Shown here: piece after piece, positions 1 to 38,892 of the stretch
Position numbering within the stretch: position 1 is the stretch's first letter
Layout: each line of letters opens with the position of its first letter
The notes under the pieces: model-generated
Databases searched by the model: none
The model's input: only the letters and a program-made list of their open reading frames with translations
What the model was told of the DNA's origin: nothing
Made by a program: the position numbers and the translations under genes
Assembly (NCBI GenBank): GCA_903900845.1
Contig: CAIUOU010000004.1
Span: 1-38,892 of the forward strand
Direction of reading: 5' to 3'
Origin: an uncultured Opitutia bacterium
Lineage (GTDB): Bacteria; Verrucomicrobiota; Verrucomicrobiia; Opitutales; Opitutaceae
Length of the DNA: 38,892 bases

Positions 1-1806
1 GCCGGGCTGCAGCGCGAGTGTCTTCTCGCAGGCGGCGCGGGCCGCGGTCCCGTCGCCGCGCGCGTGCTCGAGTTCGGCGACCAGCCAAGCGGCGGCGACC
101 GAGCGGGGTTCCAGTTCCAGCGCCCGGCGGGCGGGTGGAAGTGGGTCGCTTTCACCGCGCCGCGTGTGCCGCAGCAGGGCGAGCGCGTAATGGGCGATGG
201 CGGATGCGGGGTGGTCCCGGGTCGACTGGATCAGCACCTGCTCGGCGGTTCCGGGGTCGCCTGAAATCGCCAACACGCGGGCCAGAAGGAGCGACGGTCC
301 GAGCCGGCGGGCGTCCCGGGAAATTTCCCCTTCCAGCAGCCGGCGCGCCTCCTCCGGCCGCCGCGCGGCGAGTTCAAGGTTCACGAGCGCCTCGAGGATC
401 GCGGGGTTGCCGGGAGCCAGCGCGAGAGCGCGCGTCAGCGCCGCGCGGGATTCCTCGTGTTTTCCCTGCGCCGCCAGCGCGACCCCGCGGAGGAACGGCG
501 CCTGGGGCGAGGAGGGTACTTCCTTCTCCAGCCCGAGGCAGAGCGCGATGGCGTCGTCGGAGCGGCCCTGCGCCCAGCGTGCGCCGGCCAGGAGGGCCCG
601 GGCGGCGGGCAGGTCCGGATGTTCCCGTACGAGGGGTTCGAGCACCGCGGCCGCGGCGGCGGGGTCTCCGCGGCGCAGGGTTATTTCGGCGCGGGCGAGA
701 GAGGCCTCGCGGAGCGCGGGCGCGGCCTTCGCCACCTCCTCCAGCACGGCGAGCGCGCGCGGGATCTCGCCCTTCGCGAGCAAGGCGAGAGCCAGCTCGT
801 AACGCGCCTGCGGCAACCCGGGGTGCAACGCGCCCAGGCGCTCCAGTGTGGTGATGGCCGCGGCGTGATCTCCCCGCGCCAACGAAAACCGGGCGAGGGC
901 AGCGAGGACCGCGGGGTGAACCTCGTCCCGCCGCAAGGCTTCCTTCAGGTGGGCCTCCGCCGCGGCGAGGTCCGCTCCGGCGGCGGAACATTCCGCCCTT
1001 AGGATCCACGATGGCAGATGATCCGGGGTGCCGGTGGTGGCTTCGGCCGCCAGGCGTTGCGCGTCGGCAAGGTTTCCCGTGAGGAGAAGGAAGCGGGCGT
1101 GTTTCTCCCGGAAGGGAGAGTAAGGCTGGGAGACCTCAGCCGCGTCGCGGAACGCGGCGCCGGCCGAATTCAGATCGCCGTGGGCCCAGCGCAGCATGCC
1201 GAGGGAGTGATGCGCCGGCGCGAAACGTGGATCGGCGCGGAGCGCATGGTGGAAGGCGGCCTCCGCGGCCGCCACGCGTCCGGCGCGCAGATCGATCACT
1301 CCGAGCGCCACCAGAACGGGCGCGGAAGCGGTGTCGGGCAGGGCGTGCAGCAGATCGCGGGCTCGTCGCTGGGCATCGGGGTCTGGTGCCGCGGAGGCGG
1401 CCAGGATCAGCGGTGCCTCCGGGTCCGATGGTGCCACCCGCAACACCGCCGCAGCCTCGTCGGCCGCCGTGGCTAGATCCCCGCACGAGAGGTGGAAGCG
1501 GGCGAGGCGGACGCGGACCTCCGCGTCCGCGGGGAAGGAGCGCAGGGTGGTGCGCAACAGCGGCACTGCGCGGTACTCGCGGCCCTGGTCCCAATAGATG
1601 AGGCCCAGCCGGCGCAGCGCTCCGGGGTGGATCGGATTCAGCTGCAGGAGATTCCGGCACTCGATCTCGGCCGCGGCCAGATTATGCGCGACGAGGTGGC
1701 GATCGATCGCCTCGAGGGTTCGTGTGGCGCGTTGCTCGCGGGAGCAACCGGTGACCAGGACGACGACCAGGCCAAGGCACGCGGGGATGATTCGGTTCGC
1801 TTTCAT
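1..1806 (-). CDS. TPR-repeat lipoprotein, exosortase-linked (partial, runs off left edge)
   Basis: Translating the minus strand from the ATG at 1806 gives an uninterrupted frame to base 1 (602 codons, no stop), so the C-terminus lies outside the window. The N-terminus is a lipoprotein signal: Lys and Arg, a hydrophobic stretch, then the lipobox LVTGC with Cys21 as the lipidated residue. The rest is Ala/Leu/Arg-rich helical repeat of the tetratricopeptide type (for example AEIECRNLLQLNPIHPGALR and GDLNSAGAAFRDA). The ATG overlaps the exosortase stop as ATGA, so the two are translationally coupled. The family resemblance is to the TPR lipoproteins (PrsT-like) found beside exosortases and EPS genes. 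It probably acts as a periplasmic or outer-membrane scaffold for polysaccharide or protein export. The lipoprotein and TPR calls are firm; the precise role is inferred from context. Confidence 0.85.
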   Translation of the reverse strand, partial: MKANRIIPACLGLVVVLVTGCSREQRATRTLEAIDRHLVAHNLAAAEIECRNLLQLNPIHPGALRRLGLIYWDQGREYRAVPLLRTTLRSFPADAEVRVRLARFHLSCGDLATAADEAAAVLRVAPSDPEAPLILAASAAPDPDAQRRARDLLHALPDTASAPVLVALGVIDLRAGRVAAAEAAFHHALRADPRFAPAHHSLGMLRWAHGDLNSAGAAFRDAAEVSQPYSPFREKHARFLLLTGNLADAQRLAAEATTGTPDHLPSWILRAECSAAGADLAAAEAHLKEALRRDEVHPAVLAALARFSLARGDHAAAITTLERLGALHPGLPQARYELALALLAKGEIPRALAVLEEVAKAAPALREASLARAEITLRRGDPAAAAAVLEPLVREHPDLPAARALLAGARWAQGRSDDAIALCLGLEKEVPSSPQAPFLRGVALAAQGKHEESRAALTRALALAPGNPAILEALVNLELAARRPEEARRLLEGEISRDARRLGPSLLLARVLAISGDPGTAEQVLIQSTRDHPASAIAHYALALLRHTRRGESDPLPPARRALELEPRSVAAAWLVAELEHARGDGTAARAACEKTLALQPG

Positions 1807-2696
1807 GAGGATGCAGGCACCGGGATCGCACCGCGAGCCGCCGCTTCGCGGCGTCCCAGCGCGAGGAGCAAAAGGGTCCAAGGCACGAGAGAGAGGGCGA
1901 AGAAGGCCGGCCCACCGTGCCGATGCAGGATGGAGTCGAGCGCCGCGGGCCCTTCGCGCAGGCACAGCTCGCCGATCACGAAGATCCGGAGGGCGTTGCG
2001 CGCGACGGCGATCGGTGCGACGGCGGCGATCAAGGCGAGCCGGGCCGGCGTACCGCGGAGAAGCGTGATGGCGGCGATGGCGGTCAGTAACAGCAGGACC
2101 AAGGTTGACCGGAGTCCGCTGCACTCCGGCGCCACCCGCAGGCTCATGCCGGGAAGATGCAGCGTGAGGTCCCCGAGATGGACCGGCGTGCCTTGGAACT
2201 CGAAGAGCATCCGGGCGGCAAGGGCGGAGCCGTGCTGGAGAAAACCTTCCGCGATCTCCACGCCGACTCGCGGCAGTGGCGCGAGGAAGAGCAGCAACAC
2301 TAATGAGGGGCCCCAGCGCTCGAGTCCGGCGCGGCCAAGGAGGAAACGCAGCGTGCCGGCGAGGAGCGCGAGCCATGCGAGGATGCGCAGCGCGGCGCCG
2401 AGGGCGGGGTCCGTGGAAAGCCGCGCCGCGGCGAGCGCGACCGTGGCGGTGAACGGCGTCGTCACGGTCAGTAACCCCGCCGGTTGGGGGAGGCGGGCGG
2501 CCGTGGCGACGAACTCGGGCTGGCGCCTCCAGCCGAGGTAGAGCGCGACCGCGGGGACCAGCGGCGTGTAGGTCTGCACGCCGTTCGCGTGCGCGAGACG
2601 GAACGCGTCGAGCAGTGCGGGGGCGAAGGGAGCGGTGACCAGAAGCGCGGCGACGGCGGCTTCTTTCCCGGACCAGGCCCGGTCAAAAGCGCGCAT
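1803..2696 (-). CDS. Exosortase (exosortase/archaeosortase family transpeptidase)
   Basis: 297 aa polytopic inner-membrane protein with about eight hydrophobic segments. The family's catalytic residues are visible: Cys192 in APECSGLRST, Arg233/Arg237 in ARNALRIF and His258/His260 in LHRHGG, in the order Cys-Arg-His. Exosortases are thought to cleave C-terminal PEP-CTERM-like sorting signals and transfer proteins to the envelope, and they are typically encoded with EPS genes, as here. The start (ATG at 2696) overlaps the upstream barrel gene by 14 bp, and the stop overlaps the TPR lipoprotein as ATGA. No EpsI domain is fused at the C-terminus and no protein with a sorting signal is seen in the window. 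The subfamily (Xrt letter) cannot be assigned by eye. Confidence 0.93.
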   Translation of the reverse strand: MRAFDRAWSGKEAAVAALLVTAPFAPALLDAFRLAHANGVQTYTPLVPAVALYLGWRRQPEFVATAARLPQPAGLLTVTTPFTATVALAAARLSTDPALGAALRILAWLALLAGTLRFLLGRAGLERWGPSLVLLLFLAPLPRVGVEIAEGFLQHGSALAARMLFEFQGTPVHLGDLTLHLPGMSLRVAPECSGLRSTLVLLLLTAIAAITLLRGTPARLALIAAVAPIAVARNALRIFVIGELCLREGPAALDSILHRHGGPAFFALSLVPWTLLLLALGRREAAARGAIPVPASS

Positions 2697-3921
2697 GGGT
2701 TTCCACGCCGAATTGACGGCTGCGAAAGGCCAGGCCCGGCAGTGAGGAATCGTTCCGGGTGCTGCGGTGGAGCAGCGTGACGTTGAGGCGACGCAGGAGC
2801 GCGCCGGAAATCGAAAAGTCGAGGGAGCGAGATCGGTCGGTGCGAGTCAGGGGGACGCCGCCCGCCGCGGGGAGGGAATCCTGGTGGCGCCGGAGCAGAC
2901 CGGCGTCGAACTGCACACGGCCGAGGAAACGTTGGCGCAGGTTGGCCCGTAGCAGGCTTTGACGGGTGACTTCTCCCGCCAGAAACGAAGGGGTGAGCGT
3001 GCGCCCCGCCTCTAGCGTGAAGCGCGTGGCGGCGAGCGGTGAATACTCGGCCCGGGCGCCGAGTACATCGCTGCGGAGCGACCGCCGCGGCTCGTCCCGG
3101 AAGCGGCGCCATTCCCGCGAGTATTCCGCGCCGAACTGCAGGCGGTCGCCGACTCGCCAGCGTAGTCCCGCGCCCGGTCGGGCCTGGCCAGAGTCGGTTT
3201 CCTGCGCCGCCGTGGTGCCGGCGTGGACAAAGGCGGTCCCGTGCAGGTCGCGCGCGAGCTGGCGGGTAAGTCGGAGACGGGCGGCTGACTCCCGCCAGTT
3301 CGGCGTCACTGGCAGCATCGCGTTACCGACGGTATCGAGGTTGGTGCGGGTGTGATCGAAACCTGCATCGATGAGGTTTCCGCGGCCGAGATCGCGCTCG
3401 AGTTCGAAGTTCACCCCGCGGCGGCTCACGCGGGTTTGCGCCGCGGTCTCGATCAGCAGGTTGGTCGAGGTCTCGAGGCGGGCCTGTTCGCGCAGGCGCC
3501 AAAGTCCCGGCTCGTGCTCGCCCGCGAGCACGAGTGTGGAATCGAAGGTGTCGGTGAACGCCGGGTTCGAATAGCGGTTCCAAGTCGCCGTATAGTCGGC
3601 GCGCCAATGCCGGCCGATGCGGGCGAGGACCCCCGGCTCCGTGGTGAGTATCGAGGTGTCCTGCTCCGGCAGTGCGGCGAGGGCGAAGCCTTCCCCCCGC
3701 AACGCGCGCACGAGGATATGCGGATGTAGTTTAACGCGACCGGCCGACGGTACCTTCGGCCATTCCGGGCTTACGGCCTCACGGAAGGGTGTGATCACCA
3801 CCCCGCTGCCCGGCGAAACCGGGTCGGGAAAGGCGGGAAGCTGCGCGCGCAGACTCGCGGTGCAGAGCAGCAGAGCCGCGGCGGCCTTGGCGCACCGTGC
3901 GGCGTTCGTTTCCGAGTTCAT
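2683..3921 (-). CDS. Outer-membrane beta-barrel protein of the EPS/exosortase cluster
   Basis: 412 aa. The N-terminus has a signal peptide, with a hydrophobic run and an LRA-Q type cleavage site near residue 26. A short Pro-rich linker follows, then a long run of alternating amphipathic strands rich in Arg, Thr and aromatics (YTATWNRYSN, LQFGAEYSREWRRF, TRFTLEAGRTLTPSF). The chain ends in Phe after ETHAR, a C-terminal aromatic as used for BAM-dependent barrel insertion. Barrel proteins of this kind (EpsL-like) often sit next to exosortase genes in EPS operons; a role in secretion or anchoring is inferred. It starts 4 bp from the stop of the dehydrogenase gene and overlaps the exosortase by 14 bp. 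The localisation call is good; substrate and function are unknown. Confidence 0.75.
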   Translation of the reverse strand: MNSETNAARCAKAAAALLLCTASLRAQLPAFPDPVSPGSGVVITPFREAVSPEWPKVPSAGRVKLHPHILVRALRGEGFALAALPEQDTSILTTEPGVLARIGRHWRADYTATWNRYSNPAFTDTFDSTLVLAGEHEPGLWRLREQARLETSTNLLIETAAQTRVSRRGVNFELERDLGRGNLIDAGFDHTRTNLDTVGNAMLPVTPNWRESAARLRLTRQLARDLHGTAFVHAGTTAAQETDSGQARPGAGLRWRVGDRLQFGAEYSREWRRFRDEPRRSLRSDVLGARAEYSPLAATRFTLEAGRTLTPSFLAGEVTRQSLLRANLRQRFLGRVQFDAGLLRRHQDSLPAAGGVPLTRTDRSRSLDFSISGALLRRLNVTLLHRSTRNDSSLPGLAFRSRQFGVETHARF

Positions 3922-3925
3922 GCCT

Positions 3926-5335
3926 TCAGGCTTTCCAGACCTGGCCGGGGTTCGCCGGGACGGCCCCGAGGGCGTTCCGGGTGTCGATGATGCACGGCGA
4001 CCACGCGAGAAGCTCGCGGTGGTTAACGTTGGAATGGGCGGTGGCGATGATCACCGCGTCACACTTTGATATCACCTCGCGCGTCCACGGCAGCGACCGT
4101 GTCCCGGCCCATTGCGGGTGCTCGCGGGTGGGTCGGATGACGGGGATGTAGGGATCGTGGTAACCGACCTCGGCGCCCCGCCGGCGGAGCCCCTCCATCA
4201 GCACGTAGCTCGGCGACTCGCGCTCGTCGTCCACGTCCGGTTTGTACGCGAGGCCGACCACGAGGACGCGGCTGCCGTTGAGCGCGCGCCGGCGGTGATT
4301 GAGGGCCTCGGCGACCCGTTCCAGCACGTGCTCCGGCATCGCCGTGTTGATCTCACCGGCGAGCTCGATGAATCGCGTGTGTCGTCCGAACTCGCGGGCT
4401 TTCCAAGTGAGGTAGAATGGGTCGATCGGGATGCAGTGCCCGCCGAGGCCGGGTCCCGGGTAGAATGGCATGAACCCGAACGGTTTTGTGCGCGCCGCGG
4501 CGATCACGTCCCAGATGTCGATCCCCATGGCGCCGTAGACGAGTTTTAGCTCGTTCACCAAGGCGATGTTCACGCTGCGGAAAGTGTTCTCCAGCAGCTT
4601 GGCCGCTTCGGCGACTCGGCAGGATGACACCGGCACGAGCGTGCGTATGGCGTGACCGTAAAGGGAGAGCGCCCGCTCGAGGCAGGCCGGCGTGTACCCG
4701 CCGACGATCTTGGGGATCGCGCCGACGCCGCCGCCCGGGTTGCCCGGATCCTCACGTTCAGGCGAGAAGGCGAGGTGGAAGTCACGTCCGGCGGTCTTGC
4801 CGGAACCGGCCTCGAGTACCCGGCGCAGTTCCTCGTCGGTGGTTCCCGGGAAACTCGTGGACTCGAGCACCACGAGGGCGCCGGGTCGCAGGTGGGGTGC
4901 GATTGCGCGCCCGGTGTCGAGCACGCACGTCAGGTCGGGCTCGCGGTTGGGACTCAGCGGGGTCGGTACACAGATGACGATCGCGGAGGCCTCCGAAACG
5001 CGGGCCCAGTCGCCTGAGGCGCAAAAGCGGCGCGAGGCCACGGCCGATTGGATGGCGGGTGAAGGGATGTGCCGGATGTAGCTGCGGCCGTGGTTGAGCG
5101 CCTCGACCTTGGCGGAATCCGCGTCGAGGCCGATCACGCGCAGTCCGCTGGAGGCGAATTGCAGCGAGAGCGGAAGGCCGACGTAGCCCAGGCCCACGAC
5201 GCAGACGGTCGACACCGTGGCGCCTGCCTCCGCGGCGGGCTGCGGCCGCGGGGCGGTGTCCGTGGTTGAATCCGACGGGGAGGCGGACGAAGCGCCGGTG
5301 GAGGACGGATGGGAGGTGATGGTGAGTTCTGGCAT
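3926..5335 (-). CDS. wbpA: Nucleotide-sugar 6-dehydrogenase, UDP-GlcNAc/UDP-ManNAc type (WbpA-like)
   Basis: 469 aa. After a Ser/Thr/Pro-rich N-terminal extension of about 40 residues comes the Rossmann NAD-binding motif GLGYVG (residues 48-53). The UDP-glucose/GDP-mannose dehydrogenase fold follows, with the catalytic cysteine in GLGGHCIPIDPFY near residue 300. The GLGGHCIP variant is typical of the branch oxidising N-acetylated UDP-hexosamines to uronic acids (WbpA, WecC, TviB). The reaction would be UDP-GlcNAc + 2 NAD+ to UDP-GlcNAcA. With the wbpB/D/E-like genes at 33-36 kb it completes a route towards UDP-GlcNAc(3NAc)A. The frame is open further upstream to 5638, but the ATG at 5335 is where family homology begins and it leaves a 32-bp gap to the upstream GT4. 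WecC-type specificity is the main alternative. Confidence 0.9.
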   Translation of the reverse strand: MPELTITSHPSSTGASSASPSDSTTDTAPRPQPAAEAGATVSTVCVVGLGYVGLPLSLQFASSGLRVIGLDADSAKVEALNHGRSYIRHIPSPAIQSAVASRRFCASGDWARVSEASAIVICVPTPLSPNREPDLTCVLDTGRAIAPHLRPGALVVLESTSFPGTTDEELRRVLEAGSGKTAGRDFHLAFSPEREDPGNPGGGVGAIPKIVGGYTPACLERALSLYGHAIRTLVPVSSCRVAEAAKLLENTFRSVNIALVNELKLVYGAMGIDIWDVIAAARTKPFGFMPFYPGPGLGGHCIPIDPFYLTWKAREFGRHTRFIELAGEINTAMPEHVLERVAEALNHRRRALNGSRVLVVGLAYKPDVDDERESPSYVLMEGLRRRGAEVGYHDPYIPVIRPTREHPQWAGTRSLPWTREVISKCDAVIIATAHSNVNHRELLAWSPCIIDTRNALGAVPANPGQVWKA

Positions 5336-5367
5336 AGGGTGAAGGGTTGGGGCGGCGGCGTAGCCGC

Positions 5368-6588
5368 TCAGGACGGCACGGTGCGCGCGGGCACGCGGCC
5401 GACCCGGAGAAGACAATCCTCGACCGCGCCCCAAACGCGCGGGGTGATCGCATCCCAGGTCCATTCCCCGAGAAAACGCCGCCACGCGCGGTCGGCCATG
5501 GCGGTGGCTCCCACGGGATCGAGGGCGACCTGCACGCACGCCTGCGTGAACGCGCGCGGCGTGTCGGCGAGCAGCAATTCCCGCCCGTGGGCGAGGTCGT
5601 AGCCGCGGGCCCCGAAGGTGGTGGAGACGACCGGACACATCCGGCTAAACCCGTCGAGAATCTTGATGCGGGTGCCGCCGCCCGTGCGGATGGGAACGAT
5701 CAGGGCGCTCCAGGTTGCCATTTCCATCGCGGGATTCGCCACCCAGCCGAGACCGTCGACGCCCGGCACGGTTGGCCGGTGTGCGCCGTCGCTGCCCGCG
5801 CCGACGACTCGCAGTCGCGCGCCGGGCAGGCGGCTGCTGATCTCGGGCCAGCAACGGGAGCAGAACCAGTCCAGCCCCTCCCGATTGGGCTCGTGCTCCA
5901 GCAGCCCGATGAAACCGAGGCGCGGAGGGACCGCCGGACGGCGGTGCGGTTCTAGGCTCGGGCGCTCAAATCCGTTCGGGATCACGTGCACGGCAGCCTG
6001 GTCCGGCAGCACGGCCCGATCCTGTTCGCTTGTCACGGCGAGCACGGTGAAGCGCTCCGGCAGCAGCCGTTGGCGGCGGATGGCAACCCAACGTTGGAAG
6101 ATCGCGTTGACCAGCCTCCCGGCACCGGGTGCGGTAAAGGCTTCCGCTTCAGCCTGGGCGCTCGGCAGGTCGTCGATGTCCACCACCGAGCCGGGCCATT
6201 GCCAGCGGTTGAACACGCTCGCGGTGCGCAACCGGCCGAACCACACGAGGTCGGCCTCCGCGAGAAGCGGCGCGAGCAGCCCGCCCGTGCCGGCCCGGGC
6301 CTCGAGGCCGTGTGCGTGCGGGACCCGCGGGTTGAGCGCACGAGCGAGGCGCCGTCCCCACCGGTTGCCGCGTTGTGGTTCAGCGGGGATTTCGCCGCGC
6401 AGGTCGAACTCCTCGCGCGTCAGGCGGCGCGTGGCCTCATCGGGCGCGTCGGCCGCGACGATCACAAGGCGCACGTCGGCCACCTGCCGGAGAGCACGGC
6501 CGATGTGGAGGGCCCGCAGTTGGCCACCATGCGTGGGCGCGTGGGGCCAGCACGGCGAAAGGTACAGTATCCGGGGTCGGCGATTCAT
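5368..6588 (-). CDS. Glycosyltransferase, GT4-type (EPS cluster)
   Basis: 406 aa GT-B enzyme. The N-terminal Rossmann half begins RPRILYLSPCWPHAPTHGG, the glycine-rich start typical of GT4. The C-terminal half has HVIPNGFERP, GFIGLLEHEPNREGLDWF and the donor-binding region VPIRTGGGTRIKILDGFS. It resembles the sugar transferases associated with exosortase/EpsH systems, and would add a sugar from an activated donor to the growing lipid-linked repeat on the cytoplasmic face. The start at ATG 6588 overlaps the stop of the GT2 gene as ATGA, which selects it over the longer open frame reaching 7116. Donor and acceptor are unknown. Confidence 0.88.
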   Translation of the reverse strand: MNRRPRILYLSPCWPHAPTHGGQLRALHIGRALRQVADVRLVIVAADAPDEATRRLTREEFDLRGEIPAEPQRGNRWGRRLARALNPRVPHAHGLEARAGTGGLLAPLLAEADLVWFGRLRTASVFNRWQWPGSVVDIDDLPSAQAEAEAFTAPGAGRLVNAIFQRWVAIRRQRLLPERFTVLAVTSEQDRAVLPDQAAVHVIPNGFERPSLEPHRRPAVPPRLGFIGLLEHEPNREGLDWFCSRCWPEISSRLPGARLRVVGAGSDGAHRPTVPGVDGLGWVANPAMEMATWSALIVPIRTGGGTRIKILDGFSRMCPVVSTTFGARGYDLAHGRELLLADTPRAFTQACVQVALDPVGATAMADRAWRRFLGEWTWDAITPRVWGAVEDCLLRVGRVPARTVPS

Positions 6589-7502
6589 GGCTGACCGCCT
6601 GTCTTCAACGCATCCCGACGCGGATAGGCGCGTCCGCGGGTCCGTTCGCGGCGCCATTGCTGCTCGAAGGCGAGGCCCGATAGCAGATCCAGCTCCCAGT
6701 CCGGTGCCGGTGCGGAGCGGCGGCGCCGGATGCGGCGCGCCGCGAGGCGGAACCGAAGGGCGAGCTCGCGTGCAAGGGAGCGATGGTCGGGCGCATTTTC
6801 CCAGTGCCAGGAAACGTAGGCCTCGCTTCGTCCCTGCGCGGTCGCGTGACGCAGCCACGCGGCGCGGGAAAGACGCGATTCGTCGAAATGGTGGTGCACG
6901 ATGGCGCCGGGCGCGGAGCCGATCCGCAGCCCCGCCGCGCGGGCCTGCGCGAGGAAGAGCGTGTCCTCCCAGAGTCCGAGGGCGCCGGGACCAAGCTCCG
7001 GGTCGAAGCGCGGAACTCGGGAAAGCACCTCGCGTCGGATCGTGAGATTGGCGCCAACCCCCTCGCGGGCGGATGCAGTCTCCGCCAGCCACGCCCGGTG
7101 GGTGGTGGTCATCCAATCCCGCACGAGCTTCGGCGCGAGACGCACCTCCCCGGCCACCACATCGGCGCGCTGCGTCACGAGCGCGTCCACGGTGCGTTCG
7201 AGCCAGTCGGGTGCCGGTCGCACGTCATCGTCGAGGAAGGCGATGAGGTCGCTTCGCACGGTCCGGAGCGCGGCGTTGAGGGCGCGGGACTTCCCGCGGC
7301 GGGGTTCGATCACCCGACGAATCCCCCGGCCGCCGGATGGCGTTCCGGCCAGGAGCTCGGCGGTGTCGGTCGTTGATCCGTTGTCCGCCACCACGATCTC
7401 CGCGCGCAGGCCGGAGGGGGTGCGCACCGCAGAGAGCGCCGAAAGCGTGGCGGCCAGCGATTCCCGCCGGTCGCGCGTCGCGATCACGACGCTCACGATC
7501 AT
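6585..7502 (-). CDS. Glycosyltransferase family 2
   Basis: 305 aa GT-A enzyme. It opens with IVSVVIATRDRRESLAATLS, followed by VVADNGSTTDT and the metal-binding DXD-type motif AFLDDDVRP near residue 90. An acceptor-side GLWEDTLF acidic motif follows, and the C-terminus is rich in Arg. The ATG at 7502 is chosen because it overlaps the FkbM gene stop as ATGA; an in-frame GTG or ATG 33 bp upstream would add 11 Arg-rich residues. It lies between a methyltransferase and a GT4 gene, so it probably adds one residue of the EPS repeat unit. Sugar specificity cannot be read from sequence. Confidence 0.9.
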   Translation of the reverse strand: MIVSVVIATRDRRESLAATLSALSAVRTPSGLRAEIVVADNGSTTDTAELLAGTPSGGRGIRRVIEPRRGKSRALNAALRTVRSDLIAFLDDDVRPAPDWLERTVDALVTQRADVVAGEVRLAPKLVRDWMTTTHRAWLAETASAREGVGANLTIRREVLSRVPRFDPELGPGALGLWEDTLFLAQARAAGLRIGSAPGAIVHHHFDESRLSRAAWLRHATAQGRSEAYVSWHWENAPDHRSLARELALRFRLAARRIRRRRSAPAPDWELDLLSGLAFEQQWRRERTRGRAYPRRDALKTGGQP

Positions 7503-8254
7503 GGGGGAGGCGCCGCGTAGCAGGCGTCGCACCACGCGGTCATCCCGGCGTTGCGCTGGTGATTGTAGAAATCAACCAACCGGTAGCCGTGCCCGGAGAG
7601 CAGCGCGTGCAATTCGGGAAAGGCGGCCTGCCGCTCGTACATCGGGACGAAGTTGACCTCGAGCAGCACGGCGCCGACCCGGCGCGCCGCGAGTTGGCCG
7701 GCGGCTCCCCGCAGCACCTCGAGGTCGTACCCCTGGGTGTCTATCTTGAGGACGTCGATCCGGGGCAGGTGTCGTTCGCGGGCCACGTCGTCGACGGTCG
7801 CCACGGGCACAGTGACGGAGCCCTTCTCCTCAAAACCTCCGGCCATCGGGTTGGCCGGGTCCTGGGCTAGGCGGAGCAGGGAGTTCATCCGGTGCCCGGA
7901 ATAGAGGTGGAGACGGGCGTTGCCGGGCGTCGCGCCGAGAGCGACGTTCAGCGTCTCCACGGTGGTGGTGTCGCGGAAACGCCGCCGCAGGCGCTGGTAG
8001 AGCGGCGCGTAGGGTTCGAACGCGAGGATGCGCGCGCCCGGGAAGCGGCGCAGGAAGGCGGCGACGGTCTCGCCGTCGTTGGCGCCGACGTCGAGGATGA
8101 CGGGGTGTGGCCGGCGGCGGAGCAGCCACGCGAGATCCCGGAACGGGTCGTGGCCGCGCACCTGGTCGGTGGCGAGGCGGACGAGCCGCAGGTCGATCGC
8201 GTCCAGCACCCGCCGGAGCACGCTCCGGAGGAGAGGTCTTGGGTCGGTGGACAA
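7499..8254 (-). CDS. FkbM-family SAM-dependent methyltransferase
   Basis: 251 aa. The SAM-binding motif I is ILDVGANDGETVAAF (near residue 53), followed by ARILAFEPYAPL. The later FkbM signature IDVLKIDTQGYDLEVLRGA is clear. FkbM enzymes O-methylate sugars or polyketides, so here methylation of a sugar in the EPS repeat is the natural inference. The start at ATG 8254 leaves an 8-9 bp gap to the upstream GT4; the 3' end overlaps the GT2 start as ATGA. The C-terminus (WCDACYAAPPP) is short and Pro-rich. The family call is firm, the substrate unknown. Confidence 0.92.
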   Translation of the reverse strand: MSTDPRPLLRSVLRRVLDAIDLRLVRLATDQVRGHDPFRDLAWLLRRRPHPVILDVGANDGETVAAFLRRFPGARILAFEPYAPLYQRLRRRFRDTTTVETLNVALGATPGNARLHLYSGHRMNSLLRLAQDPANPMAGGFEEKGSVTVPVATVDDVARERHLPRIDVLKIDTQGYDLEVLRGAAGQLAARRVGAVLLEVNFVPMYERQAAFPELHALLSGHGYRLVDFYNHQRNAGMTAWCDACYAAPPP

Positions 8255-8263
8255 GGCGGGGAA

Positions 8264-9367
8264 TCAGAGGGAGTCGAGGAACCCGTGCAGATCGGAGGCG
8301 AAGCGGCCCATGTTGTACCGGCGCTCGCACATGGCGCGGCCCTTGGCCCCCATCTCCGCGGCGGCGCGAGGGTCGGTGGCCACTTGCTCGATGGCGCGGA
8401 CGAGAGCCTGGGGGTCGGATGGCTCGATATGCAGGCCGCAACCGGCGCGCTCCACGTCGAGTTCCGCCGGGATGGCTCCGGTTCGGGTGACAATGACCGG
8501 CCGCCCCATCGCCAGGGCCTCGATGAGGTTCGTCATGCCGACCGCCGTGCGCTGCAGCGGATCCGGGGATAGGATGATCAGGGAGGCGGCGCAGTCGCCG
8601 TACTGTTCGCGGAGGAACTCCGAGTACGTCTCGCCCGGAGCGCCCCGGCTGAGCTGCACGTTGGAAGGCCACGAGTAATCGGAGGGTCGCAGCGGGGACA
8701 CGACCCGGAAGGCGCGGCGCGACAGGTTGGCGGCAGCGACCAACGTCACATCGTCACGGCGCGTGCGTCCGCAGGATAAAAAGCGCTCGGGCGCGTAGTC
8801 CAAGCGGGGGAAGAGTCCGAGGCTGGCCCCCCAGCTCAGGTGGGCGACCTTGGCTTTCGGCGCGAGTTTCCGGGCGTGTTCCGCAGCGGGCGGGGTGAGG
8901 GCGATGATGCCGCTGTGCGCGCGGCTTTGATCGAGCGGCTCGCGCGCGAAGAGGAGTGAGACGATCCGGCAATGGTGGGCACCCAGTTCGCGCAGCAGCG
9001 GAAGCCAGTAGAGGACGTTGTGCCCGCAGTAGACGATGCCGTCGCGTCCCAGCCACGAACGCACCGCGGAGAGCAGGCGCAGGTCGTGCGGCAGCGGATT
9101 GCGGTGCAGGTAGAAGTCCGGGAGCGGTTCCGCCAGGCCGACCTCGTAGCCGAGGCGGACCAACTCGAGGCTGCCCCAGAGATGATGGGGCGCCACGACG
9201 CCGTGCTTGATCTCGTTCCAGTGGCAGCGTCCGCCGTAGGAGTTGACGTAGAGGACGCGGCGGCGCGGTTTGACGCCGACGGGCGTGAGAATTGTGAGGC
9301 CGTACTCGTTGCGCTCGGTGATGCCGTGCGCGGGTTCGAGATCGACGGTGGGCGGGCTTTTTTTCAT
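8264..9367 (-). CDS. Glycosyltransferase, group 1 / GT4-like
   Basis: 367 aa. The first part is a variable N-domain with RRVLYVNSYGGRCHWNEIKH, which is an atypical acceptor-side Rossmann start. The C-terminal half is standard GT-B: LSCGRTRRDDVTLVAAANL, then GMTNLIEALAMGRPVIVTRT carrying the donor-binding Glu, then IPAELDVERAGCGLHIEP. The ATG at 9367 (MKKSPPT) is chosen because the upstream extension is Arg-rich and overlaps the preceding GT2; this leaves an 11-bp gap. It is probably a cytoplasmic or membrane-associated sugar transferase for the EPS repeat. The family is reasonably sure; linkage and donor are unknown. Confidence 0.83.
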   Translation of the reverse strand: MKKSPPTVDLEPAHGITERNEYGLTILTPVGVKPRRRVLYVNSYGGRCHWNEIKHGVVAPHHLWGSLELVRLGYEVGLAEPLPDFYLHRNPLPHDLRLLSAVRSWLGRDGIVYCGHNVLYWLPLLRELGAHHCRIVSLLFAREPLDQSRAHSGIIALTPPAAEHARKLAPKAKVAHLSWGASLGLFPRLDYAPERFLSCGRTRRDDVTLVAAANLSRRAFRVVSPLRPSDYSWPSNVQLSRGAPGETYSEFLREQYGDCAASLIILSPDPLQRTAVGMTNLIEALAMGRPVIVTRTGAIPAELDVERAGCGLHIEPSDPQALVRAIEQVATDPRAAAEMGAKGRAMCERRYNMGRFASDLHGFLDSL

Positions 9368-9378
9368 GGAAGCGGGTG

Positions 9379-10404
9379 TCACCAGCCGGCGAGACGGAGC
9401 GCGTGTTCGAGACCGCGCGCCGGCCAGGTGGAGCGGCGGCACTGGGTGAGCGCGAGCAGCCGGTGGATCGCGCGATCCGCCGGGCCTCGCGGATCATCGA
9501 GGGCGGGTTGCTCTTCGCCGAGGATCCGCGCCACCTCGTTCCAGTCGCGGTCCCAGATGGCCAGCCGCCGAAACCGTTCCGGACCGTGCTGCCGGAGGAG
9601 TTTCGCCACCTCGCGGTCCCACCATGGCAGGGGTTCGGCCTGCAGCCGGTCAAAGTCGGCTCCGGACTCCACGAAGCCTGCCATCCAGGACGGCTTCACC
9701 GGCACGATTTCCTCTGGCGGCCAGCCGCCGTGCATATGGTGGTAGCGACGGAAGATCTCGAGGGGGCCATCTCCGTCCTCCCGCAAAAGCTCCCAGGTCT
9801 GGTACCACCGCTGCTTGCTGCGCATCCGCTCCCACGCGGTGTACTGGAAGTGCAGCACCACGATATCATCGAGATCCAGCACCGGCGCGCCGACCGGACA
9901 CGGGACCCGGGGGCTGTGGATCGCCCGCCCGTGGTGCGGCGAGCCGTCGTCGACAAAGCCGAAGGGCGTGTGACCGGGAGGTATCCAGGCCTCTCTTACG
10001 CCGGGGAGCAAGTTGACCCAGCGGAGTCGCACGACGGTTCCCGGTGCGGCGGCCGCGATCTTCGCCCAGTCGGAACTGTGCGCGCTGTTGGCTGACAGGG
10101 CCTCGTCCGCGTCGAGTCCCAGCAGGAACCGCGGTCCCGTCACCCGGCGTGCCGCCGCCAGCAGCAGTCGCTGGCGTCCCGCCTCGTCGTACTCCGCCGA
10201 GGGGTTGTGCAACACATCAACACCCGGTGCCCGTTCGAGAAACTCCCGTGTGCCGTCGGTGGACCCCTGATCCGCGACGATCACGCGCGTGGCCCACGTG
10301 CGCGCGGCGGCGAGGAACGGCGCGATGATCCAGCTCTCGTTACGAGTCGGGGTGAGGCAAAGCCGGTGGCAGCCGGCCAGAGCGGGCAGGGCGGGGGGCG
10401 TCAT
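9379..10404 (-). CDS. Glycosyltransferase family 2-like
   Basis: 341 aa. The GT-A opening is weak (HRLCLTPTRNESWIIAPFL) but is followed by RVIVADQGSTDGTREFLERA and the DXD motif LGLDADEAL near residue 105. The remainder is unusual for a short GT2, rich in Trp and His (FQYTAWERMRSKQRWYQTWE, HHMHGGWPPEEIVP) and without membrane segments. This matches the cytosolic GT2 proteins that start with TPTRNE and resemble beta-1,4-glucosyltransferases. The start is taken as ATG 10404, which overlaps the flippase stop as ATGA; ATG 10410 would add two residues. Confidence 0.85.
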   Translation of the reverse strand: MTPPALPALAGCHRLCLTPTRNESWIIAPFLAAARTWATRVIVADQGSTDGTREFLERAPGVDVLHNPSAEYDEAGRQRLLLAAARRVTGPRFLLGLDADEALSANSAHSSDWAKIAAAAPGTVVRLRWVNLLPGVREAWIPPGHTPFGFVDDGSPHHGRAIHSPRVPCPVGAPVLDLDDIVVLHFQYTAWERMRSKQRWYQTWELLREDGDGPLEIFRRYHHMHGGWPPEEIVPVKPSWMAGFVESGADFDRLQAEPLPWWDREVAKLLRQHGPERFRRLAIWDRDWNEVARILGEEQPALDDPRGPADRAIHRLLALTQCRRSTWPARGLEHALRLAGW

Positions 10405-11909
10405 GGACATACGGGGCTGGGCGCGGCCGCTGGCCGGAACGCCGTGCGCACATCGGCGAGCAGCGTGGTGGCGGACGCGCGGCCGCCCGGAAGCGCGAGC
10501 CATAAGAGGATGAAAAGAGGCGCCGCGATGGCGCCGGCGCCGGCGAGGCGTGCGGCCGGATCGAGCCCGCCGAGCAGGTGCCGGGCGGCCAGGAGGGCGG
10601 GCGCCAAGAGCGCCGCCGCCGCGAGTGGTCGGGCGACGGTCCGGAGGAAATCGCCGGTTCCGACCAACGATCCCACGCAGGCCGCGCGCAGTCGGGGTGC
10701 GATCATCAGGGCGGCTACGGTCACCTCGGCGATCGCGACTCCGGTCGGTCCGGCGACGGCGCCGGCGACCACGGCGGGCAGCAACAGGACCTGATTGAGC
10801 GCGGCCAGGCGGAGGCAGCCGCGGGCATCGCCGCGGCTGAGCAACAGCAGCGCGGTGGAGCCGACGGGTTGGCGGAACACGGCGGCGATGCACAGGATCC
10901 GCACCACCGGCACCGCCTGGTCCCAGCCGGGACCAAGCAGCACGAGCGTCGCCTCTTCGGCGAAGACCGCGAGAAAAACGCTGACGGGCATGGTCGCGAG
11001 GGAGACGAGGGTCAGGAGCCGCTGATATGCGCGGCGGTAGCGCTCCGGTTCGCGTTGCACGCGGCAGAGCGCGGGCTGCGCGACCTGATACAAGGGGCCG
11101 AGCAGTTGGTCCGTGGGCGTGGCGACGAGTTGGGCGGCCTGGCGGTAGACACCCACCGCGGCGGGGCCCGCGAATGCGCCCAACACCAGGCGGTCGCAAC
11201 CGGCCGCGAGCGCGCCAAGCAAGTTGGAGCCCAGGACGTCCGCACCGAAACGGAGATGCGGGCGGATGCTCGCGAGGTCGCGCGGCGGGCCCGGCCTCCA
11301 CGGCAAAAGGCACCAGGTGCCGACGGTGAGGAAGGCCGCGCGGGATACCTCGCGCCAGAGAAGTGCCCAGTAGCCCGCGCCGCGTGTGGCCAGCCAGATC
11401 GCCAGCGCGGTGGATGCCAGTCCCGCTCCGACCCGCGCCGTGGCCAGCGGTCCCGCCCGGAGGTTTCGTCCGAGGAGCGCCTGGTGCTGGATCGCGAGGC
11501 CGCCGGCCGGAAGGGTGAGCGCCAGACCGCAGGTAACTGCGATCAGGCGGGGATCACCCAGCATCCAGGCCAGTGCGGGGGACAGCGCGCAGAGTGCCAC
11601 CGCGAGGAGCAAGCCGGCGGCGGCGTTGATCCAGAAGAGATTCGTGACCTCCGCGGCGGACAAATCCGGACGCTGCAGGGTCGCGGTCGACAGTCCGAGG
11701 TCCCGGACCTGCTCCGCCATCGCGACGGCGGCCCCTGCCATCATCACGACGCCGAAGTCCGCGGGACTAACCAGCCGCGCCAGGATCGCGACGGAGCCGA
11801 GTCGGACCGAGAAATCGAGGCCGGCGGCCGCCGTGGTGGCGACCGTCGCGCGCACCGAGCGGCGCGCGAGTTGGTCGGACCCCTCCCGCAGAAACCGGGC
11901 GAGTTCCAT
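10401..11909 (-). CDS. Polysaccharide flippase, Wzx / PST-family (MOP superfamily)
   Basis: 502 aa integral membrane protein with roughly 12-14 predicted transmembrane helices. The N-terminus has the family feature of an amphipathic start followed by ILARLVSPADFGVVMMAGA, which corresponds to the LARLLGPEDFG-type motif of Wzx/MurJ-like exporters. Wzx proteins flip lipid-linked oligosaccharide repeats across the inner membrane. The long hydrophobic C-terminal part (AAAALLAPALLAARHLLGG) agrees with a full-length protein. It sits among glycosyltransferase genes and overlaps the following GT2 as ATGA. Which lipid-linked repeat it moves is not deducible. Confidence 0.92.
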   Translation of the reverse strand: MELARFLREGSDQLARRSVRATVATTAAAGLDFSVRLGSVAILARLVSPADFGVVMMAGAAVAMAEQVRDLGLSTATLQRPDLSAAEVTNLFWINAAAGLLLAVALCALSPALAWMLGDPRLIAVTCGLALTLPAGGLAIQHQALLGRNLRAGPLATARVGAGLASTALAIWLATRGAGYWALLWREVSRAAFLTVGTWCLLPWRPGPPRDLASIRPHLRFGADVLGSNLLGALAAGCDRLVLGAFAGPAAVGVYRQAAQLVATPTDQLLGPLYQVAQPALCRVQREPERYRRAYQRLLTLVSLATMPVSVFLAVFAEEATLVLLGPGWDQAVPVVRILCIAAVFRQPVGSTALLLLSRGDARGCLRLAALNQVLLLPAVVAGAVAGPTGVAIAEVTVAALMIAPRLRAACVGSLVGTGDFLRTVARPLAAAALLAPALLAARHLLGGLDPAARLAGAGAIAAPLFILLWLALPGGRASATTLLADVRTAFRPAAAPSPVCP

Positions 11910-11939
11910 CAGAGTCGGAAAGGACCGCGATTGCGGGTC

Positions 11940-13826
11940 TCACTTGCCGATGCGGACGTTGATCGGGGGTTGGGTCTTCGCCGGATCCGGCGCCGGGCCC
12001 ACGCCGTTTACCCAGCGGTAACCAGCGGGGATCGAGGCGTAAGCTGGCTGGGGGCGCGACGCATCAAATGGCGGCCAGGCGAGATCCCCGAACCAGGCGG
12101 GCTTAGCGGCGCGGAAGAGCGACGCGGGCACCGGGTCCGGCGCCGTGGCCTCCGAGGCCGGAATTCCGCCGGCGAAGTAGGAGAAGTTTCCTTTGCGCAC
12201 GAGCGTCCCGGCGACCCCCGTGTCGAGTCCTTGGTATCCCGCCGGTCCCGGCGTCAGGATGTAAGCGACGCCGGTCAGGTTCTGGGAGTTGTTCATGGTG
12301 ACGTTCTGCGGATCCTTGTACTCCGTGATGAGCCCGAGCGCGCTCGTCGCTGGTGTCATGATGAACCATCCCACGTGTGATGCGTTGAACATCGGGGCGG
12401 ACACGGAGACCGCGCCGCCGGCCTGGGTGAGCACACCGGCTCCGGTGAGCGCGCCATCGTTCCACGGCGGGGCGCTGCCCGTGTAACTGCTGTTCCCCAT
12501 GTTGGGGTTGCCAAGACTCACGCCGTCGCCGGCGAGGGTGTACCCCTCGCGCTGGAGGATGTTGCCGACGACGGAGTAGGCGCGCGTGAAGCGGTTCAGG
12601 CTGATCGTCCACGCCATCTGGCCTCCGAGGATCCCGTGCAGCCAGTTGCGGAAGACGGTGTCGGCGGAGGCTGATCCGAAATAACCGTCGCTCTGGAGGT
12701 TCGGCGCGATGTTCCCCTCGTAGAGGTTGAAGGCGTTGTGCGGACCATGGTTCGAGTCGATCGCGACCCCTGGCGCGCTGTCCTCGCAGAAGTTGTAGGC
12801 GAAGACGTTGCCCGAGCTCCCGTGGTTCACCTCGATCAGGGGAAAGGCCCGGTAGAGGATATTGTCCTCGATGAGGCACGCGGAGATGGTGTTGCAGAGC
12901 AGGGCGGCGCCGTTGCTGCCCGCGTGGTTCAAGGTGTCGAGAAAGCACCGGCGTACCTCGCATTGGGCCGAGTCGTTCAGGAAAAGATGATAATTGGCCG
13001 CCTGACGGATGTGGACATCGGTCACCCAGCAGCCGACGGCCTGCTGGAGCCAGACGGCGAAGGGGGCGGTGGACTGGCCCATCTCGATGCGCAGCGACTC
13101 CAATCCCACCGCCTCGGCCTGGAACTGCGCGGTGGCGACGATTGTCCGGGTGGCGCCAAGGTCGGCATAGAGCGGGGGATGGATGGAGAGGGTGGTGGCG
13201 GTCTTGCCGGTGACGCGGGTCATCTGCCGTTGCAGGCCTTCGTAGCCGAAGACGCTGATGACCGGGGTTGCGGGATTATTGTTCGCCCGGATCTGGATAA
13301 GCTGGCCGACGCTGAAGGCCGAGGTGTCGGCGATGGTCAGCGTCCGGCTACCCTTCCCGAGCCCGGCGGTGACCACGTTGCCGGAGGGCGGCCAGGACCA
13401 CGTGTAATCGCTGCCGCCCCCGATCTGGAGAAAGGTCGAGCCGCCGACGGTGGCGATCAGCACCGTCGCGGAACCCTCGCCGCGGATCGTGATTCCCCGT
13501 TTGTAGCCGGTCGAAAGGGCGCCGCGGCAGAGGTAAGTACCCGCCGGAAGGAAGACGATGTCGCCCGGCACGGCCGCGTTGATGGCCGATTGGATCGCGG
13601 CGGTGGCGTCCCGCGAACCGGTCCGATCCGCCAGATAGGGGGAACTGGTGACATCCAAGCGGCGCGTGCGGTCGGTGGGGATGCCTCCGGGTACGCCGGT
13701 TGAGACGCCCGGAGTCCAATCGACGAGACGGGCGGCTGGTATGAGTTCCGCCCGGATTTGCACGAGCGAGGTTAGGAGGAGGGCGAGGGCGATCCTCGCG
13801 AGGTGGATTGGGAGCGGCGCATTCAT
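11940..13826 (-). CDS. Secreted right-handed beta-helix protein, pectate-lyase-superfamily-like
   Basis: 628 aa with a Sec signal peptide (MNAPLPIHLARIALALLLTS, cleavage near residue 28). Residues around 70-100 carry the pectate-lyase-3/GH55-type entry motif DATAAIQSAINAAVPGDIVF followed by FLPAGTYLCRG. Parallel beta-helix coils with Asn ladders then follow (LIEDNILYRAFPLIEVNHGS, VFAYNFCEDSAPGVAIDSN). Such proteins in EPS clusters act as lyases, epimerases or depolymerases that trim the polysaccharide in the periplasm (compare AlgG/AlgL in alginate systems). The start ATG 13826 is favoured by the signal peptide. It is 7 bp downstream of the SGNH gene and 30 bp upstream of the flippase. Catalytic residues and substrate are not identifiable by eye. 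Confidence 0.78.
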   Translation of the reverse strand: MNAPLPIHLARIALALLLTSLVQIRAELIPAARLVDWTPGVSTGVPGGIPTDRTRRLDVTSSPYLADRTGSRDATAAIQSAINAAVPGDIVFLPAGTYLCRGALSTGYKRGITIRGEGSATVLIATVGGSTFLQIGGGSDYTWSWPPSGNVVTAGLGKGSRTLTIADTSAFSVGQLIQIRANNNPATPVISVFGYEGLQRQMTRVTGKTATTLSIHPPLYADLGATRTIVATAQFQAEAVGLESLRIEMGQSTAPFAVWLQQAVGCWVTDVHIRQAANYHLFLNDSAQCEVRRCFLDTLNHAGSNGAALLCNTISACLIEDNILYRAFPLIEVNHGSSGNVFAYNFCEDSAPGVAIDSNHGPHNAFNLYEGNIAPNLQSDGYFGSASADTVFRNWLHGILGGQMAWTISLNRFTRAYSVVGNILQREGYTLAGDGVSLGNPNMGNSSYTGSAPPWNDGALTGAGVLTQAGGAVSVSAPMFNASHVGWFIMTPATSALGLITEYKDPQNVTMNNSQNLTGVAYILTPGPAGYQGLDTGVAGTLVRKGNFSYFAGGIPASEATAPDPVPASLFRAAKPAWFGDLAWPPFDASRPQPAYASIPAGYRWVNGVGPAPDPAKTQPPINVRIGK

Positions 13827-13833
13827 GGCAGGT

Positions 13834-14829
13834 TCAAGGGTGTGAATTGAGTCGGGGCGCCGTGTAGCCGGCCGCGAACAGACGGCGCGCGAGCTCACGG
13901 GTGAACGCATCTGCTCCGGCCGCGTTCAGGTGTTGCGAATTGTAGAAGTTGGAGCGGTCGAGGCAGAGCGGCGATTCGCTGAAATCCCAGAAGGGAGCCC
14001 CCGAGGACGCGGCGAGATCGGCGATTTCCGCGAGGATCGCCGCGCGATTCAGCTGCAGCGGTCGCACGGCCGCGTGCTCGGGTGAGAGCACGAGTATCAC
14101 CGGCAGGCCGGACTCACGGCACAGCCGAAGCAGCGCGGCGAGTTGGTCGCGTCCGCGGTCGTCGCGGGCGACCTCGTAACCGCCCGCGGCGCGGGTGGCG
14201 AAGCGCTCGAAGTCACCGGTCCACGACCACGCCCGGGGCTGGAAACCGGCGACGAGGGTCTCCGCGCGCTCGAGCCCCGCCAGCCGCGCCAGTCCCTCGA
14301 GCCAGTGCATCCGGGGATCGGCGACCGCGTGCCCGTAAAGCGGCACGTGGCGCCAGGCCCACGCGGAGCGGTGGATCGCCCGGATCTCGTCGTAGAGCGC
14401 CGGTTCGTCGAGGTACGGCAGATATTGCCCGGGGTCGTGAATCTCGGCCGGCGTGGCCAGCGAATGCAGGTCCAGATTGTGGATGACGAGATTGGGCGCG
14501 GGGTTGTGCCGTAGATGCGTGCGGAGCACCGCGAGTTGCAGGCCGGTGTGGGAGCCGTTGCGCCCTAAGTTAAGGGCGGGGAGGCCGGTGGCCGCCGCGA
14601 GCACCCGCGGGTCATAGTGCACGAGGGCGCGGGATGATCCGGTCACGACGATCCCCGCCGTGGCCCGACCTGCCACCATCCGGTTGGTGGCGCCGAAAGA
14701 TCCGGTCTGCACGCGCCTCAATCCGTGCCTGATACCCGCATCCACCAGCAGGGCCAAAAGCGCCGTGAAGAGCGCGAATAGGGCCAGGCGCAGCAGGGCC
14801 CGGGCGGAGGCCGGCGATCGCGGCGGCAT
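13834..14829 (-). CDS. SGNH-like / MBOAT-partner protein, probable polysaccharide O-acylation factor
   Basis: 331 aa. A single N-terminal hydrophobic segment (residues about 10-30, LRLALFALFTALLALLVDAG) suggests a membrane-anchored protein with a periplasmic domain. That domain has VVTGSSRALVHYDP, equivalent to the SGNH block-I serine, and near the C-terminus NFYNSQHLNAAGADAF, equivalent to the DxxH block but with Asn at the Asp position. It directly follows the MBOAT gene (1-base TGATG overlap), the usual arrangement of MBOAT acyltransferases and their AlgJ/AlgX/DltD-type partners. Role inferred: receiving acyl groups from the MBOAT protein and placing them on the polysaccharide. The Asp-to-Asn change could alter catalysis. 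Confidence 0.72.
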   Translation of the reverse strand: MPPRSPASARALLRLALFALFTALLALLVDAGIRHGLRRVQTGSFGATNRMVAGRATAGIVVTGSSRALVHYDPRVLAAATGLPALNLGRNGSHTGLQLAVLRTHLRHNPAPNLVIHNLDLHSLATPAEIHDPGQYLPYLDEPALYDEIRAIHRSAWAWRHVPLYGHAVADPRMHWLEGLARLAGLERAETLVAGFQPRAWSWTGDFERFATRAAGGYEVARDDRGRDQLAALLRLCRESGLPVILVLSPEHAAVRPLQLNRAAILAEIADLAASSGAPFWDFSESPLCLDRSNFYNSQHLNAAGADAFTRELARRLFAAGYTAPRLNSHP

Positions 14830-16268
14830 CAGAATTGGAAATAGATGAAACGGGATCCGCCATGCACGCCGGCCAGCGCGAGGAAGATCAGGAGACCCGC
14901 GTAGGCGCCCCAGCGGGGAAGCAGCGGCATTCCGGCCAGCAGCGTGCCGATCGGCCGGTGGCGGTGGAGGCGTTGCGCGGACTCCAGCAGTAGCACCGCG
15001 AGCGCGCCGAACGCCATTTGTCGCGGACCGCAGCTTTCGGTCGTCAATTGCAGCTCAGACCAGCCGGTCGCCAGACGGGAGAGGATCACAAACGCTTCGG
15101 TCACTGAGGTCGCGCGGAAAAAGACCCAGGAAAGGCAGATCAGCAGGAAGGTTGTGCACCATCCAACCGTCTTCCGCGTGAAGTCCTGCTCCCCCAATCC
15201 CGCCCGCGCCCAGAGACGATCGCGTCCGTCGCGCGATGCGTGCCCCGCGGCGACGTAGGCGCCGTTGAGCAGTCCCCACACCACAAAGTTCCAGGCGGCA
15301 CCATGCCACAGTCCGCTGAGCGCGAAGGTGAGCAGGAGGTTGCGGGTGCGGCGCCAGGACCCGGCGCGACCGCCCCCGAGGGGTACGTACACGTAATCAC
15401 GGAACCAGCTGGAGAGTGAGATGTGCCAGCGGCGCCAGAACTCGCCCGTGCTGGAGGCGGAATAGGGCGCGTCGAAGTTCTCCATCAGCCGGAACCCGAG
15501 GACGCGCGCGGCGCCGACCGCGATGTCCGAATAGCCGGAAAAGTCACAGTAGATCTGATACGCGAAGGCGACGGTCGCGACAGCGAGCTGGGGACCGGAG
15601 TGCGCGGCGGGATCGCCATAGGCGTCGTTGACGTGCAGCGCGAGCCGGTCGGCGATGACGAGCTTCTTGAAGAAGCCCCATGCCATTCGCTTCAGCCCGC
15701 TGGTGAGCAGCGCGGGGTCGAACTCGTGGCGCGCTCGGAATTGGGCGAGCAGGTTTTGCGGGCGCTCAATGGGGCCGGCGACGAGTTGGGGGAAGAAGAG
15801 GACGTAGGTGGCGAAGATCCGCCAGTCCCGCTCGGCCCGCTGCCGGCCGCGGTGGACCTCGATCACGTAGCTCAGACTCTGGAACGTATGGAACGAAAGT
15901 CCGACGGGCAGGATGAGATCGAGGGTCGGCGGGGAGGGGCGCCAGCCTGCGAGCTCGGCGAGGCCGACGAACGTGGAGGTGAAAAACGCGTAGTACTTGA
16001 ACGCGAAAAGAATCAGGCAGGTGGCAACGATGCTGCCGGCGAACCACGCCGTGCGACTGCGACCTCGGGCCGTTTCAATCTTCCTCGCTGCGGCAAAGTC
16101 GACGCCGATGGTTGCGCCGAGCACGAGGATGTATGCCGGCACGAACGCCATGTAGAACACGGCGCTGGCCAGCAACAGGAACGACGTGCGGCGCGCGTGC
16201 GGAAGCGCGAAGTAGATCGCGCAGACCGCCGGAAAAAACACCGCGAACTCCAGCGAATTGAAAAGCAT
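14829..16268 (-). CDS. MBOAT-family O-acyltransferase (AlgI-like)
   Basis: 479 aa membrane protein beginning MLFNSLEFAVFFPAVCAIYF, the usual start of AlgI/DltB-type proteins. Conserved blocks include FVPAYILVLGATIGVDFAAA, PVGLSFHTFQSLSYVIEV, RRWHISLSSWFRDYVYVPLG and the catalytic histidine in ALSGLWHGAAWNFVVWG near residue 325. These proteins move acyl (usually acetyl) groups across the membrane for O-acetylation of alginate or other EPS. The start ATG 16268 is preceded by GGAAG as a possible ribosome site, and a REP element begins only 9 bp upstream of the ATG. It pairs with the SGNH gene immediately downstream. This is the first gene of the cluster after the RAYT interruption. Confidence 0.95.
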   Translation of the reverse strand: MLFNSLEFAVFFPAVCAIYFALPHARRTSFLLLASAVFYMAFVPAYILVLGATIGVDFAAARKIETARGRSRTAWFAGSIVATCLILFAFKYYAFFTSTFVGLAELAGWRPSPPTLDLILPVGLSFHTFQSLSYVIEVHRGRQRAERDWRIFATYVLFFPQLVAGPIERPQNLLAQFRARHEFDPALLTSGLKRMAWGFFKKLVIADRLALHVNDAYGDPAAHSGPQLAVATVAFAYQIYCDFSGYSDIAVGAARVLGFRLMENFDAPYSASSTGEFWRRWHISLSSWFRDYVYVPLGGGRAGSWRRTRNLLLTFALSGLWHGAAWNFVVWGLLNGAYVAAGHASRDGRDRLWARAGLGEQDFTRKTVGWCTTFLLICLSWVFFRATSVTEAFVILSRLATGWSELQLTTESCGPRQMAFGALAVLLLESAQRLHRHRPIGTLLAGMPLLPRWGAYAGLLIFLALAGVHGGSRFIYFQF

Positions 16269-16276
16269 CCCCGCTT

Positions 16277-16475
16277 CCGCCCTAAGGGGTCAGGGCGTTA
16301 AATGTTTAAACCGAGTGCCTCGTAACCACCGTCAGGCTCAGTCCATCGCCGCTTACGAAGGCTACTCCAACCCCGCGCTACGGCGGATCATGGATCCAAA
16401 AAGCCTGCTATCAGCTCCTTACAATAACCTCCCGTAGCGAGGGGTTCGCTCTAAACATTCAACGCCCTGACCCCA
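16277..16475. repeat. REP module 1: inverted REP pair around a non-coding core
   Basis: The 14-bp core GGGGTCAGGGCGTT lies on the plus strand at 16286-16299 and inverted at 16461-16474. Flanks are shared with the other copies (CTAA before, TTTAAA/ATTC after). The 24 bases 16277-16300 are identical to 27424-27447. The core between the arms, 16310-16450, has no credible gene; it holds a 15-bp inverted repeat with one mismatch (16369-16383 with 16432-16446) separated by 48 bases. Together with 16510-16597 this accounts for the gap between the MBOAT and RAYT genes. Confidence 0.85.
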
Positions 16476-16509
16476 TAAAAAAGGGGTCAGGGCGTTGAAT
16501 GTTTTTTTT
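16453..16509 (+). terminator. Plus-strand intrinsic-terminator-like hairpin upstream of RAYT
   Basis: Two back-to-back inverted REPs form a perfect 22-bp stem (16453-16474 with 16483-16504), an 8-base A-rich loop, and a T8 run at 16502-16509 on the plus strand. On the minus strand the hairpin is not followed by a T run, so any termination should be plus-strand biased. It lies 88 bases before the RAYT start and would block rightward readthrough into that gene. Confidence 0.7.
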
Positions 16510-17570
16510 GCCGCCACGTCCCCTCCAGGTGCGCTGACCCAAGATTCAGGTAGTACGGCCGGTGGCGATCAGGCGTGCGCCGTGAGTCGATGTGTTCATG
16601 CCCCGCATGCCACGAATTCAATATGAAGGCGCGCTTTACCACGTGATAAATCGCGGAAACTACCGTCGTGCCATTTTCGAAACGACCGGTGCTGCCCACG
16701 CTTTTGAGGCGGTGCTGTCCGAGACCTGCCTGCGGCACAGGTGGCGGGTTCACGCCTACGCCATCATGCGGAATCACTTTCATTTGGCGCTGGAGACCCC
16801 TCAGGCGAATTTGGTCGAAGGCATGCACTGGCTGCAGGGAACGTTTGCCTCACGGTTCAATCGCTTTCGCGAGGAGCACGGGCATTTGTTCCAGGGCCGT
16901 TACAAGGCGCTTTTGGTCGAGGATGCCACCGCGTTGATGCGCGTCGTTCACTATATCCATCTCAATCCGGTTCGCGCCGCAGTGGTTCCACCGGCAAGTT
17001 GCGCAACCTTCCGCTGGGGCAGTCTGCCTAAGCTGCGCCGGCCGGAGCGCCCGGTTTGGTTGGCGGCCGATATCCTGATTTCTCGGATGGGCTTCCCGGA
17101 CTCCGCCGCCGGGTGGAGGCGGTATGCCGGGTTCCTGGCGGAACTCGCGGCAAACACATCGGAGCAGGCGAAACTGGAATTCGATCGGCTCTCCTCCGGT
17201 TGGGCCATCGGAACTCAGGCGTGGCGATCCGCCTTGGCGAAGGAATACCAACAGTTGTCCCTGCACCCGGGGTTGGAACGCCGCGAATTGCGCATGCTCC
17301 GGGAGGAGCAGTGGCGCGAGTCATTCGATCGCGTGATGGCTGAGTTGGGAAAGCCGCGGGAAGCTTTGGCGAACGAAGCGTCCGACGTGGGTTGGAAGAT
17401 CGCCGCCGCGGCTCGCTTGCGCAGTCGCGGCGTACCTTACTCTTGGATCAGTCGAGAGCTTATTCTGAGGTGCGACAGCAAACTACGCGGTCAGGTGTTC
17501 CAATTCCGGAGGGCCCATGGCACGGACGGCCCCCGGGGGGGAGATTCTCAACAATCAACGCCCTGACCCC
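16483..17570 (+). mobile_element. REPtron: RAYT gene bounded by inverted REP sequences (module 2)
   Basis: The REP core is at 16483-16496 (plus) and 17557-17570 (inverted), enclosing the RAYT coding sequence in the same plus/minus arrangement as the gene-free modules on each side. Spacers of 8 bases separate the modules (16475-16482 and 17571-17578). RAYT genes flanked by the REPs they are thought to mobilise are called REPtrons. This one is antisense to the EPS cluster and looks lower in GC than its neighbours, consistent with a separate history. No IS200/IS605 accessory gene is present. Confidence 0.85.
16598..17566 (+). CDS. REP-associated tyrosine transposase (RAYT, Y1/HUH family)
   Basis: 322 aa. 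The Y1 transposase domain of the TnpA_REP type spans about residues 5-130. It has RIQYEGALYHVINRGNYR at the N-terminus, the HUH motif in MRNHFHLALETP (near residue 57), GHLFQGRYKALLV, and the likely catalytic Tyr in VVHYIHLNPVRA (near residue 119). A C-terminal extension of about 190 residues follows with a possible DNA-binding helix (VGWKIAAAARLRSRG). RAYTs nick and join single-stranded REP hairpins. The start is taken as ATG 16598; a GTG at 16592 and an ATG at 16607 are alternatives. The stop codon (TGA at 17564-17566) and last three residues (STP) lie in the flanking REP. It is the only plus-strand gene in the window. Confidence 0.94.
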   Translation: MPRMPRIQYEGALYHVINRGNYRRAIFETTGAAHAFEAVLSETCLRHRWRVHAYAIMRNHFHLALETPQANLVEGMHWLQGTFASRFNRFREEHGHLFQGRYKALLVEDATALMRVVHYIHLNPVRAAVVPPASCATFRWGSLPKLRRPERPVWLAADILISRMGFPDSAAGWRRYAGFLAELAANTSEQAKLEFDRLSSGWAIGTQAWRSALAKEYQQLSLHPGLERRELRMLREEQWRESFDRVMAELGKPREALANEASDVGWKIAAAARLRSRGVPYSWISRELILRCDSKLRGQVFQFRRAHGTDGPRGGDSQQSTP

Positions 17571-17604
17571 TTATGGATGGGGTCAGGGCGTTTGGTGTTT
17601 TTTT
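17557..17604 (+). terminator. Plus-strand terminator-like hairpin at the RAYT 3' end
   Basis: Inverted REP cores 17557-17570 and 17579-17592 form a perfect 14-bp stem with an 8-base loop. After TGGTG comes a T7 run at 17598-17604 on the plus strand. The RAYT stop codon lies inside the left arm. It should end RAYT transcription before it runs antisense into the acyltransferase gene. Confidence 0.7.
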
Positions 17605-17747
17605 AGGGAGCTGCGCTCGCGGTGGCCTTGGATCGGGGAGTTGCGCAAGGGCCTAATTCAAAGGTCGTTACTCTGTAGAAATGGGATCAAGCGGGGAGCG
17701 GGGGAGCTTGCAGTCGATAATCTAAACGCCCAACGCCCTGACCCCTT
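17579..17747. repeat. REP module 3: inverted REP pair with a short non-coding core
   Basis: Cores lie at 17579-17592 (plus) and 17732-17745 (inverted), with a core of about 140 bases between. That core has no convincing gene; a near direct repeat GGGAGCTGCGC/GGGAGTTGCGC (about 17606 and 17636) is the only structure noticed. The right REP ends 8 bp before the stop codon of the acyltransferase gene. Confidence 0.8.
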
Positions 17748-17753
17748 TGGCGG

Positions 17754-18752
17754 CTAGGCGAAGAGGGTGCGATAGGTGCGGTCGGCGAGGGGGACGCGTG
17801 CGCGGAGCGAGGTGGTGGCGACGACGCCGGCGATCGTGAGCGTTCCAGCGAAGGCCATCGCGAGCACGGTATCCGGAGGGCCGAGTCCCGCGGCCCGCAG
17901 TCCACGGAAAAGCATCTGCAGCGCCGCGATCTGTAGCAGGTAGGCGGGCAAAGAATTCCGTCCGAGCAGGCGCAACCCGGACATTCCGGGGAACCGCGGG
18001 GATAGTCGCCTTCCAGCCGTGTAAAGCGTGGCCAGGGTCACCATGATCAAGCCGCTCGTCAGCGGAAACCCCGGCTCGCCGCCCGAGATGATCACCTGCA
18101 GCAGCACGAAGAGAAGCAGCGGCCCGGCCGGATGACACAGCGCGGGCGGCAGGTTTCCGAGCCTCGCGCCGCCGACCACCACGCCAAGCAGGCCCAAGGC
18201 CGCGAGCTCCAGGTTAAGCGGTGGCGCGGAAAAAATCGAAAGGACCACCGTGCCGCCGAAAACCGTGGAACCCAGCAGCAGCAGGCCGCCGCGTCCCCCG
18301 CGACCGCACGCCAGCAGGGCGCCGGAAGCGGCCAGCACGTAGGCGATGGGCAGCAACACGCCAAACACCGCCGCGCGTACTTCGCCTGGGCCGAGGATCA
18401 CGCCGAGGCGCCCCGCAAATTCCTCCAGATCAAGCCTGCGATTGTAACTGGCCGGCAAGAGGGCGTGGGCGAGCACGTTCAGCGCAAGAAACAGTGCGAG
18501 GATGCGCCACCCGCGCCACCACAGCCGGCCCGGCAGACCGCTCTCGCCCGCCGACCAGCGAGGCAAGTAAAGCCGTCCCACGCCGAGCCCGGCGAGAAAC
18601 ACGAACGCCCCCGGTAGAAAGCGTAGATGACGCAGTACCGCCTGATCCGCCCCGCTGTAATTAACCGCATGATACGCGACCATGCACAGCACCAGCGCCC
18701 CACGCGTGAAGTCCAGCGCGTGGTCGCGGCTTCTCTCGGCTCCGACCCTCAT
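17754..18752 (-). CDS. Multi-pass membrane acyltransferase (HGSNAT/OpgC/acyltransferase-3-like)
   Basis: 332 aa with about ten hydrophobic helices. The N-terminal motif DHALDFTRGALVLCMVAYHA resembles the D..RG....MV..H signature of membrane acyltransferases that modify sugars (the HGSNAT/DUF1624, OpgC and acyltransferase-3 group), with His in helix 1 as the likely catalytic residue. The C-terminal LRLLGRNSLPAYLLQIAALQ is also typical (G.nSL..Y..q). It probably adds acyl groups to EPS residues. The start ATG 18752 overlaps the deacetylase stop as ATGA; an open frame continues upstream but overlaps that gene. It ends directly at REP module 3. The exact family is uncertain. Confidence 0.78.
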   Translation of the reverse strand: MRVGAERSRDHALDFTRGALVLCMVAYHAVNYSGADQAVLRHLRFLPGAFVFLAGLGVGRLYLPRWSAGESGLPGRLWWRGWRILALFLALNVLAHALLPASYNRRLDLEEFAGRLGVILGPGEVRAAVFGVLLPIAYVLAASGALLACGRGGRGGLLLLGSTVFGGTVVLSIFSAPPLNLELAALGLLGVVVGGARLGNLPPALCHPAGPLLLFVLLQVIISGGEPGFPLTSGLIMVTLATLYTAGRRLSPRFPGMSGLRLLGRNSLPAYLLQIAALQMLFRGLRAAGLGPPDTVLAMAFAGTLTIAGVVATTSLRARVPLADRTYRTLFA

Positions 18753-19510
18753 CGCGCGGCGATGCGGTCCCACGCCGCTGCGACCGGCAGCACCACCGCG
18801 CCCGAGGCCTGCGCGAGATTCAGCGCGTGCTCCAGGAAGCAAGGCGTGACGCCGTGCCGGGAGGGGCGCGGTGAGATATCGTGCGTTACCAGAATCAGCC
18901 AACCATCCTCCGCGGCCGACGCGGCGATCGCCGCCGCGAGGGGGCGCGCGTCTCCCCGGGTCTGCTCGAGAAAGAATCCGCGCAGGCAGTTCAAGTCGAT
19001 CAGGCCGGCGTTGTAGGTTTGTCCTCCGCCCCGGCAGCACGCGAAACGCTTTCCCATGCGGAGCTTGGTCGCCGCCCGGGGCGGACTGACCGGGTAAGAG
19101 AGCGAGCGTAGGCGGGTGCCGGGAAGGAAGCTTCCGAATTGCTCTGCATTCCGCGCGACGGAGGCCTCGAATTTCTCCGCCGGGGTTTCCCAGGCCGGGC
19201 AATGGGCATGCGTGTGGCAGCCGACCTCGTGACCGGCCGCCGCCAGCGCACGGAGGTCTTCAGGCGTGAAATGAGGTCCGGACACCCCGTCGCCCCCGGC
19301 TAGTCCGAGTGCGGTGTAATAGGTCGCGCGTGCGCCGTGCCGGGCGAGGATGGGCCCGCCCGCGGTCCAGGCCGACCGGGGGAAATCATCGAAAGTGAAA
19401 GAGACGATCGGCCGGCCGGCCCGCATTCGGTAGGGACGGCGTGCGAGGTGGGCGGCGTTCCAACGGCCGAACGCAAGGCCGGCCCGCTTGAGCAAAGATC
19501 CCATGGCCAT
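18749..19510 (-). CDS. Polysaccharide deacetylase (NodB-like, CE4)
   Basis: 253 aa. NodB motifs appear in order: motif 1 SFTFDDFP (Asp41/Asp42), motif 2 HEVGCHTHAHCP with the HTHAH metal-binding histidines near residue 98, motif 3 LRSLSYPVSPPR, and motif 5 WLILVTHDI. It lacks a clear signal peptide, although MGSLLKRAGLAFGRW is amphipathic. CE4 enzymes remove N- or O-acetyl groups from sugars, so an EPS- or precursor-modifying role is likely. The start at ATG 19510 leaves 6 bp to the GT32 gene; ATG 19504 is an alternative. It overlaps the acyltransferase as ATGA, which places a deacetylase and an acyltransferase as a coupled pair. Confidence 0.9.
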   Translation of the reverse strand: MAMGSLLKRAGLAFGRWNAAHLARRPYRMRAGRPIVSFTFDDFPRSAWTAGGPILARHGARATYYTALGLAGGDGVSGPHFTPEDLRALAAAGHEVGCHTHAHCPAWETPAEKFEASVARNAEQFGSFLPGTRLRSLSYPVSPPRAATKLRMGKRFACCRGGGQTYNAGLIDLNCLRGFFLEQTRGDARPLAAAIAASAAEDGWLILVTHDISPRPSRHGVTPCFLEHALNLAQASGAVVLPVAAAWDRIAAR

Positions 19511-19516
19511 GTGCCC

Positions 19517-20344
19517 TCAGGATTCGGCGGGACGTTGGAAGTGCCGGACCGGACCCATGGCGCGGCTGCGCGCGAGGAGCCGGTTCCGGAGCTGCGTTTC
19601 CCATGCGAGCTTCAGTCCCCGACGAACCCGTCCCTGCCGGGGACGCCAGCTGCCGTTCATCAGGTGAACGCCGTGACGGCCGACGCGGTGCCAGTTTGCG
19701 GGGTCGCAGACATCACAATCCGGAGCTGGCTGCAGGACCGTGACATCGGCGCAGGCCTCGGGGTTTTCCGCGAAGGTGCGAGTCAGGAGCCCTGGACCGG
19801 TGGTGTTCAGTACATCGAAATCCGACCGGGCCCAGCGCGGGATGCCCCGAAACATCGGTTCCCGCCACGACGGGCTGTTGCGCGAATGCACGCAATTCCG
19901 GATCACCGCCGCGAGGAACGGGTGGCCGGCAGTCGCTCCGAAGGCGTAGTTGCCGACCTCCCAGTCAATGCCGTGCGCCTCGCGCAGGTGCTGGTTCAAG
20001 CTGATTTCCTCGAAGGGGAAGACAGCGACGAGGGGACGCAGATCCTCGAGCGACGTCTCCAGAATCACGTCGAGATCCACATAGAAGCCCCCGAGACGGT
20101 AGATGGCGAGATAGCGGAAAAAATCGGCCCGCTGCACGGCGTGCGGGAAACCATCGAAGGTGGCGCGGTGCTCCGGGAACTCCGTGGCGACGAATTCCGC
20201 GATGTCGTGGTCGTCGAAAAAAAGATACTCCCAGCCCGGATGATGGAGGCGCAGACTCGCGGCGGCCGCGCGGGACGCGGGCGCGAGATCGCGGGTGGGC
20301 GCCGTCTGGATGATGCGCGCCGGGATCTGGATTTCGGTTTTCAT
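19517..20344 (-). CDS. Glycosyltransferase, GT32 (OCH1/capsular-polysaccharide-synthesis-like)
   Basis: 275 aa. It has PARIIQTAPTRDL near the N-terminus, then the GT32 core HAVQRADFFRYLAIYRLGGF followed by YVDLDV, whose DLD at residues 90-92 is the metal-binding DXD. A later NTTGPGLLTRTF block matches the family's conserved TGP region. It would transfer a hexose onto a lipid-linked acceptor in the cytoplasm. The ATG at 20344, 4 bp after the ligase stop, is preferred; a TTG at 20359 would extend it by five residues. The donor is unknown. Confidence 0.88.
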   Translation of the reverse strand: MKTEIQIPARIIQTAPTRDLAPASRAAAASLRLHHPGWEYLFFDDHDIAEFVATEFPEHRATFDGFPHAVQRADFFRYLAIYRLGGFYVDLDVILETSLEDLRPLVAVFPFEEISLNQHLREAHGIDWEVGNYAFGATAGHPFLAAVIRNCVHSRNSPSWREPMFRGIPRWARSDFDVLNTTGPGLLTRTFAENPEACADVTVLQPAPDCDVCDPANWHRVGRHGVHLMNGSWRPRQGRVRRGLKLAWETQLRNRLLARSRAMGPVRHFQRPAES

Positions 20345-20348
20345 GGTT

Positions 20349-21629
20349 TTAGGATCCAAGATGCGCCGCGAGGTAAAGAAGCCCGACCGGAGTCATGCAC
20401 GCGAAGTGGGATTCCGCCCCGTTTGCCAACAGCGCGGCCGCGAACACCGCCGCCCCGGCGACCGCCCACGGGGTTGGCCGAGCCAGCGCGCGGTGCAGGC
20501 GCAGAGCCGTGCTTCCGAGCAGCAACCCGAGCAGCAGGACCCCGATCGCCCCGCCGGCGAGGTAGACTTCCAGATATCCGTTGTGCGCTGAAAACGCGAC
20601 CCACTCGGGAAGTCGCTCCCTGTGCGCCGGGTCATCCCACAGGCTCATGAACCCGGTACCGATCAACGGGTCGGTGCGCAGGGCGAGGAGTTCCCGCCAG
20701 ACCTCGGTGCGTCCGGTGAAGGTCATCTCGCGCCCGAGTTCGGCCACGGCCGGACGCGTCCACTGGAACGCGGACTCGAGGAGGAGCAATGTGACCGCGC
20801 CAAAGGCCAACAGCGGTAAAAGGCGGGGCAGGTGCCCTCGCACCACGGGTATGCGCGGGGACAGGAGCAGCAGGGCGGCGACGGCGAAGGCGAGGAGGGA
20901 GGACCGGCTCTGGCTCATTGCCAGCAGCCAGAGTCCGAGAGCGAGCAGGCCGGGCAGCAGCAGCGACGGAACGGATTCCGCCTGTTTTCCGCGGGAGCGG
21001 CGGCGTTCCAGCCAGTCGAAAAGCAGAACCACCGCGCACACCAGCACGGTCGCGCCGAGGGCGTTCTTCTGCGTGGTCACGCCCGTGACCTCGAGTCCTC
21101 CCGAGTGTTGGCTGTAGCGGCGCCCGAGGTCTGGGAAATAGCGGATGAGGACGACGGACAGCGGCAGAAGCAGGCACGCGCAGCGCACAAATACGGCCCG
21201 CAGGGCCTGCACGGGGTCCCGTTCGGTGAGGATCAGGAGCACGATCAGGATGTTCCCGGCCTCCTTGCCCCAGCGGCGCAGGGAAACGAGCGGCGAGTGG
21301 GCCCAGCAGACGGAGAGCAGGAGGTAGCCGTAGAAAAGAAGCAGCGGCCAATTGTGCCGGGCGACCTCGCCCCAGGCCACAGGCCGGCGCGCGAGCATCA
21401 CGCACGCCGCGGTCATCAGCGCGAAGAACACGGCGCGATCGAGCGGGCTTCCCTCCAGGGTCGCGGCTCCGCCGAGGTCGAACCACAGGGAGAACGGGCG
21501 GGAAGCGAGAATCGCCAGCCAGATGGTCGGGATCCAGATCGCGCCCGAGACGCCGGGACGGGTCGCGGCATCCTTGCGGATGGCCCAGAAACCCGCGGCG
21601 GTCGCAGCGAGCAGGGAAAAAAGATTCAT
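20349..21629 (-). CDS. O-antigen ligase / Wzy-type polymerase family membrane protein
   Basis: 426 aa with about ten to twelve transmembrane helices. The WaaL/Wzy_C (PF04932-type) region is recognisable: LAMSQSRSSLLAFAVAALLL, then the periplasmic loop with FTGRTEVWRELLALRTDPLI and the conserved SAHNGYLEVYLAGG. It either polymerises repeat units or ligates the glycan to an acceptor. As no other polymerase candidate is visible, a Wzy role is the simplest inference. The start ATG 21629 overlaps the asparagine-synthase-like gene as ATGA. Ligase and polymerase cannot be separated by sequence alone. Confidence 0.9.
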   Translation of the reverse strand: MNLFSLLAATAAGFWAIRKDAATRPGVSGAIWIPTIWLAILASRPFSLWFDLGGAATLEGSPLDRAVFFALMTAACVMLARRPVAWGEVARHNWPLLLFYGYLLLSVCWAHSPLVSLRRWGKEAGNILIVLLILTERDPVQALRAVFVRCACLLLPLSVVLIRYFPDLGRRYSQHSGGLEVTGVTTQKNALGATVLVCAVVLLFDWLERRRSRGKQAESVPSLLLPGLLALGLWLLAMSQSRSSLLAFAVAALLLLSPRIPVVRGHLPRLLPLLAFGAVTLLLLESAFQWTRPAVAELGREMTFTGRTEVWRELLALRTDPLIGTGFMSLWDDPAHRERLPEWVAFSAHNGYLEVYLAGGAIGVLLLGLLLGSTALRLHRALARPTPWAVAGAAVFAAALLANGAESHFACMTPVGLLYLAAHLGS

Positions 21630-23374
21630 CCGCTTTTCTGGAGGATTTCGCGCTCGATAAGGCGCAGGCTGAGGAGCTGGTGGATTTCGCGGGTGCGATT
21701 GACGCGGCCGCTAAGATGCTCGTCCACCACCCGGGCGGTGGCGCCGGGGGCGAAACCAGGGGCTTCGAAGCCGTCAAGTAGATCGCGCACGACCGGCGCC
21801 AAAGGTTCGCGGTACCAAAGCCGGAAGTGGCAGAACTTGTGCCGCCCGAGAAAGAGACGTTCGGGATGGAGGCCGCGTAGGCGCTGTTCGATCGGCGCCA
21901 GCCAGCGCGGCATACCGTAGTCCCAGACGTACTCCGCCCGTGCGGTCGCCTCACGCCACAGGCGGGCAAGTGGCGTCACCAGCGGGCGCGGGGGATGTTG
22001 CAGTCCCCGGTCGCTAGGCATGGCCGCGAGCCGCGGAGACCGCGCGGCGATGAGCCGCAGGAGCGGGTCGGCGCTCCCGCGGCGACCCTGCGGAGTGCGA
22101 TACGCCAGTGCCACCAAGGCGGGATCCAGAAACGGGGTACGGGGTTCAATCTCGGCTTGTTCGACGGCCAGTCGGCCCCGGTGCAGCCACGGCATCTGCT
22201 TGAACGCGATGAACGTGAGGAGGTCGGTCGTGGCCTCCTTTTGGAGGGTATCCACCGCCTCCAGGGCCAGCCGATGGAACTCCGGCCGCAGTAGCGCGAG
22301 GTCGGTGCGCTGCGGGCGCAGCGCAACGTGACCACGCAGGATTTCCGAGCCGTAGTTTCCCGTGAGCCGTCGTCCGGCGATCGCGCGCGCCGCGCGGTTC
22401 AGGTGGATCTCGGCTGCTCCGGATACATCCAGCTCACCATCGCTGGCGACCACCGCCTCGGCGGCAAGACGCGGGAAATCCGCGAAGAACTCACCGCCGA
22501 TGCGTAGGGTGGTGTGGGGACACCCGCAGGCGGTGGCGAGGCTCCGCGCGATGGTCACATCGGCGCAGTCGCGCAGTGGTCCGCCGAAGGTGTAGCACGG
22601 GAGCTGACGGTCCGAGGACCATGCGAGCACGGCGCGGCTGTCGAGACCTCCGGTCAGGGAAAGGCCGGTGTCGGCCGCGTCGTCGAGGCAGCGTTCGAGC
22701 GCGGCGGGAAACTCCTCGAAAAGCTGCAGGTTGTACTCGTCGGACGGCAGGGCGGAGCGGGACTCCCAGCAACTCGGAGTGAAATGGCGCGCGGGGCGCA
22801 CCTGACCCGCGGGAGTGAGCGACCAGGCGGATCCGGGCGGCAGGGCCCGGATACCCTCGAAGAGGGTGCGATCCTGAAGCACGCAGCCGAGCGCGAGGTA
22901 TTCGGCGAGACCGCGGGGATCGAGTCGCTTCGGGCGGGGCAGCAGCTCCAGCACCGCGCGGACCGAGGTCGCGAAGATCAGGTGATCCGCGCTCTCGTGC
23001 ACGAATAGACGACCGAGACCATGGCGGTCGTTGCACAGCGTGACTTCTCGGTGGCGACGGTCGATGAACACCGCGCGGAGCGGTCCGCTGAGCCGCCCGA
23101 GTGAGGCGGGGCCGCGCAACCCCCATGCTTCGGCCAGGGCCGCGGGCCGCGTTCCGGTATCGTGGGATGCCATCATGACCCCGACGTCGCCCGCGGAGTT
23201 CCAGACCGGAGACTGCGCGGTCCCGGTGCAGGCGACCGCGAGCCCGCCCTGCGCGAACGCGCTCACCGCACGGCCGGGAGCGACCGCGGCGCACATCCGG
23301 GCGGCGAGGAGCGCGGGAGGCGGGTCGTCCGGGCGCGCCGGGAAGCGGCGGAGAAATCCGGCGATGACGTTCAT
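21626..23374 (-). CDS. Asparagine-synthase-like amidotransferase lacking the N-terminal Cys
   Basis: 582 aa. The N-terminal half resembles a class II glutamine amidotransferase domain (VTLCNDRHGLGRLFVHESAD, LIFATSVRAVLELLPRPKRL). The C-terminal half has the ATP pyrophosphatase loop SLTGGLDSRAVLAW near residues 238-251 and a FLDP block. The start at ATG 23374 gives MNVIAGF: the usual Cys2 nucleophile is absent. Upstream in-frame codons to 23446 run into the tRNA gene and do not supply a Cys start. AsnB-like proteins in EPS clusters are thought to amidate uronic acids or modify sugars; here ammonia rather than glutamine might be the nitrogen donor, or the activity may differ. It lies 11 bp downstream of the tRNA. 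Confidence 0.88.
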   Translation of the reverse strand: MNVIAGFLRRFPARPDDPPPALLAARMCAAVAPGRAVSAFAQGGLAVACTGTAQSPVWNSAGDVGVMMASHDTGTRPAALAEAWGLRGPASLGRLSGPLRAVFIDRRHREVTLCNDRHGLGRLFVHESADHLIFATSVRAVLELLPRPKRLDPRGLAEYLALGCVLQDRTLFEGIRALPPGSAWSLTPAGQVRPARHFTPSCWESRSALPSDEYNLQLFEEFPAALERCLDDAADTGLSLTGGLDSRAVLAWSSDRQLPCYTFGGPLRDCADVTIARSLATACGCPHTTLRIGGEFFADFPRLAAEAVVASDGELDVSGAAEIHLNRAARAIAGRRLTGNYGSEILRGHVALRPQRTDLALLRPEFHRLALEAVDTLQKEATTDLLTFIAFKQMPWLHRGRLAVEQAEIEPRTPFLDPALVALAYRTPQGRRGSADPLLRLIAARSPRLAAMPSDRGLQHPPRPLVTPLARLWREATARAEYVWDYGMPRWLAPIEQRLRGLHPERLFLGRHKFCHFRLWYREPLAPVVRDLLDGFEAPGFAPGATARVVDEHLSGRVNRTREIHQLLSLRLIEREILQKSG

Positions 23375-23385
23375 GGGGTTAAGAC

Positions 23386-23460
23386 TGGAGCCGGCGGGAG
23401 GAATCGAACCAACCGTCAGCCGAGTACGAATCGGCTGCTTTGCCACTAAGCTACACCGGC
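23386..23460 (-). tRNA. tRNA-Thr (anticodon CGT), CCA encoded
   Basis: Read on the minus strand from 23460. A 7-bp acceptor stem (GCCGGTG with CGCCGGC, one T-G wobble), a 4-bp D stem with GG in the loop, and a 5-bp anticodon stem (GCCGA/TCGGC) enclose the loop TTCGTAC. The anticodon CGT is at 23428-23426 and decodes ACG. The variable loop is TGACG, the T loop TTCGATT, and the discriminator T is followed by encoded CCA (23388-23386). G35, U36 and C2-G71 match known threonine identity elements. The T stem GTTGG/CCTCC has two central mismatches. It sits in a 97-bp gap, 11 bases from the GNAT gene stop and 11 from the next start, in the direction of the cluster. Confidence 0.9.
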
Positions 23461-23471
23461 GGGGGAAAGGA

Positions 23472-24392
23472 TCAGGGCGCTGCGTCCGGTCTTTGCCGCG
23501 GCAGGGCGAACGCGCGGATACGCAGGAAAAGGTTCAGCATGGGCTCCGGCAGGCGGTCGCCGGTCCGCCGGTGGAAACCGGTGTGGAGGGCGAGGCGGCC
23601 GCGCCAGTTGAGCGCCACGTGGTAGCGCGGGACGCGCACGTCGCGGAAGCCGTTGCGGCGCTTGAACTCGGTCATCGGGCTGCCGTGTTTCCGCCCGTAC
23701 ACATATTGCCCGTAGATCAGGTGCCGGACCGGCAGGCGGGGACAGAGCTCGATGGCGGCGGCGAGGAGCGCGTGGGAAGGGAAGACCTCGCGGTGGGCCT
23801 GCGTCGCGAGAATCTGCATGATGCGCGCGGAGCCTCCCACCCGCACCAGCTTCACGAATCCGATGAGGGCCTCCCCGAGGTAGGCGCCGAGGAAGTGGGC
23901 GCGCGCGAGGAACGAACCGTTCTCCCGCCGCACGGTCGCAAGGTCCTTGCCGTGGTGGGGAAAGCGGCGCCCCTGCCGCACCGGCGTCTCGTCATAGATC
24001 CGCTTGATGCCCGCCACCAGCGCTTCGTCAAAGGGAGCGGACCGCACGACAACGCCCGCCTTGCGGGAGCGGCGGATGTATTTGCGGGACTCCTGCGGGA
24101 GCGCGTCCCACCAAGCGGCGAAGTCCGTCACATCCGCGACCGCGTTGCTTTCCAGTGAACACGGGAACGCGTGCCGCGGCGCGGGATCCTCGATGGTCTG
24201 GGAGAACGTGATGAGGTCCGCTCGCAGGCGCGACGATCGCACCGCCGCGACCAGTTGCGCGGGTTCCGGGTGCGGGGCCTCGAGCCAGATCTCATCCCGC
24301 AGGCGGGCGATGCGCGGCCAGGTGCCATCGCATTCGATGGCGTGGCCGGCGACTTCCAGCGGAGAGTCACGGAGCGTGGCGAGCAGCCTCAT
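23472..24392 (-). CDS. GNAT/FemAB-like acyltransferase
   Basis: 306 aa soluble protein. The central part has ESRKYIRRSRKAGVVVRSA, then FLGAYLGEALIGFVKLVRVG and FPSHALLAAAIELCPRLPVR. These fit the second half of a GNAT fold as found in FemAB- and BioF2-like proteins, which transfer acyl or aminoacyl groups to amino groups. The C-terminal KHGSPMTEFKRRNGFRDVRV also fits that group. The start ATG 24392 is set by an ATGA overlap with the GT2 gene; the open frame continues upstream but only as antisense-like Arg/Pro-rich sequence. It may acylate an amino sugar of the repeat. The assignment is by fold pattern, not a firm family. Confidence 0.62.
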   Translation of the reverse strand: MRLLATLRDSPLEVAGHAIECDGTWPRIARLRDEIWLEAPHPEPAQLVAAVRSSRLRADLITFSQTIEDPAPRHAFPCSLESNAVADVTDFAAWWDALPQESRKYIRRSRKAGVVVRSAPFDEALVAGIKRIYDETPVRQGRRFPHHGKDLATVRRENGSFLARAHFLGAYLGEALIGFVKLVRVGGSARIMQILATQAHREVFPSHALLAAAIELCPRLPVRHLIYGQYVYGRKHGSPMTEFKRRNGFRDVRVPRYHVALNWRGRLALHTGFHRRTGDRLPEPMLNLFLRIRAFALPRQRPDAAP

Positions 24393-25285
24393 GGGTTTCT
24401 GGTGCGCACGGGTTCCAGGCCGGCCGCGGCGAGCAGTCGCCCCGCGTGATCGCCGAGCCGGATCGCGAGGCGCATGAACGTCGGTTGCCCGCAGAGGAGC
24501 GCCGGGGGCAGGAGCAGCGTGTACAAGGGAAGTGCGGCGGCGGACGATGCGGTGGCGCGAAATGGCGCCGGGGCGACCCGGAGGCTGTCCCGTCCTCGCA
24601 GGAGCGCACGGCGCATTAGGTAGCGGCGGGTGCAGCGGTGCGGCGGGACCTCCTCGGTCACGGCGGCCTCGGTGCACCAGGAGAACTCGTGGCCCGCGGA
24701 TGCGAGTCGGCGGAACAGGTCCACATCCTCCCCGCCGGTGCTGAGCCGCTCGTCAAAGACCGGGCGGAGCACGTCCAGTACCGGCTGGCGCAGCAGGACG
24801 TTGCCGGTGCGGCAGCGGGTCCATGGCAGCCGGGTGCCGGTCGGCAACTCGTCGCGTTCCCAGAAGCCGCCGCGAAGCACCCACGCGGGGGGCGGGGTGG
24901 CGTACCTGGGTCGCACCGGACCCAACACGGCTGCGGTGCCGTCCCGGACCAGGGCGGCGTGCAGTTGTCTTAGCCAGTCCGTCGCCGGGGACTCGTCATC
25001 GTCGATGAACGCGACGAGATTGCCCGAGGCACCCTCGAGGGAACGGTTGCGGGCCCGCGCAATGTTGGGCACCGGTTCCCAGCCTGCGCGCACCGGCACC
25101 GGACTTGTGCGGGCGAACGCCGCGATCAGCTCGGCCGCGGATGCGGCGGGATCGTTGTCCACGACCGAGAGCGAGTGCGTGAACCGGCTCGACCGCTCCT
25201 GCCGCGCGAGATCTGACAGCAGGCCGGCCAGACGGTCTGTGCGCCGGCAGGTGCACAGGCAGACGGTGATGTGATCGGGCGGCAC
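24389..25285 (-). CDS. Glycosyltransferase family 2
   Basis: 298 aa. It opens with ITVCLCTCRRTDRLAGLLSD, the usual GT2 first strand, followed by LSVVDNDPAASAAELI and the DXD region LVAFIDDDESPATDW near residue 95. The acceptor block FDERLSTGGEDVDLFRRL matches the ED-type catalytic base motif. A hydrophobic C-terminal segment (AAALPLYTLLLPPALLCG) suggests membrane association. The ATG at 25285 lies 6 bp after the stop of the upstream GT2. It would add one sugar of the repeat unit; the donor is not deducible. Confidence 0.92.
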   Translation of the reverse strand: MPPDHITVCLCTCRRTDRLAGLLSDLARQERSSRFTHSLSVVDNDPAASAAELIAAFARTSPVPVRAGWEPVPNIARARNRSLEGASGNLVAFIDDDESPATDWLRQLHAALVRDGTAAVLGPVRPRYATPPPAWVLRGGFWERDELPTGTRLPWTRCRTGNVLLRQPVLDVLRPVFDERLSTGGEDVDLFRRLASAGHEFSWCTEAAVTEEVPPHRCTRRYLMRRALLRGRDSLRVAPAPFRATASSAAALPLYTLLLPPALLCGQPTFMRLAIRLGDHAGRLLAAAGLEPVRTRNP

Positions 25286-25291
25286 GGAAGG

Positions 25292-26233
25292 TCACACGGG
25301 GGCGACGGCGGCGTCAGGGCGGCGTTTTCCGCGCAGGAGAAGACGAAGGCGCGCCATCTGTTCGGCTCGATGGAAGGCGATGAGGTCGCGGGGGACGCCG
25401 CGGGGTGAACGGCTGAGGACGGACCAGAGGTAGCCGGCGAGAAAAAGCGCGCCCCCAGTGACCCGCGGTCGGCGGCCGAGAATGTAGAGGCCCCGCAGGA
25501 TCGCCCAGAGCGGGTGGCTGCCTGTGAGGTGGGCTTTGCGGCCGTAGTGAAAGGGGACCAACGCCGCGCGGTGGTTCCCGGTGCCCAAGGCGCGCCGGTG
25601 AAAGCAGAGGCGCTCGGGAAATGTCCGTGTTTCCCAGCCCTTCTGCCGGGCGGAGGTCACGGCGATCCAGTCCACCGCCCCGCCTTTCACCGGCATATAT
25701 CCGCCGATGTCGTCAAGGCAGGCGCGGCGGAACAGTTGGCAGGCGCCCGACACATGGCGCCAGGTGGCGGAGCGTGATTGGAAGCTGTGGTGTTCGATCG
25801 AGATCTCGTCCTCCACGAAAGGAGTGCCGGCGACGCCTAGGCGCGGCTCGCGCGCCATCCGCTCGACGAGGAAGGCGAAATAGTCCGGGCCCACTGTGAT
25901 GTCGGCGTCCAGGTTTCCGATGTAGTCGCAGTCAAGGTCGGCGAGAACCTCCCGTCCGGCATTGAAGCAGCGGGCCTTGGCCGCGAAGTGGCGATCCCGC
26001 CGCTCGGGGAGGCGGAGCAGCCGGATCCACGGATACGCGGCGGCGTGGCGCCGAACGATCGCGTCGGTCGTGTCGGTGGATCCGTCGCTGACGACGATCC
26101 AGCGCTCGGGGCGCAAGGTCTGGTCGATCACCGCCGCGAGGGTGCCGGGGAGAAAGGATTCCTCGTTGCGCGCGGCGGTGATCAGGGCGTAGCGGCGCCC
26201 GGGTAATCCGATGGGGTGCACAAGTTGGTTCAT
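25292..26233 (-). CDS. Glycosyltransferase family 2
   Basis: 313 aa. Motifs: YALITAARNEESFLPGTLAA, IVVSDGSTDTTDAIVRRHAA, and the DXD site YIGNLDADITVGPDYF near residue 105. A GGYMPVKGGAVDWIAVTSAR block follows, with an acidic catalytic residue in VDW. The C-terminus has one hydrophobic segment, GGALFLAGYLWSVLS, and a basic tail, so it is probably peripheral to the membrane. The start ATG 26233 overlaps the upstream stop as ATGA and fits the GT2 domain start; an open frame reaching 26482 is ignored. Substrates are unknown. Confidence 0.92.
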   Translation of the reverse strand: MNQLVHPIGLPGRRYALITAARNEESFLPGTLAAVIDQTLRPERWIVVSDGSTDTTDAIVRRHAAAYPWIRLLRLPERRDRHFAAKARCFNAGREVLADLDCDYIGNLDADITVGPDYFAFLVERMAREPRLGVAGTPFVEDEISIEHHSFQSRSATWRHVSGACQLFRRACLDDIGGYMPVKGGAVDWIAVTSARQKGWETRTFPERLCFHRRALGTGNHRAALVPFHYGRKAHLTGSHPLWAILRGLYILGRRPRVTGGALFLAGYLWSVLSRSPRGVPRDLIAFHRAEQMARLRLLLRGKRRPDAAVAPV

Positions 26234-27405
26234 GACAGGGTGGCGACGGGGCGGCGGGCACACTGGAAGATGAGGTGGGCCAGCGCGTGGAACATCGTGG
26301 CTTGGCCCCAGTGGAAATAGGGCGTTGCGGCGCGAAGCAGCGGATAGCGCCGGTGAATGAAATGACCGTCGGGTTCCTGCATGTTCCGGATCGTCCATTC
26401 GGCGATCAACCGGGCGCGCGGCAGCGCTCCGGCATCTGCGTCGGCAAACAGGCAGAAGGTGTCGATCGCCTGCGCGGCGCACTGGATGTCCACCGGGTGC
26501 CGCCGGTTATGATAATACGCGGGGCGACCGTCTGATCCGAAGAAAGTGCCGCGGTAGTACTCGTATCCGCGCTTGAGGTGGGGGCGGAATTCCTCGTCGC
26601 CGGTGGCGTCGAGGTAACGCTTCAGCGAGTCCAGATTATACGCGGTGTGGAAACTGTCGATCCACCGATGGTTCGGCGCCTCCCCATACCACCAGGAACC
26701 GTCGGGGCGTTGGCGGTGGCAGCTGTACGCCACCGCGGCCCGCGCGACGGCGCGAAACTCCGGATCTGGGCGCAGGCTCCAGGTGCGCGCGAGCAGGCCC
26801 GCCCCGAGGAGGTTCGCGTTGTGGACCGGATTGACGCCGAGCGCGGTGTAACTGAGGCAGGCTCCGTCGTCGGCCGGTTCTCGCGGAAGCGTTAGTATCC
26901 AGCGACAGGCCCCGGCTGCGACCTCGAGATACCGGGGGTCAGGCAGCAGGTCATGGGCATCGAGGAACGCGTGGCCGATCAGGCTGGTCCAGACGATCGT
27001 CGGCGTGTGGGCGGGGATCCGGCCGGTGCGCGTGCTGAAATCGAAATGGTTACCCCAGCAGAATCCGACCTGGCCGGGTTCCCGGGCCGCTTCCAACCAG
27101 TCGAGGCAGGCCCGCGCTTTCGCGGTGTAAACTGCTTCACCGGTGGCGGCGGCGAGCCGGGCGTAGCCGCCGGCCATGAAACCACGGCCCTTGGTTGATT
27201 CCAGAGGCCGTACACCGATCCACGGGCGCAGGTTGATGGGTGATTTCCAGACCAGCTGCTGGAGGATCCGCTCGCCCATGAGGGTGCCGCCAGTCAGCGG
27301 ACGGAGGAACGAAGTGAGGCCGTCGCCGGGATCGTACCCGCGATAGTTACGCTCCTCCACCCACGCCTGCACCGCGCGCAGACTGCGTTCGATCGTTTCT
27401 TCCAT
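26230..27405 (-). CDS. Six-hairpin (alpha/alpha-barrel) glycosidase-like protein
   Basis: 391 aa, no signal peptide, no membrane segment. The sequence is mostly helical with repeated aromatic/Gly turns: GFMAGGYARLAAATGEAVYT, HTPTIVWTSLIGHAFLDAHD, NANLLGAGLLARTW, RQRPDGSWWYGEAPNHRWID, EPDGHFIHRRYPLLRAATPY. This pattern is characteristic of alpha/alpha six- or seven-hairpin barrels such as glycoside hydrolases and uronate lyases or epimerases. I cannot identify catalytic acids. Cytoplasmic proteins of this type recur in polysaccharide clusters, sometimes with unreliable names. It begins 19 bp from a REP pair and overlaps the GT2 gene as ATGA. A role in glycan processing is plausible but unproven. 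Confidence 0.6.
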   Translation of the reverse strand: MEETIERSLRAVQAWVEERNYRGYDPGDGLTSFLRPLTGGTLMGERILQQLVWKSPINLRPWIGVRPLESTKGRGFMAGGYARLAAATGEAVYTAKARACLDWLEAAREPGQVGFCWGNHFDFSTRTGRIPAHTPTIVWTSLIGHAFLDAHDLLPDPRYLEVAAGACRWILTLPREPADDGACLSYTALGVNPVHNANLLGAGLLARTWSLRPDPEFRAVARAAVAYSCHRQRPDGSWWYGEAPNHRWIDSFHTAYNLDSLKRYLDATGDEEFRPHLKRGYEYYRGTFFGSDGRPAYYHNRRHPVDIQCAAQAIDTFCLFADADAGALPRARLIAEWTIRNMQEPDGHFIHRRYPLLRAATPYFHWGQATMFHALAHLIFQCARRPVATLS

Positions 27406-27423
27406 GAATTTACGGCCACCCTC

Positions 27424-27500
27424 CCGCCCTAAGGGGTCAGGGCGTTAGGCGTTTAAAGAGCTTACGGATTAAACGCTTAACGCCCTGACCCCTTAGCGGG
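27424..27500. repeat. Minimal REP pair (inverted) in the gap before the six-hairpin gene
   Basis: Cores GGGGTCAGGGCGTT at 27433-27446 (plus) and 27479-27492 (inverted) lie 60 bases end to end. Extended arms (TTAGGCGTTTAAA and TTAAACGCTTAA) pair around a loop of about ten bases. On either side the arms are CCGCCCTAA and TTAGCGGG. It fills the gap between the fusion gene and the six-hairpin gene and overlaps the stop codon of the fusion gene. Confidence 0.9.
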
Positions 27501-29666
27501 GGGCGTCGCTGGGTGTGGTGACGTTGGCTTCACTCCGGTTTCACGGGCGCTTCCGTCGCGGATCACGTCGTCTATCAACCGGAGATAGTCGGCCTCGCGG
27601 GACTCCCAATTGTTGCGCGCGGCGTACTCGAGCGCCTTGGCCACGCGGGTGCGGGTTCCCTCGGTGTCGCGCAGTGCGTCGAGCATGGCGCGAGCCAGGG
27701 AGCCGGCGTCGCCGGGCTGGAAGAATCTCACCACGGAGTCGTCAAAATAGTGCCGGTCTATCCGCGTGCCTGCAACCACCACAGGAACACCTAACGCCAT
27801 GAACTCCATGATCTTGGTGCTGTAAGCCTCGTTACCGAAGGTGTCGGCTCGTTTCGGGACAATGCCCAGGTCCGCTCCCGCCATCACCTCGGCGATGTCC
27901 CGTACCGGTACCGGGTCGTGGAACCGCACGATACCGCGACAATCGAGTTCGGCCGCGAGGGCCACCAACGCCGGCTTCATGCTGCCGTCTCCGTAAAAAT
28001 GCAGCTCGGCGTCCGGAATCTCGGCGCTGACCTCCCGGAATGCTAGGAGCGCGAGGTCAAGTCCCTGATGCCAATGCAGGCTACCTGGGAAAAGTATCAC
28101 CGTCCGATGGTCGGTGCGCCGTCTGAGGCCTGGGCGATGGACCCGGGAGTCGACGTGGTTGAGGAAAACCGAGCAACGTCCGGCGGTGCCGGTGCGGGCG
28201 GCGTACTTGTCCCGCCAAAGGTGGTTGGAGACGATGATGTGGTCCGCCGCCGCGGCGGAGGCGCGTTCGAGCAGTTGGAGAAGCGAGCCGGAGAAACCGG
28301 GCCTCCCGTCGCGGAATTTGGCCGCGTAGAACTCCGGGGTGAGGTCGTGGATGTCGAGAATCACGCGGGTGCCCCGTCGGCGCAGCAGCCTGGTCGCGAG
28401 CACGAGGAAATCCGGCATGTTATGCACGTGGACCAAGTCGAAGGGGCGATGGGCCGATTCCGCCGCGAGCCAACGGGCAGCCCGCCAGAGGAAGCGGAGT
28501 GCCGGGCGCAGGTGGCCAAGGGGAGAGCGCTCATTTTTGACGAAGCGATCGTCCAGCCGGTGCACCTTCACGCCTGAGAGGGTGGTGCTCACCGGATCGC
28601 TCTGGTGCCTTCGCAGGGCCAGCACCTCCACCCAATCGCCGCGCGCGGCCAGTGATTCCGCGTAACGCAACACCCGGTTGTCCTGCTCGTAGCATGATTG
28701 CGTTAGAAGGCAGATCCGGCGCGGCCGGGCGCAGGGCGGGCGCGGGGCGATGGTGTTCACGTGGGCGGCGACCTCGCGCGGCAGCGCGTGCCACGCCTGG
28801 TCGCCGTGACGGTCGCGGACGTGTGCGAGCAACGAGGTGTAGCAGGCGACGGGATATGTGCGGGCCGAGGCGGGTTCTCCCTCGAGGCACAGATAGTCCG
28901 GGTGGACATTCACGAGCGCCATGCCGCCGTGCTCGGCGATCCAGTCTAGCTTGCGGAGCCAGATTGCCGGGGATGCCTCCTGCAAAAGTAGAAACAGCGT
29001 CGAGTCCTGCGGCAGCGTGTAGGGCAGCTCCACGTAGCCATCGCGCTCCCTCTTTGCCCCAGGTGCGGGGATCCAGAACGGGAAGATGGTTCCCGCACCT
29101 TCCGACTGGGGCTCGAAGGGGTCTGTATCAAAGGTCGAGGAATCCCAGCTGATCGCGAGATCGTGCAACCATTCGAGTCTCCGCAGCATGAAGCCGGCGC
29201 GAAACCCGGTGGCTCCCCAGTCCCGTAGTCGGTGGTTGATCCGCGCTGCCTTCGCGGAAAAGCCGCGACGGGAAGTGAAAAGTTTTCCGTCATGATGCAG
29301 GTCGTGGACGCCAACCTCGAAGCCATTGGCGAGCAGCCAGACGCGCAACTCTTTGGGTGCTGCATAGGCCCCCTCGGGAACAAAATTGAAGCAGGAGCGG
29401 AAGCCGAGTCGCATCTCCAGCTCAGCGAGCGCGCGGCACTTGGCGAGCCCCGCCGGTCCCTCGACGTCGTGGGTGATCACGAAGGCGAAGCGCCGATCAT
29501 GGGGCCAGCCGGGCCAACCAACCGGTGGCCTAGGCGATCCCGGGTCTATCGGCCAGGTAGCGGCGAAGCGCCGGCGGAGTCCGGACGCGGCGTTGCGGCG
29601 GAGCGCCATGCGCAGACGCCACGGCAGCAGCGGCTTCACCGCATAATAGCAACGATGCAAAAACAT
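27477..29666 (-). CDS. Fusion of polysaccharide deacetylase-like domain and GT4 glycosyltransferase
   Basis: 729 aa. The N-terminal domain (about residues 55-330) looks like a divergent NodB deacetylase: RRFAFVITHDVEGPAG in place of TFDD, GFEVGVHDLHHDGKLF with paired histidines, GFRAGFMLRRLEWL, and ALVNVHPDYL. After a Pro/Arg linker (PRPPCARPRR) the second domain (about 350-700) is a GT-B enzyme: RRICLLTQSCYEQDNRVLRY, LVHVHNMPDFLVLATRLL, HRTVILFPGSLHWHQGLDLA, and the donor site AYSTKIMEFMALGVPVVVAG. It probably couples transfer of an acetamido sugar to its deacetylation. The frame shows no stop or shift between domains. The last codons (KGSGR and TAA) are REP sequence. The deacetylase half lacks some canonical residues. 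Confidence 0.85.
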   Translation of the reverse strand: MFLHRCYYAVKPLLPWRLRMALRRNAASGLRRRFAATWPIDPGSPRPPVGWPGWPHDRRFAFVITHDVEGPAGLAKCRALAELEMRLGFRSCFNFVPEGAYAAPKELRVWLLANGFEVGVHDLHHDGKLFTSRRGFSAKAARINHRLRDWGATGFRAGFMLRRLEWLHDLAISWDSSTFDTDPFEPQSEGAGTIFPFWIPAPGAKRERDGYVELPYTLPQDSTLFLLLQEASPAIWLRKLDWIAEHGGMALVNVHPDYLCLEGEPASARTYPVACYTSLLAHVRDRHGDQAWHALPREVAAHVNTIAPRPPCARPRRICLLTQSCYEQDNRVLRYAESLAARGDWVEVLALRRHQSDPVSTTLSGVKVHRLDDRFVKNERSPLGHLRPALRFLWRAARWLAAESAHRPFDLVHVHNMPDFLVLATRLLRRRGTRVILDIHDLTPEFYAAKFRDGRPGFSGSLLQLLERASAAAADHIIVSNHLWRDKYAARTGTAGRCSVFLNHVDSRVHRPGLRRRTDHRTVILFPGSLHWHQGLDLALLAFREVSAEIPDAELHFYGDGSMKPALVALAAELDCRGIVRFHDPVPVRDIAEVMAGADLGIVPKRADTFGNEAYSTKIMEFMALGVPVVVAGTRIDRHYFDDSVVRFFQPGDAGSLARAMLDALRDTEGTRTRVAKALEYAARNNWESREADYLRLIDDVIRDGSARETGVKPTSPHPATPPAKGSGR

Positions 29667-29678
29667 CCTCGATATGTC

Positions 29679-29747
29679 CGCCTAAGGGGTCAGGGCGTTG
29701 GGCGTTTGAAAGGGTGGAGATTTAAACGCTTAACGCCCTGACCCCTT
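29679..29747. repeat. Minimal REP pair (inverted) in the gap before the fusion gene
   Basis: Cores at 29686-29699 (plus) and 29732-29745 (inverted) are again 60 bases end to end, with arms GGGCGTTTGAA and TTTAAACGCTTAA. It occupies nearly the whole 87-bp gap between the Wzc-like stop (29754) and the start of the fusion gene (29666). Confidence 0.9.
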
Positions 29748-29753
29748 TGGGGG

Positions 29754-31952
29754 TTAGGGGGTGGCGAGGTGGTCTTCGTGCAGAAGGGCGGGGATGTAGC
29801 GGCGGCTGCGGTTCAGGACCACGCCGGCGCGGGCTCCGGAGGCTTCGAGTAATCCCAGGGCGCGGCGGGCGACGTCGCGATCGGTGCGTTCGGCTTCAAC
29901 GACCACCAGCACCAGATCCATGAACGACGCGAGGCGGGGGGTGACGCTGATCTGGCTCACGGGAGGCATGTCAAAAATCACGTAGTCAAAGGAGCTCGAT
30001 TTCAGGCGCGGAACGAGGCCGCGGAAGCGCCGGGGAAGGTTGCTCGAGGCCCCGCCTTGCGCCGTGTCCTCCGCGGCGATGAAAAGATTGGCACCTGCCA
30101 CCCCCGCCGGTCCGTTCGAGAGCATTTCCTCCAGGCCGCCGGCGGCCCGGCCGTGCAAAAAGTGATGTGCCGAGCCGCTGGAGCCGGCAAAGCTCACCAG
30201 CAGCACGCTGCCGTCGCCAGTCTCGGAAAAGCTGCGCGCCAGCCCGGCCGCGGTCGTCGATACGCCGGCCCCGCGACCCAATCCAGTCACCGCGACCAAC
30301 TTGGGTCTATGCGTGAGCCCGCGCGCCTCGAAGTCGGCGATGAGGCGGTCGCGCAAAGTTTCATGGAACGGCCGGAGCGGATGCGGACGCGGGGGAGGTG
30401 CTCCTTCGGGCTCGGGCTTGCCCGGGGCGAGGAGCGCGGCCACCCCCTCGAGGTTTCGTCGCGGTTGGAGGGGGATATCAATCAGGAGCGGGGTGCGCAG
30501 CTCGCGTTCCACATCGACGGAACGCTTGAGGGAGCGGTCGAGGTACCACTCCGTGAGGAACGCCCACGCGAGGCCGACCAAGAGACCGCCCGCGAGGAGC
30601 ATCCCAGCGGTGCGCCGCGTTCCGCCGCTATCGGCGAACGGCGGTGACGGAGTCTGAATCTGGCTGATGTTCGCAACTCGCCCTCCGCCGAGGGTCTGGC
30701 CGATGCGCTCCTGTTCCAAGCTGGCCGCGTAACGCCGAAGGTTGGTGTCCTCCAGGTCGCGCTGCCGCCGCAACTCCTGGATCCGGCCTTCGGATTCCTC
30801 GGCGCGTGTGTGCTCGGCGCGCGCCTCCTCCAAGCCGCGGGAGAGCACCGCGACGCGGGCCTCGAGCGCCGCGACGTGCGCGGCGGCTTCCTCCGTGCGG
30901 CCGGGGTCCGCAAGCCTTCCGGGCGCACCGGAATGTTCAGCCAGCGCCGGGTGATCGACCATCAGGGCGTCCCGCCGCGCCAGCAACAGGTCCAGCCGTT
31001 CCCGGACCTCGCGCACGCGGCCGCTTTCCGGGGTGAATTGCGCGAGCAACTCGCGCTCCACTTGCCTTAGCTGCAGCGCCTGCTGCACGAGTCCTTCGTA
31101 AGCGGTGGCGATTTCCGGCGGCGGGGTCGGGCCGGCCAGGGAAACGGCCGGTTCGCGCCGGCGGAGGCGCTCGAGGAGGGCTGACCGTTCGGCCAGGCCG
31201 GCCTGAGCCAGCAACAATTCGCGCCGGAGGCCCGAGATCCTTTCCGCCTGCTCGCGGCGGGCGTCCTCGGGTGAGATTACGCCGGCGGCGGCGGTGGCCT
31301 TTCGCAGTTCTTCCTCGGTGCGGGCCAGGCGCGCCCGCAGGCGGTCGGTTTCCTGGGACAGCACATCGCCGACGAGCCCGTTGGCGGTGTGGGTCTCAAG
31401 GTGCAAACGCAGATATCGGCTGATGAGATCGCGGAGAATGGGCTGCACCAACTCGGGATCCGGGTGCCGAAAAGCGATGTGAATGACGCTCGTGGCCGGA
31501 GCCACGCGGATGGAGAGATTGGAGCGCACCGCGGCGACGGCCCCGGCCGGTCCACCCGCCGCTCCCATCGGACCGAGGATCCGCTCGGGACCGGTCGCGT
31601 CGACCACCTGGCGAACCAGATCAAGGCTGCCGAGGATTTCCGCCTCCGACTTCATGATGGTGTCACCCCGCGGATCCGGGGACTTCGCGCCGGCTTCCCC
31701 GCCGAGCGCGCGACTCTCGGAGAGCACGTAACGCACCAGCAGCTTGGCTTCCGATTCGTAAGGCGGATCCCCGAGGAAGCGAACGGCCCCCGCGGCGACG
31801 GCGCCGGCCAGCGCGCACAGGAGGATCTTAACCTTGTGACGGAACAGCGTGTAGTAGATATCGCCCGCGGTGAGCGTGGCCGGCGTGGAAAACGGCGGTT
31901 CAGTGGAGTCGGCTGCGCGGTGGGGCGCTGAGGGCGCGGTGAGCGGATTCAT
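29754..31952 (-). CDS. Wzc-like polysaccharide chain-length protein with degenerate BY-kinase domain
   Basis: 732 aa. The N-terminal Wzz domain has TM1 near residues 43-60 (ILLCALAGAVAAGAVRF). A long coiled-coil region (residues about 190-430, rich in Arg/Glu/Leu) follows, then TM2 near 450-470 (TAGMLLAGGLLVGLAWAF). The C-terminal P-loop domain has VTGLGRGAGVSTTAAGLA near residue 555, where Val replaces the Walker-A lysine. The A' region reads SVLLVSFAGSS instead of DXD, while the B motif FDYVIFDMPP is kept. The C-terminus has one Tyr only, not a Tyr cluster. Such proteins regulate glycan length and export with an OPX partner; kinase activity is doubtful here. ATG 31952 overlaps the FemAB-like stop as ATGA. 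Confidence 0.88.
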   Translation of the reverse strand: MNPLTAPSAPHRAADSTEPPFSTPATLTAGDIYYTLFRHKVKILLCALAGAVAAGAVRFLGDPPYESEAKLLVRYVLSESRALGGEAGAKSPDPRGDTIMKSEAEILGSLDLVRQVVDATGPERILGPMGAAGGPAGAVAAVRSNLSIRVAPATSVIHIAFRHPDPELVQPILRDLISRYLRLHLETHTANGLVGDVLSQETDRLRARLARTEEELRKATAAAGVISPEDARREQAERISGLRRELLLAQAGLAERSALLERLRRREPAVSLAGPTPPPEIATAYEGLVQQALQLRQVERELLAQFTPESGRVREVRERLDLLLARRDALMVDHPALAEHSGAPGRLADPGRTEEAAAHVAALEARVAVLSRGLEEARAEHTRAEESEGRIQELRRQRDLEDTNLRRYAASLEQERIGQTLGGGRVANISQIQTPSPPFADSGGTRRTAGMLLAGGLLVGLAWAFLTEWYLDRSLKRSVDVERELRTPLLIDIPLQPRRNLEGVAALLAPGKPEPEGAPPPRPHPLRPFHETLRDRLIADFEARGLTHRPKLVAVTGLGRGAGVSTTAAGLARSFSETGDGSVLLVSFAGSSGSAHHFLHGRAAGGLEEMLSNGPAGVAGANLFIAAEDTAQGGASSNLPRRFRGLVPRLKSSSFDYVIFDMPPVSQISVTPRLASFMDLVLVVVEAERTDRDVARRALGLLEASGARAGVVLNRSRRYIPALLHEDHLATP

Positions 31953-33013
31953 GCGAGACGGGGATGGAGGAAGGCGCCGATGGCGCGGAGGACGGGCAAC
32001 GGGAGTCGGCGGAAAAGATGCGTCGGCCAGGTTCCGGCTCGGTCCGGGGCGGGGAGTGGGCGGCCGTTCCGCGGATCGAGGCGAGTGTAGGCGATGTCGT
32101 GCTCGACCGCTCCCCAGGAGAGTTTGTAGCGCCGCAGGCCCTCGGCGCCGACCGACGTGCGGCCGAGATGGAGTTCCACGCAGCCCTGCCGAGCGAGGTG
32201 CGCCGCGGAGTCCGCCATCAGCAGATGATTGGGCCGGAAAGCGTGGTGATCGGGATCCGAGGCGCCGTACTTGTACAACGCGCGTTGGCCGTGCCGCAGG
32301 AAGACCGCCCCGGCGAGATCCCGGCCGCTCCGGGTGGCGAGCGCCACGAAACCCAACCCCGGCGCGATCAGCGCGGGTGACATGGCGGCGAAGAAACCCC
32401 AGGGCGCTGGAGGTGATCCGTGGCGTCGGCGAGTCCGGCAATAGAGCGCGTGAAAGCGTCGGAGCGCGGATTCGTCGTGGGAGAATTCGACTGCGACACC
32501 GGAGCGCACGGCTTTCCGCACGGCGCGGCGGACCGAGGGTGCGGCGCCCGCGGGAACCGGTGAATCCCCTGGATCCAGACACAGCGCATGACCGTGAAAG
32601 CGGGTGGAAGCCGCCCCTTCGGAAAGGGCGCCGTCACCCCTTAGTTCCAAGCATCGCCAGCCTGAGTCGGCGGCATGGCGCGCCATCGCGGCCTGCAGGA
32701 AGTGGCGCGCGTCCGCGCCGCGGGATAAAATCGGGCAGAAGTCGGCGAACGGAAGGGAGACTCCGCGAACACCCCGCGGCCAGACTGGAAGCTCCGTGAC
32801 GGGGAGGGCGGCCTCGATCGTTCCGTCCGCGGTGCTGGCGATTAAAATCCGGGTGCGGAACCCGTAGGCGGCATGCAACGCGCGCGACCACGCGGGTGAG
32901 TGGAACACCGTGGCGCCCGGGAGGTCCGCCGACGCGGCCGCCGTCGCGGGGTCGCTCCGAGGGTCAATCGAACGGATCCGAAGAGCGGCGGACACGGACG
33001 CCGCCGCGTTCAC
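31949..33013 (-). CDS. FemAB-like GNAT protein, EPS/exosortase-cluster type
   Basis: 354 aa. It begins with a start region (SIDPRSDPATAAA) and ATVFHSPAWSRALHAAYGFR, the typical opening of FemAB-related proteins (PEP-CTERM system type). A second GNAT half has VRRAVRKAVRSGVAVEFSHD, RDLAGAVFLRHGQRALYKYG and FRPNHLLMADSAAHLARQGC. It ends with LHLGRTSVGAEGLRRYKLSW. Such proteins may transfer acyl or aminoacyl groups to amino sugars. The start is GTG at 33013, overlapping the aminotransferase stop as GTGA; no ATG nearby gives a better N-terminus. The next gene start overlaps it as ATGA. Family assignment is likely; biochemical role is unknown. Confidence 0.82.
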   Translation of the reverse strand: MNAAASVSAALRIRSIDPRSDPATAAASADLPGATVFHSPAWSRALHAAYGFRTRILIASTADGTIEAALPVTELPVWPRGVRGVSLPFADFCPILSRGADARHFLQAAMARHAADSGWRCLELRGDGALSEGAASTRFHGHALCLDPGDSPVPAGAAPSVRRAVRKAVRSGVAVEFSHDESALRRFHALYCRTRRRHGSPPAPWGFFAAMSPALIAPGLGFVALATRSGRDLAGAVFLRHGQRALYKYGASDPDHHAFRPNHLLMADSAAHLARQGCVELHLGRTSVGAEGLRRYKLSWGAVEHDIAYTRLDPRNGRPLPAPDRAGTWPTHLFRRLPLPVLRAIGAFLHPRLA

Positions 33014-34146
33014 GTGAGTTCCAGCCGGACTGGCCGGGCGAGCACGTCCCGGAGCTCGTGGGCGACGCGTTCCAACTGTGAAGCGGCAAGTTCGGGAAAC
33101 ATCGGAAGCGACAGCACCTCGCGTGCGCCCTGCTCCGCGTGGGGAAGCGAGCCCTCGCGGTAACAGAGTCCGCGGTACGCGGGCTGGAGATGAACCGGCA
33201 CGGGATAGTGGATCCCGCACATCACCCCGCGGCGCGCGAGCTCCGCGAGCACACGGTCGCGGTCCGCCACCCGCACCACGTACAGATGGAAAACGTGGGT
33301 TCGGCCCTCCGCCGTGGATGGTGCGACCACTTCCGGCGCGCCCGCGAGCAACTCGTCGTAGCGCCTCGCATGGAGCTGGCGGCGTTGATTGCCCTCGGAG
33401 AGGCCCTCGAGCTTCACGCTGAGGACGAGCGCCTGCAGGCCGTCCATCCGCGCGTTCCATCCGATACGGCGGTGGTGGTATTTACGCGTCTGGCCGTGCT
33501 CGCGCAGCGTGGCCACCGCTTCCGCCAGCTCGGGCTGGTCCGTCACCACCGCTCCCGCCTCGCCGATCGCGCCGAGGTTTTTGCCGGGATAGAAACTGAA
33601 GCACCCGGCGTCGCCCAGCGTCCCGGCGCGCCGCCCGTGATACTCGGCGCCGTGCGCCTGGCAGGCATCCTCGATCACCCGCAGGCCGTGGCGACGCGCG
33701 ATCGCAAGGATCGGATCCATGTCCGCCATCTGCCCGTACAGGTGCACGGGGATGATGGCGCGGGTCCGGGGTGTGATCGCGGCCTCCACGGCCTCGGGGT
33801 CGAGGGTGTGTGTGCGGGGATCGATGTCGGCGAAGACCGGCGTGGCCCCGCAGAACGTGATGGCCTCGGCCGTGGCCATGAACGTGGCCGGGGAGGTGAT
33901 GACCTCGTCGCCGGAGCCCACGCCGAGGGCCGCGAGGGCGAGCCAGATCGCTTCCGTGCCGCTGCCGACACCGACGGCGTGGCGCGCACCGCAGAAACGG
34001 GCGAACTCCGACTCGAAGCGCTCCACAAACGGGCCGCCGGCGAAGGCGCTGCTGTCGAGGGCCTCGTCGAGGGCGGCGCGCAGCCGCGGCCGCAGCGGCT
34101 CGTGGGCCGCGCGCAGATCAAGGAAGGGAACGGCAGGATGGTGCAT
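33010..34146 (-). CDS. wbpE: DegT/DnrJ/EryC1-type sugar aminotransferase (WbpE-like)
   Basis: 378 aa PLP enzyme of full family length. Seen in order: PFLDLRAAHEPLRPRLRAAL, GTEAIWLALAALGVGSGDEV, the pyridoxal region VIEDACQAHGAEYHG, and FSFYPGKNLGAIGEAGAVV with the Schiff-base Lys near residue 185. EHGQTRKYHHRRIGWNARMD is also conserved. In the WbpA-B-D-E route it would aminate the 3-keto-UDP-GlcNAcA made by the WbpB-like enzyme, using glutamate. The start ATG 34146 overlaps the acetyltransferase 3' end by 29 bp, and the stop overlaps the FemAB-like GTG start. A 4-amino-sugar aminotransferase would be the main alternative; the neighbours favour WbpE. Confidence 0.9.
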   Translation of the reverse strand: MHHPAVPFLDLRAAHEPLRPRLRAALDEALDSSAFAGGPFVERFESEFARFCGARHAVGVGSGTEAIWLALAALGVGSGDEVITSPATFMATAEAITFCGATPVFADIDPRTHTLDPEAVEAAITPRTRAIIPVHLYGQMADMDPILAIARRHGLRVIEDACQAHGAEYHGRRAGTLGDAGCFSFYPGKNLGAIGEAGAVVTDQPELAEAVATLREHGQTRKYHHRRIGWNARMDGLQALVLSVKLEGLSEGNQRRQLHARRYDELLAGAPEVVAPSTAEGRTHVFHLYVVRVADRDRVLAELARRGVMCGIHYPVPVHLQPAYRGLCYREGSLPHAEQGAREVLSLPMFPELAASQLERVAHELRDVLARPVRLELT

Positions 34147-34633
34147 GGGGATGGGAAGGGAGGACGCGGGCGGGGTTGCCGGCGACGGTCTCGCCGGGTG
34201 GAACGCTGCGGGTCACGACGCTACCGGCCCCGACGATCGCCCCTTCACCGATGGTGATGCCGCAGAGGATGGTGGCGCCCGAGCCGATCGACGCCCCGCG
34301 CTTCACCACAGTGGGCACGCAGGTCCAGTCCCCGGGGCCCTGGAGTTCACCGAGGCCATTGGTGGCCCGGGGGCGCGGATCGTTCGTGAAGTTCACACCA
34401 TGCCCGATGAAAACCTCATCCTCGAGCGTCACCCCGGCGCACACGAACGAGTGGCTGGAGATCTTGCAGCGGCGGCCCACGCGGGCGCCCCGCTGGATCT
34501 CGACGAAGGCGCCGATGCGGGTGTCGTCGCCGATCTCGCACCCGTAGAGGTTGACGGTGCCGTGGATGGCGACTCGGGCGCCGAGGCTGACGTCGGCGGC
34601 CACGGGATTCAGGAGGTCAGGATTCCGGTTCAT
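34118..34633 (-). CDS. wbpD: Left-handed beta-helix N-acetyltransferase (WbpD-like)
   Basis: 171 aa. Hexapeptide repeats run throughout (ADVSLGARVAIHGTVNLYGC, IGDDTRIGAFVEIQRGARVG, SIGSGATILCGITIGEGAIV) and the protein ends VVTRSVPPGETVAGNPARVL, the usual LbH acetyltransferase finish. Catalytic His is probably in SSHSFVCAGV or the FIGHGVNFTNDP block. It sits between wbpB- and wbpE-like genes, so acetylation of the 3-amino group with acetyl-CoA to give UDP-GlcNAc(3NAc)A is the inferred role. The ATG at 34633 starts within the 3' end of the oxidoreductase gene (17-bp overlap). The C-terminal tail (SHPHAPSCRSLP) reads into the aminotransferase start. Confidence 0.88.
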   Translation of the reverse strand: MNRNPDLLNPVAADVSLGARVAIHGTVNLYGCEIGDDTRIGAFVEIQRGARVGRRCKISSHSFVCAGVTLEDEVFIGHGVNFTNDPRPRATNGLGELQGPGDWTCVPTVVKRGASIGSGATILCGITIGEGAIVGAGSVVTRSVPPGETVAGNPARVLPSHPHAPSCRSLP

Positions 34634-35774
34634 GCGAAAGACGCGGCAAGGCGACGGTCGACGGCGCCGTGCGGGCCATGGATGTGTCGCCATTACGATG
34701 GGGTGGCGGGGCCTCGGTCCGGAGGGACGAGGAGGAAGTGGAAGACGAGGAGCACGGGGCGAGACGCACGGCGGCCCCGTGGTTTCGGAGGGACTCGGTC
34801 GAAGCCTCGAGAATCCGGACCACGTCGAGACCTTGGGCGCCGGAAGTCAGGGGGGTCTGGTCCTCGCGGATGCATTCCAGGAAATGCGTGCACTGGTTCC
34901 GCAACGGTTCCTCGTGCTTGATGTACGGGCAGTAGGTGTCCCCGTAGTGGTAGGCGTAGTGGAACGCGGCGAACGTGTCGTAGAGCGGCGGGCGCTCGAT
35001 GCGGACGTCGTGGATGCGCAGTTTTTCGGGACCCGCGACGTCGTCATAGACGATCATGCGCGAACTGCCGACGATCGTCATCTCCCGCACCTTCCGCGGG
35101 TCGTGCCAGCTCGTGTGGATGATGGCGGAGCGTTCGCGGGAGAAGTGGAGGCTCATCCAGGTCACGTCCTCCACGCCCCGGGTCATGTGCGAACCCCCGC
35201 AGCAGTTCACCCGGTGGGGCATCTCCTGCATGATGTGGAGGATGATCGAGATGTCGTGGGGCGCGAGGTCCCACGCGACGTTGATATCGCGCTGGAACAG
35301 CCCGAGGTTGAGCCGCCGGGAGGCAATGTAGCGCAGCTCGCCGATATCGCGGTGGTCGACGATTTCGCGGATTTTCCGGATCGGCTCGGAGAAGAGAAAA
35401 GTGTGCCCGACCATGAGCACGAGCCCGAGGCGGCGGCTGATGGCGATGAGTTCCTCGCACTCCGCCACGGAGGCGGCCATCGGCTTCTCCAGCATGACGT
35501 GCTTGCCGGCGAGCAGGGCGCGCCGGGCCATCGGGAAGTGCAGCGGCACGGCGGTCGCGATGGCGATGGCGTGCAATTCGGGGTCCTCGACCAGGCGCGC
35601 GTAGTCGGTCTCGCGCTGGATCTCTGGATAGAGCTCGTGCAGGTGGGCGAGGCGCCCCTCGTTGACGTCGCACATCACCTTCATACGGCAGGCCGGGAGG
35701 GAGCGGAAGTTGCGGATGAGGTTGGGACCCCAGTAGCCGCAGCCGACGACGCCGACATTGATGCGGGATTTCAT
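34617..35774 (-). CDS. wbpB: Gfo/Idh/MocA-family oxidoreductase (WbpB-like)
   Basis: 385 aa. NAD-binding Rossmann start INVGVVGCGYWGPNLIRNF, then the family's catalytic EKP block GKHVMLEKPMAASVAECEEL, and the C-terminal alpha/beta domain with LAPHDISIILHIMQEMPHRV. In the Wbp pathway WbpB oxidises UDP-GlcNAcA at C3. The core ends near residue 340 (EASTESLRNHGAAVRL); a Ser/Pro/Arg-rich tail of about 45 residues follows (CSSSSTSSSSLRTEAP) that looks like readthrough sequence without a fold. The start ATG 35774 overlaps the sugar-phosphate transferase stop as ATGA. Other nucleotide-sugar or inositol oxidoreductases are possible, but the adjacent WbpD/E-like genes make WbpB most likely. Confidence 0.86.
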   Translation of the reverse strand: MKSRINVGVVGCGYWGPNLIRNFRSLPACRMKVMCDVNEGRLAHLHELYPEIQRETDYARLVEDPELHAIAIATAVPLHFPMARRALLAGKHVMLEKPMAASVAECEELIAISRRLGLVLMVGHTFLFSEPIRKIREIVDHRDIGELRYIASRRLNLGLFQRDINVAWDLAPHDISIILHIMQEMPHRVNCCGGSHMTRGVEDVTWMSLHFSRERSAIIHTSWHDPRKVREMTIVGSSRMIVYDDVAGPEKLRIHDVRIERPPLYDTFAAFHYAYHYGDTYCPYIKHEEPLRNQCTHFLECIREDQTPLTSGAQGLDVVRILEASTESLRNHGAAVRLAPCSSSSTSSSSLRTEAPPPHRNGDTSMARTAPSTVALPRLSHEPES

Positions 35775-36460
35775 GGTTGGGAGGCGGGGCGACGGGGCGG
35801 GGAGGAAAGGACGGGGGCCGGCCGGCGGAGGGCCGAGGCGATCTCGCGCAGAAGCGCGACCGGGGTGAGCGCGATGATCGCGAGATCGAGGGCGGGGGAA
35901 CGGCGGCGTGCGTAGCGGAGATCGAGCGCGAGCATGGTACGGAACGTCGTGCGGTTCTTGCCGCTCACCTGCCAGAGGCCGGTAAGGCCCGGGTGCACGG
36001 CCACGCGGGCACGCTGGGCCCGCGGATGCAGGCCGAGCTCGTAGTCGAGCGACGGGCGTGGACCGACGACACTCATGTCGCCGCGCAGGACGTTCACGAG
36101 CTGGGGCAATTCGTCGATTCCGGATGCGCGCAGGAGACGTCCGCCGGGGAAAACGCGGCCGTCGCGTTCCTGGTCGAGCTTGCGCAGCGGACCCCCGCCG
36201 GCGGCAAGGTTCGCGAGGTGCCGCCGGTGCGCGCTCTGGTCGGCGCCAGCGCGCATGGTGCGAAACTTGCACAGCGTGAAGGTCCGGCCGAGATGGCCCA
36301 CGCGGGTCTGGCGGAAAAGGAGCGGCCCGGGTGAAACCAACCCGTGGAGGAGCGCGACCACGAACGCCGCCACGGCGAGCACGGGCAGGGCGAGTGCGGC
36401 GAGGACGAGATCGATCGTCCTTTTCCAGGAGGGCAAACCTTCGACACGAAGCGGAGGCAT
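35771..36460 (-). CDS. Undecaprenyl-phosphate sugar-1-phosphate transferase (initiating PGT)
   Basis: 229 aa, the short monotopic form. One N-terminal membrane segment follows SWKRTIDLVLAALALPVLAV. The catalytic domain has SPGPLLFRQTRVGHLGRTFT, LCKFRTMRAGAD, GIDELPQLVNVLRGDMSVVG with PRPSLDYEL, and HPGLTGLWQVSGKNRTTF. All are signatures of the bacterial sugar transferase family (WcaJ/WbaP/PglC). It moves a sugar-1-phosphate from UDP-sugar onto undecaprenyl phosphate, beginning repeat-unit assembly. The start is ATG 36460, 85 bp downstream of the NusG-like stop. That gap holds no gene or obvious signal. Its N-terminal multi-TM domain, as in WbaP, is absent, which is normal for PglC-type proteins. 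The donor is not known. Confidence 0.94.
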   Translation of the reverse strand: MPPLRVEGLPSWKRTIDLVLAALALPVLAVAAFVVALLHGLVSPGPLLFRQTRVGHLGRTFTLCKFRTMRAGADQSAHRRHLANLAAGGGPLRKLDQERDGRVFPGGRLLRASGIDELPQLVNVLRGDMSVVGPRPSLDYELGLHPRAQRARVAVHPGLTGLWQVSGKNRTTFRTMLALDLRYARRRSPALDLAIIALTPVALLREIASALRRPAPVLSSPPRRPASQP

Positions 36461-36545
36461 GACAGCGGGGCGTCGTTTCTGGGCAAAGCTGCCGCACCTG
36501 GCGGCGACACCAGTTTTCCGGCGTGGGCGGCGGAGCCGCCCGGCT

Positions 36546-37169
36546 TCAGCCCGCTCGACGTAACACGGGCGCCGCCGCGGAGTGCAGCAGCCCGGAAGGA
36601 TAACGGCGGGTCGCCACCCCGAGGGGGGCGACCTGATGGGCGGGCAGGGTGACGTGCACCTCGCCGCCGAGCAGATCGAGGAGCACCCGCACGCGGTCCG
36701 AGCGGGGGTCGACCTGCACCATTCTACCTTCCAGAAAACGAAAACAGCCGGCGAGCACGCGCACCCAGGCCCCCTCGCGCAGGATGGGGGCGGCGGCGGC
36801 GCCGGCCTGGCCGGCGATCTCGCGGCGGAGTCCCTCGACCACCGCGTCGGGAACGGGTGGCGGCAGTGCGCCGAAGGCGACGATCCCGCGGACACCCGCG
36901 GTGCTAACCACGAGACGCGCCTGCCGCGCGTAGTCGAAGCGGACGAAGACGTAGCCGGGAAAGAGGGCCTCGAGCGTGTGCGTGACCCCGCCGAGGTGGT
37001 TGCCGTGGACGGAGCGGATGCGGGGCGCGAAGACCTCGACGCCCGCGCGCTCCACGAGGTGCGCGGCGGCGACGTGCTCGCGCTTCACCTGAGAGCGCAC
37101 GCAGAACCACCGGGATTCCGGGCCGGCGGGGGCTTCGGAGGGGGGCGGCGGGAGCAGGGTTGGTCGCAC
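36546..37169 (-). CDS. Specialised NusG paralogue (RfaH/UpxY-like), probable operon antiterminator
   Basis: 207 aa from GTG 37169. The NGN domain has SRWFCVRSQVKREHVAAAHL, ERAGVEVFAPRIRSV and the hallmark EALFPGYVFVRFDY. A KOW-type C-terminal domain follows with GAWVRVLAGCFRFLEGRMVQ and VRVLLDLLGGEVHVTLPA. Paralogues of this type in the first position of long polysaccharide operons bind RNA polymerase and reduce termination in that operon. It is followed after 85 bp by the initiating transferase and about 36 kb of co-oriented genes. TTG codons at 37205 and 37181 are alternative starts, and the first residues before SRWF are Pro-rich. The exact start is uncertain, the family is clear. Confidence 0.88.
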   Translation of the reverse strand: MRPTLLPPPPSEAPAGPESRWFCVRSQVKREHVAAAHLVERAGVEVFAPRIRSVHGNHLGGVTHTLEALFPGYVFVRFDYARQARLVVSTAGVRGIVAFGALPPPVPDAVVEGLRREIAGQAGAAAAPILREGAWVRVLAGCFRFLEGRMVQVDPRSDRVRVLLDLLGGEVHVTLPAHQVAPLGVATRRYPSGLLHSAAAPVLRRAG

Positions 37170-37178
37170 GGCGGGGGA

Positions 37179-37190
37179 CAATCGACCGCC
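37179..37190 (-). promoter_or_regulatory. ops-like sequence just upstream of the NusG-paralogue gene
   Basis: The minus strand reads GGCGGTCGATTG, 9 of the 10 fixed positions of the E. coli RfaH recruitment element GGCGGTAGNNTG. It lies 9 bases before the GTG at 37169, in the would-be leader of the EPS operon. A chance match in GC-rich DNA is quite possible, and if the TTG at 37205 is the true start it would be in coding sequence. Confidence 0.35.
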
Positions 37191-37205
37191 GCGGGCGACC
37201 CGCAA

Positions 37206-37303
37206 GCGCGGACCGCCGCGCGGGCTCGGAATCCGCGTTTCCCCTATGCGGGCGTGCGCCGGAGGCTATTCAGTACCCGAAAAACGGGTACGATTAGGCG
37301 CGC
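37206..37303. other. Intergenic leader region of the EPS cluster
   Basis: 98 bp between the TAT oxidoreductase stop and the furthest plausible start of the NusG-like gene. It must contain or lie near the promoter of the EPS cluster if that is separate from the upstream gene. I see no convincing -35/-10 pair; the palindrome at 37273-37291 is the only clear structure. Confidence 0.5.
37273..37291. promoter_or_regulatory. Perfect 7-bp palindrome, operator or hairpin
   Basis: GTACCCG-AAAAA-CGGGTAC is a perfect inverted repeat with a 5-base A (T on the minus strand) spacer. It has no T tract after it on either strand, so it is a poor intrinsic terminator and could instead be a transcription-factor operator for the EPS cluster. 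It is 13 bases past the stop codon of the oxidoreductase gene. Confidence 0.5.
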
Positions 37304-38665
37304 TCAGAAGGCGCGGGGTGCGGGGCGAAGGAACGGTTCCAGCTCGGGCGCATCGGGCAGGCGCATCGCCACGGCGTCCCAGCGCAGCTTCCGGCCGCGG
37401 GCCCGCAGGGCGACGTTGCCGAGCAGCACCATCTCGGTGAGCGGCGCGGCGTACTCGAAGGCGGAGCCGGGACGCGGCCCCCCCTTGCAGGCCGTGATCC
37501 ACTCCAGGAACGGATCGCCGCCCGGGACACGGGGAATGGCCTTGGGCGGGAAGGCGGTCGCGCGCATGCGCGCTTCGGGCAGCAGGCGCGGACTCGAGCA
37601 CTTTTCGCTTGGATCGTAGATGACGCCGGCGTCGCCCTGCAGGTAGTAGCCGTACCGTTCCTCGAACGCGCGGCCTTCCTCGAGTTCGCGCGGGCGAGGC
37701 GGGAGCTTGCCGCCGTCATACCAAGTAAGGCGCACGGCCGGCCGCGCGCCCCGGGCGGGGAACTCGTAGGTGATCACGGCCCAGTCCGGGAAGGTCTCGT
37801 CGTTGAAAGGCCCGCAGTCGGCCTGGACCGAGGAAGGTGCCCCGAGGTCGAGGGCGTAAAACGGAGCGTCCATTGTGTGGCAGCCGATGTCTCCCAGCGC
37901 ACCGCAGCCGAAGTCCCACCAGTTGCGCCAGCGGCGGGGCGCGTACTCCGCGCTGTAGGGACGCGCCGGGGCGGGACCGTTCCAGAGATTCCAGTCCAGG
38001 GTGCCCGGAGGCGTCTCGTCCAGCGCGGGACGTTCCTTGCGCGTCGATTTATAGGGACCGACCTCCATCTTCCGGGTCCACACGTGGACCTCGCGGACGG
38101 TGCCGATCAGCCCGGCCTGCACCCATTCGCGGGCGAGCCGCAGACCCTCGCCGGCGTGGCCCTGGTTGCCCATCTGCGTGATGACGTCATGGCGGCGCGC
38201 GGCGAGGAGCAGCTCGCGGGTCTCGCCGATCGTGCGCGCGAGCGGCTTCTGGATGAAAACATGCTTGCCCATCGAAATCGCCAGCATGCCGGCCGCGTGA
38301 TGCGTGTGGTCGGGTGTCGAGATGGTCACGGCGTCGATCTGGTCATCGAGCTCTCGCAGCATTTTCCGGAAATCCTGATACTTCGGCACCGCGGGGAACC
38401 GTCCGAAGACCTGGCGGGCCTGCACGGAGTCGACGTCGCAGAGTGCGACGATGTTCTCGGAGCTCACGCCGGCGACATCGGAGACGCCCTTTCCGCCGCA
38501 ACCGATGCAGGCGATGTTCAGCTTGCGACCGGCCTCGATGAGCTTTCCGCGGCAGACCGGAGCGTCGGCGGCTCCCGCGGACGGAGGAAGGAGGGCAAGT
38601 GTCGCGGCTCCGGCCCCGGCGGAAGCGAGGAACGAACGGCGATGAAGGGGGTAGGATTGGTTCAT
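37304..38665 (-). CDS. TAT-exported Gfo/Idh/MocA-family oxidoreductase
   Basis: 453 aa. The N-terminus is a twin-arginine signal (HRRSFLASAGAGAATLALLP), followed by LNIACIGCGGKGVSDVAGVS as the Rossmann motif and the conserved DAVTISTPDHTHHAAGMLAI and GKHVFIQKPLA blocks. The C-terminal domain has RRWRNWWDFGCGALGDIGCH, a signature of the large exported oxidoreductase group abundant in Planctomycetota and Verrucomicrobiota. These use NAD(P) and act on sugars; the periplasmic location is typical but the physiological substrate is unknown. The ATG at 38665 is chosen since an upstream extension only adds residues before the RR signal. It is probably not part of the EPS operon, given the intergenic palindrome. 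Confidence 0.9.
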   Translation of the reverse strand: MNQSYPLHRRSFLASAGAGAATLALLPPSAGAADAPVCRGKLIEAGRKLNIACIGCGGKGVSDVAGVSSENIVALCDVDSVQARQVFGRFPAVPKYQDFRKMLRELDDQIDAVTISTPDHTHHAAGMLAISMGKHVFIQKPLARTIGETRELLLAARRHDVITQMGNQGHAGEGLRLAREWVQAGLIGTVREVHVWTRKMEVGPYKSTRKERPALDETPPGTLDWNLWNGPAPARPYSAEYAPRRWRNWWDFGCGALGDIGCHTMDAPFYALDLGAPSSVQADCGPFNDETFPDWAVITYEFPARGARPAVRLTWYDGGKLPPRPRELEEGRAFEERYGYYLQGDAGVIYDPSEKCSSPRLLPEARMRATAFPPKAIPRVPGGDPFLEWITACKGGPRPGSAFEYAAPLTEMVLLGNVALRARGRKLRWDAVAMRLPDAPELEPFLRPAPRAF

Positions 38666-38690
38666 GAACGTTGGTTCCTTAGTTTGGTTA

Positions 38691-38720
38691 ACCACGAATA
38701 GACACGAAGGGACACGAATT
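38691..38720 (+). repeat. Dispersed repeat copy A, ACCACGAATAGACACGAA type
   Basis: A sequence beginning ACCACGAATAGACACGAA contains a tandem GACACGAA subunit with a 10-base period. A second copy lies 150 bp to the right. In my knowledge such ACCACGAATNGACACGAA elements recur in intergenic DNA of Verrucomicrobiota genomes; this cannot be confirmed from one window. Confidence 0.6.
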
Positions 38721-38840
38721 GAGGGGGAGGTTTAGGCAAATTCCAGAGGGGCCAGCGCGGTTCCTCCGCAACCGAAGCGACGTTCAGGAGGGCTAGCCTT
38801 GGGGTCGAGAGGCGCTCCCGAGTAGCTGCGCGAGGGGTCA

Positions 38841-38870
38841 ACCACGGCTGGACACGAATCGACACGGGTA
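38841..38870 (+). repeat. Dispersed repeat copy B, ACCACGGCTGGACACGAA type
   Basis: Aligns with copy A in the same orientation, with 22 of 30 positions identical, both preceded by GTYA. The GACACG subunit with a 10-base period is kept. Confidence 0.55.
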
Positions 38871-38892
38871 AATTGGGCTCGATTGTAGCCGA

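Follow-up and report, generated by a model that had tools for sequence, protein, structure and literature searches.

How does a transposase gene come to lie in the middle of a regular series of inverted repeats, and what does it have to do with them? The question is raised by a stretch of 38,892 nucleotides (the window), which is contig C4 of a genome assembly, probably of an Opitutaceae species (G000; 4.4 Mb, 205 contigs, 96% complete). We propose, at a probability of roughly 80%, that the locus is a TIRYT: a RAYT (REP-associated tyrosine transposase) that is associated with terminal inverted repeats (TIRs), acts as an HUH/Y1 single-strand transposase, and has ends that spread genome-wide as REPIN-like miniature inverted pairs. 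The proposal starts from what we observe: the repeat population, its unit structure, the insides common to its units, the locus and its conservation.

The array and its transposase

The window contains six exact copies of GGGGTCAGGGCGTT. Their strands alternate, and they bound three modules of 189 (module 1), 1088 (module 2) and 167 bp (module 3) with gaps of 8 nt. An earlier note on this DNA had read these copies as three plus/minus units, and each copy and unit is exactly where it was said to be. The features of the window are:

16286-16299 (+), 16461-16474 (-), 16483-16496 (+): copies 1 to 3 of GGGGTCAGGGCGTT, exact
17557-17570 (-), 17579-17592 (+), 17732-17745 (-): copies 4 to 6 of GGGGTCAGGGCGTT, exact
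16269..16299 (+): left outer arm with C-rich flank, CCGCCCTAA followed by GGGGTCAGGGCGTT, judged by flank composition
16286..16474: module 1, inverted REP pair with exact arms around 161 nt, inside without detected relative
16453..16504: junction 1, perfect 22-bp hairpin with 8-nt loop ATAAAAAA, DNA fold -27.7 kcal/mol, z -11.73
16475-16482: gap 1, ATAAAAAA, 8 nt
16483..17570 (+): module 2, transposase-carrying unit with inverted arms at both ends
16531..16541 (-): inverted half-REP in the RAYT leader, can pair with the left arm
16598..17566 (+): RAYT/TIRYT gene, 322 aa from ATG 16598 (the ORF list begins at GTG 16592)
17549..17600: junction 2, core stem of 13-14 bp with 8-nt loop TTATGGAT, DNA fold -19.2 kcal/mol, z -7.69
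17571-17578: gap 2, TTATGGAT, 8 nt
17579..17745: module 3, inverted REP pair around 139 nt, inside without detected relative
17732..17762 (-): right outer arm with flank TTTGGCGG, fold weak, z -1.59
27433..27492: short REPIN of 60 nt, hairpin z -9.59
29686..29745: short REPIN of 60 nt, hairpin z -10.32

The left outer arm may form a short CGCCCT/AGGGCG hairpin, but its fold is also weak (z -0.90). For modules 1 and 3 the ORF list holds no convincing reading frame.

Module 2 carries the transposase gene, whose stop codon TGA (17564-17566) falls within the right arm. The protein matches Y1_Tnp in Pfam (E = 4.4e-15), which confirms that the gene was rightly called a RAYT. It has an HUH motif (H60-F-H62), Tyr119 and a Y---NP motif. 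H60, H62, Tyr119, N123 and P124 are invariant in an alignment of 13 RAYT sequences, from which two loci with stop codons (L076 and L084) were left out. With the NCBIfam model for REP-associated tyrosine transposases (NF047646) the protein scores 61.3 bits, under the cut-off of 80. The C-terminal part is helical in the predicted structure (mean pLDDT 81.6), and the nearest fold to this model is 4er8, TnpAREP with a bound REP hairpin (E = 1.4e-06), followed by the ISDra2 transposase. A search of solved structures with the RAYT as a single sequence returns none at E 0.01; a profile search returns ISDra2 transposases at E 0.012 and 4er8 at E 0.099.

RAYT-like genes bracketed by terminal inverted repeats have been named TIRYTs and their elements TIRtrons, with the consensus GGGGWSAS (Di Nocera and colleagues 2013, PMC3733652). 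The sequence GGGGTCAG at both ends of module 2 fits this consensus. Together with the Y1 RAYT-type transposase it makes the module TIRtron-like, and the repeat, which had been thought unusual, belongs to a described kind.

A population of inverted pairs

The array is a small part of a much larger repeat population. GGGGTCAGGGCGTT occurs in 131 exact copies in G000 (66 forward, 65 reverse), compared to 0 for the pattern read backwards. We took the regions around every listed copy in G000 and in a second genome of the genus, G019; a recount recovers 131/131 and 85/85 copies. Most copies sit in inverted pairs that form REPIN-like units with a mode of 71 nt in G000. With up to 2 mismatches allowed, G000 has 57 and G019 has 33 inverted (+...-) units shorter than 300 nt. 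Units are either short or long: 56-76 nt (46 units, 15 of them at 71 nt) or 125-235 nt (11 units) in G000, and 38-77 nt (23 units) or 126-244 nt (10 units) in G019.

The window itself has 22 matches to GGGGTCAGGGCGTT with up to 3 mismatches, while chance predicts 7.95 (sd 3.10), and none of 100 shuffles gives 22 or more. Two further pairs that the earlier note had overlooked lie at 27433-27492 and 29686-29745. Among the units of the window, one overlaps a gene end: the right arm of the REPIN at 27433..27492 covers the end of a glycosyltransferase gene (27477-29666, minus strand; stop at 27477-27479).

The G000 arm reads GGGGTCAGGGCGTT-N-N-N-Y-GTT. Positions 15 to 18 vary, and GTT stands at positions 19-21 in 114 of 114 arms. 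The base at position -2 is A in 94% of 112 outer flanks. A canonical REPtron repeat has a 5' GT[A/G]G foot and a palindrome of its own. Here GTAG or GTGG occurs in 0/114 G000 arms, and the two outer single arms of the array fold weakly.

Is the inverted pair the unit that spreads? The insides of 49 unit pairs are more than 72% alike, and among the 40 shown many differ in their flanks. Because insides are common to many unit pairs whose flanks differ, the inverted pair appears, on the whole, to act as one unit, like the REPINs of Pseudomonas fluorescens SBW25. Three traits of a REPIN are seen here: two inverted repeats that form a hairpin, many copies, and behaviour as one unit. In one subfamily (L053, L054, L060, L069, L070) the flanks are partly common to the members, so that the true unit there may extend further. 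More flank is also common to the two members of L058/L059 and to those of L034/L124, the latter two at contig ends. We do not see the arms of one unit covary (1.67/4 for G000 short units compared to 1.75 when re-paired).

The 21 long units (125-244 nt) have unrelated insides. No 6-mer or 7-mer in them exceeds the shuffle maximum, and they have no common internal motif. The long modules could thus be captured short host or foreign DNA, with the arms serving as generic ends for any short DNA. Most units are short, however, and many of them group into families, and we regard this account as improbable.

The insides of modules 1 and 3 tell a similar story. Compared with each other, with the RAYT leader and with their G019 counterparts, they give nothing with z >2.5 except half-REP pieces and the leader itself. 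The earlier note had taken the neighbouring modules for non-autonomous relatives of the RAYT unit. This deletion-derivative reading finds no support, because modules 1 and 3 have only their arms in common with module 2 and no similarity was detected inside.

We also considered whether units insert into pre-existing hairpins as a general rule, and rejected it. For 56 isolated units, the complementarity between left and right outer flanks is 4.79/12, which does not clearly exceed the 4.52 of flanks re-paired between units (sd 0.18); at least two flanks that passed the filter (L133, L146) contain a mutated arm. Around the array itself, the two outer flanks complement each other in G019 (CTCCTCCCTAA / TTAGGGAGGAG) and in part in the window, but two cases are no proof. 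After flanks with GACCC had been removed, flank and arm together fold at -5.98 compared to -5.41 with shuffled flanks in G000 (sd 0.17) and at -5.60 compared to -4.99 in G019 (sd 0.24), and ACGCC is enriched in the outer flanks (17/146, with 6.5 expected, sd 2.5). These values are no more than suggestive of an outer flank that is a relic of the opposite arm.

The locus among its relatives

If the repeats belong to this RAYT, then core and gene should occur together. Among 27 genomes of the genus, 21 have a RAYT match and five have the exact core: G000 (131 copies), G019 (85), G009 (18), G007 (7) and G026 (2). The other 22 of the 27 have 0 copies. Among 250 family genomes, a list that does not include G019, the core occurs in 16, namely G000, G009, G007, G026 and twelve more with one copy each.

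That copy number follows this RAYT, a comparison that the earlier note had proposed, holds for the two genomes with the gene (131 and 85 copies) and for the 22 genomes without the core, but not for G009 and G007. The opposite pattern, a core as frequent without this RAYT as with it, is seen in part: three of the five RAYT matches in G009 and three of the 22 in G007 were examined, and none has GGGGTCAGGGCGTT ends. Of the six, two are bracketed by different ends (GGGGTCAGGTTGAGG..., GGGGTCAGGTTGAAAC...), GGGGTCAGGCCGCTAG occurs at one, and at three none were detected. The two assemblies are 86% (G009) and 85% (G007) complete; therefore a gene with such ends may be among the matches not looked at, may be absent from the assembly, or may have been lost.

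It could be that the RAYT is incidental. The repeats would then be structural elements under selection, such as terminators or mRNA stabilisers, and replication slippage or recombination would have spread them. Strong hairpins do form in the two short units and the two junctions that were folded, one REPIN has a counterpart at the corresponding place in G019, and another supplies the end of a coding gene. Yet the repeat core is the RAYT's own ends, copy number largely tracks the RAYT across the 27 genus genomes, and subfamilies of units are found in differing flanks. In the family sample, the 12 further genomes have one copy each. We find the incidental role very hard to believe. The main claim of the earlier note, a RAYT-type gene within a series of inverted REP-like pairs and tied to that repeat family, is borne out.

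The nearest RAYT to that of the window is the one in G019 (69% identical). G019 has the same three modules at the same locus, between the same genes as in the window, and its MBOAT neighbour is 80% identical. The G019 array (L133) shows a single mismatch in the left arm of its RAYT module and an additional, decayed arm in module 3. All genomes compared here are assemblies, and several are incomplete; the conservation of the locus rests on two genomes. A tree was built from the 28 of 42 proteins that passed motif and length filters (L080 and L113 are identical in sequence). In it the window and G019 RAYTs are sisters at 100/100, while the position of this pair among the other RAYTs is open; of the 25 inner branches, 11 have good support and 8 are open.

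The site between the neighbour genes also exists empty, as the earlier note had suggested checking. In G011, G018 and G006 the MBOAT orthologue lies beside the OpgC-like gene, and the 700 nt shown contain neither repeat nor RAYT. In G010 the MBOAT gene is present and a match to the OpgC-like gene is absent. As for the two short REPINs of the window, the one at 29686 has its counterpart at the corresponding place in G019. The one at 27433 has none there, where the intergenic stretch is different and longer and is not a clean empty site.

Between the window and G019 (NG86), dN is 0.237 and dS 1.596 for the RAYT, and dN is 0.131 and dS 0.898 for MBOAT. The dN/dS ratio is about 0.15 for both, a rough value because the RAYT dS is >1 and near saturation. 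G000 has a single intact RAYT and one fragment on contig C105 (52% identical over residues 188-311, with two stops). The RAYT gene itself seems to spread no longer and looks domesticated, because a single intact copy sits at one shared locus in the two species and its dN/dS is low. A single copy, vertical inheritance and purifying selection are what one finds for domesticated RAYTs, and we find them here, although a comparison of two genomes is narrow ground for 'vertical'.

Other RAYTs of the genus look more mobile. Counting fragments, a single genome of the genus can have as many as 55 RAYT matches (G023). Of 17 loci with RAYT relatives, 11 have IS-like ends, namely an exact inverted repeat, 14 nt or longer, that contains GGGTCAGG. 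One of the 11 is the G019 locus itself, and L075 was entered as a miss, though ends exist on both its sides. The 8-mers that flank the RAYT module are identical in G019 (ATCCTGAC) and in G003 (GTCGGGAT) and unequal in the window.

Could the locus therefore be an ordinary mobile IS, an IS-like TIRtron that landed by chance between two REP pairs, so that the array is an insertion accident? The many matches, the inverted ends of IS type in relatives, the fragment of a second RAYT unit on C105, and the equal 8-mers in G019 and G003, which are readable as a target duplication, are all as this account expects. It does not expect that only one RAYT copy is intact, nor that G019 keeps the locus and all three modules despite 31% protein divergence. 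A dN/dS of about 0.15, the unequal 8-mers of the window, and the flanks of the IS-like relatives, which have no direct repeats by eye, also speak against it. We consider such an accident unlikely. The data suggest a more mobile state in other genomes of the genus and a resident state in G000 and G019. A resident RAYT amid a genus with many RAYT matches and IS-like ends would therefore allow a side-by-side comparison of mobile and resident states among close relatives.

The resident pair also differs in its leader, which is 115 and 117 nt long in the window and G019. In 15 relatives it is 60-68 nt (14 loci) or 92 nt (one). The extra part contains the inverted half-REP that can pair with the left arm, and the G019 version is similar. 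As a guess, the extended leader may limit expression of the RAYT.

The lineages differ in the arm itself. The 131 exact G000 copies have 94 G, 19 T, 17 A and a single C at arm position 15. In G019 this base is C in 85/85, including the RAYT array and the REPIN that corresponds to the one at 29686. Orthologous RAYT loci flanked by lineage-specific REP variants have been described (PMC3686654), but here what differs is position 15 with its neighbours, and the 14-nt core stays the same.

Taken as a whole, the finding is a TIRYT with a resident REPIN-like repeat population. It is a variant of an already known type, because TIRYT ends, REPIN clusters beside RAYTs and lineage-specific REP variants have all been published. 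TIR families also occur as dimers and clusters of ends elsewhere in the genome, as here; they are moderately abundant, and TIRYTs are perhaps less productive than RAYTs (PMC3733652). The differences here are 131 copies, a three-module locus in two species, -N8+ hairpins (a minus and a plus arm around 8 nt) and a lineage-wide difference at one arm position. In SBW25 the inverted doublet is likewise the unit, and a REPIN cluster lies beside each RAYT (PMC3116915), but our arms lack a GTAG/GTGG foot, a single arm forms no strong stem-loop, and it takes two arms to make the hairpin. The REPtron of E. coli contains three REPINs (PMC6006769). Within the Verrucomicrobia, O. terrae has GTAG-type canonical repeats, many of them dimers with partners 1-2 bp apart, a different type from the repeat of the window (PMC3733652).

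Another close class is TnpAY1 subclass 2.1, which equals RAYT group 1 and in which 20 of 26 TIRYTs were placed (PMC6006769). The likeness consists of a long protein, GGGG[AT][CG]A[CG] ends and the Y---NP motif. Subclass 2.1 proteins are described with a C-terminal HTH / Bac_DnaA_C-like domain, for which Pfam gives no match in the window RAYT at E<=10 or in 13 members at E<=1. The same paper reports that no REP-like sequences were found near subclass 2.1 genes, whereas the population here is large. The gene here, which looks like a member of that subclass, is single-copy, stays at one locus in two species and is paired with a REPIN-like population. Among the open-licence papers listed, we found no report of the three-module array, the 8-nt junction, the lineage-wide arm difference or GGGGTCAGG repeats in Opitutaceae.

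The named loci with RAYT relatives (20) come mostly from Opitutaceae/Verrucomicrobiota metagenome assemblies, and for this reason the host probably belongs to Opitutaceae. Two of the 20 are labelled Akkermansia muciniphila, and one is a weak match in Vibrio.

The 8-nt junctions

What are the 8-nt stretches between the modules? The earlier note had called them fixed spacers. Both gaps are indeed 8 nt long and this length is over-represented, but 'fixed' is too strong since other lengths occur. We surveyed -/+ pairs with a degenerate core, 1-28 nt apart, in the 27 genus genomes and found pairs in four. The commonest close gap is 8 nt in both G000 (exactly 8 nt in 8 of 15 pairs) and G019 (4 of 8). 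In G003 it is 8 nt in 1 of 9 pairs and most often 13 nt (4 of 9), and the single pair in G024 has 15 nt. With up to 3 mismatches, 14 of the 29 pairs at gaps of at most 30 nt have an 8-nt gap, and a few of the 29 are chance pairs. Gaps of 6, 7, 9, 16 and 17 nt are also present in G000.

The bases beside the core are constrained as well. Position -2 is A in 14 of 14 junctions of 8 nt. Across 17 junctions of 7-9 nt the two arms agree at 2.71/4, compared to 2.24 when re-paired within a lineage (sd 0.21, fraction 0.022). A pooled version of this test (0.0005) was discarded, as it is inflated by the difference between lineages.

Hence the 8-nt gaps are hairpin loops or end-to-end joints and not separators, because of the -N8+ hairpins, the excess of 8 nt and the constrained bases beside the core; the two in the window fold as the loops of such hairpins. 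We read the three-module array as a cluster of REPIN, transposase and REPIN, with -N8+ hairpins where adjacent arms meet. The 8 nt may be the loop of the hairpin or, just as well, two unit ends of 4 nt each, provided that units abut without a gap.

How might the transposase produce such a population? E. coli TnpAREP cleaves and recombines single-stranded REP in vitro (PMC8266576). If the RAYT works like this enzyme and like IS200/IS605, it would attach to the arm in its folded form, cut close to the arm's outer edge and join the ends again. More specifically, its target in single-stranded DNA would be the GGGGTCAGG...GTT arm, with the cut at or near the outer edge. It would then copy or move whole inverted-pair units, rejoining their ends. 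We saw no transposition event or read-level polymorphism.

A bolder version gives the array itself a role. The -N8+ hairpin would be both product and substrate of the transposase, abutting units would be cut 4 nt outside GGGG, and the array would be a master copy whose arm positions 15-18 set the repeat type genome-wide. Units would be joined end to end, and arrays would grow by exact abutment. The master copy would explain why the 14-nt core is fixed while position 15 differs between G000 and G019, yet we regard this version as doubtful.

For the TIRYT reading as a whole, the 8-nt junction offers a concrete prediction of the transposase cut site. One RAYT locus in G003, where the core is slightly different, also has 8-nt junctions, on both sides of the gene.

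Junctions beside the RAYT genes

In G019, a genome of the same genus, the two 8-nt junctions (gaps between facing arms of adjoining units) that flank the RAYT module are identical, whereas the window's two are unlike each other. A RAYT of G003, also of this genus, has the same module on both sides in direct orientation. The 8-nt junction on either side of this RAYT is GTCGGGAT; the next junction along is GTCGAAAT.

L133:5209-5216 and L133:6302-6309, G019: junctions beside the RAYT module, both ATCCTGAC
L189:2400-3850: G003 RAYT locus

Besides the 8-nt class, close -/+ pairs in G019 and the window's own genome (G000) form a second spacing cluster at 16-20 nt.

A repeated unit and a RAYT fragment in G000

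Contig C105 of G000 carries two copies of a 175-nt unit, whose insides are 99% alike.

C105:1-700 (L058): first copy
C105:3400-5000 (L059): second copy
C27:8200-8773 (L042): contig end with the beginning of the RAYT-fragment unit

Both copies are followed by TTTTGTAA, which at the second copy spans exactly the 8 nt before the RAYT-fragment unit. At the end of C27, the left flank of the first copy runs straight into the beginning of this fragment-bearing unit. The different joining on C27 and C105 reflects either strain variation or an assembly branch.

Hairpins and palindromes

The window's RAYT leader possibly folds into a hairpin, the left arm of the RAYT module pairing with an inverted half-REP. 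A similar half-REP occurs in G019.

Window 16483-16541: candidate RAYT leader hairpin (left arm and inverted half-REP)
L160, L161 and L190-L192: REPIN loci of G009, of the same genus

The G009 REPINs are 53-nt near-perfect palindromes. Their inner stems diverge strongly between copies while self-complementarity is kept; they look as if one arm had been copied onto the other.

Exopolysaccharide-type genes

Window 27477-29666, minus strand: glycosyltransferase gene

The final codons of this gene lie within a REPIN arm (window 27477-27492). It belongs to a set of exopolysaccharide-type genes (window 27477-32582) that includes a Wzz/chain-length gene with a tyrosine-kinase-like end; the set has XrtA/PEP-CTERM system family matches, all under the family cut-offs.
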